Part shown: in pieces, positions 1 through 64,000 of the stretch
Numbering within the stretch: position 1 is the stretch's first letter
How the letters are laid out: every line of letters begins with the position of its first letter
Assembly: GCA_947447265.1 (NCBI GenBank)
Contig: CANFKC010000002.1
Span: 124,001-188,000, forward strand
Direction: 5' to 3'
Length of the DNA stretch: 64,000 nt
Source: Chitinophagaceae bacterium
GTDB taxonomy: Bacteria > Bacteroidota > Bacteroidia > Chitinophagales > Chitinophagaceae
Position numbers and translations under genes: made by a program
Notes under the pieces: generated by a model
What the model was told of the DNA's origin: nothing
Seen by the model: the letters and a program-made list of their open reading frames with translations, nothing else
Databases searched by the model: none

Positions 1-2
1 AT

Positions 3-269
3 TCTATAAATCCTGGTGTCATTCTAAGCTGGTTGGGCGCCGTCACCGCCACCGCAGGCAAAAGTGGCAGCTACCGTTTTATACTTTTTGCTGTCTGCCT
101 TGGGTTAATACTTGGCATCGATTTCCTTAAAATCGCCTTGGCGGAACGCATCAGGCGCCTGCTTACACCGCGCATTGTTATTTATATGCAGCGTACGCTT
201 GCCGCAATTATACTGGCCCTTGGCGTGTTATTGTTTTTCAAAATGTTTCTAACCACGGGCAAAGCCTAG
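3..269 (+). CDS. LysE/RhtB-family amino-acid exporter, C-terminal fragment
   Basis: The reading frame is open from the left edge, so this is the C-terminal part of a longer gene; the first in-frame start (TTG at 33) is probably internal. The visible part starts with an Asn-Pro motif (INPGVILSWLG) followed by two hydrophobic helices (about residues 25-45 and 63-80) and a short basic segment between them. The Asn-Pro plus transmembrane arrangement is typical of LysE/RhtB small-molecule exporters, which are about 200 residues long with six helices in the inner membrane. Substrate cannot be inferred. The family call rests on one motif and topology only. Confidence 0.6.
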   Translation, partial: SINPGVILSWLGAVTATAGKSGSYRFILFAVCLGLILGIDFLKIALAERIRRLLTPRIVIYMQRTLAAIILALGVLLFFKMFLTTGKA

Positions 270-471
270 GTATTTGGCGCGGTATTTGTTCCTATATTGC
301 AGGTTAGCTTGTATTTTGCCTGTTTGTGTACAATGGGTAAATGCAGCCTGAAAAACATAAAAACAACAGAGAGAGCACAGAGCCTTTTTTTGCTGGTATA
401 AGTTTGTAAATTCACCTTCTTTTTAACCTGTACGCTAGTTTTGATTAAGAGTTTATTAACAGCATTTAATC

Positions 472-479
472 TACATTTG
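472..479 (+). promoter_or_regulatory. Possible -7 promoter element of the tail-specific protease gene
   Basis: TACATTTG matches the Bacteroidota -7 consensus TAnnTTTG and lies 26 bp before the start codon at 506. No TTTG is found 19 bp upstream; the nearest is 28 bp away, so the -33 element is poor. Confidence 0.3.
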
Positions 480-505
480 TTTAGAAATTATTAAGTAAAA
501 GGACT

Positions 506-2770
506 ATGTTGAAATTCATGAAGAATAAAATTCTGATACCGTTATTAGTTATCTGCGCACTTGCAGCCTTTTTTTCATTTAAATACACTGCAGCCGGAAC
601 GCGATCATCAGAAGAAAAACGTAAACTGGTTTTGGAAACGGTGATGGCGGCTATTAAACATGATCACTTTTCTCCTCGCCCTATAGATGATACTTTTTCA
701 ACCAGGGTTTACCATAAAGTAATGGACATTTTCGATGGTGGAAAAATATTTTTCAGCAAACAGGATGTTGCTAAATTGGCCGCTTACGAATTTAAAATTG
801 ACGACGAGATAAGGGGCAGTTCACTGGAGTTTTTTGATACATTCGATGCTGTGTACCAGCGGAGCATAAAACGCGCAGAGAAATTTTACCCTGAATTATT
901 AGCCAAGCCATTCGATTTCACTAAAGATGATGGCGCTAGCGACCGCTTACAACTCGATTCAAAGAAAGATGAATATGGTGATGGCGAAAAAGGCCTGGCA
1001 GACAAGTGGAGGAAAGTGTTGAAGTTCAGATCGCTTGAAAAGTATGTTGACTTAAAAGACGTACAAGATAAAAAGCTGGCTGAAAAAGCAACAGAAAAAA
1101 TAACAGATAGCAAGGATGAAAAAGATAAAAAAGTAGCGGACACTTCATTTAAAGTGAAGACTGATGCAGAACTGGAAGCAAAGGCAAGGGAAGACGTAAA
1201 AAAATCTTATCAGCGCTTATTTAAAAGCTTGCATGATCTGAAAGATGATGAGCGCTTTACCTTCTTTATGAATGCAGTTGCAGAAGCGCAGGATCCGCAT
1301 ACTTCTTACCTTCCTCCGGTTGATAAGGCGAAATTTGAAACTATGATGAGTGGTAGCTTTTTCGGTATTGGTGCGCAGCTGAAAGAGAACTTCGATGACG
1401 GTAAAATTATCATTACCGCAATAGTAACAGGCAGCCCATCATGGAAGCAAGGCGAGTTAAAAGCTGAAGATGAAATAATGGCCGTGGCCCAGGGAGAAAA
1501 GACACCTGTTGACGTAAATGGCTTTGCAATTGATGATGTTGTTAAACTGATTCGTGGTGAAAAGGGCACAGAAGTGCGCCTGACAGTTAAGAAGAAAGAC
1601 GGAACTATTAAAGTGGTGCCAATAATAAGGGACGTTGTAAAACTGGAAGAAACCTTTGCAAAATCGGCCATTATTAATGCGGGCAACAATAGCAAGATCG
1701 GTTATATCCATCTGCCTGAGTTTTACGCAGATTTTAACCATACAAGCGGTCGCCGTTGCGCTGCCGATATAATGGAAGAAGTACTGAAGCTGAAGAAAGA
1801 AAATGTGAACGGAATTATTTTGGATCTGCGGGGCAATGGTGGTGGTTCACTGGGCGATGTTGTAGAAATGTCTGGTATTTTCGTTGGTAAAGGTCCGGTT
1901 GTACAGGTAAAAAACAGCAACGCTTCCGTTAATGTTTTGCGCTCGCAGGTTACAGATACGGCTATTTACGCTGGTCCGTTCGTAATAATGGTAGATGAAG
2001 GCAGTGCATCGGCATCTGAAATATTGGCTGCTGCAATGCAGGATTACAAACGTGCATTAATTGTTGGTGCGCCTACTTACGGAAAGGGTACTGTGCAAAA
2101 GATGGTGCAGCTTGACGATATGCTTAACCCAATGACCCGCATTCAACTGATGAATGGTGTTGATAGTGCAGACCCTAACATTGGAGCGTTGAAGCTGACT
2201 ATGGAAAAATTCTACAGGGTTAATGGTGGTTCCACACAATTAAAGGGTGTTGTACCGGATATTCAATTGCCTGATCAGTATGATTATGTAGACGATGAAG
2301 ATTTGGGTGAGCGTAGGAATAAGTCAGCCCTGGCTTATGATGAAATACCGGCCGCTACCATTAATGCTTCTAATAAAGTTGGGAATATTCCGCAGTTAGC
2401 ACAAATGAGCAAGAGCAGGGTAACAGTGAATCCAATCTTCAAATTGATAGAGCAGAACAGTGAAGTAAGGAAAAAGAGGATGGACAACAATACCGTTGCG
2501 CTTAATGAAAAACAATATCGTAAAGAGCAGGAAGAAATGAAAGCGCTCAACAAGAAAATGGAGGAGATACAGAAAACTGCTGTTACCCTTAATATGTCAA
2601 ACGTTGCTGCCGATAACAACCGCATCAATATTGATAGCGCGTCAATAACAAAGAACAAAGACTGGTTGAAGAATGTAAGTAAAGACATTTACATTGCAGA
2701 AACAGTAAACATTATCAACGACCTCGCCAAATCTACTATGAAAGTGAGCGTTGGTACAGGAATGAAATAG
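506..2770 (+). CDS. Carboxy-terminal processing (tail-specific) protease, S41 family
   Basis: Periplasmic serine protease of the Prc/Tsp type that degrades or trims proteins from their C-termini. Residues 1-30 form a signal peptide or anchor. A long helical N-terminal region with a charged linker follows, then a PDZ domain (about 330-405) and the S41 catalytic domain. The Ser/Lys dyad is readable: Ser502 in GSASASEI and Lys527 in YGKGTVQ, 25 residues apart as in E. coli Prc. A Lys/Glu-rich C-terminal domain (about 600-754) corresponds to the DUF3340 region of Prc. The 754 aa length suits the large Prc class rather than short CtpA. It is transcribed alone and followed by a strong terminator. 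Confidence 0.93.
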   Translation: MLKFMKNKILIPLLVICALAAFFSFKYTAAGTRSSEEKRKLVLETVMAAIKHDHFSPRPIDDTFSTRVYHKVMDIFDGGKIFFSKQDVAKLAAYEFKIDDEIRGSSLEFFDTFDAVYQRSIKRAEKFYPELLAKPFDFTKDDGASDRLQLDSKKDEYGDGEKGLADKWRKVLKFRSLEKYVDLKDVQDKKLAEKATEKITDSKDEKDKKVADTSFKVKTDAELEAKAREDVKKSYQRLFKSLHDLKDDERFTFFMNAVAEAQDPHTSYLPPVDKAKFETMMSGSFFGIGAQLKENFDDGKIIITAIVTGSPSWKQGELKAEDEIMAVAQGEKTPVDVNGFAIDDVVKLIRGEKGTEVRLTVKKKDGTIKVVPIIRDVVKLEETFAKSAIINAGNNSKIGYIHLPEFYADFNHTSGRRCAADIMEEVLKLKKENVNGIILDLRGNGGGSLGDVVEMSGIFVGKGPVVQVKNSNASVNVLRSQVTDTAIYAGPFVIMVDEGSASASEILAAAMQDYKRALIVGAPTYGKGTVQKMVQLDDMLNPMTRIQLMNGVDSADPNIGALKLTMEKFYRVNGGSTQLKGVVPDIQLPDQYDYVDDEDLGERRNKSALAYDEIPAATINASNKVGNIPQLAQMSKSRVTVNPIFKLIEQNSEVRKKRMDNNTVALNEKQYRKEQEEMKALNKKMEEIQKTAVTLNMSNVAADNNRINIDSASITKNKDWLKNVSKDIYIAETVNIINDLAKSTMKVSVGTGMK

Positions 2771-2794
2771 TAGTTTAATTGAATTATACAAGAG

Positions 2795-2826
2795 ACGGAC
2801 CAGGCGAAAGTTTGGTCCGTTTTTTT
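2795..2826 (+). terminator. Rho-independent terminator of the protease gene
   Basis: Perfect 8-bp stem ACGGACCA/TGGTCCGT around a 10-nt loop, followed directly by six T residues. Confidence 0.9.
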
Positions 2827-2845
2827 AGTGGGCTAAAGACCGCAA

Positions 2846-2876
2846 TTTGTTTGTACCCTTAACCAATGTAAATTTG
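2846..2876 (+). promoter_or_regulatory. Bacteroidota promoter of the mbnP-mbnH operon
   Basis: TTTG at 2846-2849, a 19-bp spacer, then TAAATTTG at 2869-2876: an exact match to the Bacteroidota -33/-7 consensus. It sits about 80 bp before the MbnP start, giving a leader of roughly 70 nt in which I see no obvious structure. Confidence 0.8.
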
Positions 2877-2955
2877 GGTAGCCTATTTTCAAGCCGAAGG
2901 AAAAGGCGATAAAAGTCGTTTAAATAATTCAGCCTATTGACGGGCCACCTCCATT

Positions 2956-3645
2956 ATGAAAGTCGTTTTATTTTTTACCTGCTTTTTCTTATCCATGCAA
3001 TTGTTTGCCCAGGGCAGGCAGGAGATAGCATTTAAAATAGTGCCGACCTTTAATGCCAGACCTGTTGATTTTGAACATACCTACTACCATCTGACCCAGA
3101 GCGATAGTGTAATGCTCGATGTATTCAAGTGCTACATTTCTAACTTGGTTTTTTACAGTGCCGGACGGGCAGTATATACCGAGCCGAACAGTTTTCATTT
3201 GCTGGAGGCAGGGGGGGCCAACAATATGCAATTCAGCATTGCGGCAGGTAGTCGTTTTAGTTATGATGAGGTTGGTTTCGATTTGGGCATAGACAGCACA
3301 ACTAACGTGTCAGGCACATTGGGTGGCGACCTTGACCCTACAAAAGGCATGTATTGGTCCTGGCAAAGTGGCTACATTAATTTAAAATTGGAAGGCAAAA
3401 GTAATCTTTGCAAAACACGTAATCACGAATTCCAGTTTCATCTAGGGGGATATAGTAACGAAACGAAAGCGATAGCTCCCGTGCGTGTAAAAGTAACTGC
3501 TGGCCCGATAGTCCTTGGCATCGCACTCGATAAGTTTTTAAGTAATGTAGACCTGGCAACAAATAATTCAATAATGATACCCGGCGCTGCTGCCGCTTCG
3601 CTTGCCCATAAGATTGCCCAACTGATAGAACCTTATAAGGAATGA
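2956..3645 (+). CDS. MbnP-family copper-binding protein
   Basis: Secreted or periplasmic protein of the MbnP family. Residues 1-19 are a signal peptide ending FAQG. Family signatures visible are KCYISNLVFY (58-67), the GVDS-like segment LGIDSTTNVSG (110-120) and the block DPTKGMYWSWQSGYINLKLEG (127-147) with Trp134 and Trp136. In characterised members one conserved Trp is oxidised to kynurenine by the partner di-haem enzyme MbnH and is then needed for copper binding; which Trp here is the target cannot be told by eye. The stop codon overlaps the start of the di-haem gene (ATGA), so the pair is translationally coupled. No methanobactin biosynthesis genes are visible, so the role is probably copper handling in general. 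Confidence 0.85.
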   Translation: MKVVLFFTCFFLSMQLFAQGRQEIAFKIVPTFNARPVDFEHTYYHLTQSDSVMLDVFKCYISNLVFYSAGRAVYTEPNSFHLLEAGGANNMQFSIAAGSRFSYDEVGFDLGIDSTTNVSGTLGGDLDPTKGMYWSWQSGYINLKLEGKSNLCKTRNHEFQFHLGGYSNETKAIAPVRVKVTAGPIVLGIALDKFLSNVDLATNNSIMIPGAAAASLAHKIAQLIEPYKE

Positions 3646-4655
3646 GAAAAGCGGGCGTTATATCGTTTCTGGTAGTCATTATTGGCTTGCTTTCTTTCAA
3701 GGCAAAGAATCGGTATGAATTTGCCGTACCCGAGGGGTGGCCGAGGCCGGAATACAATTTTAAAAAGAACCCGCTCTCAGAAAAGAAAATAGCATTAGGG
3801 CGGCAGTTGTTCTACGACCCTATTCTATCAAAAGACAGTACCATTTCCTGCAATAGTTGCCACTTGCAATACACTGCATTTACCCATATCGATCATCCAC
3901 TGAGCCATGGCATTGCAGGGAGGATAGGTACCCGCAATTCACCTGCATTAATGAATCTGGCCTGGGGGAAAAGTTTTATGTGGGATGGCGCAGTAAACCA
4001 CCTGGATGTGCAGGCGCTCGCGCCTATTTCTAATACGCTGGAAATGGACGAGGATATTGCCAATGTAGTGCATAAGCTGCAACGCTCCGCTGCCTACAGA
4101 AAGCAGTTTTACGAGGCCTTTGGTGATTCTGTTGTAACAGGCGAACATGTTTTGAAATCTATCAGCCAGTTTATGCTAACCCTTGTCAGCGCTAATTCAA
4201 AATATGACAGGGTAAAGCGTGGCGCGGATACATTTAACAGCCGGGAAGCTAATGGTTATAAGCTCTTCAAGCAACATTGCGCTGAGTGTCATACGGAGCC
4301 ACTTTTCACCAATCAGAAGTTTGAAAATAATGGTTTGCCCGTTGATACCTCGCTTAATGATATAGGGCACATGAAAATAAGCCACAATGCAGCGGACTCC
4401 CTGAAATTCAAGGTGCCGACCTTGCGTAACATTGAGTTTTCAGCACCTTACATGCATGACGGGCGTTTCAAAAATCTCAGTCAGGTTATCAACTATTACA
4501 TAATGGGGGTGCAGCAATCGCCTACATTAAACCCATTATTGCGCAAGGGCATCTACCTTACTTCAAATGAAAAGGTTGAAATTATTGCATTTCTGTTGAC
4601 GCTTTCGGATAAAGAATTTCTATTTAATCCTGCTTTGGGCTTCCCTAAAAAATAA
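3642..4655 (+). CDS. MbnH-like di-haem cytochrome c peroxidase family enzyme
   Basis: A 337-residue di-haem c protein with an N-terminal export or anchor segment (about 4-20). Two haem motifs are present: C70-N-S-C73-H74 and C213-A-E-C216-H217. The conserved blocks LGRQLFYDP (52-60), SFMWDGAV (111-118) and FSAPYMHDGRF are typical of the bacterial cytochrome c peroxidase/MauG superfamily; the Met in the last block is a likely distal ligand of the electron-transfer haem. Immediate overlap with an MbnP gene points to the MbnH subgroup, which modifies a Trp of MbnP instead of reducing peroxide. That substrate assignment is inference from gene order; a plain CcpA-type peroxidase remains possible. 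Confidence 0.85.
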   Translation: MRKAGVISFLVVIIGLLSFKAKNRYEFAVPEGWPRPEYNFKKNPLSEKKIALGRQLFYDPILSKDSTISCNSCHLQYTAFTHIDHPLSHGIAGRIGTRNSPALMNLAWGKSFMWDGAVNHLDVQALAPISNTLEMDEDIANVVHKLQRSAAYRKQFYEAFGDSVVTGEHVLKSISQFMLTLVSANSKYDRVKRGADTFNSREANGYKLFKQHCAECHTEPLFTNQKFENNGLPVDTSLNDIGHMKISHNAADSLKFKVPTLRNIEFSAPYMHDGRFKNLSQVINYYIMGVQQSPTLNPLLRKGIYLTSNEKVEIIAFLLTLSDKEFLFNPALGFPKK

Positions 4656-4860
4656 TTTTTCTCGGGGCGAAGGTTTTTGAAATGTCGCTCGTCTAATACA
4701 ATAAGCACCGTTTTTTCAGCTTGCTCAAAAGCTACGTTGTTCTCTCTTTTTATCTCCTGATATCAAAAAAACATTTTGCGCATTATGGCCGTATCTCGGT
4801 CATAGATGGGGATTTCTATAACCAGGTATTATATTATTAGACCCCTAAAATAGACTAGAT

Positions 4861-6051
4861 ATGAAATTGAAAAAACTACTGTGCGGCATCCTGCTATTGG
4901 CATCTCATGCCGGCATTGCACAAACTACCGACCCAATGATCGTTAACTGGTGGTTCAATACCACCGGCAATATGTACCACAGCATATTAACCGATGTGGA
5001 GGCCGTTTACTACAATACATCGAATGTATATGTCAAGACCAGCGGTGTACCCAATTATTATGTTGATGGTGCCAGTGTGAACAATGCAATAGACCTCAAT
5101 GCAACCTGGGTTTTACCACGCGTACCTACTGTTGCCACAACCCCAACGGGTGTAATGGGTGGCCAGCAGGGCCTTATGCTTGACGGATCTGTTTTCTTTC
5201 ATCCCGGCGATGCGCGTTCTTACATGAATGCAGGGGTATGGAACCAGCTGGCTTATTATTTTGAAGGGGTGGATATGGATGCAAGCAATGGCCACAGCAC
5301 GCCCACAAATATGTATCACCACCACTTCGATAATTTAAAACTGCATGGCTGGGATAGCACGCAACATTCGCCAATCGTAGGCTATGCGTGGGATGGTTAT
5401 CCTGTATACGGACCGTATGGCTACAAGAATGCTGATGGCACTGGCGGTATTAAGAGGATGGTTTCCAGCTTCACTACAAAATCATATACTACGCGTAGCA
5501 GTGGCCCGGCAGTAAGCGGTACTTACCCTATTGGTTGCTACATCGAAGACTGGCAGTACTCTGCGGGCGCAGGCGACCTTGATGTACACAATGGTCGTAT
5601 GTGTAAAACACCGGAATATCCCGGTGGTACTTATGCGTATTTCACAACCGTTGATGCGAGCCTGAAACCATACTATCCTTACTTTGTAGGTCCGACTTTC
5701 TACGGCGTTATCATAGGCTCAAATGTGGGCCCGAGCGGCGGCCATGAGACAGTGCCGTCAGGTACTACAACTTACACACCACCGCCGGCATCGGCAATCG
5801 ATATAGCTAAAATTGAAGCTAATGTTGCATTGTTTCCGATACCTGTAACGGATAAACTTACAGTGCAGTTGACTGACAACAGAACTTATACGGTTACGGT
5901 ATATAATGTTACCGGAACAGTTTTACAAAACCTGTCAATTGCCAGCACCACTAAAATAGATATGAGCCAACTGGCCCACGGAGTTTATTTTATTGCAGTA
6001 GCTGATACCACTAATGGAACAGGGTTCATAAAAAGGATTGTAAAGCAATAG
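4861..6051 (+). CDS. T9SS-exported YHYH-domain protein
   Basis: Signal peptide at residues 1-20 (ends GIAQ). The central region carries a YHYH-domain signature: MYHHHFDNLKLHG (151-163) and HSPIVGYAWDGYPVYGPYG (169-187). The C-terminal 75 residues are a type A T9SS sorting domain (LFPIPVTDKLTV ... AHGVYFIAVAD ... KRIVKQ), so the protein should cross the outer membrane and be attached or released at the surface. The function of YHYH domains is not established; the His clusters suggest metal binding. It follows the MbnP/MbnH-like genes on the same strand after 205 bp with no terminator visible between them, so shared regulation is plausible. No consensus promoter was seen in the 205-bp gap. Confidence 0.85.
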   Translation: MKLKKLLCGILLLASHAGIAQTTDPMIVNWWFNTTGNMYHSILTDVEAVYYNTSNVYVKTSGVPNYYVDGASVNNAIDLNATWVLPRVPTVATTPTGVMGGQQGLMLDGSVFFHPGDARSYMNAGVWNQLAYYFEGVDMDASNGHSTPTNMYHHHFDNLKLHGWDSTQHSPIVGYAWDGYPVYGPYGYKNADGTGGIKRMVSSFTTKSYTTRSSGPAVSGTYPIGCYIEDWQYSAGAGDLDVHNGRMCKTPEYPGGTYAYFTTVDASLKPYYPYFVGPTFYGVIIGSNVGPSGGHETVPSGTTTYTPPPASAIDIAKIEANVALFPIPVTDKLTVQLTDNRTYTVTVYNVTGTVLQNLSIASTTKIDMSQLAHGVYFIAVADTTNGTGFIKRIVKQ

Positions 6052-6080
6052 CCGGATAGAAAGACTTTTGCTTTATGTAA

Positions 6081-6122
6081 AGCATTGGCCGTTACATTAT
6101 GTAGCGGCCAATGCTTTTTTTA
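6081..6122 (+). terminator. Strong terminator after the YHYH gene
   Basis: Long stem AGCATTGGCCG/CGGCCAATGCT, extended by further pairs inside, followed by a run of seven T residues. It lies between convergent genes. Confidence 0.88.
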
Positions 6123-6162
6123 TTGGAAGTATTTGTTGAATAGCTATGTATTGTCGATGCAC

Positions 6163-6879
6163 CTAGAAAGCCAGTATCAGAAAAACAACCGGCAACTTTG
6201 CCAGGTGTGGAATTTCTTTCTTCCAGTCTGCAATGCTTTTTGTTTTAATAAACTCATCGGGTGCCGATATATTTTGGGCAATACACAACTTGGTATACGT
6301 CTTACAATGCTTTAATATTTCGGCCAGCATTATGTTATTACGGTAAGGCGTTTCAATAAAAAGCTGGGTCTGTTTTTCTCTTGCTGAAATCGATTCCAGT
6401 TCCTTTATGCGCTCACTTCTTCTTGGTTCTTTCACGGGTAGATAGCCATTAAATGCAAAGCTTTGTCCGTTGAGGCCGGAAGCCATTAACGCAAGTAGCA
6501 GCGAGCTTGGCCCGGTTAGCGGGACAACCCTCACACCCATATTGTGTGCCATAGCTGTAATTTCTACACCCGGGTCGGCAACGCCGGGGCAACCCGAATC
6601 GCTCATAATGCCTATCGTATGTCCTTCTTTTACCCATTTACGGAACAAAGTCAGGTCGCAGCCTGTGTGTTTATCTATCTCAGAAAACTGCAGGTTTTCT
6701 ATCACCATGGTAGGGTGCAGCGACTTAATGAACCTGCGGGCAGTGCGCAGGTCTTCGGCAAAGTAGTGGGTAATGATGCCTGTATATTCTGCTACCTGTG
6801 GAGATAACGTATGCAGGGCGCCCTCTGCAATAGGCAGGGGTATCATATAAATAACCGACTTTTTATTTGGACTACTCAA
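6163..6879 (-). CDS. SAM-dependent methyltransferase of the RsmI/tetrapyrrole methylase family
   Basis: A 238-residue protein with the tetrapyrrole-methylase fold: MIPLPIAEG near the N-terminus, the motif SDSGCPGVADPG (about 94-105, equivalent to SDAGTPGISDPG of RsmI) and PLTGPSSLLLALMASGL (120-136). RsmI methylates the 2'-OH of C1402 in 16S rRNA. This protein is shorter than classical RsmI (about 280 aa), lacks its C-terminal extension and has diverged motif residues, as in a Bacteroidota paralogue group whose substrate is unclear. It stands alone, facing the YHYH gene across a terminator. Confidence 0.82.
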   Translation of the reverse strand: MSSPNKKSVIYMIPLPIAEGALHTLSPQVAEYTGIITHYFAEDLRTARRFIKSLHPTMVIENLQFSEIDKHTGCDLTLFRKWVKEGHTIGIMSDSGCPGVADPGVEITAMAHNMGVRVVPLTGPSSLLLALMASGLNGQSFAFNGYLPVKEPRRSERIKELESISAREKQTQLFIETPYRNNIMLAEILKHCKTYTKLCIAQNISAPDEFIKTKSIADWKKEIPHLAKLPVVFLILAF

Positions 6880-6999
6880 AATATACGTTGTTAATTGCCA
6901 ATGAAGGTACGCTAAATTATAGTTTCGGGCGATAAGGCGCCGTTGATGTATTATTATCGCTATTCGCTTAAATTGCAGTAAAGGAATAAATTGTAGGGT

Positions 7000-7605
7000 A
7001 TGAAGTTGCCGGAATCATTTTATGTGGCTGATGATGTAGTGGCAATTGCGCGTGCACTTTTGGGTAAAGTGCTGGTAACCGCATTCAATGGCGAGCTTAC
7101 TTCGGCCATGATTGTAGAAACAGAGGCCTATGCTGGGGTTACCGACAGGGCTTCACATGCTTTTGGCGGTAGGGATACGCCGCGGACCCGTGTTATGTAC
7201 AGGCAGGGTGGTATAGCCTATGTCTATCTGTGTTACGGCATCCATCATTTATTTAACGTAGTTACCAACATTGAAGGTTTTCCATATGCTGTATTGGTAA
7301 GGGGAGTAGAACCGCTGGATGGCATAGATGTAATGTTACATCGCCGTAATAAGGAAAAATTGACCAATACTTTAACTGCCGGACCAGGTGCGCTTAGCGA
7401 GGCATTAGGTATTAAAACCATGCACACCGGCATTTCGTTGCAATCTGAGCAGTTATATATTGAGGACCGTGGATTTAAAATTGCCAAAGCCGATATCGTT
7501 GCATCCACCAGGGTAGGTGTTGCTTATGCACGGGAAGATGCACTCCGGCCCTATAGGTTTTGTGTACGGGATAATCCTTATGTAAGCAAGGGGAAGGGTT
7601 TGTAA
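7000..7605 (+). CDS. DNA-3-methyladenine glycosylase (AAG/MPG family)
   Basis: Base-excision repair glycosylase that removes alkylated purines such as 3-methyladenine and hypoxanthine. The 201-residue length is typical. Residues matching the human AAG active site are readable: Glu42 and Tyr44 in VETEAYAG and His53 in ASHAFGG, with the same spacing as human E125/Y127/H136. GGRDTPRTRVMY (56-67) and YVYLCYGIHHLFNVV (74-88) are further family blocks. ATG start follows a short AT-rich leader. It is a single-gene unit, divergent from the methyltransferase. Confidence 0.92.
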   Translation: MKLPESFYVADDVVAIARALLGKVLVTAFNGELTSAMIVETEAYAGVTDRASHAFGGRDTPRTRVMYRQGGIAYVYLCYGIHHLFNVVTNIEGFPYAVLVRGVEPLDGIDVMLHRRNKEKLTNTLTAGPGALSEALGIKTMHTGISLQSEQLYIEDRGFKIAKADIVASTRVGVAYAREDALRPYRFCVRDNPYVSKGKGL

Positions 7606-7724
7606 ATTATTGTGACAGGTGCACTTGATTAGCTGGGTATATAGTTTCATGTTAACTCTCAATGCTAACCTGGACTGATAGTTGTTGTTTGTAGTTACTT
7701 TCTAATAGGTTTAAAAAACGGTTC

Positions 7725-8096
7725 ATGGGCAGAAATTCGTTTAGAATACAGGTGGGGCAAAGAGGTTGTTATGCAGCCATAGACCTGGATGTTAGTTTTA
7801 AGGAAATGCAAGATGAAAAAGGTTTATCCATTAATTACAATGGCGATGAACGCTGGAAATTGGCATGTGAAGCAGGTATTCATATATTTTACGATTATTT
7901 TAGAAAGCCGGGTAGATTTGAAGTAACCATAAATGACGTTGCGTGGTTGCCGGTAGATACCAGTTTTCTGATAGTAATGTATGCCACAGCAGAAGCACTA
8001 GCGAAAGAGTTAGATTATAAGATCCCCGGCCTGAAGTTTGATAAATTGAATGAGGTGTTTATTTTTCCCGAGTATCGTGCTGCAATAGAATTATAA
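7725..8096 (+). CDS. Conserved-looking small protein, possible EF-G domain IV-like fold
   Basis: I do not recognise this 123-residue protein with certainty. No signal peptide, membrane segment or Cys motif is seen, so it should be cytosolic. The sequence pattern GQRGCYAAIDLDV (12-24), a helix around ACEAGIHIFYD, then FEVTINDVAWLPVDTSFLIV followed by the helix MYATAEALAKEL resembles the order of elements in domain IV of elongation factor G (VDSSE...AFK.A...A.KEA). This is a by-eye resemblance only. The gene has its own ATG and no operon partner. Confidence 0.6.
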   Translation: MGRNSFRIQVGQRGCYAAIDLDVSFKEMQDEKGLSINYNGDERWKLACEAGIHIFYDYFRKPGRFEVTINDVAWLPVDTSFLIVMYATAEALAKELDYKIPGLKFDKLNEVFIFPEYRAAIEL

Positions 8097-8208
8097 AATA
8101 GGGTATCGTTGCTTGATGGGAGTGCTACAATAATAGAATAGAATTCCCTCGCGCTTCTGTCTGTAAATAATTCGGCTAATCGTAGATGTTAAGTAACGAG
8201 ACAACCCA

Positions 8209-8238
8209 TAAAAAAACGTCCCGCAATTGCGGGACGTT
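8209..8238 (-). terminator. Terminator of the downstream PorP/SprF gene
   Basis: Perfect 10-bp stem AACGTCCCGC/GCGGGACGTT with a 4-nt AATT loop; on the minus strand it is followed by a T run. Confidence 0.88.
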
Positions 8239-8262
8239 CGTATAATAAAGTTGAAATAACCA

Positions 8263-9303
8263 CTAGTAAAGCTTAGGGCAAGACCAGTTGTAATTTGGCA
8301 TTCTTTCGTGTTTGTTGATGCGGCCAAAGAACAACAGAGAAATTTCGTAAGCACCTAAACCACGTGTTGCAGGGGTAAAGGTAGAAACGTTCACGTCATA
8401 AGAAAGACCGATACGCATCTTAGACCATTCAATAGCTACATAAGGCGCCAATGCGTCATTATTACGATACCAGCTACCTAAGTAAAGAACTGTGTTCTTT
8501 TGGTATTCAAGATCGTGACCCGGGTTCATGATGAAACCAACAGCAGCGCCTACAACAAATTCTGTTGCGGCAGCCTGAGTCTGGTACAAACCACTTGCAT
8601 AAAGTACCGTGTTTTCGTTCAGGTCAAAAGAACCGCCAAGGTAGCCTGTAGTACGGGCATGTATCTGGTGGTTATCGTTCAGGAAGCTTTCAACCGGCTG
8701 TGTAAGGTGGTAGTAAGAAAGGCCTGCGTAAGCGGTAGCATGTTCGCTTATCTGGCCGGTATACATGATACCAACGTTGAAGTCGGGATAAGAAAGATCG
8801 GCATTATTGAACACTTCGTGCGTAGGATAGCTGGTATGGCCTGTTGCGCCGTCAAATTCATCTTCAAAGTGCAATGCTGCGAAATCAAGGTGCTTTTGTA
8901 CGAGATAGCCCTGGAAACCTACTGAAATATGCTGTAATTTTTCCCTTCCGAAACCTTTATGGTAAGCAAGTGATAATGCAGCCGTAGTGTTGGTAAGGCC
9001 ACCTGAACCAGATTTATCATAAAGCAACATCATACCGATACCTAACGCATCGCCTTCAGCCAGTTTGCCCTTTAGCATAGCCATATCGTAAGACACAGTA
9101 CCGGTAACATATGGGTTGCTGGATACAGAAGCCCACTGTGTACGGAAGTTGGATGCAAAGCGCAAATCGTCGGGTACAAGCCCTGTTAACGCAGGGTTTA
9201 GCGTAAGTGGTGATGTGAAATATTGGGAAAAGTGGACATCCTGTGCTAATGCAGAACCTGCAAGCATTAAAGACACACCTAACCCTAGTAATGATTTTCT
9301 CAT
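8263..9303 (-). CDS. PorP/SprF family type IX secretion membrane protein (copy 1)
   Basis: Outer-membrane beta-barrel of the PorP/SprF family, which works with the T9SS and, in gliding species, in delivery of the adhesin SprB. The start is placed at the ATG giving MRKSLLGLGVSLML, a clean signal peptide ending ALAQ, rather than nine codons upstream. The family hallmark DVHFSQYFTSPLTLNPALTG follows the signal peptide, and the C-terminus ends in a short strand with NYNWSCPKLY. Length about 346 aa is normal. It is a tandem paralogue of the next gene with the same orientation, each copy having its own terminator. Such genes often sit beside long repetitive adhesins, but none is visible here. Confidence 0.9.
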   Translation of the reverse strand: MRKSLLGLGVSLMLAGSALAQDVHFSQYFTSPLTLNPALTGLVPDDLRFASNFRTQWASVSSNPYVTGTVSYDMAMLKGKLAEGDALGIGMMLLYDKSGSGGLTNTTAALSLAYHKGFGREKLQHISVGFQGYLVQKHLDFAALHFEDEFDGATGHTSYPTHEVFNNADLSYPDFNVGIMYTGQISEHATAYAGLSYYHLTQPVESFLNDNHQIHARTTGYLGGSFDLNENTVLYASGLYQTQAAATEFVVGAAVGFIMNPGHDLEYQKNTVLYLGSWYRNNDALAPYVAIEWSKMRIGLSYDVNVSTFTPATRGLGAYEISLLFFGRINKHERMPNYNWSCPKLY

Positions 9304-9455
9304 TGTATGGATTTTATTGCGAAAGGTCAATTCAGAAGCAAATTAAGCTAAATATTCATTATAGACAAGACATACCTAAAAATCTTTTAGTTGGGTAAAG
9401 GGCATTAATACCTGCTGGCTTTATGATATTGCTAACAATTATAAGGCGTAAAACA

Positions 9456-9484
9456 AAAATCCGGTGCAAAAGCATCCGGATTTT
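9456..9484 (-). terminator. Terminator between the two PorP/SprF genes
   Basis: Stem AAATCCGG/CCGGATTT extended by TGC/GCA with a one-base bulge; A/T tracts flank both sides, so it can act on either strand. It lies just past the stop codon of copy 2. Confidence 0.75.
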
Positions 9485-9549
9485 ATGAAGTATTTTCGGG
9501 GTTTAAATCGCAAAGAATAACTTAAACCCACCTGTTTATTTCGTATCGA

Positions 9550-10593
9550 CTAGTAAAGCTTAGGGCAAGACCAGTTATAAGTAGGCATTCTTTCGTTCCT
9601 GTTAATGCGGCCAAAGAAAATAGCAGAAAGCTCATATGCGCCATTGCTATTTGTAGCCGGGTTGAATTTTGAAGTGTTCACATCATAACTCAGACCAATA
9701 CGCATTTTAGACCATTCAATAGCTACATAAGGTGCAATCGCATCCTGATAACGATACCAGCCACCCAGGTAGAAGATAGTATTACGCTGGTAGTCAAGAT
9801 CGTGGCCTTCGTTCATTACAAAACCAATTGACGCACCAACCAAAACTTCTGTTGCGCTCGCCTGAGTCTGGTAAAGACCACTGGCATACAGTACAGTCTT
9901 ATCATTCAGATCGAAGCTACCACCCAGGTAACCTGTAGTACGGGCGTGTATCTTGTGTTGGTCGTTCAAAAAGGTTTCCACTGGTTGTGTAAGGTGGTAG
10001 TAAGAAAGCCCCATATAAGTAGTGGCATGTTCTCCTATTCTTCCGGTCCACATTGCACCCACGTTAAAATCAGGGTAGGTAAGGTCTGCATTCGTAAATA
10101 CTTCGCCTGTCCCGGTTTTTGAAGGATCGGATGAAGGGGTAGGGTATTGATCTTCAAACGTCATTGCTGCAAAATTCAGGTTCTTCTGAACTAAATAACC
10201 TTGAACACCAATAGAAAAATGCTGTAGTTTATCGCGGCCAAAAGCTTTGTGATAAGCGAGAGAGCCACCCATAGTAATATTCTGCAAGCCACCAGAGCCC
10301 GATTTGTCATACAGACCCACAACGCCCAAACCTATTGCGTCACCTTCAGGAAGTTTTCCTTTCAGGATGGACATATCATAAGACATGGTTGCGGTAGTAT
10401 AGGGGTGGTTAGAAACTGACGACCATTGTGAACGATAGTTGGCAGCAAAACGAAAATCATCAGGCACTAAACCTGTTTGGGCTGGATTGAGGGTAAGTGG
10501 AGACGTAAAATATTGGGTAAAATGCACATCCTGAGCATAGCTGGATGCGGCCAATAATAACGACGCTCCTAATCCAAGTAAAGACTTTTTCAT
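9550..10593 (-). CDS. PorP/SprF family type IX secretion membrane protein (copy 2)
   Basis: Same family and architecture as the adjacent copy: start at MKKSLLGLGASLLL, signal peptide ending SYAQ, hallmark DVHFTQYFTSPLTLNPAQTG, and the identical terminal NWSCPKLY. The two proteins share long identical stretches along their whole length (for example YHLTQPVE.FLND, IHARTTGYLGGSFDLN, KMRIGLSYDVN), which indicates tandem duplication followed by modest divergence mostly in predicted loops such as the one after FEDQYPTPSSDPS. About 347 aa. Confidence 0.9.
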   Translation of the reverse strand: MKKSLLGLGASLLLAASSYAQDVHFTQYFTSPLTLNPAQTGLVPDDFRFAANYRSQWSSVSNHPYTTATMSYDMSILKGKLPEGDAIGLGVVGLYDKSGSGGLQNITMGGSLAYHKAFGRDKLQHFSIGVQGYLVQKNLNFAAMTFEDQYPTPSSDPSKTGTGEVFTNADLTYPDFNVGAMWTGRIGEHATTYMGLSYYHLTQPVETFLNDQHKIHARTTGYLGGSFDLNDKTVLYASGLYQTQASATEVLVGASIGFVMNEGHDLDYQRNTIFYLGGWYRYQDAIAPYVAIEWSKMRIGLSYDVNTSKFNPATNSNGAYELSAIFFGRINRNERMPTYNWSCPKLY

Positions 10594-10791
10594 GCGAATT
10601 CGTTTGTTTCTAGTTGACAATCAGCGTTTTATGTAAAATTTACAAAATCACTTCAGGGCGAAAACCCCTTTACTTTCGTTGTTTTTAGTATGTAAATTTA
10701 ACGTATTTTAGCTAGAGAGCTGCAACTTACAGAATTTTCTTTAACTAAAAGACTAACTATTAAGACATACCATTAAATAAATGAGTTGGGT

Positions 10792-11445
10792 TTAAGACTG
10801 CCTTTTTTTACCAAATGCCAAATCTCCGGCATCGCCAAGGCCCGGTACTATGTAACCTTTACCCGTTAATTCGTCATCAATGGCAGCGGCCCATATATGT
10901 GCATCCGGAAATTTGCGAACCAGGGCTTCTATACCCACCGTGCAGGCAATGGCCGTAACCACGTGTATCTGCGATGGTTGGTCGTAATCGCACAGTGCGG
11001 TTATGGCTTCAATTAGCGAAGCGCCGGTGGCAAGCATGGGGTCGGCAATAATAAGCGGACGGCCTTCTAATTCAGGGCTGGTAATATACTGCTGGTTTAT
11101 TTCGAACGATTCGTCGCGGTTATTATGCTTGCGGTAGGCACCAATAAAAGCGCTGTCAGCCTTGTCGAAATAATTCAGTAAACCCTGGTATAATGGTACG
11201 CCAGCCCTTAAAATAGTTGCCAGCACCGGTTGCTTATCTAAAACAGCGCAGGTGGCCTCGCCCATTTGTGTAGGCGTATCAATATACTTAAAGGGTAATG
11301 TTTTACTGATCTCATATGCCGTCACTTCCCCTATTCTTTCAAGGTTGCGGCGAAAGCGCATACTGTCTTTTTGTATATCTATGTCTCTCAGTTCACACAT
11401 CCATTCAGTTACTAAAGAATGAGAAAGGCTTAGATTTGTTACCAT
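10792..11445 (-). CDS. upp: Uracil phosphoribosyltransferase
   Basis: Converts uracil and PRPP to UMP in the pyrimidine salvage pathway (cytosol). The PRPP-binding loop is IIADPMLATGAS (132-143), the N-terminal TILRAGVPLYQGLL (77-90) matches the LRAG motif of UPRTases, and the C-terminal uracil-binding segment reads DDELTGKGYIVPGLGDAGDLAFG. The 217-residue length is typical. It is a single gene with no apparent partner. Confidence 0.95.
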   Translation of the reverse strand: MVTNLSLSHSLVTEWMCELRDIDIQKDSMRFRRNLERIGEVTAYEISKTLPFKYIDTPTQMGEATCAVLDKQPVLATILRAGVPLYQGLLNYFDKADSAFIGAYRKHNNRDESFEINQQYITSPELEGRPLIIADPMLATGASLIEAITALCDYDQPSQIHVVTAIACTVGIEALVRKFPDAHIWAAAIDDELTGKGYIVPGLGDAGDLAFGKKRQS

Positions 11446-11809
11446 TGAAGAGATATTTTCACGAAAAGTAAAGCAAAATGGCGAGATGTTGGAATGTTAC
11501 CAGAATAAAATAGCCGGTGCAGCAGAAGAAGTGGTATAAATTGGGGATAATTTGCAGCTATTTTCCAGAAGATGATTGTTGTCAGCCCAAGATTGCAATT
11601 CAAAACATCGTCTGTTTGTAATGAGATTAGTTTTGTGCTTTGAGTTTTTTTTGAATTAAGTTTGTCACATGTTGTTATTTATTCAATCGTTAGTTAGCGC
11701 TAGAAGTTATCTTCCCTGTGGCATGCCACAGACTTCGAACGTCCTCTCTACGATTCGGGATTGAGGTGAGGTCATCTCTAACTGTTTATCATTCATAAAA
11801 TCGCCACCT
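11446..11809. other. 364-bp intergenic region with a 16-bp perfect palindrome
   Basis: Divergent region between upp and the next gene. It contains CTGTGGCATGCCACAG (11716-11731), a perfect 16-bp palindrome, and a possible plus-strand -7 element TAGTTTTG at 11628-11635 without a good -33 box. No reading frame or RNA gene is apparent. Confidence 0.5.
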
Positions 11810-13150
11810 TTGAAACACTGCGTTTACCACGCCACATACAATTCCTTTAAGCGCATCAGGCTCCTGCTATGTGTTTTACTGTTATCTCCTTTGGCATCGG
11901 CTTATGCACAGCAAGTGTTCAAAGGTGTCCTGTTGAATACTACAGATTCTCTGCCGTTGCAATTTGCCCATATCGAATTGAAAGAAACCAGGCAGCAGGT
12001 CCTGACAGACTCAGCAGGTAGATTTAATTTGAACACACCTCCCGGCACAAAAAAGCTGGTGCTGAATGTTACGTCGGTTGCATGCAAGGGTACGGTTATA
12101 TTTTACCCCGCCTTTTCAGGAACCGAACACGTTTTTATTGATGTGATTGCCAATCCGCTGACAGAATTTGTTTTTAAGGGGCTATCTGCACGTCAGGTAC
12201 TGGAGAAGGCGGTGGCGAGAATACCTGAGAATTACGATACCCGCAGCCATTTTGCATTTGCTTTTTACCGCGATTACGAAAAGGTAAATGGCTTGTTTCT
12301 GAATTTTACGGAAGCCCAAATAGCGATTATGTTCAAATTGGCGATGAATAAAAACAAAGTGACGCATAATAATGCCTATGCCGTGCAACAGTTGAGGCGC
12401 AGTAAGGCGGTTACCATTATCAGCGATATGACCGAGAGCACTATGGATGAAGTTTTAAAAGAAGACCCCATATACAATCTTACGGCAAGTTCGCTGAACC
12501 CCGACCGGTTTGGTGATTACAGGATCAGGTTTGATACCACCCAGAAGACCGACGACTACATAGTTACTTACTACCGCTACGATTTTAGTAGCGAAGACCA
12601 CGGCTGTGGCTTTCACGATTACAACATCTTCTGGGGTGAAGAGACGGAGAGAGGTACAGTAGTTATTGAGCGGGGCACATTTGCCATAAAGAAATATACC
12701 CGAAATGCAATGATAAACCCCAGGTATGATTACGGACCACTGGGGTCGCAGATCAATATTATATACCCGTCAAAAAAGTATTTCTTCCGTTTTGTTGATG
12801 GCGACCTGACCGCGGAATATGCGCCGGTAGATGGCAAATGGTATCTCAAAAACCTGATGCACAAGTTCACCAACGATTTTTTCTACTGCGGATTCGGTTC
12901 GCTGGCTTACCGAATGACGGAATACAGCGAAATATGTTTCGATTCTGTTTCGCGCTATGTGGGGGAGGATATTGTAAACAAATTTTACCCGAATACTTTT
13001 TTCATGCGCAGGAAGTATGATTACGACAAAAACTATTGGGATAAAGAAGTCCATCCTTATTTTTTTGAAGCCCGTGATTCTGTGCTCACACACCTCCAGA
13101 AATTGGGGCCAATAGAAGCGCAGTTTATAGCTGAGGGTAAGAAGGAGTAG
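11810..13150 (+). CDS. Secreted carboxypeptidase-regulatory-like domain protein
   Basis: 446 residues. A hydrophobic signal segment (about 17-33) ends SAYAQQ. Residues 36-125 form a CarboxypepD_reg-like beta-sandwich (VFKGVLLNTTDSLPLQFAHIELKETRQQVLTDSAGRFNL), common at the start of Bacteroidota outer-membrane proteins. The remaining 300 residues show no motif I can name, though HFAFAFYRDYEKVNG is a recurring feature of DUF5686/CarboxypepD_reg-like periplasmic proteins. There is no TonB plug or barrel, so it is not a receptor. The start is uncertain: TTG at 11810 is the first usable codon after an in-frame stop at 11762 and no ATG lies before the signal segment. Confidence 0.7.
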   Translation: MKHCVYHATYNSFKRIRLLLCVLLLSPLASAYAQQVFKGVLLNTTDSLPLQFAHIELKETRQQVLTDSAGRFNLNTPPGTKKLVLNVTSVACKGTVIFYPAFSGTEHVFIDVIANPLTEFVFKGLSARQVLEKAVARIPENYDTRSHFAFAFYRDYEKVNGLFLNFTEAQIAIMFKLAMNKNKVTHNNAYAVQQLRRSKAVTIISDMTESTMDEVLKEDPIYNLTASSLNPDRFGDYRIRFDTTQKTDDYIVTYYRYDFSSEDHGCGFHDYNIFWGEETERGTVVIERGTFAIKKYTRNAMINPRYDYGPLGSQINIIYPSKKYFFRFVDGDLTAEYAPVDGKWYLKNLMHKFTNDFFYCGFGSLAYRMTEYSEICFDSVSRYVGEDIVNKFYPNTFFMRRKYDYDKNYWDKEVHPYFFEARDSVLTHLQKLGPIEAQFIAEGKKE

Positions 13151-13160
13151 ATGGTAAATA

Positions 13161-13865
13161 TTAAGCTACGAACATAATAACAAACGATACATTGTCAGTG
13201 AGTCGTTTTGTCGCCAGTAGTGCAACAAGCAGGGCACCGAATTCGGCAGCATCTCCAGCAATTGCCGAAATGCCGCTTAATTCAGTAGTGTTTATTATTT
13301 CGTGCACTCCATCAGTAGTGAGCAGCACCCGGTCGCCGGGCTGCAGAGCAAAATTATCTGTTTGTATAATCGGGTCTTCATATATTCCAAGGCCGCTCAA
13401 TATCACATTCCGGCGCGGATAGAGTGCGGCCTCTTGTTCCCTGAGCTGCCCGGTACGCAGCAGGTATTCCACCTCGGTATGATTATCTGATAATTGCATT
13501 ACTTCTTGCTGCCGTATTACGCATAACCTGCTGTCGCCTGCATGGGCAAAATGCAATACATTATCTTTTATGGTACAGCCGGTAAAAGTAGTGCACATAC
13601 CTACATACTGGGGAAAGAGGATATGTGCTTCTAAGAGTTTTTTGTTGGCCACTTCAATGATTTGGCCAAGGTCTTCAGTGCCACCGGAAATCAGTTCAAC
13701 AAATGAGGTAATGCTGTGTTTCGAAGCTACCTCGCCAAAAGGGCAACCACCTACACCGTCAGCAACACAGGCAAAAAACAGGTTGGGGAAGGCAATCGAT
13801 TCCACACTATCCTGGTTATTCTGCCGGGGGCCTTTGTCGGTGTATTTAAAGTGGTCTGTTATCAT
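13161..13865 (-). CDS. PP2C-family serine/threonine phosphatase
   Basis: A stand-alone PP2C (PPM) domain of 234 aa without membrane or sensor domains. Metal-binding and signature residues are visible: Asp19 (NNQDS), VADGVGG at 34-40 (Asp36), AGDSR at 109-113, TTDGV at 183-187 (Asp185) and TDN at 223-225 (Asp224). It should remove phosphate from Ser/Thr residues using two metal ions. It lies 79 bp downstream of the VWA gene on the same strand, so it may be the last gene of the SWIM/MoxR/VWA cassette and act as its switch. No Ser/Thr kinase gene is visible in the window to pair with it. Confidence 0.88.
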   Translation of the reverse strand: MITDHFKYTDKGPRQNNQDSVESIAFPNLFFACVADGVGGCPFGEVASKHSITSFVELISGGTEDLGQIIEVANKKLLEAHILFPQYVGMCTTFTGCTIKDNVLHFAHAGDSRLCVIRQQEVMQLSDNHTEVEYLLRTGQLREQEAALYPRRNVILSGLGIYEDPIIQTDNFALQPGDRVLLTTDGVHEIINTTELSGISAIAGDAAEFGALLVALLATKRLTDNVSFVIMFVA

Positions 13866-13944
13866 TGGTTGTTTTAGGCACGTCCACGCAAAGTGCAGAT
13901 TTATTTCTTGAAAGCAACGCTATTCGCTTGTAAAGTATATTTAA

Positions 13945-15084
13945 TTACTTTCTTATCGCAATATCTTCCCGTGCTGCCCACATATTTATATCCTGTTTAC
14001 TTATTGCATGCGCCATAAGGTCGGGGAATTTATCGGGTGTGCATGCGAAAACAGGCACGCCCAGGTCGGCAAAAAATTGTGCGTTATAGTGGTCGTATGA
14101 CGGCGCGCCGGAATCGTTGAGCGCCAGCAACACGATAAGCTGCACACCAGATGCAACTATTTCTTTAGCCTTGGTCCGCATGCCTGCCGGATTGCCACCT
14201 TCAAAAAGGTCAGTAATCAAAAGCATTATGGTTTCTGTAGGGCGCGTTATTACCTGTTTGCAATAGGTGAGTGCGGCATGTATGTCAGTGCCACCTCCCA
14301 ACTGAACGCCGAACAGCAGGTCAACCGGGTCTTCCAGCTCTTCTGTCAGGTCGGCCACCGCTGTGTCAAATACGATCATTTTGGTGGTAACAGCAGGAAT
14401 TGATGCCATAACAGAACCAAAGATGCCGGAATAAACAACAGAATCGCCCATCGATCCGCTCTGGTCAAGACAGAGCAAAATATCTTTCAGCGAACTTCTT
14501 TTTTTGCCGAAACCTACCCTTGTTTCCGGTACTATGGTTTTATATTCCGGTTGGTAGTGTTTCAGGTTTTTGAGTATGGTGGTGTGCCAGTTTATTTCGT
14601 TATGCCGTGGGCGCATATTTCGGGCGCTCCGGTTAAGACTGCCGGTAATAGCGGTGGTCATGGGCTGAGCCAGCTTTTTGAGCAGGTCATCCACTACCTT
14701 TTTTACAACCTGCCGCGCGGTATCCTTCGTTTTGTCCGGTATTACTTTACTTAGGGTCATCAGCGTAGCTACAAGATGCACGTCGGCCTCGATGGTGGCT
14801 AGCGTTTCTTTTTCCAGCAACATCTGGGTCAGGTTCAGGCGTTTCAGCGCATCTTGCTGCATCAGTTGCACAACGCTTCCTGGAAAAAATGTACGGATAT
14901 CGCCAAGCCACCTGCTCACGTTGGGAGAAGATGGCCCCAGGCCTCCTTTTTTATCGCTGTCATACAGCGCCTCTAATGTCTTGTCTATCTGGGTATCCAT
15001 TTTGTCTAATGAATAGCCGGTGCCGTCGTTTTGGTGGCCGCCAAGAATCATGCGCCATTTACGCAAATTATCTTCTGGGTTCAT
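13945..15084 (-). CDS. VWA-domain protein of the SWIM/MoxR cassette
   Basis: 379 residues: an alpha-helical N-terminal half (1-195) and a C-terminal von Willebrand factor A domain (about 200-365). The MIDAS metal site is complete: D207-Q-S209-G-S211, Thr266 in GGGTDIH and Asp292 in TDLFEGG. Such CoxE-like VWA proteins act as partners or substrate adaptors of MoxR AAA+ ATPases. The start codon overlaps the stop of the DUF5682 gene by four bases (ATGA), which ties it to the cassette. Confidence 0.88.
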   Translation of the reverse strand: MNPEDNLRKWRMILGGHQNDGTGYSLDKMDTQIDKTLEALYDSDKKGGLGPSSPNVSRWLGDIRTFFPGSVVQLMQQDALKRLNLTQMLLEKETLATIEADVHLVATLMTLSKVIPDKTKDTARQVVKKVVDDLLKKLAQPMTTAITGSLNRSARNMRPRHNEINWHTTILKNLKHYQPEYKTIVPETRVGFGKKRSSLKDILLCLDQSGSMGDSVVYSGIFGSVMASIPAVTTKMIVFDTAVADLTEELEDPVDLLFGVQLGGGTDIHAALTYCKQVITRPTETIMLLITDLFEGGNPAGMRTKAKEIVASGVQLIVLLALNDSGAPSYDHYNAQFFADLGVPVFACTPDKFPDLMAHAISKQDINMWAAREDIAIRK

Positions 15085-17384
15085 GCTGATTCAAGTTTTA
15101 CGCCCAATAATTTTGTTACAACCGGCAAGCCCCTTTTTGCGCGCTCGTGGTTAAAATTGTCATGGCTGGTAACGGCAAATGTTGTGCGCTTTCCGCTGCT
15201 TCCGTTTTTTGCTTTTTCGCCCAGTTTCCGCCTCTCGGAATTACTGAAGTTCGCGAACGTTCTGCGCAGCAATGGCAGTAAAATGGCAAAGGTCGGTTCG
15301 TCAATCGACGATACCCATGATTCCACCATACCCCATAATGCTTCATCGAGTAACAAGATGGTGCCACTGCCTTTTAAAAAGCCTTCGAGCCAGGATGCAA
15401 TGGTGCTGTGCGTATTACCAGCCGATAGCGCAAAGGTGAATTTATCGGCAAGTTCATCGCCGCTGAGCTGCTTATGATCGTACAACAACCGGGTAGCGTA
15501 ACCGGAAATAATAGCGGTAGTCGCATCGTTATTGGCGATGGTGTTTAGGGTTGCCTGCCATTCCTGTAACGTGCCGGCATCCTGCATCAGTTTGAGCGCA
15601 TCGTTCATGTTATTAATGGGCGTCACCAATTGCTCCGCCGCATCATCGTTAACACCCACGCAAGCCGGGGGGAGTGCGATGCAGATACGGGTTATCATAC
15701 TGTATGCTATACCTAATACTACTGATGTGTCAGTTTTACGCACATTGCCATAGCGGCCTATATTTACCAGTTGCGGTAATGCCTGCATCAATTGCAAAAC
15801 ATCGCCGGTCGAGGCCGCCATATTGCTGATGCCGTTAATGACCACATCAATAACGCCGGGTAGTTCTGCCCATATAGCCAGTTCCATCAAGGTCGTCAGT
15901 GCCTGCAAAGAATCTTGCTCACCAGCCTGCTTAAGCACAAATTGAGTGGTTGCCACTTCCACTGAATTGCCCCAGCTTCCTTTTTCAATAATATCCACTG
16001 AAAAAGCAGGATCCCACTGCAGGCGCCATGCTTCTTTAAACGTACCCTTGCTTGCCGACTCTAATTTCGTGCCCCAGTTAATGCCTAATAATAACAACCG
16101 GTTCAGGAAAATGCTGCGGTCGAGGTCGGTATCTTTTCTGAGGTCAAACTGATAATCTTTAAAGTCTGCTGTAGCTGGGAGCCTTAATTTTTTCTGGTTT
16201 TTTTCAATATCCAGTTGCAGCGGGGGCTTCGGTATATCTTCGGGAACGGAGCCGATGCGGTTACTCACTATCAGTTCGTCTTGTATAAGCTGCAGCAATA
16301 TGTCTTCGCCCATGCAAAGTACGCTGCGTGTAGCTTCATTCAGTTCTTCCAGTCCGGCCTTGGGTAGTTCCCGCATGGATGCCAAAGCGTTCGCCAATCG
16401 CACAGCATCTATTACATGGGCCACAGAAGTATCGATATTCTGTTCCCGGAAAAGTTTGGCTATACCTGCCATCCATCTCGTTCCGTCATCGCCTGGGTAA
16501 TTCCATACATGCTCATACCAGCCGGGCGAACCAATACCGGCGCCATAGCCGCTGAAATAACTTAGCCGGCTGTAGGTCCATGGCACCCAGGTGCACTCGA
16601 CTTTTACTTTTGGCAAACCTTTTAAAAGGTCGTTATCCTCTTTTTGCCTGGGCATGTTTTTTAGGGCGGGCACATGCCATGCGCCGCAAATAACAGCTAC
16701 CTCGCTGAACATCTCTTTTTCTGCCTGCCGGATGCTCTTGCGCATATATGCTTCGCGCAGCGCTTCGTGTCTGTCCTCCCGCTCCGGTATAGTGTCGCGC
16801 AGGCTTTGCATGGCTTCAGCTACAGCATCAAATACCGACTCATTATTATGGCGATGCTCAAAAAAGGTCTCCCACCATTTTTCTCCATCTGTATAACCTG
16901 CGGCTTCCGCCAGGTAAGTTGTCGGGTCACGGTAAACGTTTGGGGTTATTACCGCTACGTTTTCTTCTGCTACTTCCTTGTTGTCACTTTCTGTTGTTAC
17001 TTCAGTAACGGCTTGCTCCGCTGTTGCCTGCGCTTCTGCGTAGGCTTTTTCTGAACGTTCCTTTTTTAAAGCAAAGCTATGTGCTGCTGGAAGGTCCATA
17101 AAGCGGACGTGTATATTGTTGCGCTTCGCATAGAGTATGGCCTGCCACTCCGGTGAAAATTCCGCAAACGGGTAAAATACCGACTGCTGCGGGTCATCGC
17201 TCTGGTATAGCAATATAGCAACAGGCGGCTTCAGCTCTTCATGCGTTATCCATTGCAAAATGTGGTCTGCATCAGGCGGGCCTTCCACCAATATAAGGTC
17301 TGGCTTCAGGTTTTCCAGGAAGTCACGCACATTGCGCGCTGACCCGGGCCCATGATGCCTTATGCCGAGTAGGTGTGTGTTCAT
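15081..17384 (-). CDS. DUF5682 family protein
   Basis: 767-residue cytosolic protein of unknown function. The N-terminus reads GIRHHGPGSARN (7-18) and LILVEGPPDAD (30-40): a Gly-x-x-His-His-Gly-Pro motif followed by a strand ending in Glu34. This pattern resembles the His and Glu motifs of the EreA/ChaN/TraB-like superfamily, so a hydrolase-type active site is plausible but unproven. A second His motif is VICGAWHVPAL (about 230-240). The C-terminal half is helical and may be a scaffold. It overlaps both neighbours by 4 bp, so stoichiometric production with the ATPase and VWA protein is likely. Confidence 0.82.
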   Translation of the reverse strand: MNTHLLGIRHHGPGSARNVRDFLENLKPDLILVEGPPDADHILQWITHEELKPPVAILLYQSDDPQQSVFYPFAEFSPEWQAILYAKRNNIHVRFMDLPAAHSFALKKERSEKAYAEAQATAEQAVTEVTTESDNKEVAEENVAVITPNVYRDPTTYLAEAAGYTDGEKWWETFFEHRHNNESVFDAVAEAMQSLRDTIPEREDRHEALREAYMRKSIRQAEKEMFSEVAVICGAWHVPALKNMPRQKEDNDLLKGLPKVKVECTWVPWTYSRLSYFSGYGAGIGSPGWYEHVWNYPGDDGTRWMAGIAKLFREQNIDTSVAHVIDAVRLANALASMRELPKAGLEELNEATRSVLCMGEDILLQLIQDELIVSNRIGSVPEDIPKPPLQLDIEKNQKKLRLPATADFKDYQFDLRKDTDLDRSIFLNRLLLLGINWGTKLESASKGTFKEAWRLQWDPAFSVDIIEKGSWGNSVEVATTQFVLKQAGEQDSLQALTTLMELAIWAELPGVIDVVINGISNMAASTGDVLQLMQALPQLVNIGRYGNVRKTDTSVVLGIAYSMITRICIALPPACVGVNDDAAEQLVTPINNMNDALKLMQDAGTLQEWQATLNTIANNDATTAIISGYATRLLYDHKQLSGDELADKFTFALSAGNTHSTIASWLEGFLKGSGTILLLDEALWGMVESWVSSIDEPTFAILLPLLRRTFANFSNSERRKLGEKAKNGSSGKRTTFAVTSHDNFNHERAKRGLPVVTKLLGVKLESA

Positions 17385-18463
17385 GCGTTAAGGTCTCTGC
17401 AGGCTCTGTAAATATCTTTCCAGTCGTCACGGGTTTTTATTACGGTTTCCAGGTATTCCTGCCATACCAACTTATCCTGTACAGGGTCTTTAACAATGGC
17501 CCCTAGTATACCTGCTGACAGATCTGCCGCTGTTAACTGTCCATTGCCGAAATATGCAGCCATGGCCAGGCCGTTATTCATTACACTAATGGCCTCGGCG
17601 GTGCTCAGGCTTCCGCTGGGTGATTTTATTTTGGTCTTACCATCTGCCGTTGCACCGCTGCGCAGTTCCCTGAAAATAGTAACTATCCTACGTATCTCAT
17701 GCAATGCCGGCGCTTCAGCCGGGAGTTCCATTATTTTTTCAAAACTTGCTACACGCCTGCGTACGATATCAATTTCTTCTTCTATAGTATCTGGTACAGG
17801 CAATATAACTGTATTGAAGCGCCTTTTCAATGCGCTCGAAAGTTCGTTTACGCCTTTATCCCGGTTATTGGCGGTAGCTATAATATTGAACCCTTTTATT
17901 GCTTGCACTTCGGTATTCAGTTCCGGTATCGGCAACGATTTTTCTGAAAGTATGGTTATGAGGGTATCCTGCACATCTGCGCCTATCCTGGTCAGTTCTT
18001 CTATACGCGCAATTTTTCCGTCCTGCATGGCCCGCATAACCGGCGTTTCCACCAATGCTTTCGATGATGGACCTTCTGCGATCAGACGCGCATAATTCCA
18101 GCCATACCTTATCGATTCTTCGCTGGTGCCGGCAGTGCCTTGTATTACCAGTGTGGAGTCGCCACTGATTGCAGCCGCTAAATGTTCGCTAACCCAGCTT
18201 TTTGCTGTGCCCGGCAACCCATAGAGTAATAAGCCCCGGTCGGTAGTAAGCGTGGCAACCGCTATTTCCATAAGCCGCCTGCTACCAATGTATTTCGGGC
18301 TCACCTCAAAGCCATTCTTTAGTGTGCCACCTACCAGGTAGGTAACAACCGCTTGCGGAGAAAGCTTCCAGTTCGCAGGGCGTTTTTCAGAATCGCTTTT
18401 CGTCAATTCTTCCAGTTCCTGAGCAAATAGTTGTTCCGCGTGTTGACGTAATATCGTTGCCAT
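17381..18463 (-). CDS. MoxR-type AAA+ ATPase of the cassette
   Basis: 360 residues with one AAA+ domain. Walker A is GLPGTAKS (82-89). The Walker B position reads IARIEELTRIG (151-161), i.e. Glu-Glu where most MoxR proteins have Asp-Glu. Sensor 1 is IIATANNRDKG (194-204), and RRFN (214-217) holds the candidate arginine finger. ADVQDTLITILSEKSLPIPE (162-181) is the typical helix following Walker B. Proteins of this class form hexameric rings that remodel or activate partners, often with a VWA protein. It is separated from the upstream DUF5691 gene by 10 bp and overlaps the DUF5682 gene. Confidence 0.9.
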   Translation of the reverse strand: MATILRQHAEQLFAQELEELTKSDSEKRPANWKLSPQAVVTYLVGGTLKNGFEVSPKYIGSRRLMEIAVATLTTDRGLLLYGLPGTAKSWVSEHLAAAISGDSTLVIQGTAGTSEESIRYGWNYARLIAEGPSSKALVETPVMRAMQDGKIARIEELTRIGADVQDTLITILSEKSLPIPELNTEVQAIKGFNIIATANNRDKGVNELSSALKRRFNTVILPVPDTIEEEIDIVRRRVASFEKIMELPAEAPALHEIRRIVTIFRELRSGATADGKTKIKSPSGSLSTAEAISVMNNGLAMAAYFGNGQLTAADLSAGILGAIVKDPVQDKLVWQEYLETVIKTRDDWKDIYRACRDLNA

Positions 18464-18473
18464 AGTATAATGT

Positions 18474-19997
18474 TTATGCGAATGCGTTTAGTGTGTTTTG
18501 TTTAAGGCTATGAAGTTTAGTAATGTAGATAACGTGACTTGCCCACAAGGTCTTCAGGTAATTTTCTCCCGTCGGCATTCCCGGCAATTCATCAAGTATG
18601 GCGCCGGGTATATGTATAACTATCTCTTTTAAGAAGGGCTTGCCATATTGGTAAGGCTGCACTGCAGCCAGCCTAAGTATCATTCTTGCAAGTGGCACGC
18701 TCCATTTGGTTGTAAAAAGCACCGCATACGGAACTATTTTTTCTGCCGCCATCTTTTTTACCATTATCTCATCTTGAAGCTTTTCCGGCAACAGAGGTAG
18801 GGCAGCGGGGTTAAAATCGATGTCGGCGTTTGCCAATTCAATAGCCCATCGGGTATCTTTAAAGTTGGTGGCAGCCTTTAATAGGGCCGGCAGATATTTT
18901 TTACTGCTGTCGCTTTTACTGAAGTAATTAATTATCTCTCCTGGCGCAATGCCAAGGTGCGCCTCCCAGAAAGTCGGGGCAACCGCCGAGATTAATTGCA
19001 ATAGTGTAAATTCATTTTCAGTGAAATCACTGTCGCTGTATTGTTCTATGCCGGTTGTAAAAATATCATCGTCAAAATGATTGGGCAGCGCTATTTGAAG
19101 TACTGTTTTCTTACTAAGGCCCAGTAGTATTTTTTCCGTTTTAAGTTGCACAGTTGCTTGTAGCAGTTGCTGATAACGTTGCATTACCGCCGAGGAGGTA
19201 ATCCGTTTCAACAATTGTAAGGCAGTATCTTTTATTTTTTGGCTCTTATCATTAGCCAGAGTTTCCAACCAGTCTTTATCAGCGTCACTTATCTGCGCTT
19301 CCAAAAGTTTCAGTAAATCTACCTTGGTGTTTACATTCTCGGCTGCCCAGGTCTGCATTAACATGGTTCTGGCTTGTGCAGGGTCGGTTGCGCGCACCTG
19401 TTGCAGCGCTTCTTTACGTTCATCTGGTGTGCCGGTTTCCCATATTGATAAGGTGTCCTGATTGCCGTTGTCCGAATTTTCGCCCGTATCGTTTTTCGCC
19501 TCCGCAATAGTTTTTACATACTTCCATTTGCTATTCCATTCGCTCAGCCAAATACCGCGCTGGCCGCAGCAACGAACTATCAAGTCTCTAAGTTTTTTAT
19601 TTTCAGCTCCTTTATGAAGCAGTATAGGTATTAATTCCGGCGCTACGATAAGTCCTTTTTCTGAACAGCGCCGCAACCACAGGTTTAAAAGTTCTTTGGC
19701 GTCTTCGTCAATTATTTGTTGAAATACTTTTGTAGCGTGTTTATTGGTATAGGGTAGTGTTTCCTGCGCGGCAACAGTAATATTTATCGCTTCATCCTGG
19801 TAGGGCATAACCCCGCATTGCCGGTAGCTGTGAGCGATAGCCGCTGTTACCAGGAAACGTTCTTCTGCATCCTTTTGACGCGCGCTTAGTGTTGCCTCTG
19901 CAGCTTCAGCTATGGCTGGCGGCAGTTCTTCCGGGTTCAGTTGCTTTTTGTCTGTGCCCAGTAATGCTGTATTAACTATGTTATTCCAAAACTCCAT
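18474..19997 (-). CDS. DUF5691 family protein
   Basis: 507 residues, cytosolic, almost entirely alpha-helical by composition, with HEAT-like stretches (ERKEALQQVRATDPAQARTM; NDKSQKIKDTALQLLKRITS). The beginning (FWNNIVNTALLGTDKK) matches the DUF5691 start pattern as I remember it. No catalytic motif is seen, so a scaffold or adaptor role is likely. Its ATG shares one base with the stop of the SWIM gene (TAATG), showing tight translational coupling. Confidence 0.78.
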   Translation of the reverse strand: MEFWNNIVNTALLGTDKKQLNPEELPPAIAEAAEATLSARQKDAEERFLVTAAIAHSYRQCGVMPYQDEAINITVAAQETLPYTNKHATKVFQQIIDEDAKELLNLWLRRCSEKGLIVAPELIPILLHKGAENKKLRDLIVRCCGQRGIWLSEWNSKWKYVKTIAEAKNDTGENSDNGNQDTLSIWETGTPDERKEALQQVRATDPAQARTMLMQTWAAENVNTKVDLLKLLEAQISDADKDWLETLANDKSQKIKDTALQLLKRITSSAVMQRYQQLLQATVQLKTEKILLGLSKKTVLQIALPNHFDDDIFTTGIEQYSDSDFTENEFTLLQLISAVAPTFWEAHLGIAPGEIINYFSKSDSSKKYLPALLKAATNFKDTRWAIELANADIDFNPAALPLLPEKLQDEIMVKKMAAEKIVPYAVLFTTKWSVPLARMILRLAAVQPYQYGKPFLKEIVIHIPGAILDELPGMPTGENYLKTLWASHVIYITKLHSLKQNTLNAFA

Positions 19998-21295
19998 TAT
20001 AACGCTTTGTATTCATTGTTATGCCAAACGCCTACCGGCAGATACTTGTTTTCTTTACCCAATACCACCATCGGTAAATATTGCCCGCCACTAAGGGCCA
20101 GCATTTCATAGAGGTTGGCATTTTGCACCATTTGCATCATATTATTGTCGGCATCCTGCAGCCAACACTGCTCATTGTGGCTTACCGGCCTCAGTTGGTC
20201 TACCACAAAGGGTAATTCCGTAATGAACGGATTTTGTTCGTTACACGTTACCTGCGCTGCTATCACGGCCTCCCAGTTTTCGTAGCCGGAAATGGTTGTG
20301 CTTTGGCGCGTCGCAGTTTGTTCTTTTAACAACGCCCGCAATGGTAATGCGCTATTGTAAAATACAAGCTCCGCATCTATTACCGAGCCCGGTAATAGTG
20401 CAATTTCGCGCGACTGGCTATTCACGGTAAATTGCAGTATTAGCGCATATTGTCCTGTTTGCATTCCATAGAGCCAGAATTTTTCCACAGTTAGTCTGTC
20501 TTCCTCAGTTACCTGTCGCGCAATTACGCACCAGCTGTCTTTTATACCGGGTTGCGCTTTCAGTTCTGCTTGGCTTTGTGTGAAGCCTATTAGTGAGCGC
20601 AGTTCAACTTGCATTGCTGCCGGTTGTGCATCTATGTTTTTATAGCCTTCTATCAGAAGGTACATATTCAGTAGCCTATCCAGGAAAGTGTTTTGCCAGC
20701 CTTCTTTAAAATAAGGTATTTCGGCAAGTCCGTTCACCATACCTGCCAGCCCGGGTGCCTGTGCATCTACCATCCGCTTTGCCATGCCGTTCCAGAAGGC
20801 GAAAGGTTTTTCAGGTATATTCATTGCGCCATTCCGCACAATGTCTTTAATCCATAACAGCAATTCTTCAACTCCATCTTGTACTTTACTTATACGCGCT
20901 TGCTGCCTTTTTGCCTGGGCAACTTCATCAACAGGTTTAGTGGCTTTTTCTTCGGTCTTTTCTGCCTTTTCATTGCGTTTGCTCAGCCATTCGCTAACCC
21001 ATGCGGGTAATGCTTTACCTGAAAAATTGCCCGGGTCTTTGCTGTAAAAAAGAAGCAAGCCCACACCGTGCTTACAAGGGAATTTGCGGCTTGGGCACGA
21101 ACATTTGAACGCAATATTATTTAGGTCTACCTGGGTTTGATAGGGCTTGCTGCCACTGCCCTGGCATTCGCCCCAAACTGCCTCGTTATTGGTGCCAAAA
21201 CTTACCCAGTTGGCAGCGCCGGCCAGTCCCTTGCCTGATTTTCTGGAAGCATCATCTGGTGCCAGCGCTAAAATTTGTTCTTCGGTATAGTTCAA
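19997..21295 (-). CDS. SWIM zinc-finger protein, first gene of the MoxR/VWA cassette
   Basis: 432 residues. The N-terminal SWIM motif is complete: C65-S-C67 ... C74-K-H76 (CxCx6CxH), a zinc site thought to bind DNA or protein. Before it, an NWVSFGTNNEAVWGEC segment is typical of SWIM-family starts; a Lys/Glu-rich linker (about 108-130) follows. The rest is a mixed alpha/beta region without recognisable motif. As the promoter-proximal gene of five coupled genes, it may be the recognition or sensor component (inference). Confidence 0.87.
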   Translation of the reverse strand: MNYTEEQILALAPDDASRKSGKGLAGAANWVSFGTNNEAVWGECQGSGSKPYQTQVDLNNIAFKCSCPSRKFPCKHGVGLLLFYSKDPGNFSGKALPAWVSEWLSKRNEKAEKTEEKATKPVDEVAQAKRQQARISKVQDGVEELLLWIKDIVRNGAMNIPEKPFAFWNGMAKRMVDAQAPGLAGMVNGLAEIPYFKEGWQNTFLDRLLNMYLLIEGYKNIDAQPAAMQVELRSLIGFTQSQAELKAQPGIKDSWCVIARQVTEEDRLTVEKFWLYGMQTGQYALILQFTVNSQSREIALLPGSVIDAELVFYNSALPLRALLKEQTATRQSTTISGYENWEAVIAAQVTCNEQNPFITELPFVVDQLRPVSHNEQCWLQDADNNMMQMVQNANLYEMLALSGGQYLPMVVLGKENKYLPVGVWHNNEYKAL

Positions 21296-21615
21296 GGTAA
21301 ATGTTATTTAGGGAACCGGCTCTAAAATAAGCACTTTATCAGCTAACTGAAAAATGATTTTTTAGCGGTATCCTGCACGTGAACAATAATGAATTGGCAA
21401 TGTCGCGGTTATATAGTTGTGCAATTGAATATTTAAGTTGCAGGTTGATAATTTCTGCTATGGATGAGTGTTCAAGGCCTTAAATTCCGCTATCACATCG
21501 TTAATTTATTGGTTGACTGGTATTATTACAGCAATTGTGCTAACTTTCATACGCTTTTAAACCTGTCAATTGTTGCTTTTTGGGGCGTAGGCAGGTTAAC
21601 CAAAATACGTGTGGC
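21296..21615. other. Divergent intergenic region between SWIM cassette and murQ
   Basis: About 320 bp, AT-rich. A near-consensus -7 element TAACTTTC (21541-21548) precedes murQ. No exact Bacteroidota promoter was found for the SWIM cassette, which must start in this region. No gene is seen. Confidence 0.4.
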
Positions 21616-22446
21616 ATGATAAAAGATTTATTGACGGAGGGTGATTCAGGCTACGACCACCTCGAAAAGATGGAGATAGATGAGCTTGTGGCGCATATTA
21701 ATGCTGAAGATAAGAAGGTAGCGCTGGCAATTGAATATGCGCTGCCCCAGATTGCCGCACTTGTAAAGGCTGTAGTAGCCACGTTCAACCATGGTGGTCG
21801 GTTGTTTTATTTAGGTGCAGGCACCAGTGGCCGCTTAGGGATATTAGATGCCAGCGAATGCCCGCCAACATTCGGCACCCCGCACGAAATGGTGGTGGGT
21901 TTAATAGCCGGTGGCGACACTGCCATACGCCGGGCAGTTGAAGGTGCTGAAGATGATACACAACAGGGTTTTAAAGACCTCGAGCAGCACCAGATAAATG
22001 TGAATGATATTGTGATAGGTATTTCCGCCAGTGGGCGCACGCCCTACGTGGAGCATGCACTCAGAAAATGCCGCGAGAAGCATATTGAAACCGGTTGTAT
22101 TGTTTGTAATGCCGATAGTGTAATAGCAGCGCAGTCCGATTACCCGGTTGAAGTACCCGTAGGGCCTGAGTTTGTCACCGGCAGCACACGCATGAAGGCT
22201 GGCACAGCACAAAAAATGGTGCTGAATATGGTAACTACGGCAGCAATGATAAACATAGGCCGTGTAGAAGGCAACAAAATGGTGCACATGAAGCTCAGTA
22301 ATAAGAAGCTTATGGACCGTGGGGTTAGGATTGTTTCGGAAAAAACAGGGCTGAGCGCCGCAAAGAGCAAGGCACTCCTTAAAAAGCATAATTATAATAT
22401 CTCTGACGCATTAGACGATTTTAGGAATGCTACAATGCCCGACTAA
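21616..22446 (+). CDS. murQ: N-acetylmuramic acid 6-phosphate etherase
   Basis: Cleaves the lactyl ether of MurNAc-6-phosphate to give GlcNAc-6-phosphate and D-lactate in peptidoglycan recycling. The SIS-fold signature GGRLFYLGAGTSGRLGILDASECPPTFG (60-87) contains Glu81, and Glu112 lies in GAEDD; these match the two catalytic Glu residues of E. coli MurQ. The ATG at 21616 gives the usual start (MIKDLLTEGDSGYDHLEKM) and 276 aa; an upstream TTG would only add twelve unrelated residues. No kinase gene (anmK/murK) is adjacent. Confidence 0.95.
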   Translation: MIKDLLTEGDSGYDHLEKMEIDELVAHINAEDKKVALAIEYALPQIAALVKAVVATFNHGGRLFYLGAGTSGRLGILDASECPPTFGTPHEMVVGLIAGGDTAIRRAVEGAEDDTQQGFKDLEQHQINVNDIVIGISASGRTPYVEHALRKCREKHIETGCIVCNADSVIAAQSDYPVEVPVGPEFVTGSTRMKAGTAQKMVLNMVTTAAMINIGRVEGNKMVHMKLSNKKLMDRGVRIVSEKTGLSAAKSKALLKKHNYNISDALDDFRNATMPD

Positions 22447-22497
22447 AACCAGTTAGAATTCAAAACCAAACGAATGTGCAACTTTCTTTACCTATCA

Positions 22498-22660
22498 CCC
22501 GCGCTGCCGCCCCGGCGCGGACATTAGACTAACAAGCTTCAGCAGGTCACGCCGGGGAGCTTCTTTGGGCAGCGGAGCAATTGCCCAAAGTGCCGTTTTC
22601 TTTTGTTACTTTTCTTTGCGGCAGCACAAAGAAAAGTAAGTAAGCGGGTAGGCGCTAAGC
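22498..22660 (+). repeat. Structured dispersed repeat, copy A (three hairpins)
   Basis: Three hairpins in a row: CCCCGGCG/CGCCGGGG (22510-22517 with 22550-22557), CTTTGGGCA/TGCCCAAAG (22563-22571 with 22582-22590) and a 13-bp stem (22606-22618 with 22627-22639). The loops contain CGGACATTAGA-TAACAAGCTTC, GCGGAGCAAT and CGGCAGCA. An inverted copy at about 59.8 kb keeps the loops and all three stems while the middle stem sequence differs. No open reading frame of credible composition runs through it. Possible nature: non-coding RNA, a non-autonomous mobile element or a transcription attenuator. Confidence 0.8.
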
Positions 22661-22733
22661 ATATTTTACACGATGTGATTTTAACCTAAATAAGGGTATA
22701 AGAAAGACTATCATAAACACAAATGCACCTATA

Positions 22734-23198
22734 ATGCCAGCCGACGAAATACAAGAACAGGTTTTTAAAAAGACGGTTGTTATTGCAGCGCCGGTTGATG
22801 AGATGTGGAAGAAACTGACGACACTAGCCGACATGAAAGTATGGATGTCAGAAGCGGTTATCGAGATTGTCTCTGATTTTGAAGTGGGGAGCCCGATTAA
22901 TATTCGTGGTCAGTTGTACAAAACACCATTCGATAATTTTGGAACCATTCTAGCCTTTGATAAGGAGCGTAGGTTCTGCTATGAGCATCTCAGTTCACTA
23001 TCCCGCCTTCCGTTCATTCCTGCAAATTGCTCCGTAATAAATTTTGATTTGGTTACGCTAGGCAATAGCACAGAAGTCACCTTAACTATAACTAATTTCC
23101 CTACTGACGCTATTTACAAGCACCTGGCTTTTTATTGGAATGTAACATTAGTGCTGTTCAAAAAGTTCGTAGAAGGAACATCGCTCAGCAGCTCATAG
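22734..23198 (+). CDS. SRPBCC (START-like) family protein
   Basis: 154 residues, cytosolic. The beginning FKKTVVIAAPVDEMWKKLTT (11-30) is the typical first strand and helix of SRPBCC/AHSA1-like domains, and the C-terminal long helix FYWNVTLVLFKKFVEG closes the ligand pocket. The characteristic loop residues D.KVWMSEA follow. Members bind hydrophobic ligands or act as stress co-chaperone-like proteins; the ligand cannot be told. It is a single gene downstream of the structured repeat. Confidence 0.78.
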   Translation: MPADEIQEQVFKKTVVIAAPVDEMWKKLTTLADMKVWMSEAVIEIVSDFEVGSPINIRGQLYKTPFDNFGTILAFDKERRFCYEHLSSLSRLPFIPANCSVINFDLVTLGNSTEVTLTITNFPTDAIYKHLAFYWNVTLVLFKKFVEGTSLSSS

Positions 23199-23226
23199 CC
23201 CTATTGCACCTGATCGTCAGGTAGTC

Positions 23227-24762
23227 TCACTTTTCATAGTCCAACACAATCAGGAATTTATTTTTGTAAATGTATTTTACCAGCCCATCCGGTCCGGTAA
23301 CAATAAAATCGTAAAGATAGTTGTATGGATTCGCAGGCCCTACCCCTGGCTCCCAACAATCATAACTCGGGCCATAACTATAAGAAATTACTTTATAGCC
23401 TTGTTCCGGACCGTAGGTTGCGCAGGAAAGGGTAGTGTTTTGATCGACATGAAAGGCACCCCGCCTGGGGAGCTGATATATGAGCACCGCGCAACTGCCT
23501 TCTTGTATCACTTCTCTTTCTTCGTTAGGGCTGTACGTGGCTGTATCTGGCTCTGGTATAACCCGCTTTTCAAATATGCTTTCGTAAGCAAAATTTTCTC
23601 TCCGGCCATATTCGTGTAGCCAGAAGGGGTGTATCAGCATAACGCTTGAGTTGTAGTTTACATTAGGCCGTGCTGTTTCTATCCAGAGGCGTCCATGTTT
23701 ATCCATTCCCCATTCTTCTGTTTTGTCGTAAGCGAGGGTAGGGGTGTCAGCAATTACATGTCGCTGTTGTTTATAGTCATACTTGCGGTAGTATTTACAA
23801 GCTACGTTATTTCTATGTATCGTGACATCATCCTTTTTTAGCAACCATTTACTTATCTGGGGTAGCATAAGCACAGGATACTCCTTATTGCCATAGGCTG
23901 TGTCGTTTAAAATGGCATGGAGTGGGGTATCAGTAAAAGTAAAAGTGACCTTGAAATTCAGACCATGTAGCAATGGGTGAACCGATGAATCAATAATCGA
24001 AGTTGTTCGGCCGAATTTGTCATAAGTAAGCCGACATTCATGTTGGTCCGGATCAAAATTGTTGCAGGAGTTTACAAACGATTCATATGAATTGTCCATT
24101 TTTAGCAAAAGGTTCTTGTCGTTAAATTCAAAGTTTGCCTTACGGTAGCTCGTCTCCACCGATTTTCCTTTTATTCCTTTACACCAGATACTTTCATAGC
24201 CGTAATACGATTCGCGGTAGGTATTGTCACTGCATTCAAGTTTTTTTACGCTGCCGTTTTGTTGCTGGTAAGTGTAGGTTGATGTATCGCATTCTACCGA
24301 CTTTGTTTTTTCGTTTTTTCTATAGCGGGTTATGCGCGAAATATAACCATCATCATTATATGCCACCTTCCCGGTTTCATACGCCTTAGCAGTATCCAGT
24401 ATTTTCCTGATCACTGCCACAACATTAGTTGGCGATGTCTCGCGTGTTAGTTCATCGCCGCGGTTCTCATAAGAGACAGCCTGAACTTTTTTGAATGATG
24501 CCTTATGGTAACCGGCTTTTATTATAGGCACGTATTGATAATGGCGGAGAAAATCGCCCACAAACGAACCCGTTGCAGTATCCCAGTGAGCAATTGGAGT
24601 GAGGTAATAAGGCATATCATAAGGCACTACCTGGAACTGGATATTATTGCCATTATCCCGTATGTCATGAGTGCCCGGCAATGCATTTAAAACCTGCCCG
24701 TTTGTTTTTCCACAACAGCAAAGCGCCACAAACAGGCAAAGTATATAGTATTTAAGACTCAC
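23227..24762 (-). CDS. Secreted protein of unknown function with RHS/YD-like segments
   Basis: 511 residues with signal peptide 1-22 (ALCCCGKTNGQ; the Cys cluster could be a lipobox but does not fit well). The middle contains motifs like KVAYNDDGYISRITRYR, ANFEFNDKNLLLKM and RLTYDKFGRTTSI, which resemble single YD (RHS-type) beta-strand repeats often found in Bacteroidota surface proteins. No toxin domain or T9SS tail is apparent. It is monocistronic and converges on the SRPBCC gene. Confidence 0.6.
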   Translation of the reverse strand: MSLKYYILCLFVALCCCGKTNGQVLNALPGTHDIRDNGNNIQFQVVPYDMPYYLTPIAHWDTATGSFVGDFLRHYQYVPIIKAGYHKASFKKVQAVSYENRGDELTRETSPTNVVAVIRKILDTAKAYETGKVAYNDDGYISRITRYRKNEKTKSVECDTSTYTYQQQNGSVKKLECSDNTYRESYYGYESIWCKGIKGKSVETSYRKANFEFNDKNLLLKMDNSYESFVNSCNNFDPDQHECRLTYDKFGRTTSIIDSSVHPLLHGLNFKVTFTFTDTPLHAILNDTAYGNKEYPVLMLPQISKWLLKKDDVTIHRNNVACKYYRKYDYKQQRHVIADTPTLAYDKTEEWGMDKHGRLWIETARPNVNYNSSVMLIHPFWLHEYGRRENFAYESIFEKRVIPEPDTATYSPNEEREVIQEGSCAVLIYQLPRRGAFHVDQNTTLSCATYGPEQGYKVISYSYGPSYDCWEPGVGPANPYNYLYDFIVTGPDGLVKYIYKNKFLIVLDYEK

Positions 24763-24833
24763 GCAATGAAATTAAGCAATGTAGACTCAATTCCATACCC
24801 TGTTTTAGTCGCGGTAAATTATTTTAAAAAGAT

Positions 24834-24864
24834 TTTGCTAAATAGGAAAATGCTTTTATCTTTG
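24834..24864 (+). promoter_or_regulatory. Promoter of the tRNA-Val operon
   Basis: TTTG at 24834-24837, 19-bp spacer, TATCTTTG at 24857-24864: exact Bacteroidota consensus, 40 bp before the first tRNA. Confidence 0.85.
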
Positions 24865-24904
24865 CACTCCCTTAGCGAGAGCGAAAGGGAAGTTCTTTAA
24901 AATT

Positions 24905-24979
24905 GGAAGCATAGCTCAGCTGGTTCAGAGCATCTGCCTTACAAGCAGAGGGTCCGCGGTTCGAACCCGTGTGCTTCCA
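24905..24979 (+). tRNA. tRNA-Val (anticodon TAC), copy 1
   Basis: Complete cloverleaf: acceptor stem GGAAGCA/TGCTTCC with discriminator A, D-arm GCTC...GAGC, anticodon stem TCTGC/GCAGA with loop CTTACAA (anticodon TAC), and T-arm CGCGG-TTCGAAC-CCGTG (one G-T pair). CCA is not fully encoded. A T run follows. Confidence 0.96.
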
Positions 24980-25014
24980 CTTTTTTTAAATTCATCCGAT
25001 AGAAATAAGTTATT

Positions 25015-25089
25015 GGAAGCATAGCTCAGCTGGTTCAGAGCATCTGCCTTACAAGCAGAGGGTCCGCGGTTCGAACCCGTGTGCTTCCA
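25015..25089 (+). tRNA. tRNA-Val (anticodon TAC), copy 2
   Basis: Identical in sequence to copy 1 and 35 bp downstream, so most likely co-transcribed from the same promoter. A strong terminator follows one base after it. Confidence 0.96.
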
Positions 25090-25090
25090 C

Positions 25091-25444
<354 letters not shown>

Positions 25445-25450
25445 CACTAT

Positions 25451-25482
25451 AAGCAGTTACACCTTGTGTAGCTGCTTTTCTT
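25451..25482 (+). terminator. Terminator after the broken tRNA
   Basis: Stem AAGCAGTTACAC/GTGTAGCTGCTT with one G-T pair and a short loop, then TTTTCTTTTT. The layout repeats that of the functional tRNA plus terminator. Confidence 0.8.
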
Positions 25483-25789
25483 TTTATTCCATTGCTAGTC
25501 CCCCTCATTCCGCCGTTATTCGTGTTCTCACCAACAACCCCCGGGGACGTCTTCGTTTCACATACGTTATCTAATCTTCAAAAAATGATGGAGGAAAACT
25601 TCCTCAGTTGCCCTAATAAACCAGCACGTCGAAAAGGCTTATCAAACTATTTAGTGATAATTTCACAATAAGTTAATTGAATTTGGTGCATTTAAGCGTT
25701 TAGTCTTCAATGTAAAACCGGCTTTTTGTCATAACTTTGTTATAAATTGCGGGTTCTGCAAAAATTATAGGCTCAATTTTATTTTTTTT
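25483..25789. other. Intergenic region with a palindromic repeat and a possible promoter
   Basis: Contains a 28-bp imperfect palindrome (25511-25538) also found at 48320-48347, and TAACTTTG at 25732-25739, a -7 match for the following lipoprotein gene, without a -33 box at the usual distance. No gene is seen. Confidence 0.5.
25511..25538 (+). repeat. Palindromic dispersed repeat (copy at 25.5 kb)
   Basis: Same unit with three changes; two of them break the stem, so this copy is degenerate. Confidence 0.6.
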
Positions 25790-26527
25790 ATGAAAAAAAA
25801 CGTATTCTTCTCCCTTTCAGTGCTATTTGCGCTATTCTTATATGCCTGTACCCATAAAGCAGGTACTGTAGTCGTGATTAACCCGGTTACGCCAATTGAC
25901 ACCAGTCACCATAATACCGATACCACCCAGACTGAGGTTTTTGATACATCTGTTTGTTTTAGTCGCGACGTATTGCCTATATTTCAGGGTAGTTGCGCTA
26001 AATCAGGCGCAGGACTTAGCTGCCATAGTGCTGCTGACAGGGAAGAAGGCTACATATTAGATAGCTATGCAGGGATAGTAGCGAAAGGACTAAAGCGTGG
26101 CAATGCAGCCGGCAGTAAAATATATACCATATGCGTGAGCGGCGAAATGCCACAATCGCCTACACCAAAGCTGGATAGCACCCAACTTAGCTACATCAAG
26201 CGCTGGATAAACAAAGGTGCGCCTAACGATACCAATTGTTTTGCCAATTGCGACACTACTAAATTTACCTATAAGTTGGCTATAGCGCCAGTGATGAAAA
26301 CTTATTGCTATTCCTGCCATGCCACAGCAGCCGCTTCAAGTTCCGGAGGAGGTATAGTATTAGATACTTATACCGGAATGCAGACCCAGGCACTTAACGG
26401 TAAGCTCATGGGCTCTTTGCAACATACCGCCGGATTCAGTGCCATGCCGAAAGGTGGTGCCAAACTTTCCGGCTGTAAAATAACACAGGTAAGAAGGTGG
26501 ATTGCCGCTGGTGCTCAAAACAACTGA
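25790..26527 (+). CDS. Cytochrome c-like lipoprotein with two haem-type motifs
   Basis: 245 residues; lipoprotein signal with FLYAC (Cys20) as lipobox. Two related halves follow, each with a haem-like motif, a LDSY/LDTY segment and a closing IxRWIxxGA motif: half 1 (about 56-146) with VLPIFQGSC69 ... C78-H79, half 2 (about 165-243) with C173-Y-S-C176-H177. This layout matches planctomycete-type cytochrome c domains common in Bacteroidota. Half 2 has a canonical CxxCH; half 1 has eight residues between the Cys residues (CAKSGAGLSCH), so haem attachment there is uncertain. Electron transfer at the periplasm or cell surface is likely; no redox partner is adjacent. Confidence 0.8.
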   Translation: MKKNVFFSLSVLFALFLYACTHKAGTVVVINPVTPIDTSHHNTDTTQTEVFDTSVCFSRDVLPIFQGSCAKSGAGLSCHSAADREEGYILDSYAGIVAKGLKRGNAAGSKIYTICVSGEMPQSPTPKLDSTQLSYIKRWINKGAPNDTNCFANCDTTKFTYKLAIAPVMKTYCYSCHATAAASSSGGGIVLDTYTGMQTQALNGKLMGSLQHTAGFSAMPKGGAKLSGCKITQVRRWIAAGAQNN

Positions 26528-26620
26528 TAAGCTGTTTTAATCAGGCATTAGGATAGGTTTACTTTGGCGATAAGGCTCTATTGCCTTACGCGAATCTTAT
26601 GGCTTGCGCTGCATTTCGTT

Positions 26621-26658
26621 AGAAGCAATTTGACGGGATTTGACATTGCTTCTTTTTC
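26621..26658 (+). terminator. Terminator after the haem lipoprotein gene
   Basis: Stem AGAAGCAAT/ATTGCTTCT followed by TTTTC. It lies between convergent genes. Confidence 0.7.
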
Positions 26659-26678
26659 AGTTTCCCTTGGTTAGGTGG

Positions 26679-28472
26679 TTATTCTTTCAATAGCTTCTGC
26701 ACAACTTTTGTTCCCGTAGCTTTATCAATTATGTCTACCGCATAAACTCCCATGGGTAGGGCGGAAATATTAAGCACTTGTTTGTCGGTTGATATTTCAG
26801 CCCGCAACAGAACCCTGCCTGTAACATCGTAAAAGGCAACTTCGCAATTTGCGGCATACTCTATTGTGACTATTCCGTTGTTCGGGTTGGGGTAAATGAG
26901 TAGGTCTTTTCGTATGGGGTAACTTAGGCCTAGGTGGTGTGTTGTATCTGTGTGAGTAGTGTCGGTCGGCCTAACCCAGGGACCTGCTAGTTTGGCAATG
27001 AAAAAATTTTCGCTACTTCCGGCCAGAACAGGCAGTGTATCATTGCCAAAAATAAACCTTCCGTCTCCATAGTAATTACTAACGTAGTCACCACAAAAAT
27101 AAATGTTACCTACGTCATCTACAGCGATTCCATTATTATCGTCGCCTCCTCTATCCATAACAGAAACATACTTTGTAAACCCGCTGGAATCAAATTGAGC
27201 GATGAAGCTACCATCTGAAGCATTATAACGGAACAGGTTCGTGTCTGTTCGGTATGCCGTAAACGTATCAAAATATGCAATGCTATCCCACATTTGTCCC
27301 GATATCCAGATTTTTTGACCCACTGAGTCAATTAACATGGTATAGGGTAATCCTTGTGGGAATCTCTTAGCCCAAATTGTATTACCTGATGGGTCAAATT
27401 TTGACAAATACATGCTATAATGCCCTTCATGGTAGCTATATAAGGTATCGTTGTCGAAATAAATATGATGCGCTGAAAAGTTTCCTGAACAATAAATGAA
27501 GCCTTGGCTGTCAACAGCAATGGCCTTACCAGCATCTCCGGGGTACCAGCCGGTTGACATTCCCATACCCGAATAATGTGATACCCCGCCAGGTGTTTTA
27601 ACCCATAAGCGGTTGCCCAAAGAATCATACTTTGCAACAAATATCCTGCTGTAGGCTGCACTATAGGTTGTAGCGTATGTTGCTGTATCCAAATAGGTTT
27701 TACCCATTAAACTGCCGGTAAACAATAAATTGCCAGATACATCCACAGTTAACCCGTACAAAAAATTCATGCTTGTTGTTGTATCACTATCGGTACCCTT
27801 AGCCCAGAGATGATGTCCATTTGTATCAAGTTTAGCCCAATAGATTTGATGCATACCTCGGTTCCGCAACGTATCGTGCCCCAACACAATCGAATCCCCT
27901 CCAAATTCATTTGCATAATATAAATGCCCTGAGTGATCTAAGGCCATCAAGCCCAGTTCTCCACTGCCCGGCAATGTCTTTGCCCATATTACGTTACCTG
28001 AAGAATCAAATTTTGCGATGAAATTTGATTGAGAGCCACCCGCTGAAGAAAGAGAAATATGGTCAATATTTATGGTGTCTCCGAGGAAGCTGCCGGAGAG
28101 ATAGACGGAGCCATTTGGTGCTGTGACGATACACGATGGCCAGGAATACCCACAGTGTCCTGATGAGAAAAATTTTGAGTATTTGACCGCGCCTGAAGTG
28201 TCGTATTTAACAAGGTATATATAAAAATTACCTGTTCCGTAACTATTGACGTAATTAAATGTATCAAAGCGAGCATGATTGCCGTTGGAGCTGCCTGCGC
28301 CATAAACATGGGCGTAGTGATCTGTAGCGACCGACCAGGCTTCATCCATTCCCGACACCGTATCTGTATTGGAGCAGCGCGCCTTCGCCCATTCCCATCT
28401 GTATTGAGCGCTACTTTCTAAAGAAAGTAAGATGAAGCTAATCGTGATTGCAATCCAGATGATATTTTTCAT
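26679..28472 (-). CDS. T9SS-exported beta-propeller (SBBP-repeat) protein
   Basis: 597 residues: signal peptide 1-22 (SLESSAQ), then repeated blades of the form 'YDSxGNxxWAKxxxG ... VDxxGNxYxxGxF' (seen about six to seven times between residues 40 and 490), which is the SBBP beta-propeller pattern. A Thr/His-rich linker (PTDTTHTDTTHH, about 503-514) leads to a type A T9SS sorting domain (LIYPNPNNGIVTIEY ... LPMGVYAVDIIDKATG ... KLLKE). Surface-exposed or released; ligand unknown. A relic of a similar sorting domain lies just upstream of its start. Confidence 0.87.
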   Translation of the reverse strand: MKNIIWIAITISFILLSLESSAQYRWEWAKARCSNTDTVSGMDEAWSVATDHYAHVYGAGSSNGNHARFDTFNYVNSYGTGNFYIYLVKYDTSGAVKYSKFFSSGHCGYSWPSCIVTAPNGSVYLSGSFLGDTINIDHISLSSAGGSQSNFIAKFDSSGNVIWAKTLPGSGELGLMALDHSGHLYYANEFGGDSIVLGHDTLRNRGMHQIYWAKLDTNGHHLWAKGTDSDTTTSMNFLYGLTVDVSGNLLFTGSLMGKTYLDTATYATTYSAAYSRIFVAKYDSLGNRLWVKTPGGVSHYSGMGMSTGWYPGDAGKAIAVDSQGFIYCSGNFSAHHIYFDNDTLYSYHEGHYSMYLSKFDPSGNTIWAKRFPQGLPYTMLIDSVGQKIWISGQMWDSIAYFDTFTAYRTDTNLFRYNASDGSFIAQFDSSGFTKYVSVMDRGGDDNNGIAVDDVGNIYFCGDYVSNYYGDGRFIFGNDTLPVLAGSSENFFIAKLAGPWVRPTDTTHTDTTHHLGLSYPIRKDLLIYPNPNNGIVTIEYAANCEVAFYDVTGRVLLRAEISTDKQVLNISALPMGVYAVDIIDKATGTKVVQKLLKE

Positions 28473-28501
28473 TGATTATCTAATTTTGACTGATTGTTAA
28501 A

Positions 28502-28573
28502 TTACGCTTTTAATATCTTCTGCACAACTTTTGTTCCAGTAGCTTCAATCAAGTCTTCCGCATAAACACCCAT
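28502..28573 (-). pseudogene. Relic of a T9SS sorting domain
   Basis: Minus-strand reading gives MGVYAEDLIEATGTKVVQKI-LKA-stop, nearly the same as the last 24 residues of the adjacent beta-propeller protein (MGVYAVDIIDKATGTKVVQK-LLKE). The upstream codons do not continue the domain, so this is the 3' end of a duplicated gene whose body was lost. Confidence 0.8.
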
Positions 28574-28588
28574 ATCATTATCTGCGCA

Positions 28589-29095
28589 TCAGTGTCTGTA
28601 CCTGTAAAACCCGAAAAAGCCATTCAGAATTTCAAGTAAATAGTACAGGGCCGCTATACACGTGCCGAATGCAATTAATGCGTTTATTTTATATTGACGG
28701 TGTTGCACGCGGTCGGCTTCAATTTCCAGTTCGCTTACCCGCCTGGCTTCATTGGTTATATAGCGTTCGTCTTCCAGTAGTTTGCCGTAATTCCCTTGTT
28801 TTTGAAGGTCCTGGCCTCTTAACAATGTAAGCTGCAGGTCGTCGCCTGCCTGCCGGGCAAGGCCATTGTCAATCAGAAAGTGCGAGAGTGATTTAGCCAT
28901 ATCCACATTCTGCCAAACGCTGTCAAATTCGGGGTTTTCAGTGAAAAGTTTTTGGTATTCATCGGCAGGTATGCCGGCAATTATTTTGCCTAAATTAAAG
29001 GCACCATTTAAGGGGATTTTATTTTCCCGCAGCAGAAAATTTAAGAGTTTTATGCGCCTGTCATCCAGGATATTTGCCTGTATTATTTGTTCCAT
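28589..29095 (-). CDS. Membrane-anchored protein of unknown function
   Basis: 168 residues from the ATG at 29095 (MEQIIQANILDDRRIKLLNF); an upstream start would add 19 residues of poor composition. The N-terminal 110 residues look like a small winged-helix or helical domain (LLNFLLRENKIPLNGAFNLGKI). A charged helix with coiled-coil character follows (EARRVSELEIEADRVQHRQ), and one C-terminal transmembrane segment (about 143-162) ends FFGFYRYRH. I do not recognise the family. Monocistronic. Confidence 0.6.
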   Translation of the reverse strand: MEQIIQANILDDRRIKLLNFLLRENKIPLNGAFNLGKIIAGIPADEYQKLFTENPEFDSVWQNVDMAKSLSHFLIDNGLARQAGDDLQLTLLRGQDLQKQGNYGKLLEDERYITNEARRVSELEIEADRVQHRQYKINALIAFGTCIAALYYLLEILNGFFGFYRYRH

Positions 29096-29434
29096 TGGCC
29101 GGTGTTTTTTATAGCAAGAAGTGTACAGTTGTATAATTGCTGTTTTGCACAAAACCCCCTTTCAAAAATAATGCCGCCCGGAATTCTTTGTAAATTTTGC
29201 AGAAAAGCTGAAAAATTTTCAGCGTCTGAATGACAAAATATTCATGGTGTGAAAGTTCTCATACACCGAAAGATGTTGAACCGGTTTTTTACCTTTTAAC
29301 GCCCCTATGGTTTTCTTATCCAGGCCAGTTCCTGTCTGATGGATCACCCGTTCGTTTACCCTCCCAAAAACAATAAAGCCACCTGTTTTGCAACAGGTGG
29401 CTTTAAGTATTATTTACGAAGTGCTTAGTACTGA
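29096..29434. other. 339-bp intergenic region upstream of the membrane protein gene
   Basis: Holds the rpsA terminator at its right end (29375-29404). The remainder (29096-29370) has no reading frame, RNA gene or consensus promoter that I can support. Confidence 0.4.
29375..29404 (-). terminator. rpsA terminator
   Basis: Perfect 13-bp stem AAAGCCACCTGTT/AACAGGTGGCTTT with a 4-nt loop; the minus-strand transcript continues into a T-rich stretch. Confidence 0.88.
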
Positions 29435-31594
29435 TTATTCAGCAGTGCCTGCATCTTCTTCAGCTTTTTTCAGCTTGTCTTTGATAGCGCCAAGTGCACC
29501 TAAGTCACCAAGAGTTGGTTTTTCAACTTTGCTCTGTATGTTCTTAACTGCTTTCTTGGTTTTTTCATTGTCGCTCGCAGCTTCTTTACGTACAGCATCT
29601 TTCTCTTCGTTCTTAGTTTGTTCCCAAACTTTAGAATGTGATACGAGGATACGTTTGTCGTTACGATCGAATTCAATGATCATGAAAGGAAGTGTTTCTT
29701 CAGCTTCTACATTGCTGCCGTCTTCTTTACGAAGGTGGCGTGCAGGTGCATAAGCTTCAAGGCCATACTGAAGCTGTACTGTAGCTCCCTTATCATCTTT
29801 GCGGGTTACGCTGCCTTCATGTATAGAACCCATTGGGAATACAGTTTCAAATGCATTCCATGGATCTTCTTCCATTTGTTTGTGACCAAGAGATAATTTA
29901 CGGTTTTCCTTGTCAATGCCAAGAATCATAACGTCAATTTTCTCGCCGGTTTTAACAAACTCACTAGGGTGGTTGTAACGCTTGATCCAGCTAAGGTCGC
30001 TGATATGAATCATACCACCGATGCCGGTTTCCAGTTCTACAAATACGCCATAAGGAGTGATGTTCTTAACAGTGCCAGAGTGCTTGCTGTCGATAGGGAA
30101 CCTGTCTTCGATAGTTTCCCATGGGTCAGCAGAAAGTTGCTTGATAGAAAGACTCATCTTACGTTCGTCCTTATCTAAAGTAACAACTACAGCTTCATGC
30201 TCTTCGCCTAATTTAAAGAATTCTTTAGCGTTGATTGGCTGAGAAGACCATGTGATCTCAGAAACGTGTACAAGGCCTTCTACGCCTGGCATAATTTCTA
30301 AGAATGCACCGTAATCTTCAATGTTTACAACTTTACCTTTCACCTTAGCGCCTTCCACAATTGCTTCTGGCAGGTTATCCCATGGGTGAGGAGTTAATTG
30401 TTTCAGGCCAAGGCTGATACGTTTTTTCTCATCATCGAAATCAAGTACAACCACATTCAGCTTCTGGCTGTTGTGTAATACTTCGCTAGGATGCGTTACG
30501 CGGCCCCAGCTGATATCGGTGATATACAACAAGCCGTCAACACCACCAAGGTCGATGAACGCACCGAAGTCGGTAACATTCTTAACAGTACCTTCAAGTA
30601 CCTGTCCTTTTTCAAGCTGGCCGATGATAACGCTACGTTGCTGCTCAATATCGCTTTCAATAAGCGCTTTATGACTAACAACCGCATTGCGGATAGTTTC
30701 ATTGATTTTAACAACCTTGAAGTCCATTGTCTTACCAACGTACTGGTCGTAATCTGTAACTGGCTTCACATCTATCTGGCTACCAGGTAAGAATGTTTCA
30801 AGGCCGTGTACATCCACAATAAGACCGCCTTTAGTTTTAGAGGTAATAGTACCTGTAACCACTTCGCCGGTTTTGTAGAAATCCACGATCTGCTGCCATG
30901 AACGGGCAGCACGCGCCATTTTACGGCTAAGGTGAAGGTGACCTTCGCGGTCTTCTTTTTCCACAACCATAACTTCCACTTTATCACCAATTTTAATGTT
31001 GGTGTTATCGCGGAACTCATTTAAAGAAATAAGACCATCACTTTTAAAGCCAATGTTAATGATAACATCAGTTTTAGTCATGCCTTCAATAGTACCCATC
31101 ATCAACTCATTTTCGTTGATGGCGCGGAACGTACTGTCGTAAATTTTGTCATACTTCTGGCGATCATCAGCCTTGTAAGACGCTACGTTACGTTTGTCAA
31201 CACTCCAATCGAAATCATCATGAGCGGTTGTTGAAGCCTCTTCATAATAACGACGTGGTGCACGTGGAGCCTGCGCTTCAACGGCATCAGTTGCAAATGT
31301 TTCAGTAAATGCCTGCTGTTCGTCGGCAGTCATTACTTCTGTTGGGGCAGCCGCAGGAGTTGCTTCTGTGTCTGCTTCTACAGGTGTTGCCACAACTGGT
31401 TGCATACGTGCCCTTTTAGGCTTTTCTGCAGCAGGTGCGGTTTCAGAAGTTACTTCAGCAGCTGGTGCTGTTGCTTCTTCGTTGTTGGTTACTTCAGCTG
31501 CAGGCGTTTCATTGACGGTTGCAGCAGTTGTTTGTACGGACTCATCTTGTGACGTTCCGGCTGTTTCGGAAATGTTTGTTTGATTTTCTTCCAA
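29435..31594 (-). CDS. rpsA: 30S ribosomal protein S1
   Basis: mRNA-binding ribosomal protein. After an acidic Ala/Thr/Glu-rich N-terminal region (about 1-110), typical of Bacteroidota S1, there are six S1 (OB-fold) repeats; repeats 3-5 are easily read (VLEGTVKNVTDFGAFIDLGG, KVKGKVVNIEDYGAFLEIMP, KHSGTVKNITPYGVFVELET). The C-terminus is Lys/Glu-rich. The start is placed at a TTG (31594-31592) because AAAAGGAGG lies nine bases before it; the next upstream TTG has no such site. The protein then begins (M)EENQTNISETAG, 719 aa. A -7 element (TATCTTTG, 31641-31634) lies 40 bp upstream, with no clear -33 box. Confidence 0.93.
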   Translation of the reverse strand: MEENQTNISETAGTSQDESVQTTAATVNETPAAEVTNNEEATAPAAEVTSETAPAAEKPKRARMQPVVATPVEADTEATPAAAPTEVMTADEQQAFTETFATDAVEAQAPRAPRRYYEEASTTAHDDFDWSVDKRNVASYKADDRQKYDKIYDSTFRAINENELMMGTIEGMTKTDVIINIGFKSDGLISLNEFRDNTNIKIGDKVEVMVVEKEDREGHLHLSRKMARAARSWQQIVDFYKTGEVVTGTITSKTKGGLIVDVHGLETFLPGSQIDVKPVTDYDQYVGKTMDFKVVKINETIRNAVVSHKALIESDIEQQRSVIIGQLEKGQVLEGTVKNVTDFGAFIDLGGVDGLLYITDISWGRVTHPSEVLHNSQKLNVVVLDFDDEKKRISLGLKQLTPHPWDNLPEAIVEGAKVKGKVVNIEDYGAFLEIMPGVEGLVHVSEITWSSQPINAKEFFKLGEEHEAVVVTLDKDERKMSLSIKQLSADPWETIEDRFPIDSKHSGTVKNITPYGVFVELETGIGGMIHISDLSWIKRYNHPSEFVKTGEKIDVMILGIDKENRKLSLGHKQMEEDPWNAFETVFPMGSIHEGSVTRKDDKGATVQLQYGLEAYAPARHLRKEDGSNVEAEETLPFMIIEFDRNDKRILVSHSKVWEQTKNEEKDAVRKEAASDNEKTKKAVKNIQSKVEKPTLGDLGALGAIKDKLKKAEEDAGTAE

Positions 31595-31602
31595 GTTTTT
31601 GT

Positions 31603-31612
31603 TCCTCCTTTT
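31603..31612 (-). promoter_or_regulatory. Strong Shine-Dalgarno site of rpsA
   Basis: Minus strand AAAAGGAGG, a full match to the 16S anti-Shine-Dalgarno core, nine bases before a TTG codon. It decides the start. Such strong sites are rare in Bacteroidota, whose ribosomes mask the anti-Shine-Dalgarno. Confidence 0.8.
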
Positions 31613-31754
31613 AAGTGAAATTTTTAAGGACGGCAAAGATACGGGGATAATTTGATAAGTGTATGAGTTAATACAAAATTTTTATATCTGGGGTAGGGGA
31701 TGGTAAATTATAAATGATATAGTGTGTGTGGCAGTTTTAGCACAAGTGTTGTCT

Positions 31755-31785
31755 TTTGTCAACTTACAAATAATTGGTATCTTTG
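31755..31785 (+). promoter_or_regulatory. Promoter of parDE
   Basis: TTTG (31755-31758), 19-bp spacer, TATCTTTG (31778-31785): exact consensus. The antitoxin ATG is only 13 bp after the -7 element, so the leader would be less than about 10 nt. Confidence 0.85.
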
Positions 31786-31798
31786 GTAAAAGGATATT

Positions 31799-32041
31799 AT
31801 GCGACACAATACCTCTTTTTTGATAAGCGATCATTTTGAAAAATTTATTTCGGACGAGGTGTCATCGGGTAGATATAATTCGGCGGACGAGGTAATCCGA
31901 ACGGCGTTGAGGCTGTTGGAAGCAGAAGAGTCAAAAAAGAAATATCTAAATGATGCGCTTCATCAAGGTGAAATGAGTGGGTTTGAAAAGGACTTTGACC
32001 CCATAGCCCACCTGAAAAAGCTGAATGAAACTATCTCATGA
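31799..32041 (+). CDS. ParD-like antitoxin (ribbon-helix-helix)
   Basis: 80 residues. The N-terminal HNTSFLISDHFEKFISDEVSSGRYNSADEVIRTALRLLE pattern is the ribbon-helix-helix DNA-binding domain of type II ParD antitoxins (start strand TSFLIS, then SGRYNSADEVIR). The C-terminal tail (about 45-80) should wrap the toxin. Its stop overlaps the toxin start (ATGA). ParD proteins commonly repress their own promoter; no clear inverted repeat was spotted near the -7 element. Confidence 0.88.
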   Translation: MRHNTSFLISDHFEKFISDEVSSGRYNSADEVIRTALRLLEAEESKKKYLNDALHQGEMSGFEKDFDPIAHLKKLNETIS

Positions 32042-32340
32042 GGCCGCTGCCTTATGTCATAAGCAAAATGGCCGCTGCCGATATCGACGAAATCTGGTTG
32101 TATACGGTTGAAAAGTGGTCGGTAAATCAGGCAAACCGGCACTACAATCTCATTTTCGATGAGATTGGGCATATCTGCAAAATGCCTTCTTCCGGCAAGC
32201 CGAGGGGGTATATTCGAAATGGTTACTTGGCATCAAAGGTTAAATCACATCTCATCTTTTATAGAGTTATCAACGATACAGTCGAGGTGATTAGAGTTCT
32301 ACATGAGCGTATGGACATAGAAAAGCAGTTGGGCGAATGA
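32038..32340 (+). CDS. ParE/RelE-superfamily toxin
   Basis: 100 residues with the ParE pattern: YVISKMAAADIDEIWLYTVEKWS (6-28), a middle segment with KPRGYIRNGYLASKVKSHLIFYRV (54-77) and the C-terminal VIRVLHERMDIEKQL (84-98). ParE toxins poison DNA gyrase; the RelE-type alternative (mRNA cleavage) is less likely given the C-terminal motif and ParD partner. Complete and in frame, so probably functional. Confidence 0.88.
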   Translation: MRPLPYVISKMAAADIDEIWLYTVEKWSVNQANRHYNLIFDEIGHICKMPSSGKPRGYIRNGYLASKVKSHLIFYRVINDTVEVIRVLHERMDIEKQLGE

Positions 32341-32372
32341 GAGTAGGCGAAAACATGCGCATTTTCTCCATT

Positions 32373-32444
32373 GGTTCTAGAGTTAGCACTGCGCTCTTGC
32401 GTTAGTACAAGTGAGCAGGTTTCCAACCCGCGTAAAAAACTAAA
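32373..32444 (+). repeat. REP-like repeat, copy 1 (degenerate)
   Basis: Degenerate match to the unit GCGAGAGTTAGCGC-AGCGCTCTCGTG ... GAGCGGGTTTCTAACCCGCGT; hairpin 1 has several changes, hairpin 2 reads GCAGGTTTCCAACCCGC. Confidence 0.7.
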
Positions 32445-32481
32445 ACAGACGGCAATTGTCTTTATAACAATAAACACCACA

Positions 32482-32554
32482 CTGGCGCGAGAGTTAGCAC
32501 AGCGCTCTCGTGTCAGTATAAATGAGCGGGTTTCTAACCCGCGTAAAAACTAAA
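32482..32554 (+). repeat. REP-like repeat, copy 2
   Basis: Two hairpins: CGAGAG/CTCTCG enclosing TTAGCACAGCG, and GCGGGTT/AACCCGC with a 3-nt loop. Confidence 0.85.
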
Positions 32555-32652
32555 CACCCTACCACTACCAGCCAAAGCAATAAAGCCATACTTTTTGTAA
32601 AAGCCAAGTGCGTACAAATGCCCGCTAGCACCGTCATCCTCATCCTCACCAC

Positions 32653-34710
32653 TTAGTAGTACTCATAGTGATTCTGTGGTTTCCATTTTCTTACCCTGCG
32701 TTTCGTTAGTTTGCCATGATAAGCCCTGCCACGTGTGTCCATGTAAAAAGTTACGTCCCGGTAGTTTTCGTTTGTAGATGGTCTGGATAAAGAAATGGAG
32801 AATAGCGGCTCCTTGCCCTCGGCAAATGCAATAGACGTGTTTTCGATGCTTAGGCTATCCAGCATAACATGGTTTTGCGTGTCTATCATAACTGGTCCGC
32901 CCTTTATCGGAAGTTCAATAAATTGGGGCTCTTCCTTCGCAGCATAGATGGTTCCAGTAATTGTGTGCCAATAATTCGGGATTTCCTCTTCCTTCGGATT
33001 GTCAGCTAGAAAGAAACCATAGCCCAATGGCGAAAGCCGCGTGTATCTGAAACTGATATCAGGGTAGGAAATATTGCCGTCCATGTCCATAATGGCCAGG
33101 GTATTATCCAACCGGTTACGAACCATAAAATACGGCGGCACAAATGCTCCGTCCTGTGCAGGGCTGTTAAAATCGGAGCCATTCCTGCCGCATTTCCATA
33201 AAACATCATATTGTTCCAGTTCTTTTACGGGCCTGCCATCGGAGTCTGTTAATCTGCAGATAGTTGCTTTTTTCCTGTCACCAAATGCATTTTCTGAGAT
33301 AATTGTATCCGTAGTTAGGATGACATATAGTTTCGACTGATACCGGAAAGCGCTTGCGATGGAATGTTGTGTCTTCATCAAAGTATCCATCTTGCTGCTA
33401 ACAAGGTAGTTGTTGGTATCTCCGCCTTCCGCTTCTATTTTATATAGGCCATCGGCTGTGTTAACTGGCTTTACCTTCCTGCCGCACCGTACTGGCGGTA
33501 GCACATAATTGCCGTTTGTATCTATTATGGCCATATAATTATAATCTTCCATTCCTGTAATTTTGCCACTCACCTCATAATATAGTGCGGGCCAATAAGC
33601 AATAGTGAATACCCAGGTAAAAGAGTCTTTTTGATAAGTTTTATAGAGTTTATCGCTGATATGCATGGCGTAGCGGGATGAATCTTTACTCTCCTTCACT
33701 GGTGGTTGTGGCGGATATACCTTGTCCATGGGTAGCCATCCGGAAATTGGAAGCCACGTATGGCGGCTATAAAAGCGTACGAATCCGCTTGACTTGTTGT
33801 AAGGTGCTACGCTATCGCCTATCACTAAAACGCTATCTCCGTAAAAGCCGATATTATTGTATAGGCAGGGTATTAGTATTTGGTTGTGAATGCCTTTAAG
33901 CCCATAGCAGTCATTTTTATTCTTTTCTTTTATCCTGATGGGAATCAAGGTATCGATCGGAAGGTCGATAGTATACGCGGTGTCATCAACAAGTATGTTG
34001 CCAAGGGTATCTGCTATCATACTTTTTTTGTCGGTCTGCACATAGAGTATGCGCCTGTGCACCTGATCGAAGCGGATGTTTTCATAGATGGGAGGTATCA
34101 CCATTTTATTTTGGGTATTGATAAGGCCATACTTGTTCTTAACACGAACCATATAATACCATGGTGGCATATCGGGTTCAAAGTTGTAGGCAAACCCATC
34201 ATACATAAAGGCAATGAGCGTCCGGTTAAGCGTATCTATAATGCCTATTTTGCCGTTTTTCATTGCTTTTGCGGCATAGGTATGGAAACGATCATCCCAA
34301 TTAAAAAAGCCTGTCCATTGTGCGGGATGCTTATTGCCGTCAGTTTTTTCATAGATACAAGGTATCACTTCTTTACCATTGCCATCTATAATGCCATATT
34401 TTCCATCTTTACCGCGGGCATTATAATGAGCGCCTTTAAAGGCAGGGTACAATTCTCCGTTCCAATGCCGCCATGGGGGTATAATGTACTTGCCCCTGGT
34501 ATCAATAATACAACGGTCTCCGTTGCTATATACAGTAGCTCTGCCATTTTCAAAGAAACCTGCTGCTTCCCATTTGGGGGCTATTACTACTTTGCCGTTG
34601 CTGTCCGCATATCCCCATTTTGCTCCGTCAACATAGGGCACAAGGGCATGGCGCGCCTGTGCGGCACAGCAAGCGAGTAGAAACAATAGCAGTAGGGTAT
34701 GCTTCCGCAT
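32653..34710 (-). CDS. WG-repeat protein, secreted
   Basis: 685 residues with signal peptide 1-19 (LLACCAAQA). WG repeats of about 45-60 residues fill the first half: WGYADSNGKVVIAPKWEAAGFFENGRA (32-58), a second with CIIDTRGKYIIPPW, then KYGIIDGNGKEVIPCIYE, GKIGIIDTLNRTLIAFMYD and KYGLINTQNKMVIPPIYE. The repeats weaken after residue 250 but single elements recur (AIIDTNGNYVLPPV). WG repeats form beta-rich binding surfaces of unknown ligand. No T9SS tail. It is flanked on both sides by REP-like repeat pairs. Confidence 0.87.
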   Translation of the reverse strand: MRKHTLLLLFLLACCAAQARHALVPYVDGAKWGYADSNGKVVIAPKWEAAGFFENGRATVYSNGDRCIIDTRGKYIIPPWRHWNGELYPAFKGAHYNARGKDGKYGIIDGNGKEVIPCIYEKTDGNKHPAQWTGFFNWDDRFHTYAAKAMKNGKIGIIDTLNRTLIAFMYDGFAYNFEPDMPPWYYMVRVKNKYGLINTQNKMVIPPIYENIRFDQVHRRILYVQTDKKSMIADTLGNILVDDTAYTIDLPIDTLIPIRIKEKNKNDCYGLKGIHNQILIPCLYNNIGFYGDSVLVIGDSVAPYNKSSGFVRFYSRHTWLPISGWLPMDKVYPPQPPVKESKDSSRYAMHISDKLYKTYQKDSFTWVFTIAYWPALYYEVSGKITGMEDYNYMAIIDTNGNYVLPPVRCGRKVKPVNTADGLYKIEAEGGDTNNYLVSSKMDTLMKTQHSIASAFRYQSKLYVILTTDTIISENAFGDRKKATICRLTDSDGRPVKELEQYDVLWKCGRNGSDFNSPAQDGAFVPPYFMVRNRLDNTLAIMDMDGNISYPDISFRYTRLSPLGYGFFLADNPKEEEIPNYWHTITGTIYAAKEEPQFIELPIKGGPVMIDTQNHVMLDSLSIENTSIAFAEGKEPLFSISLSRPSTNENYRDVTFYMDTRGRAYHGKLTKRRVRKWKPQNHYEYY

Positions 34711-34776
34711 CCAGGTTCAGATTTTGTTTAAAGTTACGGGAAGTATGATTTTTAATGCTGTTGTATTTTTCTACTT

Positions 34777-34851
34777 CTGGCGCGAGAGTTAGCGCAGCGC
34801 TCTCGTGTCAGCATAAGTGAGCGGGTTTCTAACGCGCCTAAAAAAACTAAA
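34777..34851 (+). repeat. REP-like repeat, copy 3
   Basis: Hairpin 1 intact (GCGAGAGTTAGCGCAGCGC then TCTCGTG). Hairpin 2 is damaged on one side (GCGGGTTTCTAACGCGC). Confidence 0.85.
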
Positions 34852-34889
34852 ACATACGGCCACCGTCTTTATGACTAATAAGTACCACA

Positions 34890-34963
34890 CTGGCGCGAGA
34901 GTTAGCGCGGCGCTCTCGTGTCAGCATAAGTGAGCGGGTTTCTAACCCCCATAAAAAACTAAA
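34890..34963 (+). repeat. REP-like repeat, copy 4
   Basis: Same unit and orientation as copy 3, 39 bp downstream; hairpin 2 reads GCGGGTTTCTAACCCCC. Confidence 0.85.
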
Positions 34964-35023
34964 TCAACCCACCACCATCTTCCTATCAATAAGCATCCTG
35001 CCGCAATCAAGTAAAAATATATT

Positions 35024-35054
35024 TTTAAAAATTAAACCGAACGGTTTATATTTG
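35024..35054 (+). promoter_or_regulatory. tetR promoter with overlapping operator
   Basis: TTTA, 19-bp spacer, TATATTTG (35047-35054); one mismatch in the -33 box. The inverted repeat AAACCG-AA-CGGTTT (35034-35047) fills the spacer and touches the -7 element, as expected for autorepression. The ATG follows five bases after the -7 element, so the transcript may be leaderless. Confidence 0.6.
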
Positions 35055-35058
35055 TGGC

Positions 35059-35655
35059 ATGTTGTCAAAGTCAGAAAGGACAAAACAGTTTATTATTGAA
35101 AAGTCGGCACCCATTTTTAATACAAAGGGGTATGCCGCCACAACTATGGCCGATATTTTGCAGGCAACTGGCCTGACAAAGGGCGGGGTCTATGGGAATT
35201 TTCCGTCAAAAGATGAGATTGCCGCTGAAGCTTTTGAATTTGCATTGAACAAAGTGAGAGAAGCGCTCCGTTTTAAAATAAAACAGGAAACAACAGCTAC
35301 AGGAAAGTTGAATGCCGTACTAAAGTTCTATCACAACTATTCTATCGATCCTATTGTGGAAGGAGGTTGCCCCATATTGAATACAGCGGTGGATACTGAC
35401 GATACCATGCCGGTATTAAAACAGCGGGCCTTAAAGGGTTTGCAGGAGATGCTGGATTCATTAAAATATATTATTGATCAGGGGGTAAAGACCGGTGAGT
35501 TTAAAAGCAGTCTGAATGCGGGTCATGAAGCGGAGTTAATATTTGCTACAATAGAGGGTGGAATTATGATAAGCAAGCTGCATGACAGCCCCGTAATATT
35601 AAACCGCCTGTTGGAGAATATAAAAGGGCAGATCGCTACCCGGTACAAGAACTAA
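35059..35655 (+). CDS. TetR/AcrR-family transcriptional regulator
   Basis: 198 residues. The N-terminal helix-turn-helix (about 8-55) reads ATTMADILQATGLTKGGVYGNFPSKDEI, the canonical TetR DNA-binding pattern. The C-terminal ligand domain (60-198) contains FKIKQETTATGKLNAVLKFYHNY and a GGCPILNTAVDTDD segment seen in the YxaF/LmrA-like branch that often controls detoxification genes. Identical operator half-sites (ACCG-AA-CGGT) lie before its own gene and before the following DinB gene, so it likely represses both. Confidence 0.9.
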   Translation: MLSKSERTKQFIIEKSAPIFNTKGYAATTMADILQATGLTKGGVYGNFPSKDEIAAEAFEFALNKVREALRFKIKQETTATGKLNAVLKFYHNYSIDPIVEGGCPILNTAVDTDDTMPVLKQRALKGLQEMLDSLKYIIDQGVKTGEFKSSLNAGHEAELIFATIEGGIMISKLHDSPVILNRLLENIKGQIATRYKN

Positions 35656-35674
35656 ATTTTTTTTATCAAAAAAA

Positions 35675-35688
35675 AGACCGAACGGTTT
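35675..35688 (+). promoter_or_regulatory. Second TetR operator, upstream of the DinB gene
   Basis: GACCG-AA-CGGTTT shares its core with the operator before tetR and ends five bases before the DinB start codon, where a bound repressor would block transcription or early elongation. Confidence 0.6.
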
Positions 35689-35692
35689 AAAA

Positions 35693-36220
35693 ATGAAAAA
35701 GCAAGAACTTAAAAATGAACTGCAGAAAGTGCACAGCGAATTTGCAGGTTATGTGCTGGAATTAAACGATACCGATTTTTGTTTCGCCTACCCGGCGAAA
35801 TGGAGTGCCGGACAACACTTGCAGCATATTGTTTTGTCGGTAGGCACGCTTAACAGGGCAATTGGTAATACCGATTTCATGCGGCCTATCGCCGAGATGG
35901 AACCACAGCGGCTGCCGTTTAGTATTGACGAGCTATCAGAGGTCTATAGAAGCGTGATAAAGAAAGGTACCCAGGCCCCGGCAAGATTTGTGCCCGAAGT
36001 AGTCCAGACTGGTGAAAAGCAGCAAATAGAGGATGCATTACATAAAGTGTTGGCAGCGCTATGTAGTCATATAGATGAATACACTGAGCCGCAACTCGAC
36101 GAGTTTACATTGCCACACCCCTTCATTGGCAGGTTGTCATTAAGGGAGATGCTCTACTTCACTATATACCATGCCCAACACCATTTTTTACTTGCCAGGC
36201 AAAACCTGGAAGCGCTATGA
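35693..36220 (+). CDS. DinB-family (DinB-like four-helix) protein
   Basis: 175 residues, all-helical with the DinB/YfiT metal-site pattern: WSAGQHLQHI (42-51; a His at the end of helix 2) and YHAQHHFLLARQ (160-171; the HxxHH-like motif at the last helix). Members bind Zn or Ni and several act as thiol-dependent S-transferases (for example bacillithiol transferases); the substrate here is unknown. It overlaps the GNAT gene by four bases and is preceded by a TetR operator, fitting a detoxification role (inference). Confidence 0.85.
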   Translation: MKKQELKNELQKVHSEFAGYVLELNDTDFCFAYPAKWSAGQHLQHIVLSVGTLNRAIGNTDFMRPIAEMEPQRLPFSIDELSEVYRSVIKKGTQAPARFVPEVVQTGEKQQIEDALHKVLAALCSHIDEYTEPQLDEFTLPHPFIGRLSLREMLYFTIYHAQHHFLLARQNLEAL

Positions 36221-36693
36221 AAACAATTATCAGGAAGGCAACAGTAGCCGATGCGGCGGCCATCAGCAAATTGTTTTATGAAACAGCCAATGAAGTTGCC
36301 TGTCGTCTTTTTGTCGCCGAAAAGGCCGAAGAACTGGCAACAAGCTGCCTGAACAGCAATGCCGCTAATTTGAATTTTGGCAACGGACATTACCTGGTTG
36401 CAGCCAATCCAGATAATGTAATTATAGGTTGCACGGCACTGCAGTGTACGGGCGAAATAGACCTGCTCTGCGTGCACCCCGCACAGCAGGGGCGCGGTAT
36501 TGCCAGCAACCTCCTCGAAAGACTTTATGAGTTTGCCGATGATATGCATTTAAACATGCTCACCACAACTTCAAACCTTGTTACATTTCCTTTCTTCGAG
36601 AAAAAGGGATTTAAAATGCAGGGTAGTTGCTCACATGAAATTGCCGGAGTCCAGCTAACCACTATTACTCTTGCAAAGCGGCTATGGCTTTAA
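36217..36693 (+). CDS. GNAT-family N-acetyltransferase
   Basis: 158 residues with the GNAT fold: start IIRKATVADAAAISKLF, and the acetyl-CoA loop QQGRGIASNLLERL (90-103) after strand IDLLCVHP. The C-terminal FFEKKGFKMQG is the usual last strand with the GF motif. Substrate unknown. It is translationally coupled to the DinB gene and so is probably under the same TetR control. Confidence 0.9.
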   Translation: MKTIIRKATVADAAAISKLFYETANEVACRLFVAEKAEELATSCLNSNAANLNFGNGHYLVAANPDNVIIGCTALQCTGEIDLLCVHPAQQGRGIASNLLERLYEFADDMHLNMLTTTSNLVTFPFFEKKGFKMQGSCSHEIAGVQLTTITLAKRLWL

Positions 36694-36705
36694 TAATGCA
36701 AGTTA

Positions 36706-36769
36706 CTGGCGCGAGAGTTAGCGCAGCGCTCTCGTGTCCTCCAAATGAGCGGGTTTCTAACCCGCGTAA
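36706..36769 (+). repeat. REP-like repeat, copy 5
   Basis: Full two-hairpin unit, hairpin 2 GCGGGTTTCTAACCCGC perfect. Confidence 0.85.
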
Positions 36770-36798
36770 ACCACATCGTTAAGCGTAGTTAGGCTTTA

Positions 36799-36863
36799 CT
36801 GGCGCGAGAGTTAGCGCAGCGCTCTCGTGTCAAAATAAGTGAGCGGGTTTCCAACCCGCATAA
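36799..36863 (+). repeat. REP-like repeat, copy 6
   Basis: Full two-hairpin unit, 29 bp after copy 5. Hairpin 2 reads GCGGGTTTCCAACCCGC. The spacer of this pair differs from that of pairs 1 and 2. Confidence 0.85.
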
Positions 36864-37077
36864 ATACATCAATTATCCCAACACTTTTCACAGTGTGCAA
36901 ACTGCGGGTAAAAAGGTTGGCTAGTAGCAAGTATTGCTGCACCTTTGTACCAAAACTCATCTAAAAAAATGCTCAACGATACCCGCACAATACAAAATAG
37001 TAACAGCAACATTGCAGCAAACAGATACCAACTTTTTTTAGTTCGGCGTGACCCCGGTTAACAGTGTATTAACCAGC

Positions 37078-38256
37078 TTAGAGCTTCAACCCCATCCGTT
37101 GTGTGAAGGCGGGTAGTAGCAGAGGCTTTAGCTGAGAATAGGGTATAAACAACCAGACATCGCCATCGGCATAAGAAGCAATTTCATAAGGACTGTAGCA
37201 AAAGGTGAGCCCTTTGTCAGTAATTATAAAATTATCGGTGGCCGGTACAGCAGCGACAAGAAGATTGTCGTCCAGCTTTTCGTTTGGCTGAATATGGAAT
37301 ACGGCACGGGCTTTAATATCAAGCAGGCCAGAAATCATCGCACTATCTACTTTCAACACATCGCCAAGCTGAATGCGCTTCTTTTCCTGTCTGTCAATGG
37401 TAACGAAATTACTCGCATGATTGCTATGCGCCCCACCTGAATATTCAGATGTCATACACTCCACCACTAAAAAATTGTGGTCGTTGTAAACAGGTGTTAC
37501 TAAAAGGTCGTTATGGTAGTCATCCATGGGCTCTTCTTCCAGGCTGTCCTTTCCTACTTCATCAAGCAGTGCAGTTGTATGTTCCAATTGCTTTTCCACC
37601 CAGAATTTCGGCAAACTTTGCAGTGTTTTTACATTGCCTGAATCGTCGCCCAACGCATGCAAAAGCAAATTGTTTATAGCTTCGTTGCCGTCGCCTTCAA
37701 CTTCAATACCTGTATATTCTGCATTAGCTCCGGCAGTCCACCTTGGCTCCTTAAGCGTTGCGTTTTTGGAATAATAAACCATTTTTAGTTGGCTGGCATT
37801 GGTGTAATCTTCATGCAGGTTAATGTCGAACATTTTTTTTGTAGCACCATTGGTGAATTTGCCCGTTGCATTTGGACCATCAATAGTTATTGCCCAGGTA
37901 TTAACAAGCGAATCCGGGGTTTCATCATTATGATTACTTGTGATCCATTCTTTAATATGTAGTTCATTTTTCAGGAGCGGGTCATTTTTTACTGAAATGC
38001 CCAGTAATTCACTTTTCCCAATATAATAATAAGTGCCACCAGCGTATGTATTGCTGTCTACCGTGTAGCAATACATATTTACCACTACTGGTTGCCCGGC
38101 TATAGTTCCGGTATACCGCTTATACCAATTACCCTCAATTATTGTTGCAGTGTTGCCTGCGCCGCTGCTGCTGTTCGTTTGGCTATCATTTTTACAGCCT
38201 GTTATAGCAAACATAAGGAGCAGGGTAGAGCATACCAGTAGTATATGGCGTAGCAT
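37078..38256 (-). CDS. DUF3298-domain lipoprotein
   Basis: 392 residues. Lipoprotein signal with LMFAITGC (Cys21) lipobox. The C-terminal 190 residues show the DUF4163/DUF3298 arrangement: LLVTPVYNDHNFLVVECMTSEYSGGAHSN (255-280 region), a VTIDRQEKKRIQLGDVL segment and the closing block FCYSPYEIASYADGDVWLFIPYSQL. Similar modules occur in RsiV, where they bind lysozyme; whether this one does is unknown. A long (about 200-nt) leader with an internal terminator-like hairpin may precede it. Confidence 0.82.
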   Translation of the reverse strand: MLRHILLVCSTLLLMFAITGCKNDSQTNSSSGAGNTATIIEGNWYKRYTGTIAGQPVVVNMYCYTVDSNTYAGGTYYYIGKSELLGISVKNDPLLKNELHIKEWITSNHNDETPDSLVNTWAITIDGPNATGKFTNGATKKMFDINLHEDYTNASQLKMVYYSKNATLKEPRWTAGANAEYTGIEVEGDGNEAINNLLLHALGDDSGNVKTLQSLPKFWVEKQLEHTTALLDEVGKDSLEEEPMDDYHNDLLVTPVYNDHNFLVVECMTSEYSGGAHSNHASNFVTIDRQEKKRIQLGDVLKVDSAMISGLLDIKARAVFHIQPNEKLDDNLLVAAVPATDNFIITDKGLTFCYSPYEIASYADGDVWLFIPYSQLKPLLLPAFTQRMGLKL

Positions 38257-38398
38257 AGCTATGATTTTAGTAATGCAATGTTACTGATTGTAACCGGTAA
38301 AATGGTAACGATGTTATACGCTCTTTTAGCAGAAAGAGAGGTAGGGAAGGAGCGCTAAAAATTAGTTTTGATCCGGGTCTGGACTAGGCTAAAAAAGA

Positions 38399-38435
38399 AA
38401 CAGGGCTTTAGCTAGACAGCAGAAGCCCTGTTTTT
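38399..38435 (-). terminator. Terminator-like hairpin in a divergent promoter region
   Basis: Stem AACAGGGCTT/AAGCCCTGTT with T-rich flanks on both strands. It lies between the starts of two divergent genes rather than at gene ends. On the minus strand a -7 match TACATTTG (38467-38460) lies just upstream, so a short RNA or an attenuated leader of the DUF3298 gene is possible. Confidence 0.6.
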
Positions 38436-38631
38436 ACCTTATGAAAAATATACCCACCACAAATGTAGGACTTTCTTTGAAATTTGAGCTTTTTCTTCTC
38501 ATTTTTTTGAATTTTTTTTTCGACAATGTTCTAAGTCCTCTTTTTTCAACCTTTTTTTACTAAAGCAATCGCTACAGATTGATTTTGACCAGTAGAATTA
38601 CCGCTGATAAGCGCTTATCTGTTATTTAGTT

Positions 38632-38662
38632 TTTAATTTTAATAGAATCCCGCTTACTTTTG
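38632..38662 (+). promoter_or_regulatory. Possible promoter of the FtsX-like gene
   Basis: TTTA, 19-bp spacer, TACTTTTG (38655-38662). The TTG start codon is five bases further, implying a very short or absent leader. Confidence 0.4.
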
Positions 38663-38667
38663 GAGTA

Positions 38668-39891
38668 TTGAACCTGCCATTTTTCATAGCACGACGGTAT
38701 ATCGCCAACCAGAAGGGAACATTTTCCTTTATGATAAAGCTGGCAGTGCTGGCAACCACGCTCAGCGTAATGGTCATGATATTGAGTCTGGCCATTTCCA
38801 CGGGGTTTCAATATGTGGTTAAAGAGAAGCTGTACTGTTTTAACGGGCACGTCCATGTTTCTAATTTCGACGTATCGCATTCTAATACCCGAACGGCTCC
38901 TATTATTGCTTTAGACCCGGTATTAATGGCTAAAATGCAGCAGATACCTCACGTAATGCAGGTTACCCCCTTCGTGCAGCGGCCGGTAATTGTGCAGGCG
39001 CACAACCATACCGAAGGTTTAGGGCTAAAGGGCGTGGGTAAGCAATACCATTTCCAGAAGGGGATAAGTATGAATGGTGATTTTATATCGTACCCCGATT
39101 CCGGCTATTCACACCAGGTTGTACTTTCTGAGCGCACTGCTTCAAAACTGGATGTACGGCCCGGAGATACGGTAAACCTGCAGTTTATTGATGAAACTGC
39201 GCACCCGCGGGTAAGAAGGGTAAGGGTTAGCGGCCTTTACCACAGTGGCATGGAGGAAGTGGACAACAATTTTGCAGTTTGCGATATCCGCCTTTTGCAG
39301 CGCCTCAATAACTGGACGGGCGACAGTATTAATGCCTACCAGCTCGATCTTGATAATGAGCATTTCGCTGATACTGTTTCCAACTACATTTTCTACAACC
39401 TGCTCAAGACGCCGCTTGGTTCTAATACCACCGCGGAGAACTACCCCAATATATTCGACTGGTTGCACCTGCAAACACTTAACAGCACTGTGCTGCTGGT
39501 TATTATGGCAGTGGTTTCTATCATTAACATTGGGGCTGTTTTATTGATACTTATGGTGGATAGGGCCGCCATGATTGGGCTGCTCAAAGCATTGGGCATG
39601 CCGTTTAATGGCACCGTAAACATCTTCCTGTATGTGGGTGCCATTATCGGAGCAATGGGGATATTTTTAGGTAATATAGTAGCTTTAGGTTTATGCTGGC
39701 TACAGCAGCATTTTGGCATTGTTACCTTGCCCGAAGAGACCTATTATATGAAATATGCCCCGGTAAAAGTTATCTGGTGGCATGTTGTGGTTACCGACGT
39801 GGCTACACTGTTGTTATTTGTAATTTGCATGTGGCTTCCGGCTTTGTATATTCGTACCATACAACCGGCTAAGGTGCTGCAGTTTAAATAG
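38668..39891 (+). CDS. FtsX/LolE-type ABC transporter permease
   Basis: 407 residues with the MacB/LolC-E topology: one N-terminal transmembrane helix (about 25-47, after FIARRYIANQKGTFSFMIKL), a large periplasmic domain (50-265), then three helices (about 270-295, 318-345, 372-395) including SIINIGAVLLILMVDRAAMIGLLKALG, the FtsX-domain signature. The short N-terminus FFIARRYI matches LolC/LolE-type lipoprotein-releasing permeases in Bacteroidota. The matching ATPase gene is not adjacent. TTG start with GGAG six bases before it; no ATG exists before the first helix. Confidence 0.88.
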   Translation: MNLPFFIARRYIANQKGTFSFMIKLAVLATTLSVMVMILSLAISTGFQYVVKEKLYCFNGHVHVSNFDVSHSNTRTAPIIALDPVLMAKMQQIPHVMQVTPFVQRPVIVQAHNHTEGLGLKGVGKQYHFQKGISMNGDFISYPDSGYSHQVVLSERTASKLDVRPGDTVNLQFIDETAHPRVRRVRVSGLYHSGMEEVDNNFAVCDIRLLQRLNNWTGDSINAYQLDLDNEHFADTVSNYIFYNLLKTPLGSNTTAENYPNIFDWLHLQTLNSTVLLVIMAVVSIINIGAVLLILMVDRAAMIGLLKALGMPFNGTVNIFLYVGAIIGAMGIFLGNIVALGLCWLQQHFGIVTLPEETYYMKYAPVKVIWWHVVVTDVATLLLFVICMWLPALYIRTIQPAKVLQFK

Positions 39892-39927
39892 AGGAAAATC
39901 TAAAAATGCTGGCTAGGCGACAAATAC

Positions 39928-40869
39928 ATGAGCAATAAAGAACAGTACAGGAATATTTGCAAACAGCACCCTGAAATGCTTGTGTTTACACAGGCTTGGT
40001 GGCTCGATGCTGTATGCGAAGACTGGGATGCTGTTATTGTAATGAACGGGGAGACAGTTAAAGGTGCCTGGGCTTACCCCATAGAACGTAAAATGGGTGT
40101 GGGCCTGTTCCGCACACCAAAATTGACACCATATACCGGCCCGCAGGTATTTTACCCCGCCGATATTAAACCGGCTGGAAGAGATGGTTTCGAACATGAC
40201 ACTATCGAAGAACTATTAAAACAATTGCCAGACATAGCTGTCTGGAACCTGGCGCTGGAGCCAGGCCTTAAGCAGGCAGGTATTTTTAGTAACCATGGCT
40301 TGCAGATACAGGCCAGGCAGACTTTTTTGCTCGATCTCGAGCCAGATGAAACCACACTTTTTGCGAACTTTAAAGATACCACCCGCCGGAACATAAAGCT
40401 GGCAGAAAAAGAGTGTGTTATAACGGCAGAGCCCGATAGTTTACCACAACTCTACCAATATCATAAGCATACGTTGGGCAAAAAGGAAAAGGGTATAGCG
40501 CACGCTGAAAAGGAAATGAGCCTTTTACTGGCGGCGGTAATTAAGAACAATGCCGGTAGTATTCATGTAGCCCGTCAGGGTGGCAGAATTGAAGGTATTG
40601 CATGGTACGTATGGGATGCGCGAGGTTGCTACTTTATTATGGGCGCCCGCAACCCGGAAGCGCAAGGGCACAAAGCCATGTCGCTGCTCCATTGGATGGC
40701 TATAAAAGAGGCGAAGAAAATGGGGCTGCAGTATTTCGATTTTGAAGGCAGTATGGATGCTGGCGTAGAGCGTTTCTTCCGAAGTTTCGGAGGGTGCAGA
40801 GAATTATACATGGTGGTACATAAAAATAATTCCGTGCTGTGGAAAGCCAAACAATCGCTGATGGGCTAG
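39928..40869 (+). CDS. GNAT/FemAB-like acyltransferase
   Basis: 313 residues without membrane segments. Two GNAT-like halves: residues 15-140 with WWLDAVCEDWDAVIV and WAYPIERK, and 145-300 with TTRRNIKLAEKE and the block IHVARQGGRIEGIAWYVWDARGCYFIMGA, then MSLLHWMAIKEAKKMGLQYFDFEGSMDAGVERFFRSFGG. This matches the BioF2/FemAB-like (Acetyltransf_6) class, which transfers amino-acyl or acyl groups in cell-wall or exopolysaccharide building. Substrate unknown. It lies 36 bp after the permease gene and may be co-transcribed with it. Confidence 0.82.
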   Translation: MSNKEQYRNICKQHPEMLVFTQAWWLDAVCEDWDAVIVMNGETVKGAWAYPIERKMGVGLFRTPKLTPYTGPQVFYPADIKPAGRDGFEHDTIEELLKQLPDIAVWNLALEPGLKQAGIFSNHGLQIQARQTFLLDLEPDETTLFANFKDTTRRNIKLAEKECVITAEPDSLPQLYQYHKHTLGKKEKGIAHAEKEMSLLLAAVIKNNAGSIHVARQGGRIEGIAWYVWDARGCYFIMGARNPEAQGHKAMSLLHWMAIKEAKKMGLQYFDFEGSMDAGVERFFRSFGGCRELYMVVHKNNSVLWKAKQSLMG

Positions 40870-41087
40870 GGTGCTCGGCAACATTTAGCCGTGTTGCTTT
40901 TAAAAAGAAGTATCTCGCTACAGTATAACCTTGAAAGCGTTAAATGTTATGTTTTTCCTTATTGAGTAGCACTGCCCCTTTTCAAGCCTGAATTCTTCTC
41001 AATCCATTAATAAAACCGTTTAGCCCTTTTTTACGAATATATAAAAGCTGGCAATTATGCTGCACCCTAAATTGGGAGAAAACCTAT

Positions 41088-41095
41088 TATCTTTG
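41088..41095 (+). promoter_or_regulatory. Possible -7 element of the ECF sigma/anti-sigma operon
   Basis: TATCTTTG 11 bp before the sigma gene; no TTTG at 19 bp. A different -33 element could point to autoregulation by the sigma factor (inference). Confidence 0.35.
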
Positions 41096-41106
41096 AGGGT
41101 AATAAT

Positions 41107-41658
41107 ATGATGTTGGAAACGGGAGTTACCCAGGTAGAACTTATCGTCCTAATTAAAGAGCGGAGCTCGGAGGGGTTTAATGTACTCTACAAAAATTACG
41201 CTGACGCCCTTTATGGTGTAATCAACCGCATTGTGTTGAATACTGCCAGTGCCGAAGATTTGCTGCAAGATACCTTTGTGAAGATTTGGAAGAACATTGA
41301 TAGTTATGATGAATGCAAAGGCACTTTCTTTACCTGGATGCTCAATATTGCCCGAAATACCAGCATTGATCTTGATCACCTCAGAACAAAGCAATTCAAA
41401 AATCAAAAAGTTACCGGCTCTGACGAGGTTTTACTCTTTGAAACCGGTACAGGTAGCCGGAAGTCTGATTCGAATACTGACGCTATCGGTTTGCGGAGCG
41501 CTGTTGATAAGATGGAAGACAAGTACAAAGAGGTGATCAACATCATTTATTTTTATGGTTATACTTACGAAGAAACCGCTAAGCTATTGGATGTGCCGGT
41601 CGGTACAGTAAAAACAAGGGCAAGAAAAGCATTGAGTTTATTAAGAAATACAATATAG
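41107..41658 (+). CDS. ECF RNA polymerase sigma factor 1
   Basis: 183 residues. Region 2 (about 20-90): LYKNYADALYGVINRIVLNTASAEDLLQDTFVKIWKNI and FFTWMLNIARNTSID; region 4 (about 122-180): DKYKEVINIIYFYGYTYEETAKLLDVPVGTVKTRARKALSLLR. The promoter-reading helix is TAKLLDVPVGTVKTRARKAL. It is followed without any gap by a cupin protein that should be its anti-sigma factor. It is a paralogue of the sigma factor 0.9 kb downstream. Confidence 0.92.
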   Translation: MMLETGVTQVELIVLIKERSSEGFNVLYKNYADALYGVINRIVLNTASAEDLLQDTFVKIWKNIDSYDECKGTFFTWMLNIARNTSIDLDHLRTKQFKNQKVTGSDEVLLFETGTGSRKSDSNTDAIGLRSAVDKMEDKYKEVINIIYFYGYTYEETAKLLDVPVGTVKTRARKALSLLRNTI

Positions 41659-42258
41659 ATGGATATACCGGAGTATATTAAAAGCGGTGTTTTAGAAGAT
41701 TATTGCCTTGGTGTGCTTAATCAGGAGCAGAAGGAAGCAGTGGAAAAGAATTGTGCGGAGTTTCCCGAGCTGAAAAAAGAACTGGTTTTACTGCAAACAG
41801 GCATGGAGCGGTTTGTTACTGAACAGCCGGTATGGCGCAAGGCTGCCCTGAAAGATGATATATGGGCTGTATTAAGCAATGTAAATATAGAAGAGGCAGC
41901 GGTAACGGGGTCGTTTCCAATTATCAATAAATATTCTGACCACAATAATTGGCTTAAAATGGTAACCCCATTATTGCCGGCAGACTTTTCTGAAGGCACT
42001 TTTATGAAGGTAATTCAGGATAATGAGTCTGTTACCCAAATGCTCGTCATGTCGTATATAGGCCAGGACGAAGAAGAACACGATGACCTGAAAGAGTGTT
42101 TTATGATACTGGATGGGGAGTGTGAATGTAATATTGGTGGCAACATCATACCGCTAAAAGCGGGTGGCTTTATTGATATTCCGTTACATACAAACCACAG
42201 CGTAAAAGTAACGTCTTCTTATCCTGTTACGGCTATCATGCAGCGTATTGCTGTCTAG
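41659..42258 (+). CDS. Cupin-type anti-sigma factor
   Basis: 199 residues, directly adjoining the sigma factor stop codon. The N-terminal region YIKSGVLEDYCLGVLNQEQKEAVEKNCAEFPELKKEL (5-42) is the anti-sigma helical module seen in ChrR/RskA-like proteins. The C-terminal 100 residues form a cupin: HDDLKECFMILDGECECNIGG and IPLKAGGFIDIPLHTNHSVKV. Unlike ChrR it has no HxxxCxxC zinc site in the N-terminal part, and the cupin metal residues are incomplete. It may sense a stress by a different route, or bind the sigma factor in a metal-independent way. Cytosolic: no membrane segment. Confidence 0.83.
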   Translation: MDIPEYIKSGVLEDYCLGVLNQEQKEAVEKNCAEFPELKKELVLLQTGMERFVTEQPVWRKAALKDDIWAVLSNVNIEEAAVTGSFPIINKYSDHNNWLKMVTPLLPADFSEGTFMKVIQDNESVTQMLVMSYIGQDEEEHDDLKECFMILDGECECNIGGNIIPLKAGGFIDIPLHTNHSVKVTSSYPVTAIMQRIAV

Positions 42259-42589
42259 AAATATTTTTGAACTATTTTATGCAAAGCTGCGGTCCTCGGG
42301 ATTCGCAGCTTTTCTTTTTCTGTTACAGGGTAAACACTTTCCAACGTCCGTCCACTTAATGGATACTAGCCTACGCTAGAATTTTCAAATTGGTCAATCC
42401 GCATGCTACTTTTTCTCGGCTTAAATGTTTCCTCAACTGCCTCCAAAACAAGGAGTTGATTTAAGTTTTGTAATTTTTAATGGTAATTGTATAACACTTT
42501 CGGTAGCACCTTGTCTCATCTTTACATTAGGAAAGTGATAGTGTCTAAAAAGTTGACCTAAAATTATACACTCCCAAAAATATTTCAAG
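42259..42589. other. 331-bp intergenic region between the two sigma operons
   Basis: Holds the terminator at 42283-42320. No exact promoter for the second sigma gene was found and no other gene is seen. Confidence 0.4.
42283..42320 (+). terminator. Terminator of the sigma/anti-sigma operon
   Basis: Stem AAAGCTGCG/CGCAGCTTT with a 12-nt loop, then TCTTTTTC. Confidence 0.85.
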
Positions 42590-43222
42590 ATGGAATCATT
42601 AATGACCGCAACACCAGCTCAGAAAGCAACTATATTGTCTTCAGTTTATGTGACCAATAATGCAATGTATCGCAAGGTTGACCGACAGGCTGCCAATGCC
42701 CAAACAATGTTACACATCAACATGGTGAAAGGGCTCGATCCTGAGGGATTTAGTTGTATCTACGATAACTATTCAGGGGCCTTATTTAATGTTATCAGCC
42801 GTATAATTGAAGACAGGTCAACTGCCGAAGATCTTTTACAGGATAGCTTCGTTAAAATATGGGCCAACATTCATCATTATGATGAGTCAAAGAGTTCATT
42901 TTTTACCTGGATGCTCAACATTGCCCGAAATGCCTGTATCGATCATTTACGTACCAAAAAATATAAAAATCTGAAAAGCACATCATTCGGCGACCAGTAT
43001 TTTTCTGCCGAGGTGAGTACTTCACGTAAAGTAAACCACGACACTATAGGGCTAAAGAACATAGTAAACCGCCTCGACGATAAGTACCGGTGCGTAATCA
43101 ACGCAATTTACTTCTATGGTTGTTCATACGATGAAGCGGCACTAATGCTCGATCTTCCTGTGGGCACAGTTAAAACACGTGCAAGAAGAGGACTAGGCTT
43201 ATTAAAACTGCAACTGGACTAA
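42590..43222 (+). CDS. ECF RNA polymerase sigma factor 2
   Basis: 210 residues. Same region 2 and region 4 pattern as sigma factor 1 (SAEDLLQDTF / TAEDLLQDSF; FFTWMLNIARN in both; DLPVGTVKTRARRGL), so the two are duplicates. It carries about 30 extra residues at the N-terminus (ESLMTATPAQKATIL...) with no motif. If the true start is the later Met in 'INMVKGLDPEGF' (residue 45) the length would match sigma factor 1. No anti-sigma gene follows; the next gene lies on the other strand. Confidence 0.9.
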   Translation: MESLMTATPAQKATILSSVYVTNNAMYRKVDRQAANAQTMLHINMVKGLDPEGFSCIYDNYSGALFNVISRIIEDRSTAEDLLQDSFVKIWANIHHYDESKSSFFTWMLNIARNACIDHLRTKKYKNLKSTSFGDQYFSAEVSTSRKVNHDTIGLKNIVNRLDDKYRCVINAIYFYGCSYDEAALMLDLPVGTVKTRARRGLGLLKLQLD

Positions 43223-43247
43223 GCTATCTGCATTGGTCCCTAGCTCC

Positions 43248-43913
43248 TTATTCTTTTGTGATAAATATCCTGTTTATACTGTTAGATATAATGTGATGTT
43301 TCGGGAATGCCGAGGCAAAATTGATTTGGGTGGTGGTCCATTTCATCATATCGTTGATAATAAAGTTAAGAGCCAACCTTCCACCCGGCTTTAGGCTTTC
43401 CCTGCACTTCATTAGGAAATCAGTAGATGTTGCAAAGTCCGGCACTTCCCGTCCGTCAAATATATCAACAAATATCAGGTCGAATTTCTCCGTGTTATTA
43501 TCCATAAACACCTTTGCATCCTCGCAATAAGGGTTGAGTTTGGTGGCGGTATTAGCCGCCAGGAATTCCAGCGCCAGCTTTAATACAACTTTATCCAGTT
43601 CCACGAGCGTAAATAACGGCTCATAACCCCGTTCTTCCATTATCTGTACGGTACTGCCGAGTCCCACACCTAAAATAAGCATGCTATTAACCTTAGGAAG
43701 AAAAGGTTTTAGATAATCGGCAACTGCGACTCCCGGAGTGTAATATTTCCCATCAGAATACAATGCATCTTCAGTAGCCAGCTGAATCCTGTCCTTATAC
43801 AATAAAAGTTCCAGGTGCGGGTTGGTATAACCTACTTCATTTTTAAGCCAGACAGGTTTAAGGTAGCTCAGAACGCGCTTGTATATTGGTATTTTTCTTT
43901 TGTCGAAACTCAC
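43248..43913 (-). CDS. Spermidine-synthase-like methyltransferase-fold protein
   Basis: 221 residues. Class I Rossmann fold with MLILGVGLGSTVQIM (78-92), VELDKVVLKLA (104-114) and the acidic block DLIFVDIFDGREVPDF (144-159), which is the spermidine synthase catalytic-strand pattern (D...D). The N-terminal beta-strand tetramerisation domain of true spermidine synthases is short here. Function could be polyamine synthesis or methylation; the family is often annotated 'fused MFS/spermidine synthase-like'. Monocistronic. Confidence 0.8.
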   Translation of the reverse strand: MSFDKRKIPIYKRVLSYLKPVWLKNEVGYTNPHLELLLYKDRIQLATEDALYSDGKYYTPGVAVADYLKPFLPKVNSMLILGVGLGSTVQIMEERGYEPLFTLVELDKVVLKLALEFLAANTATKLNPYCEDAKVFMDNNTEKFDLIFVDIFDGREVPDFATSTDFLMKCRESLKPGGRLALNFIINDMMKWTTTQINFASAFPKHHIISNSINRIFITKE

Positions 43914-44042
43914 GGGGCGTAAATGTTGAATGGAAAATCAGTGTTGCTCAAATATGATTAAAGCATTTAAGAATAAAAATGTATTGCTTATTAAATGTTG
44001 TCCCGACTTGTTTAAGAACATTGGGGATTGAAATTAGCCATT

Positions 44043-44721
44043 GCCCTGTAAGGGCTTTCCTGTTTGTAGTCTGGGTTGCGAAATTATCGTTTATGCCATG
44101 TAGGGGCTGTCCAATAGAGGGTATTATTCATCTTCTGGGAGTTTAAATATATAACTCTCTTCGTAGGGTATGTCGAATTTTTGAAGCATTTTCTTGTATT
44201 CTTCGAGAAAACTAATTTTTTTGTGATGCTCTTGCTGGTTCATAATATACTTGACTACATTGTCAATGTAGGACCTTGAGTAACTAAAAGCCCCATAACC
44301 ATCTTGCCATTGAAATTTACGGTTTGTGAGTTTTTCTTTATTAATCCATTCAGATGAGTCTCCTTTAACAATCCGCATAAAGTCTGAAACAGAATGCGTT
44401 GGATGCAAGCCGACGAAAATATGGAGATGGTCAGGCATGTTGTTTATAGCGAGCATTTTGTGGCCATTTGTTTTTGCTATTGAGGAGATGTAGATTCTCA
44501 GACGCTCATCCCAAGCGGGGTGCAGCATTGCCATCCTGTACTTAGGCGCAAAGACACATTGAATGTAAAGTTGGGTGTAGGTATTTGCCATCATCTCCAG
44601 AATTTCGGTAGCTGTTTTGTCCGCTTCATCTGCCAATATTTATTTGCAATAGGATAGCCCCAAGGGGGCATTAAAACATTGAATATCTTGAAGACTACAA
44701 ACGGGCAGGCCCTTACAGGGC
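44043..44721 (-). mobile_element. IS200/RAYT-like element with inverted ends
   Basis: A Y1 transposase gene bounded by imperfect 29-bp inverted repeats: 44043-44071 and 44693-44721. Each end is itself palindromic, GCCCTGTAAGGGC, and continues with a GTTTGTAGTC/GACTACAAAC arm. These palindromic ends are the likely single-strand recognition hairpins of a Y1 enzyme. Confidence 0.72.
44124..44591 (-). CDS. Y1 (IS200-like/RAYT-type) transposase
   Basis: 156 residues from the ATG that gives MANTYTQLYIQCVFAPKYR, preceded by GGAG; the longer frame adds 15 unlikely residues. HUH nuclease motif PDHLHIFVG (His-x-His), and the catalytic Tyr candidate in SRSYIDNVVKYIMNQQEHHK. The GYGAFSYS block is characteristic of the Bacteroidota branch of IS200-like/RAYT proteins. 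Complete, so the element may still be active. It sits between the spermidine-synthase-like gene and plsY. Confidence 0.9.
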   Translation of the reverse strand: MANTYTQLYIQCVFAPKYRMAMLHPAWDERLRIYISSIAKTNGHKMLAINNMPDHLHIFVGLHPTHSVSDFMRIVKGDSSEWINKEKLTNRKFQWQDGYGAFSYSRSYIDNVVKYIMNQQEHHKKISFLEEYKKMLQKFDIPYEESYIFKLPEDE

Positions 44722-44900
44722 GTTACCGTGAAATTAAGATTTTTTTCGAAGCTATTAATCTTTCGGATACGGCACTCTTATTTTGCTGGTAAATCCCTGA
44801 TTGGGAAGCGACAATTTAAAGCATGTTCTGACAAACAGTTGCAATTGTATCTGAATGATGCAAATTGTTTCTACCAAAGCTAAAAACTAAAAGGACGGAC
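44592..44900. other. Intergenic region holding the right end of the transposon
   Basis: Contains the right inverted end (44693-44721) and a short AT-rich leader towards plsY's terminator side. No gene is seen. Confidence 0.5.
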
Positions 44901-45533
44901 TTACTCTCCGTCTTTCCTTTTCTTGAAGAACGGCACCTTGCTTTCATTGCCGTTAATGAGCCGGCTTATGTTCTTATAATGCGTAAGCACCACAAGGAAG
45001 GCTGTGGCTATCGCGAACAGTTTGTAACTAAGTTCCGGTGCATTAAATATGAATACAATTAATACCGGGAACGCTATACTTGCTGTTATGGAACTTAATG
45101 AAACATACCTTGTTAAGTACAACATACAGAAAAACACCCCAACCAGGCTTACGGCAACGATTGGCTGTATGGAAAGTATCATACCGAACAAGGTAGCGAT
45201 ACCCTTTCCACCCCGAAATTCGGCCCAGATAGGGAAGATATGACCAAGAACTGAAGCTAACCCAAGGAATACCTGCAGGTTAACAAAGGCTTCCATATGT
45301 ATATTGAGATGGGAGAACAAGGCAAGTTTTACCGCAAGAAAGCCTTTCAGCATATCCATGAGCATTACTCCGGACCCTGCTTTTGGTCCAAGTGTCCTGA
45401 AGGTATTGGTGGCGCCCGCGTTTCCGCTGCCGTGTTCCCTGATGTCCAAGCCATAAACCCACTTACTCACCCAAACCGCAGATGGAATGGAGCCGATCAG
45501 GTAAGCTAAAACAAGAAGAATTGCAATTTGCAT
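44901..45533 (-). CDS. plsY: Glycerol-3-phosphate acyltransferase PlsY
   Basis: Acylates glycerol-3-phosphate with acyl-phosphate in phospholipid synthesis. 210 residues with about five membrane helices and the conserved loops SGNAGATNTFRTLGP (36-50; first motif), KGFLAVKLAL (63-72) and GKGIATLFGMIL (106-120 region). The charged tail GNESKVPFFKKRKDGE is cytosolic. Monocistronic in appearance, upstream of prmA on the same strand. Confidence 0.95.
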   Translation of the reverse strand: MQIAILLVLAYLIGSIPSAVWVSKWVYGLDIREHGSGNAGATNTFRTLGPKAGSGVMLMDMLKGFLAVKLALFSHLNIHMEAFVNLQVFLGLASVLGHIFPIWAEFRGGKGIATLFGMILSIQPIVAVSLVGVFFCMLYLTRYVSLSSITASIAFPVLIVFIFNAPELSYKLFAIATAFLVVLTHYKNISRLINGNESKVPFFKKRKDGE

Positions 45534-45649
45534 TAGATTTTTAAAATTGGTAAAGAAACAAATTTAACGGATTGCTATCACATTTCCTAATAGGCTGTTA
45601 GAAATTAGCAATGCATTATTTCACTTATTTTCATTACCATAGGCCATTA

Positions 45650-46459
45650 TTATTTTACGAAGGACATCGCGATCCAGTTATTTAAATGCCTGGTTCCGCT
45701 AAAGGTAAAGCCGGCTTTCAGGGCATCCGTTTTTACAATTTCTTCATCTTCGGTCAGCAGGCCGCTCATTAAAACTATGCCGCCCTTTTTGGTGTTGCTA
45801 TAAAGTTCGGGCATGTATTGCAATAGAATATGCCTGTTAATGTTAGCTAATATCACATCTTGTATCAGTACCGGGATATGGCCGTCTGTTTCTAGCATAG
45901 CCGTAACTTTCGTGCAATTATTGCGGATGATGTTCTCATTTGCGTTTTCAACCGACCACTCGTCATTATCAATGGCCAGCAGATATGCCGCTCCCAGTTT
46001 TTCTCCGAGTATCGCCAGTACACCTGTGCCTGTGCCAAAATCTAATACATGCTTACCCTTAAAGTCAATATCCCGCATCATCAGCATCATTAGCTGTGTA
46101 GTAGCATGGTGCCCGGTCCCGAATGACATTTTCGGGGTAATGACAATATCGTAAAGCGTATTGACTTCTATATTATGAAAATCAGCACGGAGCGTAACAA
46201 AGTCTTCAACTATTACGGGTTCAAAATTGCTTTCCCATAACTGGTTCCAGTTTTGCTTCGGGACAATTTCAATATTGAAGGGTACCTCACGCGTTATTTC
46301 TTTTAATGCGCCTTCATTAAAGCTGGTCTCGTTAATATAAGCCAGCAAGGTATTGTTGTTTTGTTCAAAACCTTCAAAACCTATTTCTGAAAGTTCGGCT
46401 ACCAGTATGTCCTGGTTAGCTTCCGGCATCTCATTGAATATTACTTTTATAGTTTGCAT
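45650..46459 (-). CDS. prmA: Ribosomal protein L11 methyltransferase
   Basis: Trimethylates ribosomal protein L11. N-terminal substrate-binding domain (1-90), linker TPKMSFGTGHHATTQLMM (109-126, a strong family block) and methyltransferase domain with DFGTGTGVLAILGEKLGA (138-155) and VILANINRHILLQ (203-215). 269 residues. It lies 31 bp downstream of nadB on the same strand, so the two are likely co-transcribed. Confidence 0.93.
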   Translation of the reverse strand: MQTIKVIFNEMPEANQDILVAELSEIGFEGFEQNNNTLLAYINETSFNEGALKEITREVPFNIEIVPKQNWNQLWESNFEPVIVEDFVTLRADFHNIEVNTLYDIVITPKMSFGTGHHATTQLMMLMMRDIDFKGKHVLDFGTGTGVLAILGEKLGAAYLLAIDNDEWSVENANENIIRNNCTKVTAMLETDGHIPVLIQDVILANINRHILLQYMPELYSNTKKGGIVLMSGLLTEDEEIVKTDALKAGFTFSGTRHLNNWIAMSFVK

Positions 46460-46490
46460 AGTGGTAATTATTAGGCAACGGGTATTTTTT

Positions 46491-48089
46491 CTATTGAACT
46501 ATCTGCTGAACCAGGTCAGCTTTATTGGGGTAATCGGTATTAAAGTGCAGTCCGCGGCTTTCCTTTCTGAATCGTGCGCCCTTTACAACCAGATAGCCGA
46601 TGGTAATAAGGTTACGCAATTCGCATAGTTGGGGTGACAGCACAGTCGTCTTATACAGGTCTTCGGTCTCCAAATGCAACAGGTCCAGGCGGGACATGGC
46701 CCTATCCAGACGGATGTCGTTGCGGACGATACCTACATAGTCGCTCATCACCAACTGCAGCTCTTTCAGGCTCTGCGTTATCAATATCATTTCCTTTGGC
46801 GCTGTTGTGCCCGATGCGTTCCAGTCAGGTACGGCATCATTAAAGCTAAGGTCGCCCAGGTGTTGCGCCATATTTTCGGTGCATCGGTGTGCAAATACCA
46901 ATGCCTCTAGTAAAGAATTAGAGGCAAGGCGGTTGGCTCCGTGCAGACCAGTGCTGCTGCATTCGCCGCAGGCATATAGATTAATAATAGAAGAACGCCC
47001 CTGATCGTCGGTCTTAATGCCACCACAGCAATAGTGGGCAGCCGGCGCCACAGGAATCAATTGCTGCAAGGCATCAATACCTATGCTGGCGCACTTAGCG
47101 TAAATATTGGGAAAGTGATTTTTAAACTTTTCCGGGTCCATGTGCCTGCAGTCCAGGTATACATGCTCGGTTCCGGCCTTTTTCATTTCACTGTCAATGG
47201 CACGGGCTACTACATCGCGGGGTGCCAGGTCGGCACGTGGGTCATAGTTAGGCATAAAAGCCTCGCCGTTCTTATTGCGCAGTATACCTCCATCTCCCCG
47301 CACAGCTTCGGTTATCAGGAACGACGGGCTAACTCCCGCTTCATACAAGGCGGTAGGGTGAAACTGGATGAACTCCATATTTTCAATACGACCCTTAGCC
47401 CGGTATACCATGGCAATACCATCGCCGGTAGCTATTCGCGGGTTAGTGGTAGTACGGTATACCTGGCCCGCTCCGCCGGTCGACATAAGCGTTACCTTGC
47501 TCAATATCTTTTCAATATTGTTATTGGTCAGGTTGAGCGCATAAACCCCGTAGCAGGTGATATCGGGAGTTGACCTCGTAACCAGATAACCCAAATGGTG
47601 CTGCGTAATAATATCGACCACGAACCAGTGGTTATGAATCTGTATGTTAGGGTGCTTCTTTGCTTCTTCAATCAGCGCCCTTTCCATCTCTACTCCGGTA
47701 ATATCTTTATGGTGCAGTATCCTGAATTCAGAATGGCCCCCTTCTTTGCCACGCATAAATCCACCTTCAACATCTTTGTCAAACTTGGTGCCCCATTCAA
47801 TTATTTCGTTCACACGTTCCGGGCCCTCTTTTACCACTATTTCTACAATGTGCGGGTTGCAGAGGCCGTCGCCGGCAACAAGTGTGTCTTCAATATGCTT
47901 CTGGAAACTGTCATGCTCAAGGTCATTTACCACGGCAATGCCACCCTGGGCATACTTGGTATTGGTTTCATCAGTATTGGCCTTAGTGAGTATGGTAATA
48001 GTTTGGTCAGGGAACCGACGGGCTAATTTTACAGCCGATGTAAGTCCTGCTATACCTGAGCCAATAATGAGTATATCGGTTTTGAGCAT
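46491..48089 (-). CDS. nadB: L-aspartate oxidase
   Basis: FAD enzyme that oxidises L-aspartate to iminoaspartate in de novo NAD synthesis. N-terminal dinucleotide fold ILIIGSGIAGLTSAVKLA (7-24), the flavin/substrate loop TKYAQGGIAVV (45-55), GGAGQVYRTTTNPRIATGDG and HFPNIYAKC... APAAHYCCGGIKTD blocks, and the C-terminal helical domain (LKELQLVMSDYVGIVR). 532 aa. nadA and nadC are not in the window. Confidence 0.95.
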   Translation of the reverse strand: MLKTDILIIGSGIAGLTSAVKLARRFPDQTITILTKANTDETNTKYAQGGIAVVNDLEHDSFQKHIEDTLVAGDGLCNPHIVEIVVKEGPERVNEIIEWGTKFDKDVEGGFMRGKEGGHSEFRILHHKDITGVEMERALIEEAKKHPNIQIHNHWFVVDIITQHHLGYLVTRSTPDITCYGVYALNLTNNNIEKILSKVTLMSTGGAGQVYRTTTNPRIATGDGIAMVYRAKGRIENMEFIQFHPTALYEAGVSPSFLITEAVRGDGGILRNKNGEAFMPNYDPRADLAPRDVVARAIDSEMKKAGTEHVYLDCRHMDPEKFKNHFPNIYAKCASIGIDALQQLIPVAPAAHYCCGGIKTDDQGRSSIINLYACGECSSTGLHGANRLASNSLLEALVFAHRCTENMAQHLGDLSFNDAVPDWNASGTTAPKEMILITQSLKELQLVMSDYVGIVRNDIRLDRAMSRLDLLHLETEDLYKTTVLSPQLCELRNLITIGYLVVKGARFRKESRGLHFNTDYPNKADLVQQIVQ

Positions 48090-48319
48090 GATGGTGTTTA
48101 GTTAAGGTATCCTTTGTCTTTCTCTCTATTAAAAAACGCTAAAAGGTAGCTATAAGTATAGACCCACAAAAGAAGTTAGCTACCGTAAAATTAATGGGTT
48201 AAGGTGACTAAACCTTAATTCCTTGCAAAAAGTGGTATCAATTTATGTTTTATTTAGGAATGAATTAAAATCAAAGGATTGGGTGCAGATTTTTTTCGCG
48301 ACCTAAGGCATTGTTTTTT

Positions 48320-48347
48320 CGCCGTTGTTGGTGTTTTCACCAACAAC
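48320..48347 (+). repeat. Palindromic dispersed repeat (copy at 48.3 kb)
   Basis: GTTGTTGGTG-TTTT-CACCAACAAC, a perfect 10-bp stem; 25 of 28 bases match the site at 25511-25538. Confidence 0.7.
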
Positions 48348-48460
48348 TGTCGGGAAGAGCTCTATTCATTGCGAACAGGCTATTTCGAAGAGATTTGCAG
48401 CAAAGCAGTCATAAACGGAAATCACTTGCATCAACTAGGGTGGGGAATCCCCAAACAAAA

Positions 48461-48487
48461 AAATCTCAGGCACAAAGCCTGAGATTT
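48461..48487 (-). terminator. Terminator of the TlpA-like gene
   Basis: Perfect 11-bp stem AAATCTCAGGC/GCCTGAGATTT with a 5-nt loop, then T residues on the minus strand. Confidence 0.88.
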
Positions 48488-48509
48488 ACAGTTAAAATTC
48501 AATTGACAA

Positions 48510-48998
48510 TTACTTTGATAGTTCCTTAATCTTAGCTAACACCTGTGATTCGCCACCTTCTTCATAACCAATGTGGGTAAATGCAACCTTACCTGTTTTG
48601 TCAATAATAAGGGTGTACGGCACCGACTGGAAGTTCAGGGAACGTTTCAGGTCAGAATTTGGATCGATGTAGAATGGGAATGACCAGCCCTGCGATTTGG
48701 CATAGGTCCTTGCAACACCTTCCGCACGCGTTTCATCTATAGAAATGGTGATGAAATTAAAGTCGGCTTCCTTTTTCCATGCCGGCAGTGCGTTAGCGAT
48801 ATTCTTAATTTCTTTCTTGCATGGTATACACCAGGTAGCCCAGAAACTAATAACATTTACCTTGCCTTTTTCAATAATACTATTGAAGGCTATTTTCTTA
48901 CCAGACTCAAGATCTTTGATCTGGGTGTTAGGCAACTCCTGTGCATGCAGGCCTAATGCTAAAAACAAACCAGCAGCTGCTAAAACTAATTTTCTCAT
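48510..48998 (-). CDS. TlpA-like thioredoxin-fold protein
   Basis: 162 residues from the ATG giving MRKLVLAAAGLFLALGLHAQ, a standard signal peptide; the longer frame would hide it. Active site W56-C57-I-P-C60 in SFWATWCIPC and the cis-Pro strand VPYTLIID (about 124-131). Periplasmic disulfide reductase/oxidase of the AhpC-TSA/TlpA type. Its gene is divergent from a DUF6029 gene with a 94-bp gap between the starts; the DUF6029 partner may depend on it for disulfide handling (inference). Confidence 0.9.
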   Translation of the reverse strand: MRKLVLAAAGLFLALGLHAQELPNTQIKDLESGKKIAFNSIIEKGKVNVISFWATWCIPCKKEIKNIANALPAWKKEADFNFITISIDETRAEGVARTYAKSQGWSFPFYIDPNSDLKRSLNFQSVPYTLIIDKTGKVAFTHIGYEEGGESQVLAKIKELSK

Positions 48999-49092
48999 AA
49001 ATACTTGTTTTTGTAAAATAATAAGCGAAAACTTTGCCAAAATTGTATTTTGCGACTAATTTCGGAAAAAATTTAACAATCAGGCAATTTTG

Positions 49093-50691
49093 ATGAGCAA
49101 AGCTATTCTTTTATTTCTGCTAATTTTTATTCCAGCCGGTTTATTTGCACAAGGTACCCTTTCGGGCGACCTGCAAACAAATATCAACTTTTTTCAAAAG
49201 GATGCAGCTATCGGTGCAGCCAACAACCCCCTCTACGATAATGCCCTGAGCGGTGGTGAAGGCTGGCTCAGCCTGCGATATAATATTAAAGGTTGGACCT
49301 TTAATACCAGGGTCGATGTTTTCAATAACTCTAACCTTAAAGCTCCCGCACAGGCGCTTACAGCCTATGGCCTGGGTGCATACAGCATAACCCGGGAAAT
49401 GGATGACCTTACTATTACAGCCGGTTATGTTTATGATCAGATAGGCAGTGGCGCACTTTTCCGCGCATACGAGGATAGGGGTCTTTTAATAGATAATGCA
49501 CTGGTTGGCCTTGAACTCAAATATAAGCTCGGTAAAAACGTGCTGCTGAAAGCATTCACTGGTCAGCAAAAGTTACTTTTTACCAGGTATAACCCGGTTA
49601 TTAAGGGTTTTAATGCAGAAGGTGACTACGGCATTGGTAAGGCGCATTTTATACCAGGCGTTGGTGCTATAAACCGCACTTTAGATAAAGAATCGATGGA
49701 TGTGGTGGCAGCAACAATCAATGGTTATGCTGATACAGCGAAGAGATTCTTGCCGCGCTGGAACATGTATGGCTTTACCGGTTACAACACCCTTACCTAC
49801 AAGAGTATTTCCTGGTACGTAGAAAATGCCTTCAAAACACATGAGGCTATTGTGGGTGATTCTGCTACACTTATTAATAAGTGGGGTAATGTTACCTATT
49901 CTAACTTAAGTATTGCGAAAAAAGGGCTGGCTATCAACTTATCAGGAAAGCGCACGGAGAATTTCGTAATGCGTACATCGCCAAACCAAACCCTTTTGGA
50001 TGGCATGATGAACTGGCAACCCGTTGTTGCAAGGCAACGCCCGCAAAGGTTAATGTCGCGCTATACACCAGCGTCACAAGATCTTTCTGAACTTGCTTAT
50101 ACCATAGATGGTTTGTACTCTCCTAACGATGTTACCAACTATAGCTTCACCTATACGCACATTAACAAGCTGGATAATACAGAGCTTTACCGTGAGGGCC
50201 TGGCTGAAGTGTACTACATAGGCCTTAAATCATGGAGGTTCCAGTTAGGTTTGCAATACATGGAATATAACATTAAGTTATACCAAAGCACAGCAATTAA
50301 AGAAGGTAAAACACCGATTGTATATGCTGTTACCCCATATACTGAAGTTACATATCGCTTTAACGATTCAAAATCGATACGTATGGAACTGCAGTACATG
50401 AATACGAAGCAGGATTTCGGTTCATGGGCATTCGCGTTGCTGGAATATAACTTTGTACCTAATTTTTCGCTGTCGGTATCTGATATGTATAATATCACTC
50501 CTAATTATGATAATCCGTTAGTTACAAAGGCGAATCATTACTATAGTTTTTACGGGGCTTTCACAAAAGGACCTCATCGCTTATCTTTGGCTTATGTGAA
50601 GCAGGTTGCGGGTATCAATTGTACTGGTGGTGTTTGCCGTTACGAACCTGCGTTTAGCGGAATAAGGAGTACGTTTACAACAAGTTTTTAG
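49093..50691 (+). CDS. DUF6029 family outer-membrane protein
   Basis: 532 residues from the ATG (a TTG lies one codon before). Signal peptide 1-20 (IPAGLFAQG). The remainder is a beta-strand-rich barrel-like pattern of alternating residues (LSLRYNIKGWTFNTRVDVF, YSFTYTHINKLDN, TYRFNDSKSIRMELQYM) ending with a terminal Phe (RSTFTTSF), typical of outer-membrane beta barrels. The segment GALFRAYEDRGLLIDNALVGL matches the DUF6029 pattern as I remember it. It follows the TlpA gene divergently and precedes the DUF5916 gene by 92 bp. Confidence 0.8.
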   Translation: MSKAILLFLLIFIPAGLFAQGTLSGDLQTNINFFQKDAAIGAANNPLYDNALSGGEGWLSLRYNIKGWTFNTRVDVFNNSNLKAPAQALTAYGLGAYSITREMDDLTITAGYVYDQIGSGALFRAYEDRGLLIDNALVGLELKYKLGKNVLLKAFTGQQKLLFTRYNPVIKGFNAEGDYGIGKAHFIPGVGAINRTLDKESMDVVAATINGYADTAKRFLPRWNMYGFTGYNTLTYKSISWYVENAFKTHEAIVGDSATLINKWGNVTYSNLSIAKKGLAINLSGKRTENFVMRTSPNQTLLDGMMNWQPVVARQRPQRLMSRYTPASQDLSELAYTIDGLYSPNDVTNYSFTYTHINKLDNTELYREGLAEVYYIGLKSWRFQLGLQYMEYNIKLYQSTAIKEGKTPIVYAVTPYTEVTYRFNDSKSIRMELQYMNTKQDFGSWAFALLEYNFVPNFSLSVSDMYNITPNYDNPLVTKANHYYSFYGAFTKGPHRLSLAYVKQVAGINCTGGVCRYEPAFSGIRSTFTTSF

Positions 50692-50783
50692 TAGTGTAAG
50701 GTGTGTCTGGTAGGCAAAATTTTTATTGACAATATACCCATTGTACGAATGAACTACCATTTAACAATTACATCGGCATCCTT

Positions 50784-53219
50784 ATGAATTTTTACCGCTA
50801 CTTTATACTAATACTGTATTGCTTTATGGCCGGGTTTGCCAACCCGGCATTTGCCCAGCAACCCAAACGGCAACTATCTGCAAGCCGTATCGGCGAGCAG
50901 ATGGTTTTAGATGGGAAGTTGCTGGAGCCGATGTGGAACAAGGCCGAGCCTGCCATCGGTTTTATTCAAAACTCACCATTCCCCGGAGAAAAATCTGTAT
51001 CTCGCACTGAAGTAAGGATTCTTTATGATAATGACGCCGTCTATATAGGTGCATTTATGTACGATAATCCTGATAGTGTGCTGAGACAACTCACCCCACG
51101 GGATGAGTTCGGAGATGGTGCAGATGTATTTACGGTTACTTTTGATACGTATTCTGACGAACAGAATGGCTTTGTCTTTGCGGTAACGGCTGCCGGTGTT
51201 CAGGCGGATGCTAAAATGAAACTGGATGGTTCAGATTATTCCTGGAACGCTGCATGGTATTCAAAAGTAAGCCTGAACAAAGACGGCTGGAGTCTGGAAA
51301 TGAAGATACCGTATTCTTCTTTACGCTTCCCGAGTACCAGTGAGCAAAAATGGGGGGTGAACTTCTACCGCTCCATACGCCGCATCAGGGAATCATCTTA
51401 CTGGAGCACCGTATTGCCCAATGTGCCTAATTTTCTTAGGCAGGCCGGTACACTTAATGGCATAAAAGATATAAAATCGCCGCTGCGACTTACTTTTTTA
51501 CCCTACGTTTCCACTTACGCTGAAAATGACAATGGCAAAGTAACCCAAACCACTAATGGTGGGCTTGACCTGAAGTACGGCATTAATGAAAGTTTTACGC
51601 TGGATCTTACCCTTATACCTGATTTTGGCCAGACACTTTATGATAACCAGGTGCTGAACCTTTCGCCGATTGAAGTGCGATATAACGAAAAGCGTTACTT
51701 CTTTACGGAGGGTACCGACCTGTTTAATAAAAATGACCTCTTCTACAGCCGCAGAGTGGGTGGTACACCGGTAAAATACAGTTCGCTATACAATAGCCTT
51801 GGTCCCGACGATTCGGTAATGCAAAACCCGCTTACCACAAAGCTGATCAATGCTACAAAGGTATCGGGCCGCACTAAAAAGAACCTGGGCATCGGGTTCT
51901 TTAATGCTATTTCTGAACCGGCCTATGCTACAGTTTATAACAAGAAAACGCAGGAGTACCGAAGTGAAGAAACCTCGCCACTCACTAACTATAATGTGCT
52001 GGTGCTTGACCAGGCCCTGAAGAATAATTCATCGGTGAGTTTTGTAAATACCAATGTCTATCGCAAGCAAAACAGCTATAATGCCAATGTAAGCGCCCTC
52101 TTGTTCAAGTTCGCCAACAAGGCCAATAATTATTCTATTGATGGATCGGGCGATGTGAGCCAGATATTTACGTCAACACCCGCCTATGTGGGTTACCGCT
52201 ATTTTTTGCAGGCCGCTAAAACCAAGGGTAACTTCCAGTACTATGTCAACACCACTTCTATTAGCGACAGGTTTAACCCGAATGACCTTGGCTACCTTGA
52301 CCGCAATAATGTGGTTTATTATAACCTGAGCACTAACTACAACACGTATAAGCCCTTTGGTTATGTCCTCACTACGTACAACCACGTTGGCGCAGGCTAC
52401 AACCGGGTGTTTAATCCGAATGTGTACTCATCCATTACCATTTATGGGTCTCACCGGCTTACGCTCCGTAACTTCTTAACCATTGGTGCTTACTGGGATA
52501 ACCAACCTGTTGCAGCACATGATTACCTGGAACCAAGAACTGCAGGGCGTTTTTATCTTGTACCAACATCTACTATGGCCGGTGGCTTTTTTTCGAGCGA
52601 TTACAGAAAGAAATTTGCGCTTGATTTTGAGTTGAATAACCGATGGTTTGCCGAAAGCGGCCGCAGAACGCTATACTCAAATATCTCACCGCGTTACAGG
52701 ATAGGCAACAAGCTTTCCATGGTTTACAACACCAATATTACATCGTTTGCTAACAATACAGGTTATGTAGGTGGTGCGAATACCGACTCTATTTACCTGG
52801 GTACGCGTAAAATTGTAACCTTGATAAATACGCTGGACGCGAAGTACATTTTTACCAACCGGATGTCAATGAAAGTTAGTGCAAGGCACTACTGGTCTCA
52901 GGCAACCTATTCTAAATACTCGCTTCTGGAAAAAGATGGCACTTTAGTTAGCACGCCTACTTCATCAGTATACCCCAATCAGAATGTGAACTTTAATTCA
53001 TTCAACGTATATACCGGCTTCGTGTGGCAATTTAAACCTGGAAGCGAAATAAGTATTGTTTACCAGAATAGTATTTATACGCGGGGTACCAATGTATTTG
53101 ATACCTACCTTAATAACCTTACCAACACGCTTAATTCGCCGCAAAGCAACAGCTTGTCAGTAAAGCTGATCTATTACCTCGACTATATTACCATCAAAAA
53201 CCTGGGCAAAAGTAGTTAA
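50784..53219 (+). CDS. DUF5916 protein with CBM9-like domain
   Basis: 811 residues; signal peptide 1-24 (ANPAFAQQ). Residues 35-205 form a carbohydrate-binding family 9-like domain (MVLDGKLLEPMWNKAEPAIGF ... TEVRILYDNDAVYIGAFMYD ... GWSLEMKIPYSSLRF). The remaining 600 residues form a DUF5916 beta-barrel-like region (DLTLIPDFGQTLYDNQVLNLSPIEVRYNEKRYFFTEG is the signature block). Likely an outer-membrane protein that binds sugar or polymer at the surface; no enzyme activity can be claimed. Ends in YLDYITIKNLGKSS. Confidence 0.87.
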   Translation: MNFYRYFILILYCFMAGFANPAFAQQPKRQLSASRIGEQMVLDGKLLEPMWNKAEPAIGFIQNSPFPGEKSVSRTEVRILYDNDAVYIGAFMYDNPDSVLRQLTPRDEFGDGADVFTVTFDTYSDEQNGFVFAVTAAGVQADAKMKLDGSDYSWNAAWYSKVSLNKDGWSLEMKIPYSSLRFPSTSEQKWGVNFYRSIRRIRESSYWSTVLPNVPNFLRQAGTLNGIKDIKSPLRLTFLPYVSTYAENDNGKVTQTTNGGLDLKYGINESFTLDLTLIPDFGQTLYDNQVLNLSPIEVRYNEKRYFFTEGTDLFNKNDLFYSRRVGGTPVKYSSLYNSLGPDDSVMQNPLTTKLINATKVSGRTKKNLGIGFFNAISEPAYATVYNKKTQEYRSEETSPLTNYNVLVLDQALKNNSSVSFVNTNVYRKQNSYNANVSALLFKFANKANNYSIDGSGDVSQIFTSTPAYVGYRYFLQAAKTKGNFQYYVNTTSISDRFNPNDLGYLDRNNVVYYNLSTNYNTYKPFGYVLTTYNHVGAGYNRVFNPNVYSSITIYGSHRLTLRNFLTIGAYWDNQPVAAHDYLEPRTAGRFYLVPTSTMAGGFFSSDYRKKFALDFELNNRWFAESGRRTLYSNISPRYRIGNKLSMVYNTNITSFANNTGYVGGANTDSIYLGTRKIVTLINTLDAKYIFTNRMSMKVSARHYWSQATYSKYSLLEKDGTLVSTPTSSVYPNQNVNFNSFNVYTGFVWQFKPGSEISIVYQNSIYTRGTNVFDTYLNNLTNTLNSPQSNSLSVKLIYYLDYITIKNLGKSS

Positions 53220-53258
53220 GCCACTTGAGGCAGTTTTTGAAAGTTGCTTTGAATTATT

Positions 53259-54566
53259 TTATCCTTCACCCAATTCCAGCGAATTACTTTCAGGCAGCAG
53301 ATTCAGATCGACGTCCATTCCTGATATGCCTTCAATAGAGCCACGGATGTGCGCTGCGTTCAGCAGCACTTTTTCCAGCGATTTTTCACGGGACTTCCAT
53401 AATTTTTCCATCTGGTCGCGCTCGCGCTGTATCGATATTTTCATGGTCATAAAGCCTTCGCGAATTGCGTTCCACTGTTCTGAAAACTCGCCGCTGACCA
53501 GGTATTGGTAGAGCAGGGTCATTTTATCACCTTTATTTTCCTGGCTTTTTGTTGCGGTATATACCTTCATTACCAGTTCGCGCAACACATGCACTAATGC
53601 CTTTACTTCGCTGAAGTTGCATATCCATATCCCTTGTTTTTCGCCAAAGGTATCCATGTCTTTAGGCATCGCCTGCGTAACTATTACCGCTACATCTGCG
53701 CCTAGTGCGCGCATATCTGCTTTAAGTTTTTCTATCCAGTCTTCGCTAAAGTCTTTGGTGCGTTTGCTCTCAAAAATAATTTTACCGCATTGCTGCCCAT
53801 AACTATTCCGTACGGTCAATGTGCAGTCTGCCCCTCTCACGCCCTTGCCTACTTCGCTCACCAGGTCGAAAGGGAAAGAGGCCTTCAGTAGTTCTTCCAG
53901 CGCCAGTTCCTGCACTTCGCCCTGCAATTGCATAGAGCCCTGTTCCGCTTTGCGCTTCATTTCCTCTACCAGTTTGCGCTGGTCTTCCAGTTGTTTGTCT
54001 TTTTCTTTCAGTTTCATCTGGAATTCAGCGTCGCGTTGTTTGTTCTTTTCCTCCTCTTCCTTCTTTATTTGCTCGCCCAATTTAGTGCGCTCTTCCAGCA
54101 GCTTTCTTTGTATCTCCAGTTCCAGCTCTTGTTCGCGCGTTTTAAGGTTTTGCATCTCTTTTAGAAATTCCAGTTCCTTAACACGGGCCTCGGTTAACTT
54201 ACTTTCGTTGGATTTATTGGCGTCTTCCAGCATGCGCAGCTTATTTTCAAAGTCCTGCTGAATTTTACCTGTTAGCTGTTGCGCCAGTTCATTTTCCATG
54301 GTGCGCTTATAGCCTTCCAGTTTCTTGGCCAGTTCCTGCTCCTGTGCTTCTTTTTGGCTTTTTAGCAATTGTTGTTCTTGCAGCAGCTTTTGCTCCCGTA
54401 GTTGGAATGTTTCTTCTTTTTGCTTGTCCTGCTTTTCCTTATCCTGTTTTTCCTTGATCCATTTTTGGTTGAACTCCTTCCTCATTTCCTCCCTTATGGT
54501 TTGGGCGAGGGCTTCTGTAGGTTCAAATTGTGTGTTGCAGTTAGGACAAATTATGGTAGCTGACAT
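53259..54566 (-). CDS. DUF2130 family coiled-coil protein
   Basis: 435 residues, cytosolic. N-terminal zinc-ribbon-like CPNCNTQF (8-15, a single CxxC), then a long Lys/Glu/Gln-rich coiled coil (about 30-220), then the DUF2130 domain with EVGKGVRGADCTLTVRNSYGQQCGKIIFESKRTKDFSEDWIEKLKADMRALGADVAVIVTQ. The conserved D and ExK residues in that block resemble the PD-(D/E)xK nuclease core, so a nuclease-like fold is plausible; the biological role is unknown. Monocistronic. Confidence 0.87.
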   Translation of the reverse strand: MSATIICPNCNTQFEPTEALAQTIREEMRKEFNQKWIKEKQDKEKQDKQKEETFQLREQKLLQEQQLLKSQKEAQEQELAKKLEGYKRTMENELAQQLTGKIQQDFENKLRMLEDANKSNESKLTEARVKELEFLKEMQNLKTREQELELEIQRKLLEERTKLGEQIKKEEEEKNKQRDAEFQMKLKEKDKQLEDQRKLVEEMKRKAEQGSMQLQGEVQELALEELLKASFPFDLVSEVGKGVRGADCTLTVRNSYGQQCGKIIFESKRTKDFSEDWIEKLKADMRALGADVAVIVTQAMPKDMDTFGEKQGIWICNFSEVKALVHVLRELVMKVYTATKSQENKGDKMTLLYQYLVSGEFSEQWNAIREGFMTMKISIQRERDQMEKLWKSREKSLEKVLLNAAHIRGSIEGISGMDVDLNLLPESNSLELGEG

Positions 54567-54654
54567 CGGGTGCAGTAGTTATGATTGAAGGCAAATTTCT
54601 GATTTCTGGCGGATAAATAGCATGATTTTATTTTTTGCCGTATATTTCGGGTCG

Positions 54655-56562
54655 ATGCGTCTCAAACTGGTCATATTTTTTAGTTGTTGGGTATTTTGTT
54701 GCCATGTTAGCGCTCAGCAAAACAAAAAGGCGGCTAAATTTTTCAATAATGCGGTAAAGAGCTGGTCGCATTTTGAGCGGAAAGACGCATACAGTAAAAT
54801 GAAGAAGGCTATCAGCCTCTCACCAGCTTATCCCGAAGCATATAGTATGCTGGGCGAATGGTATTTTTCCCAGCATTTGTTCCGCGATGCCGTTAATGTG
54901 CTAAGGGATGCCTCAGGCAAGTGCCCGAACGGCAAAATGCAATTTGCAAAGCCCCTGGCGCGATGCCTTATATATGCCGGCCGGCCCGATAGTGCGTTGC
55001 TGTTGATCAACACCTATGCCACTATAAAGGATAGCGCTTCATGGAACAAACTGCGTAACCAGGCGCTTTTCATTACGCGGGAATTAAGGGTTATTTACCA
55101 GCAGTGGCCGGTAAGCCTTGGCCCGAGGATCAATAGCCGTTATCCTGAACTTTTTCCGTCTATGACGGTAGATACCAGTGTAATGTATTTTACGCGCAGG
55201 TTCAAAAACATTGATGAAGAGTTTTATACGGCAAAGCAGGATAGCTGCGGCGAATGGCTTCGCGCAGATAATATGGGAGCACCACCCAATACCATAAGCG
55301 ATGAAAGTGCACAGTTTATTTCGGCAGACGGACACTACCTTTTCTTTTCGCGCAGCGACAACCGCAGTGAGAACGGTTGGGCTTCGGGCGGCTCAGACCT
55401 TTACATGGCATACCGTATAGCGGTCGATAGCCCGTGGACGCAGCCACAGCCATTTGGTGCCACTATTAATACGCCGGACTATGAAGGCATGCCAAGCCTT
55501 TCTCCTGACAACAGGAAGCTGTATTTTGTAAGTAACAAGCAGGGCGGCTACGGCGGCATGGATATCTGGATATCGAACTTTGAAAATGGTTTATGGCAAC
55601 TGCCTTACAATGCCGGTCCGGCCATTAATACAGCAGGCAACGAAACGGCCCCTTACATATGTCTTGATAATAAAACCCTTTTCTTTACCAGTGATGGACA
55701 TCCTGGTTTCGGAGGGACTGATATTTTTAAGTCCGTTTTGAAAAACGATACTGATTGGTCTGTACCGGTTAACCTCGGTTATCCTATCAACACCGCTTAT
55801 GATGAGCAAAGTGCCTGGGTAGTGATGAATGGCAACCGTTTGCTGCTTGCTTCAGATAGAGAGGGGCCAGCAGGTAACTATGATATTTTTCAGACGCCGC
55901 TGCCGCTGGACATGCAGCCATCACAGGTGAGTTTCCTTTCAGGTTATGTATATGATAGTATTGGCAAAATGCGCCTCAACTCCGCCGCAATGATGTTGAT
56001 GAACGCTAAAACCGGTGATACCATTTACCAGTTTCACAGCAACAGGGGAGATGCAAGCTACCTGCTGCCAATAGCTGCGAACATAAAATATGCGCTCTAT
56101 ACCGGAATTCCCGGCTATACCGAAGTGTTGGATACTTTTGCATTTGACAAGCAATATGTCCAAAAGCCTTTTGAACATAATGTAGCCATGCTGCCTGCTG
56201 ATTACGTAAGGCCGATTCACGATAGTCTGGTGGCTACTATCCACTTTAATGTAATGAAGGTGGAGTTGACCGATTCTGACAAATTGTTGATTTATAATAT
56301 TATTGAGCCTTACCTGCGCGATCCGCGGGGGGTAATGTTCTACGTGAATAGTTATACTGATAATTCGGGTAATCCGCTGCTGAATGAAGCGCTTTCCACC
56401 AAGCGGGCTAACTTCATAGAAAGCATACTTATTGATATGGGTATGGATGCGCTTTCCATAATTGCCAAAGGTTGGGGCGAGGCTAAAATGATTGCACCGA
56501 ATGACACTGAAGAGGGTAGAAAGCAGAACCGCAGAGTCGAAATTATCTTACGGCGCGGCTAG
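54655..56562 (+). CDS. OmpA-family protein with TPR and PD40 beta-propeller
   Basis: 635 residues from the ATG giving MRLKLVIFFSCWVFCCHVSAQQ (signal peptide); an ATG at 54622 is possible but adds 11 residues. Layout: TPR-like helices (about 25-115, ISLSPAYPEAYSMLGEWYF), PD40/WD40-like blades (about 190-400: FISADGHYLFFSR, PSLSPDNRKLYFVSNKQGGYGGMDIWIS, CLDNKTLFFTSDGHPGFGGTDIFKS), a beta-sandwich (about 415-505), and a C-terminal OmpA peptidoglycan-binding domain (ANFIESILIDMGMDALSIIAKGWGE ... GRKQNRRVEIIL). This is the PorE-like architecture linked to T9SS machinery and the cell envelope. Confidence 0.88.
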   Translation: MRLKLVIFFSCWVFCCHVSAQQNKKAAKFFNNAVKSWSHFERKDAYSKMKKAISLSPAYPEAYSMLGEWYFSQHLFRDAVNVLRDASGKCPNGKMQFAKPLARCLIYAGRPDSALLLINTYATIKDSASWNKLRNQALFITRELRVIYQQWPVSLGPRINSRYPELFPSMTVDTSVMYFTRRFKNIDEEFYTAKQDSCGEWLRADNMGAPPNTISDESAQFISADGHYLFFSRSDNRSENGWASGGSDLYMAYRIAVDSPWTQPQPFGATINTPDYEGMPSLSPDNRKLYFVSNKQGGYGGMDIWISNFENGLWQLPYNAGPAINTAGNETAPYICLDNKTLFFTSDGHPGFGGTDIFKSVLKNDTDWSVPVNLGYPINTAYDEQSAWVVMNGNRLLLASDREGPAGNYDIFQTPLPLDMQPSQVSFLSGYVYDSIGKMRLNSAAMMLMNAKTGDTIYQFHSNRGDASYLLPIAANIKYALYTGIPGYTEVLDTFAFDKQYVQKPFEHNVAMLPADYVRPIHDSLVATIHFNVMKVELTDSDKLLIYNIIEPYLRDPRGVMFYVNSYTDNSGNPLLNEALSTKRANFIESILIDMGMDALSIIAKGWGEAKMIAPNDTEEGRKQNRRVEIILRRG

Positions 56563-56632
56563 AAAAATAATGTAGCAATATCTAGCTCTAAATTTTATTA
56601 ATTTATCCAGCAATAAACAGACCCAAACATGC

Positions 56633-56660
56633 AGATACGCAGGATCTTGCGTATCTATTT
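56633..56660 (+). terminator. Probable terminator after the OmpA-family gene
   Basis: Stem AGATACGCA/TGCGTATCT with a 6-nt loop; the T tract is weak (ATTTA). Confidence 0.55.
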
Positions 56661-56790
56661 AAGACGTGAAAAATCATTTTGACGCAGGTTCATTATAAGA
56701 CGTTGGGTGGCGCCATTAGTGTTACCAGCGAAGGAATACGGGTGACCGATTCACCATTCGTTTTGACCTTACGGACCTTCAATAACAAAT

Positions 56791-56816
56791 AAGGGTGTGC
56801 AGACGCACACCCTTCT
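56791..56816 (-). terminator. clpB terminator
   Basis: Perfect 10-bp stem AAGGGTGTGC/GCACACCCTT with a 4-nt loop, 34 bp after the clpB stop on the minus strand, followed by a T-containing stretch. Confidence 0.75.
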
Positions 56817-56847
56817 CTCTCTGCTCACCACTTTAAAAACTGTCTTC

Positions 56848-59463
56848 TTATTTCTGTTCGGCTTCATTGCGCATCGCAACCACTCCATCAAAAACATCTA
56901 TCAGCACTGGTTTTGATTTGTCAACGTCGCCGTTAATGATCTTCTTACTCAACAGGTTGATAATGTCTTTCTGAATTACTCTCTTCAACAGGCGTGCACC
57001 ATATTGCGGGTCGAAGCCACGTTTTACGAGGTAGTCAAGCGCATAATCAGTAAACTGCAGGTTGATATCCTGGGCCTTAAGCTGGTTTTGCAGTTGTTGC
57101 AATTGTATTTTGATGATGCTCTTAATATCGTTTTTCATCAGCGGACGGAACATGATGATGTCATCTATCCTGTTCAGGAATTCCGGGCGCATTGTTTCCC
57201 TCAGTAAGGTCATTACCTGGTCTTTCGTAGCATCAACTACATGCTCTATATCCTGTCCATCTTTTATTTCAGCGAAGTTCTCCTGTATAATGTGGCTACC
57301 GGTATTGCTGGTCATAATAATGATGGTGTTTTTAAAGTTCACTACGCGACCTTTATTGTCAGTAAGGCGCCCATCATCTAATACCTGCAACAGTACGTTG
57401 AATACATCGGGATGCGCTTTTTCAATTTCATCGAGTAGCACTACAGAATACGGTTTCCTTCTTACGGCCTCTGTAAGCTGTCCGCCTTCATCGTAGCCTA
57501 CATATCCCGGAGGTGCACCAACCAACCTGCTTACGCTGTGCTTTTCCTGGTACTCACTCATGTCTATGCGGGTCATCATGCTGTCATCATCAAACAGTAT
57601 TTCAGCAAGGGCTTTTGCAAGCTCTGTCTTACCCACACCGGTTGTCCCGAGGAAGATGAAGGAGCCGATTGGCTTACGAGGGTCCTGCAGGCCTGCGCGG
57701 CCACGCCTTATGGCATCAGATACCGCTTCAATAGCTTCCTCCTGTCCTACAACCCTGCGATGCAGTTCATCTTCCAGGTGCATCAGTTTTGCGCGTTCGC
57801 TTTGCAGCATACGCTGCACGGGAATGCCGGTGGCCTTGGCTACATTTTCGGCTATGTCTTCCGCATCAACTTCTTCCTTCAGCAGGCGTTTATGGTTCGC
57901 ACCAATTTCGTCCAACTGTGCCGACATTTCAGTGATGATAGCTTCCTGTTCCTGCACTTTGCCGTAACGTATCTCCGCTACCTTGCCATAGTTGCCTTCA
58001 CGTTCTGCGGTTTCCGCTTCCTGTTTCAGGTGCTCAATGGCATTCTTCGATTTATTTATTTTGTCTACTATTTCTTTTTCTTCCAGCCACTTCGCTTTGA
58101 GCGTGTCGCGCTGTACAGTGAGCATGGAAATATCCTGTCCCAATTCCTTCAGCTTCACATCGTCATTCTCTCTTTTTATCGCTTCGCGTTCAATTTCCAA
58201 CTGGCGTATCCTACGTTCCAGTTCATCCAGCGCTTCCGGCATGGAGTTTAATTCCAGTTTAAGTTTTGCTGCACTCTCGTCTATCAGGTCAATTGCCTTG
58301 TCTGGTAAAAAACGGTCTGTGATGTATCTGTGCGATAGTTCAACTGCAGCAATAATGGCCTCGTCTTTAATGCGCACCTGGTGGTGACTTTCGTAACGGT
58401 CTTTCAGTCCGCGTAAAATAGAGATGGCATCTTCCGGTGATGGCTCATCTACCAATACCCTCTGGAATCTTCTTTCCAGTGCCTTATCTTTTTCAAAATA
58501 TTTCTGGTATTCGTTCAGTGTTGTTGCACCAATCGCCCTGAGTTCGCCACGTGCGAGGGCTGGCTTCAAAATGTTCGCTGCATCCATTGCACCCTCCATG
58601 GCTCCGGCTCCAATCAGGGTGTGTATCTCATCAATAAACAAGATAACATCACCATCGCTTTCTGCTACTTCTTTTACCACAGCTTTAAGCCTTTCTTCGA
58701 AATCGCCACGATATTTTGCACCTGCCATCAGTGCGCCCATATCCAGTGCAAAAATTATTTTCGATTTCAGATTGTCCGGCACATCACCATTCAGTATCCT
58801 ATGCGCCAGTCCTTCCACTATCGCTGTTTTACCAACACCCGGCTCACCCACCAATATAGGGTTGTTCTTCGACCGGCGGGAAAGGATATGCAGTGTTCTG
58901 CGTATTTCCTCATCACGACCTATAACCGGGTCAAGCTTCCCATCACGGGCCATCTCGTTCAGGTTTTTTGCGTAGCGCTGTAGGGCATTATACTGCTGGT
59001 CGCTTGTTTGCGAGTTTACGGTATTGCCTTTTCTAAGCTCCTTTATTGCTGCAATCAGCCCTTTCTCAGTAAGGCCAGCATCCTTCAGCATTTTACCGGT
59101 ATTATCATTTACCTGTAAGAGCGCAATTAATAAATGCTCCGGCGTTACAAATTCATCGCCAAATGTTTTGAGAATATTGCCCGATTTCAAGATGGCGTTG
59201 TTGGCTTCCCGGCTTACATTCTGACCGGGCTCGCTCCCTTGAACTTTAGGTAGTTTTGCTATTTGTTCTTTTATTTTGCCCTCAACCAGGGCTATGTTTA
59301 CGTTATTCTTTTTAAGCAGGTAGGTAATTGGGCCATCTTTATCATCAACCAACGCCTGTAGCAGGTGTTCTGTTTCAATGTTGGCATTCTGATTATTAAA
59401 AGCGAGTTGCTGTGCCTGTTGCACTGTTTCCTGCGCTTTGATGGTGAAGTTGTTCAAATTCAT
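56848..59463 (-). CDS. clpB: ATP-dependent disaggregase ClpB
   Basis: 871 residues from the ATG giving MNLNNFTIKAQETVQQAQQ; the frame is open upstream but adds 40 residues unlike ClpB. Domains: Clp N repeats (1-145), AAA1 with Walker A GEPGVGKT (206-213) and Walker B VILFIDEIHTLIGAGAMEGAMDAAN, middle coiled-coil domain (about 405-530), AAA2 with Walker A GTTGVGKT (606-613) and VVLLDEIEKAHPDVFNVLLQVLDDGRLTD. With DnaK it re-solubilises aggregates in the cytosol. No HrcA/CIRCE operator or heat-shock promoter was recognised upstream. Confidence 0.97.
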   Translation of the reverse strand: MNLNNFTIKAQETVQQAQQLAFNNQNANIETEHLLQALVDDKDGPITYLLKKNNVNIALVEGKIKEQIAKLPKVQGSEPGQNVSREANNAILKSGNILKTFGDEFVTPEHLLIALLQVNDNTGKMLKDAGLTEKGLIAAIKELRKGNTVNSQTSDQQYNALQRYAKNLNEMARDGKLDPVIGRDEEIRRTLHILSRRSKNNPILVGEPGVGKTAIVEGLAHRILNGDVPDNLKSKIIFALDMGALMAGAKYRGDFEERLKAVVKEVAESDGDVILFIDEIHTLIGAGAMEGAMDAANILKPALARGELRAIGATTLNEYQKYFEKDKALERRFQRVLVDEPSPEDAISILRGLKDRYESHHQVRIKDEAIIAAVELSHRYITDRFLPDKAIDLIDESAAKLKLELNSMPEALDELERRIRQLEIEREAIKRENDDVKLKELGQDISMLTVQRDTLKAKWLEEKEIVDKINKSKNAIEHLKQEAETAEREGNYGKVAEIRYGKVQEQEAIITEMSAQLDEIGANHKRLLKEEVDAEDIAENVAKATGIPVQRMLQSERAKLMHLEDELHRRVVGQEEAIEAVSDAIRRGRAGLQDPRKPIGSFIFLGTTGVGKTELAKALAEILFDDDSMMTRIDMSEYQEKHSVSRLVGAPPGYVGYDEGGQLTEAVRRKPYSVVLLDEIEKAHPDVFNVLLQVLDDGRLTDNKGRVVNFKNTIIIMTSNTGSHIIQENFAEIKDGQDIEHVVDATKDQVMTLLRETMRPEFLNRIDDIIMFRPLMKNDIKSIIKIQLQQLQNQLKAQDINLQFTDYALDYLVKRGFDPQYGARLLKRVIQKDIINLLSKKIINGDVDKSKPVLIDVFDGVVAMRNEAEQK

Positions 59464-59690
59464 GTTCGTAAGGTTTTTTCGTACACCTGATAATGCATAA
59501 AAATTGTACCAATTCAAATCTTCGGAATTATTGTCATATATTTTCGTTTTGAAGGGACATAATGACCTGAAAAACAAAGCCAAACTGTAATTCTGGCGCT
59601 GTTTAAGTTCGGCGTGTTTGCTTCAGAGGCGAATACGTCGAGGAAAAAATAGTTTCGCGCAAAGCCGCAAAGCCGCAATCTACAGCTTAT

Positions 59691-59750
59691 TCAAGGTTTC
59701 AAAGGCACAGCGAAAAACGCAAGAATACGCTTAACTAATTACATTGGAAT
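59691..59750 (+). repeat. 60-bp direct repeat, left copy
   Basis: TTATTCAAGGTTTCAAAGGC ... GAAAAACGCAAGAATACG ... ; about 85% identical by eye to the copy at 60012-60071, on the other side of the structured repeat. Confidence 0.7.
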
Positions 59751-59806
59751 TGCTACTAATGATGTTTTGTTAAATGCATAAAGTGAATTGTCATCGTCTT
59801 ATTGGC

Positions 59807-59960
59807 CCCGCGTCTTCATTTACTTTTTTTGTGCTGCCGCATAAAAAGTAACAAAAAAAGCGGCACTTTTTTCTTATCGCTCCGCGAGAAAAAAGAAGCC
59901 CCCCGGCGTGTTGTGTGAAGCTTGTTACTCTAATGTCCGCGCCGGGACGGCGTCGCGGGT
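59807..59960 (-). repeat. Structured dispersed repeat, copy B (inverted)
   Basis: Reverse-complement orientation relative to copy A. Stems (plus-strand coordinates): TTACTTTTT/AAAAAGTAA (59820-59828 with 59843-59851), CTTTTTTCT/AGAAAAAAG (59866-59874 with 59887-59895) and CCCGGCG/CGCCGGG (59902-59908 with 59940-59946). On the minus strand the loop segments GCGGAGCGAT, CGGCAGCA and CGGACATTAGAGTAACAAGC match copy A, while the middle stem has changed sequence on both sides and still pairs. Confidence 0.8.
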
Positions 59961-60011
59961 ATGATGCATAAAACCCTTTCAAATTTGGTTTAGTTTCAAT
60001 GTCCAACCGGT

Positions 60012-60071
60012 ATTATTCAAGGTTTCAAAGGCGCAACGAAAAACGCAAGAATACGTTTATCTAAATGACAA
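60012..60071 (+). repeat. 60-bp direct repeat, right copy
   Basis: Partner of the repeat at 59691-59750. Confidence 0.7.
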
Positions 60072-60128
60072 TGGGATTGCCCTTACAGTTCACCATTTAT
60101 AATTCACCATTCACCATTAATAATTGAA

Positions 60129-61397
60129 CTACGTTTTCCTTGGTTTCTTTTTAGCGGCAGGGAAGAGCACATTGTTAAGTATTAGCCTGTAGCCCGGAGA
60201 ATTTGGGTGTAGGCTGAGTTCTGTTTTCGGGTCGCCAACAAGGTGCTGGTAGTCTTCGGGGTCATGGCCGCCATAAAAGGTCCAGGTGCCTTTGCCGTAC
60301 TCGCCATGTATATAGCGGGCTTCGTTAACCGATTTACATTCGCCCATAACCAATACGCTCGATTTCAACACTTCTTTACGGAAGGCGGTTGTCTGACCCA
60401 TAAAACCCTTAATGGTGGTGGTGTGGTTTTGCGTAAGCATTGCAGGCACCGGGTCAAATTTCGCTGAAAAGGTGAAGAGGTTAAAATAATCCAGTTTGGC
60501 ATTTAAACCCATGCGGAATTCCGTATTGTCAATGTTGGAATACTCATAGTGCAGAGGATTGTTAACAAGGGTAAAATCTTTAAATGCAAAGCATTTTGTG
60601 AAATCAAGCTTTTGCTGTGCATTGGGGTCTTGCGGGTCGCCATCGAACATTTCGGAGCAGATGTCGGTGCCTTCGGCAGCGAGAGCAATATCGTAACTGT
60701 CGGTTGCCGAACACATCGCAAACAGGTAGCCGCCCCCGGTAACAAAATCACGAATCTTCTTAGCAATAGCCAGTTTCAGTTGCGATACTTTTTTGAAGCC
60801 ATGTTTAGCTGCGCTGGCTTCAGCGGTCTTCTGGTCACGCTGGTACCATTCTGCAAAGCGGAACTGGGAATAGAATTTTCCATACTGGGCGGTAAAATCT
60901 TCATGGTGTAAGTGAAGCCAGTCATATTTGTGCAGCGCATCATCGAGCACCTCATCATCATACACCTTTTCGAAAGGTATTTCGGCATAGGTTAGCGCCA
61001 TAGTCACGGCATCATCCCACGGTTCTTTATTGGCCGGGGTATAGATGGCTACTTTTGGGGCTTTTTCAAGTTTAATAATATCGCCGTTAAAATCAGGATT
61101 GGCTATGTCGTTTATGATGCCGAGGTATTGTGCATCGCTGATTATTTCATAGGTAACGCCGCGCAATTTGCAGAGCCTGACAATGCTTTCCACATCATCC
61201 ATGCCGAAACTGCCGCCTTTGTAGTTGAGTAACCAATCGATAGACACATTTGCTTTAAGGGCAGCGTAGGCAACTCCATAAGCTTTCAGGTGTTGAGCCT
61301 GGCCATCAGCATCCATTGGTATAAATAACTTTGATGCCTGCGCATTAGTGCCCAGCAATACGCACAACCAACAACCTACTAATAACCGTAGTTTCAT
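60129..61397 (-). CDS. Secreted protein of the Bacteroidota 'asparagine synthetase B' family (misnomer)
   Basis: 422 residues with signal peptide 1-21 (GTNAQAS). The sequence shows no asparagine synthetase or amidotransferase motif; the family name in databases appears to be historical. Conserved blocks shared with the paralogue at 62.2-63.8 kb include IPMDADGQ, HLKAYGVAYAAL, DWLLNYKGGSFGM, DWLHLHHEDFTAQYGKF, FAMCSATDSYDIALAAEG, FDGDPQDPNAQ, GFMGQTTAFRKE, ARYIHGEYGKG and GGHDPEDYQH. The many His, Asp and Cys residues and the regular alpha/beta rhythm suggest a metal-binding or glutamine-amidotransferase-like fold. Role unknown. It ends in a basic tail without a T9SS domain. Confidence 0.8.
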   Translation of the reverse strand: MKLRLLVGCWLCVLLGTNAQASKLFIPMDADGQAQHLKAYGVAYAALKANVSIDWLLNYKGGSFGMDDVESIVRLCKLRGVTYEIISDAQYLGIINDIANPDFNGDIIKLEKAPKVAIYTPANKEPWDDAVTMALTYAEIPFEKVYDDEVLDDALHKYDWLHLHHEDFTAQYGKFYSQFRFAEWYQRDQKTAEASAAKHGFKKVSQLKLAIAKKIRDFVTGGGYLFAMCSATDSYDIALAAEGTDICSEMFDGDPQDPNAQQKLDFTKCFAFKDFTLVNNPLHYEYSNIDNTEFRMGLNAKLDYFNLFTFSAKFDPVPAMLTQNHTTTIKGFMGQTTAFRKEVLKSSVLVMGECKSVNEARYIHGEYGKGTWTFYGGHDPEDYQHLVGDPKTELSLHPNSPGYRLILNNVLFPAAKKKPRKT

Positions 61398-62247
61398 TTA
61401 TAAAAATAATTATGACTGTAATTTACTTATTAGCTGCGAATGTACGGGATGCACCCAGTTTTTTTAACAAAATACAGAAATAGGGTAGACAGACTGTAAA
61501 ACTTGAGAATCATGGCCATCATAAAAATCAGGTTAATCATAGTTCAGACAATAAGTGAGAGCGTAGAGCGGATGCTTTTTGTCGGAAGTAAATACTGCCG
61601 GAATAGATAGGACGAAGGAAATCCTTCGACCAATTTTAGATCCTTACAGGATGACAAAGTTATATTAGGTTTAACTGGTCATCAAATGAATCAAACTAAA
61701 AATTGAAGTTTTGGCAATAAATGAGAGCGAAGAGCGGCATGCGCCAGTGCTAAAGACCCATTACCCCTGTCCTCGCCAATGGCGCGGCCTGACCCTCTTT
61801 GGCAAGCGGGGAGTTTCCAGCTGCTTATATACTCCAGTTATAAATAGCTGCACTGGTTAACTTTCCCGAGCGAATGCGAGGACGTAAGCATTCCTCGCTC
61901 TATGGGAGCGAGCCAGTCCCGCTCCTTCAGCGGGAGGTTGGGGGTGAGGTCTCCTTCGCAACAACCACACGTAGGGGCAGAAAATCTTCTGCCCACCAAC
62001 ATGCCAATCCCGAGCGACTGCGAGGACGTAAGCATTCCCCGCTCTTTTGGGAGGGGGGCTAGGGGTGAGGCCAAATTCAGCGCGCCATACTCGCGCCAGC
62101 CAGAGAGGAAAATCATGGCCATCATAAAAATCACCTCAAAATCATAGTTCAGACAAAGTTACAAAACACTAACAGCGGCGAAACTGGCGTTACAAACGCC
62201 AATCCGTTGCATCCTCGAAGCATTCGAGGACGAGTGGGAAGGGAGAG
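61398..62247. other. 850-bp intergenic region with three pairs of direct repeats, no gene
   Basis: Repeat pairs: (1) ATCATGGCCATCATAAAAAT with ATCATAGTTCAGACAA at 61509-61551 and 62112-62155; (2) CGAGCG-ATGCGAGGACGTAAG units at 61867-61910 and 62011-62054, followed by GGGTGAGG; (3) GAGAGCG-AGAGCGG at about 61557 and 61722. Short hypothetical ORFs crossing them have poor composition. Such repeats are typical of expanded non-coding space in Bacteroidota. Confidence 0.6.
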
Positions 62248-63813
62248 TTAATCTTTCATTATTTTACCTGCATACTGGCCGTTTACCTGTATGAGGTAGA
62301 CGCCGGAGTGCAGATTTTGAAGGTTAATGCGGATGTTTTTGGCGTTGGATGTTTGCTTGAGGGTTTGTTTTCCGTCGCTGCCCGTGACGGTTACTTCAAC
62401 TGTTTTTTCGCTGTAGCCTGCTGGCATTACAATTTTTATTTCGCTGGTAGCCGGGTCGGTCTCTATCCGGATTTTGCTCTCCGAACTTCCGAAAACAACA
62501 TCTTCATCAATAGGCTTGCCGCCATTTTTTGAAGGGATTTCATTCACTACAACTGTAGGTACCGCAGCTTTTTTAACGGCAGGGCACAGTACGTTATTGA
62601 GTATAAGCCTGTAGCCTGGCGATGAATTATGGAATGCGAGGTTAGTTGGTGGTGCACCCACACTATGCTGGTAATCTTCAGGGTCATGGCCGCCATAAAA
62701 AGTCCAGGAACCGCGTTGGTAGTCGCCATGTATATAGCGGGCTTCGTTCTGGCCCTTGCTTTCGCCCATAACCAATACCGTTGGTTTTAAGGCCTCTTTA
62801 CGAAAAGCTGTGGTCTGGCCCATAAAACCCTTAATGCTGTTGGTGTGATTTTGGGTAAGCATAGCGGGAACGATATCCAGGTTCACAGGGAAGGCATTCA
62901 AAGTGAAGAAATCCTTGTCCTTTTCTACTCTGCGGAAATTGGTATTATCGATATTAGAATATTCGTATTCGTAAGGGCTGGTAACAAGGGTGAAATTTTT
63001 GAAAGCGAAACATTTACTGAAGTTCAGCTTGCTTTGTGCTTCCGCGTCCATAGGGTCGCCGTCAAATTGTGTTTCACAAATGTCTATGCCTTCTGCCGCG
63101 AGTGCAATATCATAGGTGTCGGTAGCAGAACACATGGCAAACAGGTTGCCGCCACTGCCTACAAAGGCCACTATCTTTTTGAGGACGGCCAGCTGCATTT
63201 GCGACACCTTTTTAAAGCTGTGTTTTACTGCGGCACGCTCGGCTGAATTCTGGTCGTTTATATACCACTGCTGGCCGCGCATCTGGCTCCAGAATTTTCC
63301 GTACTGGCCGGTAAAATCTTCGTGGTGCAGGTGCAGCCAGTCGTAGTTTTCCAGTTTGCCGCTTAAAACCTCGTCAATGTATATTTTGTCGAAAGGAATT
63401 TCGGCATAGGTTAGTGCCAGTGTTACCGCATCGTCCCAGGGTTCTTTGCTTAGTGGGGTATATACTGCAATGCGTGGTGGTTTTTCCAGTTTTACCATAG
63501 CGCCATCATACTTAAGGCCTTTTATTTCTTTAGTGATGTCGGTATACTCTTTGTCCTTTAGGTTGGTAAAACTTACGCCACGGTCGTTGCAGAGTTTTTC
63601 CAGTTTTTTAGAATACGTCATTCCAAAACTGCCGCCGCGGTAGTTAAGCAGCCAATCTACGGGGCCTTCCTTCATTGCGGCAAATGCAATGCCGTAGGCT
63701 TTAAGATGGTTTGTTTGGCCGTCAGCATCCATAGGGATGAGTATTTTGTTGCCGAAGGTTAGTGATGAGGTGGTAAGTGCAATAAACAATAATAAAAATA
63801 ATCTCATGGGCAT
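62248..63813 (-). CDS. Paralogue of the 'asparagine synthetase B'-named family with a T9SS tail
   Basis: 521 residues; signal peptide about 1-20. Residues 22-425 align block by block with the 422-aa paralogue (IPMDADGQTNHLKAYG, DWLLNYRGGSFGM, DWLHLHHEDFTGQYGKF, FAMCSATDTYDIALAAEG, GGHDPEDYQH). An extra C-terminal part (about 430-521) holds a linker and a type A T9SS sorting domain (ASP-rich segment, then NLQNLHSGVYLIQVNGQYAGKIMKD). So one family member is retained in the periplasm or cell envelope, the other is sent through the T9SS. The start may be Met1 or Met3 (63807). Confidence 0.82.
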   Translation of the reverse strand: MPMRLFLLLFIALTTSSLTFGNKILIPMDADGQTNHLKAYGIAFAAMKEGPVDWLLNYRGGSFGMTYSKKLEKLCNDRGVSFTNLKDKEYTDITKEIKGLKYDGAMVKLEKPPRIAVYTPLSKEPWDDAVTLALTYAEIPFDKIYIDEVLSGKLENYDWLHLHHEDFTGQYGKFWSQMRGQQWYINDQNSAERAAVKHSFKKVSQMQLAVLKKIVAFVGSGGNLFAMCSATDTYDIALAAEGIDICETQFDGDPMDAEAQSKLNFSKCFAFKNFTLVTSPYEYEYSNIDNTNFRRVEKDKDFFTLNAFPVNLDIVPAMLTQNHTNSIKGFMGQTTAFRKEALKPTVLVMGESKGQNEARYIHGDYQRGSWTFYGGHDPEDYQHSVGAPPTNLAFHNSSPGYRLILNNVLCPAVKKAAVPTVVVNEIPSKNGGKPIDEDVVFGSSESKIRIETDPATSEIKIVMPAGYSEKTVEVTVTGSDGKQTLKQTSNAKNIRINLQNLHSGVYLIQVNGQYAGKIMKD

Positions 63814-64000
63814 GCCTTATTGTGAATACAGGTTTGCATTAAATGAATACGAACTAAAAAACATAAGAGATGTTTTTTATAAAATAAAATTTGCGGTGGT
63901 GCGTCCGGTTGAATTAACAAAGCTAATATAAAGAGTTGGTGTTTTGAGTTGTCAAAGAGACTTTTAACCAATGGTTTATAAAATAATTTTGCCCCGGCGC
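63814..64000. other. Upstream region of the last gene, window end
   Basis: AT-rich. A minus-strand -7 match TAGCTTTG (63925-63918) lies about 110 bp before the start codon, with no -33 box at the right distance. The last ten bases (GCCCCGGCGC) equal the start of structured repeat copy A, so a third copy may begin here. Confidence 0.35.

Follow-up and report, generated by a model that had tools for sequence, protein, structure and literature searches.

Five minus-strand genes lie almost end to end in a stretch of 64,000 nucleotides (the window) from the genome of a Chitinophagaceae bacterium, and the question they raise is whether their products form one machine and what such a machine would do. 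The cassette begins with a gene for a SWIM-domain protein (19,997-21,295; 432 aa, TTG start; Pfam SWIM, 7e-5, 22.7 bits against a cut-off of 19.6), followed by genes for a DUF5691 protein (18,474-19,997; 507 aa; Pfam DUF5691, 8e-94), a MoxR AAA+ ATPase of the YehL subfamily (17,381-18,463; 360 aa; Pfam AAA_5, 5e-37), a DUF5682 protein homologous to YehM (15,081-17,384; 767 aa; Pfam DUF5682, 2e-271, over the full 727-position model), and a VWA_CoxE protein homologous to YehP (13,945-15,084; 379 aa; Pfam VWA_CoxE, 9e-43). A PP2C phosphatase gene on the same strand (13,161-13,865; 234 aa; Pfam PP2C_2, 2.5e-11) lies 79 bp downstream. Each of the six Pfam matches is above its family's cut-off. The open reading frame coordinates agree with the borders given in an earlier, sequence-only reading of this DNA: a 1-bp overlap at 19,997 between the SWIM and DUF5691 genes, a 10-bp gap (18,464-18,473) before the MoxR gene, and 4-bp overlaps on either side of the DUF5682 gene (17,381-17,384 and 15,081-15,084). 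That reading also held the key motifs to be intact, which their conservation bears out. The four ligands of the SWIM zinc motif (C65-x-C67-x6-C74-x-H76) are invariant in 50 homologues, the MoxR P-loop (GLPGTAKS, residues 82-89) has the usual MoxR form, and the MIDAS residues D207, S209, S211, and D292 of the VWA protein are invariant in 59 homologues, with T266 kept in 58. A search of positions 8-30 kb for Rfam RNAs returned two tRNAs and nothing else, and no Bacteroidota promoter pattern was found upstream of the cassette.

The full set of five genes, in unchanged order, is present at about 60 of the 80 related loci and in several phyla, an arrangement that is more than chance; homologues are clearly not mainly scattered. 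Among 80 genomes of the host-family genera, DUF5691 and intact DUF5682 are found in the same 10 and nowhere else (p = 6e-13), so that intact DUF5682 accompanies DUF5691 in 10/10 genomes, at a spacing of about 1.2 kb, compared with 0/70 genomes lacking DUF5691. Natural gene fusions join SWIM to DUF5691 (1009 aa, on a Hymenobacter plasmid) and DUF5682 to VWA (three Streptomyces proteins, ~1255 aa). These fusions argue for one complex and support contacts between SWIM and DUF5691 and between DUF5682 and VWA. At the level of sequence, DUF5682 has been inherited together with the MoxR ATPase and the VWA protein in several phyla, and DUF5691 and the SWIM zinc protein make up a second, tightly linked module. 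Distance-matrix correlations among the cassette proteins (0.76-0.94) were calculated without a species-tree control and therefore speak for co-inheritance, not contact. With fixed order, co-occurrence, and fusions together, the proposal that the five genes are one functional unit has held up, and their assembly into one machine is well supported. The distribution of the cassette is patchy (7/198 genomes of the phylum, 11/80 of the family), some copies are on plasmids, and solitary DUF5682 genes exist in some genomes.

The PP2C gene does not belong to the conserved cassette and lies beside it incidentally. It adjoins the cassette in the window only, and in three other cassette genomes its homologue is on another contig. 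We therefore rejected PP2C as a component of the machine, and the role of switch once suggested for it is not supported. PP2C is not a conserved partner of the cassette.

The five-gene block is an ancient and widespread relative of the Escherichia coli yehL-yehM-yehP-yehQ operon. BLASTP aligned the window MoxR with YehL at 42% identity over 356 aa (E 2e-80 to 4e-80), DUF5682 with YehM at 27% (E 1e-36), and the VWA protein with YehP at 32% (E 4e-72). RavA (18%, E 0.011) and ViaA (22%, E 0.017) are much more distant, which places the window MoxR, as judged from sequence, in the YehL subfamily of MoxR and closer to YehL than to RavA. E. coli K-12 has two MoxR ATPases, of which YehL is one (PMC3893208). 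The three full-length homologues follow the same order in E. coli and in the window, and a SWIM gene (yehQ) is likewise part of the E. coli operon. However, E. coli has no DUF5691, and YehQ is longer, carries two SWIM motifs, and is encoded last in the operon; full-length homology between YehQ and the window SWIM protein was not detected (hhalign, 3.8%). The E. coli version is present in 5301/5426 genomes, where it is chromosomal and usually single-copy. The literature that we searched contained no functional study of yehL, yehM, yehP, or yehQ, and neither DUF5682 nor DUF5691 was named in any of its papers. It should be noted that both the yehLMPQ homologue and the DUF4132/WGR partner described below had been overlooked in the sequence-only reading.

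An AAA+ MoxR ring paired with a VWA adaptor is also found in NorQ-NorD, CoxD-CoxE, and RavA-ViaA, and the cassette VWA protein belongs to the Pfam family of CoxE. However, the sequence similarity of these pairs to the cassette pair is remote, and the cassette differs from them in having three extra conserved subunits and an operon without a client enzyme. The top PDB sequence match of the window MoxR is Midasin (7e-12), and its match to NorQ is at 4.5e-5. We propose that the VWA protein serves as an adaptor, linking the MoxR ring to DUF5682.

For the SWIM protein, the predicted model (pLDDT 91) comprises residues 1-113, which resemble ZSWIM8 (Z 9.3), a helical middle (98-246), and putative tandem OB folds in the C-terminal part (241-428). 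The model matches RPA70 (1jmc; Z 6.3, 166 residues) and several HIN domains (Z 5.0-5.6); the tandem-OB matches span ~150-166 residues, with low Z scores of about 5-7. Foldseek gave weak E-values and no significant match for either the SWIM or the DUF5682 model, and the fold readings of both come from a second look with VIA-align, the source of all Z scores given here. Given its predicted zinc region and tandem OB folds, the SWIM protein probably binds nucleic acid, or else a target that is itself bound to nucleic acid, in line with its earlier assignment as the recognition arm. DUF5691 had been put forward as a helical scaffold, and here the support was weak, with HEAT_2 matching at E 0.08 and the HEAT part of DUF4132 proteins at 43% probability in hhalign. 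An alpha-solenoid scaffold is probable; homology to the DUF4132 HEAT region was rejected on the weakness of that match.

The DUF5682 model (pLDDT 89) has an N-terminal alpha/beta domain (~1-270) and a C-terminal helical solenoid (~460-730). No sequence relatives of DUF5682 were found in the PDB. Its structural matches are chain DQ of 8b6h (Z 9.8, 179 residues, 4.3 A) and HopBA1 (5t09; Z 7.1, 138 residues). HopBA1 belongs to the TIKI superfamily (PMC6254334), and chain DQ is, we infer, the TraB-family subunit that the 8b6h paper includes among its listed folds (PMC10060162). Across 63 DUF5682 proteins, solitary copies included, residues R9, H10, E34, R210, E211, and H237 never vary; D97, G234, and A235 are also invariant, and H11 is nearly so. 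DUF5682 shares with the TIKI/TraB/EreA/ChaN superfamily an alpha/beta core, at a moderate match of the predicted fold, and the GxxH ... E ... GxxH signature; it differs in its long helical C-terminal half and its frequent association with MoxR-VWA. These features point to a helical solenoid that bears a TIKI/TraB/EreA-like domain, within which a His-Glu-His set is conserved, consistent with the EreA/ChaN/TraB kinship noticed earlier. The predicted domain and this set would therefore probably make DUF5682 a hydrolase, most likely a peptidase. Of the 2His/2Glu set of TIKI proteins, H10, E34, and H237 are conserved and the first Glu is out of register, and DUF5682 could therefore be inactive or have another chemistry.

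The commonest optional partner of the cassette is DUF4132/WGR (MolR). Proteins with DUF4132 and WGR domains belong to the DdrO regulon of Deinococcus and are induced by mitomycin C (PMC8533742), and molR is listed as LexA-regulated (PMC11039860, PMC3978071). These are the same families that recur beside the cassette, whereas the cassette itself is not reported in the DdrO regulon paper (PMC8533742). In E. coli, yehF/yehH/yehI form the molR region beside yehLMPQ, and a box-like sequence, CTGGATAAAATTACAG, adjoins yehF. No convincing SOS or DdrO box was found upstream of five-gene cassettes, and no DdrO-type box upstream of the D. taeanensis cassette. DUF4132 is present in 3/10 cassette genomes and 3/70 others (p 0.024), a modest excess that is gone in large genomes. 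Since DNA-damage repressors control DUF4132/WGR proteins in two lineages that are unrelated to each other, the cassette most likely works in a stress response, perhaps a genotoxic one. E. coli has DUF4132/WGR genes, whereas the window's genome has no DUF4132, so this setting rests on a partner that is absent from the organism itself.

Taken together, we tentatively favour a multi-subunit, ATP-driven remodelling or hydrolase machine that is recruited to nucleic-acid-bound targets, probably under stress. From its parts we infer how it would operate. The SWIM-DUF5691 arm would dock the machine on its target, and the MoxR ring would hold the VWA subunit in the way that NorQ holds NorD, NorQD being the precedent for a MoxR-VWA motor (PMC13036017). 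By pulling or twisting the VWA-DUF5682 arm, the ring would remodel the target or open the active site, and cleavage by DUF5682 would follow. In a more specific form, which we consider unlikely, the cassette is a new ATP-driven, nucleic-acid-tethered protease in which MoxR-VWA wields DUF5682 as a TIKI-family peptidase and SWIM-OB/DUF5691 recognises proteins bound to ssDNA or RNA.

A different use of the same parts, rather unlikely in our view, is that DUF5682 serves as a TIKI-like scaffold devoid of catalytic activity within a Midasin-like ATP-driven chaperone for a nucleoprotein complex. Midasin's place at the top of the MoxR matches fits this, as do TIKI proteins such as PMT that have neither the catalytic set nor activity (PMC6254334), the interaction of a molR deletion with lepA (PMC4245954), and the Tetrahymena match 8b6h, a structural subunit of complex IV. 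However, the invariance of H10, E34, and H237 even in solitary copies is hard to explain unless these residues have a catalytic or ligand role. It is likewise doubtful that MoxR-VWA works in the manner of NorQD or CoxDE and loads a client enzyme with a metal or cofactor, the client being possibly DUF5682 itself or molybdenum enzymes. The CoxE and NorQ matches point that way, NorQD inserts metal (PMC13036017), and molR, the neighbour of yehLMPQ, was described as essential for molybdate use in E. coli in a 1990 paper, as cited in PMC8533742. MoeA is present in 9/10 cassette genomes and 28/70 others (p 0.005), but this excess vanishes among genomes of at least 4.7 Mb (9/10 versus 14/22, p 0.21). 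The xanthine-dehydrogenase family is not associated with the cassette (6/10 versus 38/70) and is absent from the window's genome, no client enzyme recurs beside the cassette, and the SWIM-OB arm is left unexplained. A molybdenum-enzyme link was rejected, as MoCoBD_1 showed no association and genome size explains the MoeA excess.

A role in conflict, which the sequence-only reading had raised, now appears very unlikely. As in MoxR-vWA ternary systems, in which bpMoxR, VMAP, iSTAND, and FtsH occur and a MoxR-VWA core is joined by additional conserved components (PMC7159879), MoxR-VWA would set a threshold and DUF5682 would be the toxic anti-phage effector. The patchy spread and plasmid-borne copies are compatible with this, and defence-type matches occasionally adjoin some loci; some copies also have restriction genes and a PDDEXK nuclease in their vicinity. 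However, PADLOC gave no meaningful match to the five proteins (E 0.001 or weaker), and the window MoxR scored 20.2 bits against the bpMoxR cut-off of 27; the PP2C protein matched a candidate PADLOC model at 4e-7. No Pfam match to VMAP, iSTAND, beta-propeller, FtsH, or EADs was found in the cassette proteins. Near-universal presence in E. coli is unlike a typical defence island, no relative was found on viral contigs, and no variable effector recurs beside the cassette.

For the machine we favour, the anatomy of the cassette gives the orphan yeh operon specific tests that can be started in E. coli K-12. If the protease form is true, it would represent regulated proteolysis separate from ClpXP, Lon, and FtsH, acting in many phyla when cells face nucleoprotein or genotoxic stress, and E. 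coli YehLMPQ would be its DUF4132-type sister. If the broader reading is right, bacterial stress biology would gain a motor-driven hydrolase machine found in many phyla.

The five cassette genes lie on the minus strand and encode SWIM (19997-21295), DUF5691 (18474-19997), MoxR (17381-18463), DUF5682 (15081-17384), and VWA (13945-15084) proteins, each an ORF with a Pfam match above the cut-off. The coordinates and borders (a 1-bp overlap, a 10-bp gap, and two 4-bp overlaps) described in the sequence-only reading were reproduced exactly by our ORF calls. Its view that the SWIM zinc site and the VWA MIDAS are intact was also right: the zinc ligands did not vary across 50 aligned homologues, and the MIDAS residues were kept in 58-59 of 59. 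The nearest named relatives of the window were Chitinophaga and other Chitinophagaceae (Bacteroidota). Elsewhere in the window, a tandem pair of similar outer-membrane-type proteins (8263-9330 and 9550-10620) look like the PorP/SprF family, and two tandem tRNA-Val(TAC) genes (24905-24980 and 25015-25090) are spaced by 34 bp.

The five genes form a real unit, as had been proposed, and an ancient one. At least 570 DUF5682 relatives were detected when one genome was scanned for each species; among the best 80, which are the closest relatives and not a random sample, the order SWIM-DUF5691-MoxR-DUF5682-VWA was kept in ~60 loci and occurred in Bacteroidota, Cyanobacteria, Chloroflexi, Verrucomicrobia, and Proteobacteria. 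Many incomplete cassettes among these 80 lay at contig ends. In a less biased sample of 80 Chitinophagaceae genomes (one per genus), 10 contained an intact DUF5682, and DUF5691 was above the cut-off in the same 10 and no others (Fisher p = 6e-13), ~1.2 kb from DUF5682 in each. One further genome (G210), without DUF5691 above the cut-off, had a decayed DUF5682 with several in-frame stops (contig C46, 181864-183705; L103-L106), and the cassette is under loss in this lineage. Pairwise distance matrices of the five proteins, without a species-tree control, correlated at 0.76-0.94, which shows co-inheritance. Some DUF5682 genes were truly solitary, with unrelated neighbours and the same invariant residues (L011:8145-10370, L044:10001-12376, L046:6741-9074, L055:10001-12346, L066:9989-12247), and DUF5682 may function without the other members. 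Some Verrucomicrobia and Chloroflexi have additional genes inside the cassette, which encode a weak kinase-like protein (L061:7750-8547), an unassigned protein (L065:4079-4804), and a sensor kinase and response regulator (L087:8133-9854 and 12662-17344).

Among the YehL MoxR-VWA systems, the cassette represents a DUF5691-type variant; YehL itself defines one of seven MoxR subfamilies (PMC3893208). The MoxR, DUF5682, and VWA proteins matched E. coli K-12 YehL (42%, 4e-80), YehM (27%, 1e-36), and YehP (32%, 4e-72), respectively, in a common gene order, and sequence comparison placed MoxR and VWA distant from RavA and ViaA. Two layouts were distinguished: that of the window, SWIM-DUF5691-MoxR-DUF5682-VWA, and that of E. 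coli, which has DUF4132/WGR with MoxR-DUF5682-VWA-SWIM and lacks DUF5691. Iodobacter and Allorhizobium also have the latter layout, and Streptomyces has a variant of it. DUF4132 was the only flanking family recurring beyond ordinary local synteny (12 loci, E. coli included), on the same strand and in many loci directly behind VWA; it is absent from the window's genome. In a Streptomyces locus, a 1639-aa protein without Pfam match (L113:3735-8654) lies between DUF4132 and MoxR and may functionally replace either DUF5691 or the part of DUF4132 that is missing. A conjugative IncF plasmid with CTX-M-15 (NZ_CP103756.1) carries the E. coli chromosomal block yehI-yehLMPQ-yehR-btsSR-mlrA flanked by two IS26 copies (L112:2673-23411), apparently chromosomal DNA captured by IS26.

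The suggestion of a conflict system was not supported. The yeh operon is core in E. coli, with a match in 5301 of 5426 genomes, chromosomal except in two places, PADLOC gave no meaningful match for the cassette proteins, and no viral relative of the cassette was found, which together argue against defence. MT835988.1 (L116), an unverified human-faecal entry of 14 kb labelled 'bacteriophage', contains MoxR-DUF5682-VWA; it is probably mislabelled or a bacterial contig. Although core, the yeh operon can be dispensed with, having been deleted in DGF-298 (PMC10652928). The PP2C gene (13161-13865, minus strand, 79 bp behind VWA), previously cast as the switch, is of the Stp1/IreP type (NCBIfam 149 bits, below the 230-bit equivalog cut-off). 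It adjoins the cassette only in the window's genome, one of the ten family cassette genomes, three of which have a homologue on another contig; the nearest family homologues share only 28-36% identity with it and are not linked to the cassette. A profile built from it found no relative near any other cassette, and PP2C was judged an incidental neighbour and not a component. A molybdenum role was examined by co-occurrence: the xanthine-dehydrogenase family showed no association, and genome size accounted for an apparent excess of MoeA in cassette genomes.

DUF4132/WGR genes are under DNA-damage repressors in two independent literatures. DRA0166 (DUF4132) and DR2173 (WGR) of D. radiodurans are upregulated with mitomycin C in an IrrE- and DdrO-dependent manner (PMC8533742), and the molR region of E. 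coli, located upstream of yehL, is given as LexA-regulated (PMC11039860, PMC3978071); our sequence search found a near-consensus box beside yehF. No box of this type was found upstream of the five-gene cassettes, so their link to DNA damage is indirect.

The confident model predicted for DUF5682 (pLDDT 89) combines an alpha/beta domain at the N-terminus with a helical solenoid at the C-terminus. Residues R9, H10, E34, R210, E211, G234, A235, and H237 were invariant in 63 sequences and fit the GxxH ... E ... GxxH pattern of the TIKI/TraB-type superfamily, although one Glu of the 2His/2Glu set of TIKI proteins is out of register. The N-terminal part of the model matched the Tetrahymena complex IV subunit 8b6h_DQ (Z 9.8, 179 residues, 4.3 A) and HopBA1 (Z 7.1, 138 residues). 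The Tetrahymena complex includes a TraB-family subunit (PMC10060162), which we infer from the fold to be chain DQ, and HopBA1 belongs to the TIKI superfamily (PMC6254334). In the SWIM-protein model, also predicted with confidence (pLDDT 91), residues 1-113 matched ZSWIM8 (Z 9.3) and residues 241-428 matched the tandem OB folds of RPA70 (Z 6.3, 166 residues) as well as HIN domains, while SSB and telomere-binding proteins matched single folds. These putative OB-fold matches have modest Z scores, yet many unrelated nucleic-acid binders agree. SWIM and DUF5691 occur in one ORF (1009 aa) in Hymenobacter sp. HDW8; in H. radiodurans, a near-identical plasmid shows several broken frames in the same region, so one of these two versions may contain sequencing errors. 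DUF5682 and VWA are joined in one ORF in three Streptomyces, the third judged from ORF length and position only.

VWA adaptors are what MoxR rings act on: in NorQD, the VWA domain inserts a finger into the pore of the ring, and a linker is remodelled by the motor (PMC13036017). The earlier cast of recognition arm, scaffold, motor, and hydrolase-like effector was largely reasonable, apart from the PP2C switch and the conflict framing. Homology identifies the parts, gene fusions indicate SWIM-DUF5691 and DUF5682-VWA contacts, and the DUF5682 and SWIM-protein folds are predictions. In the simplest machine, the VWA adaptor would be linked to the hydrolase-like DUF5682, and a separate zinc/OB arm (SWIM) to the DUF5691 scaffold; the arm would locate a target, the MoxR motor would pull, and the DUF5682 hydrolase would then act.
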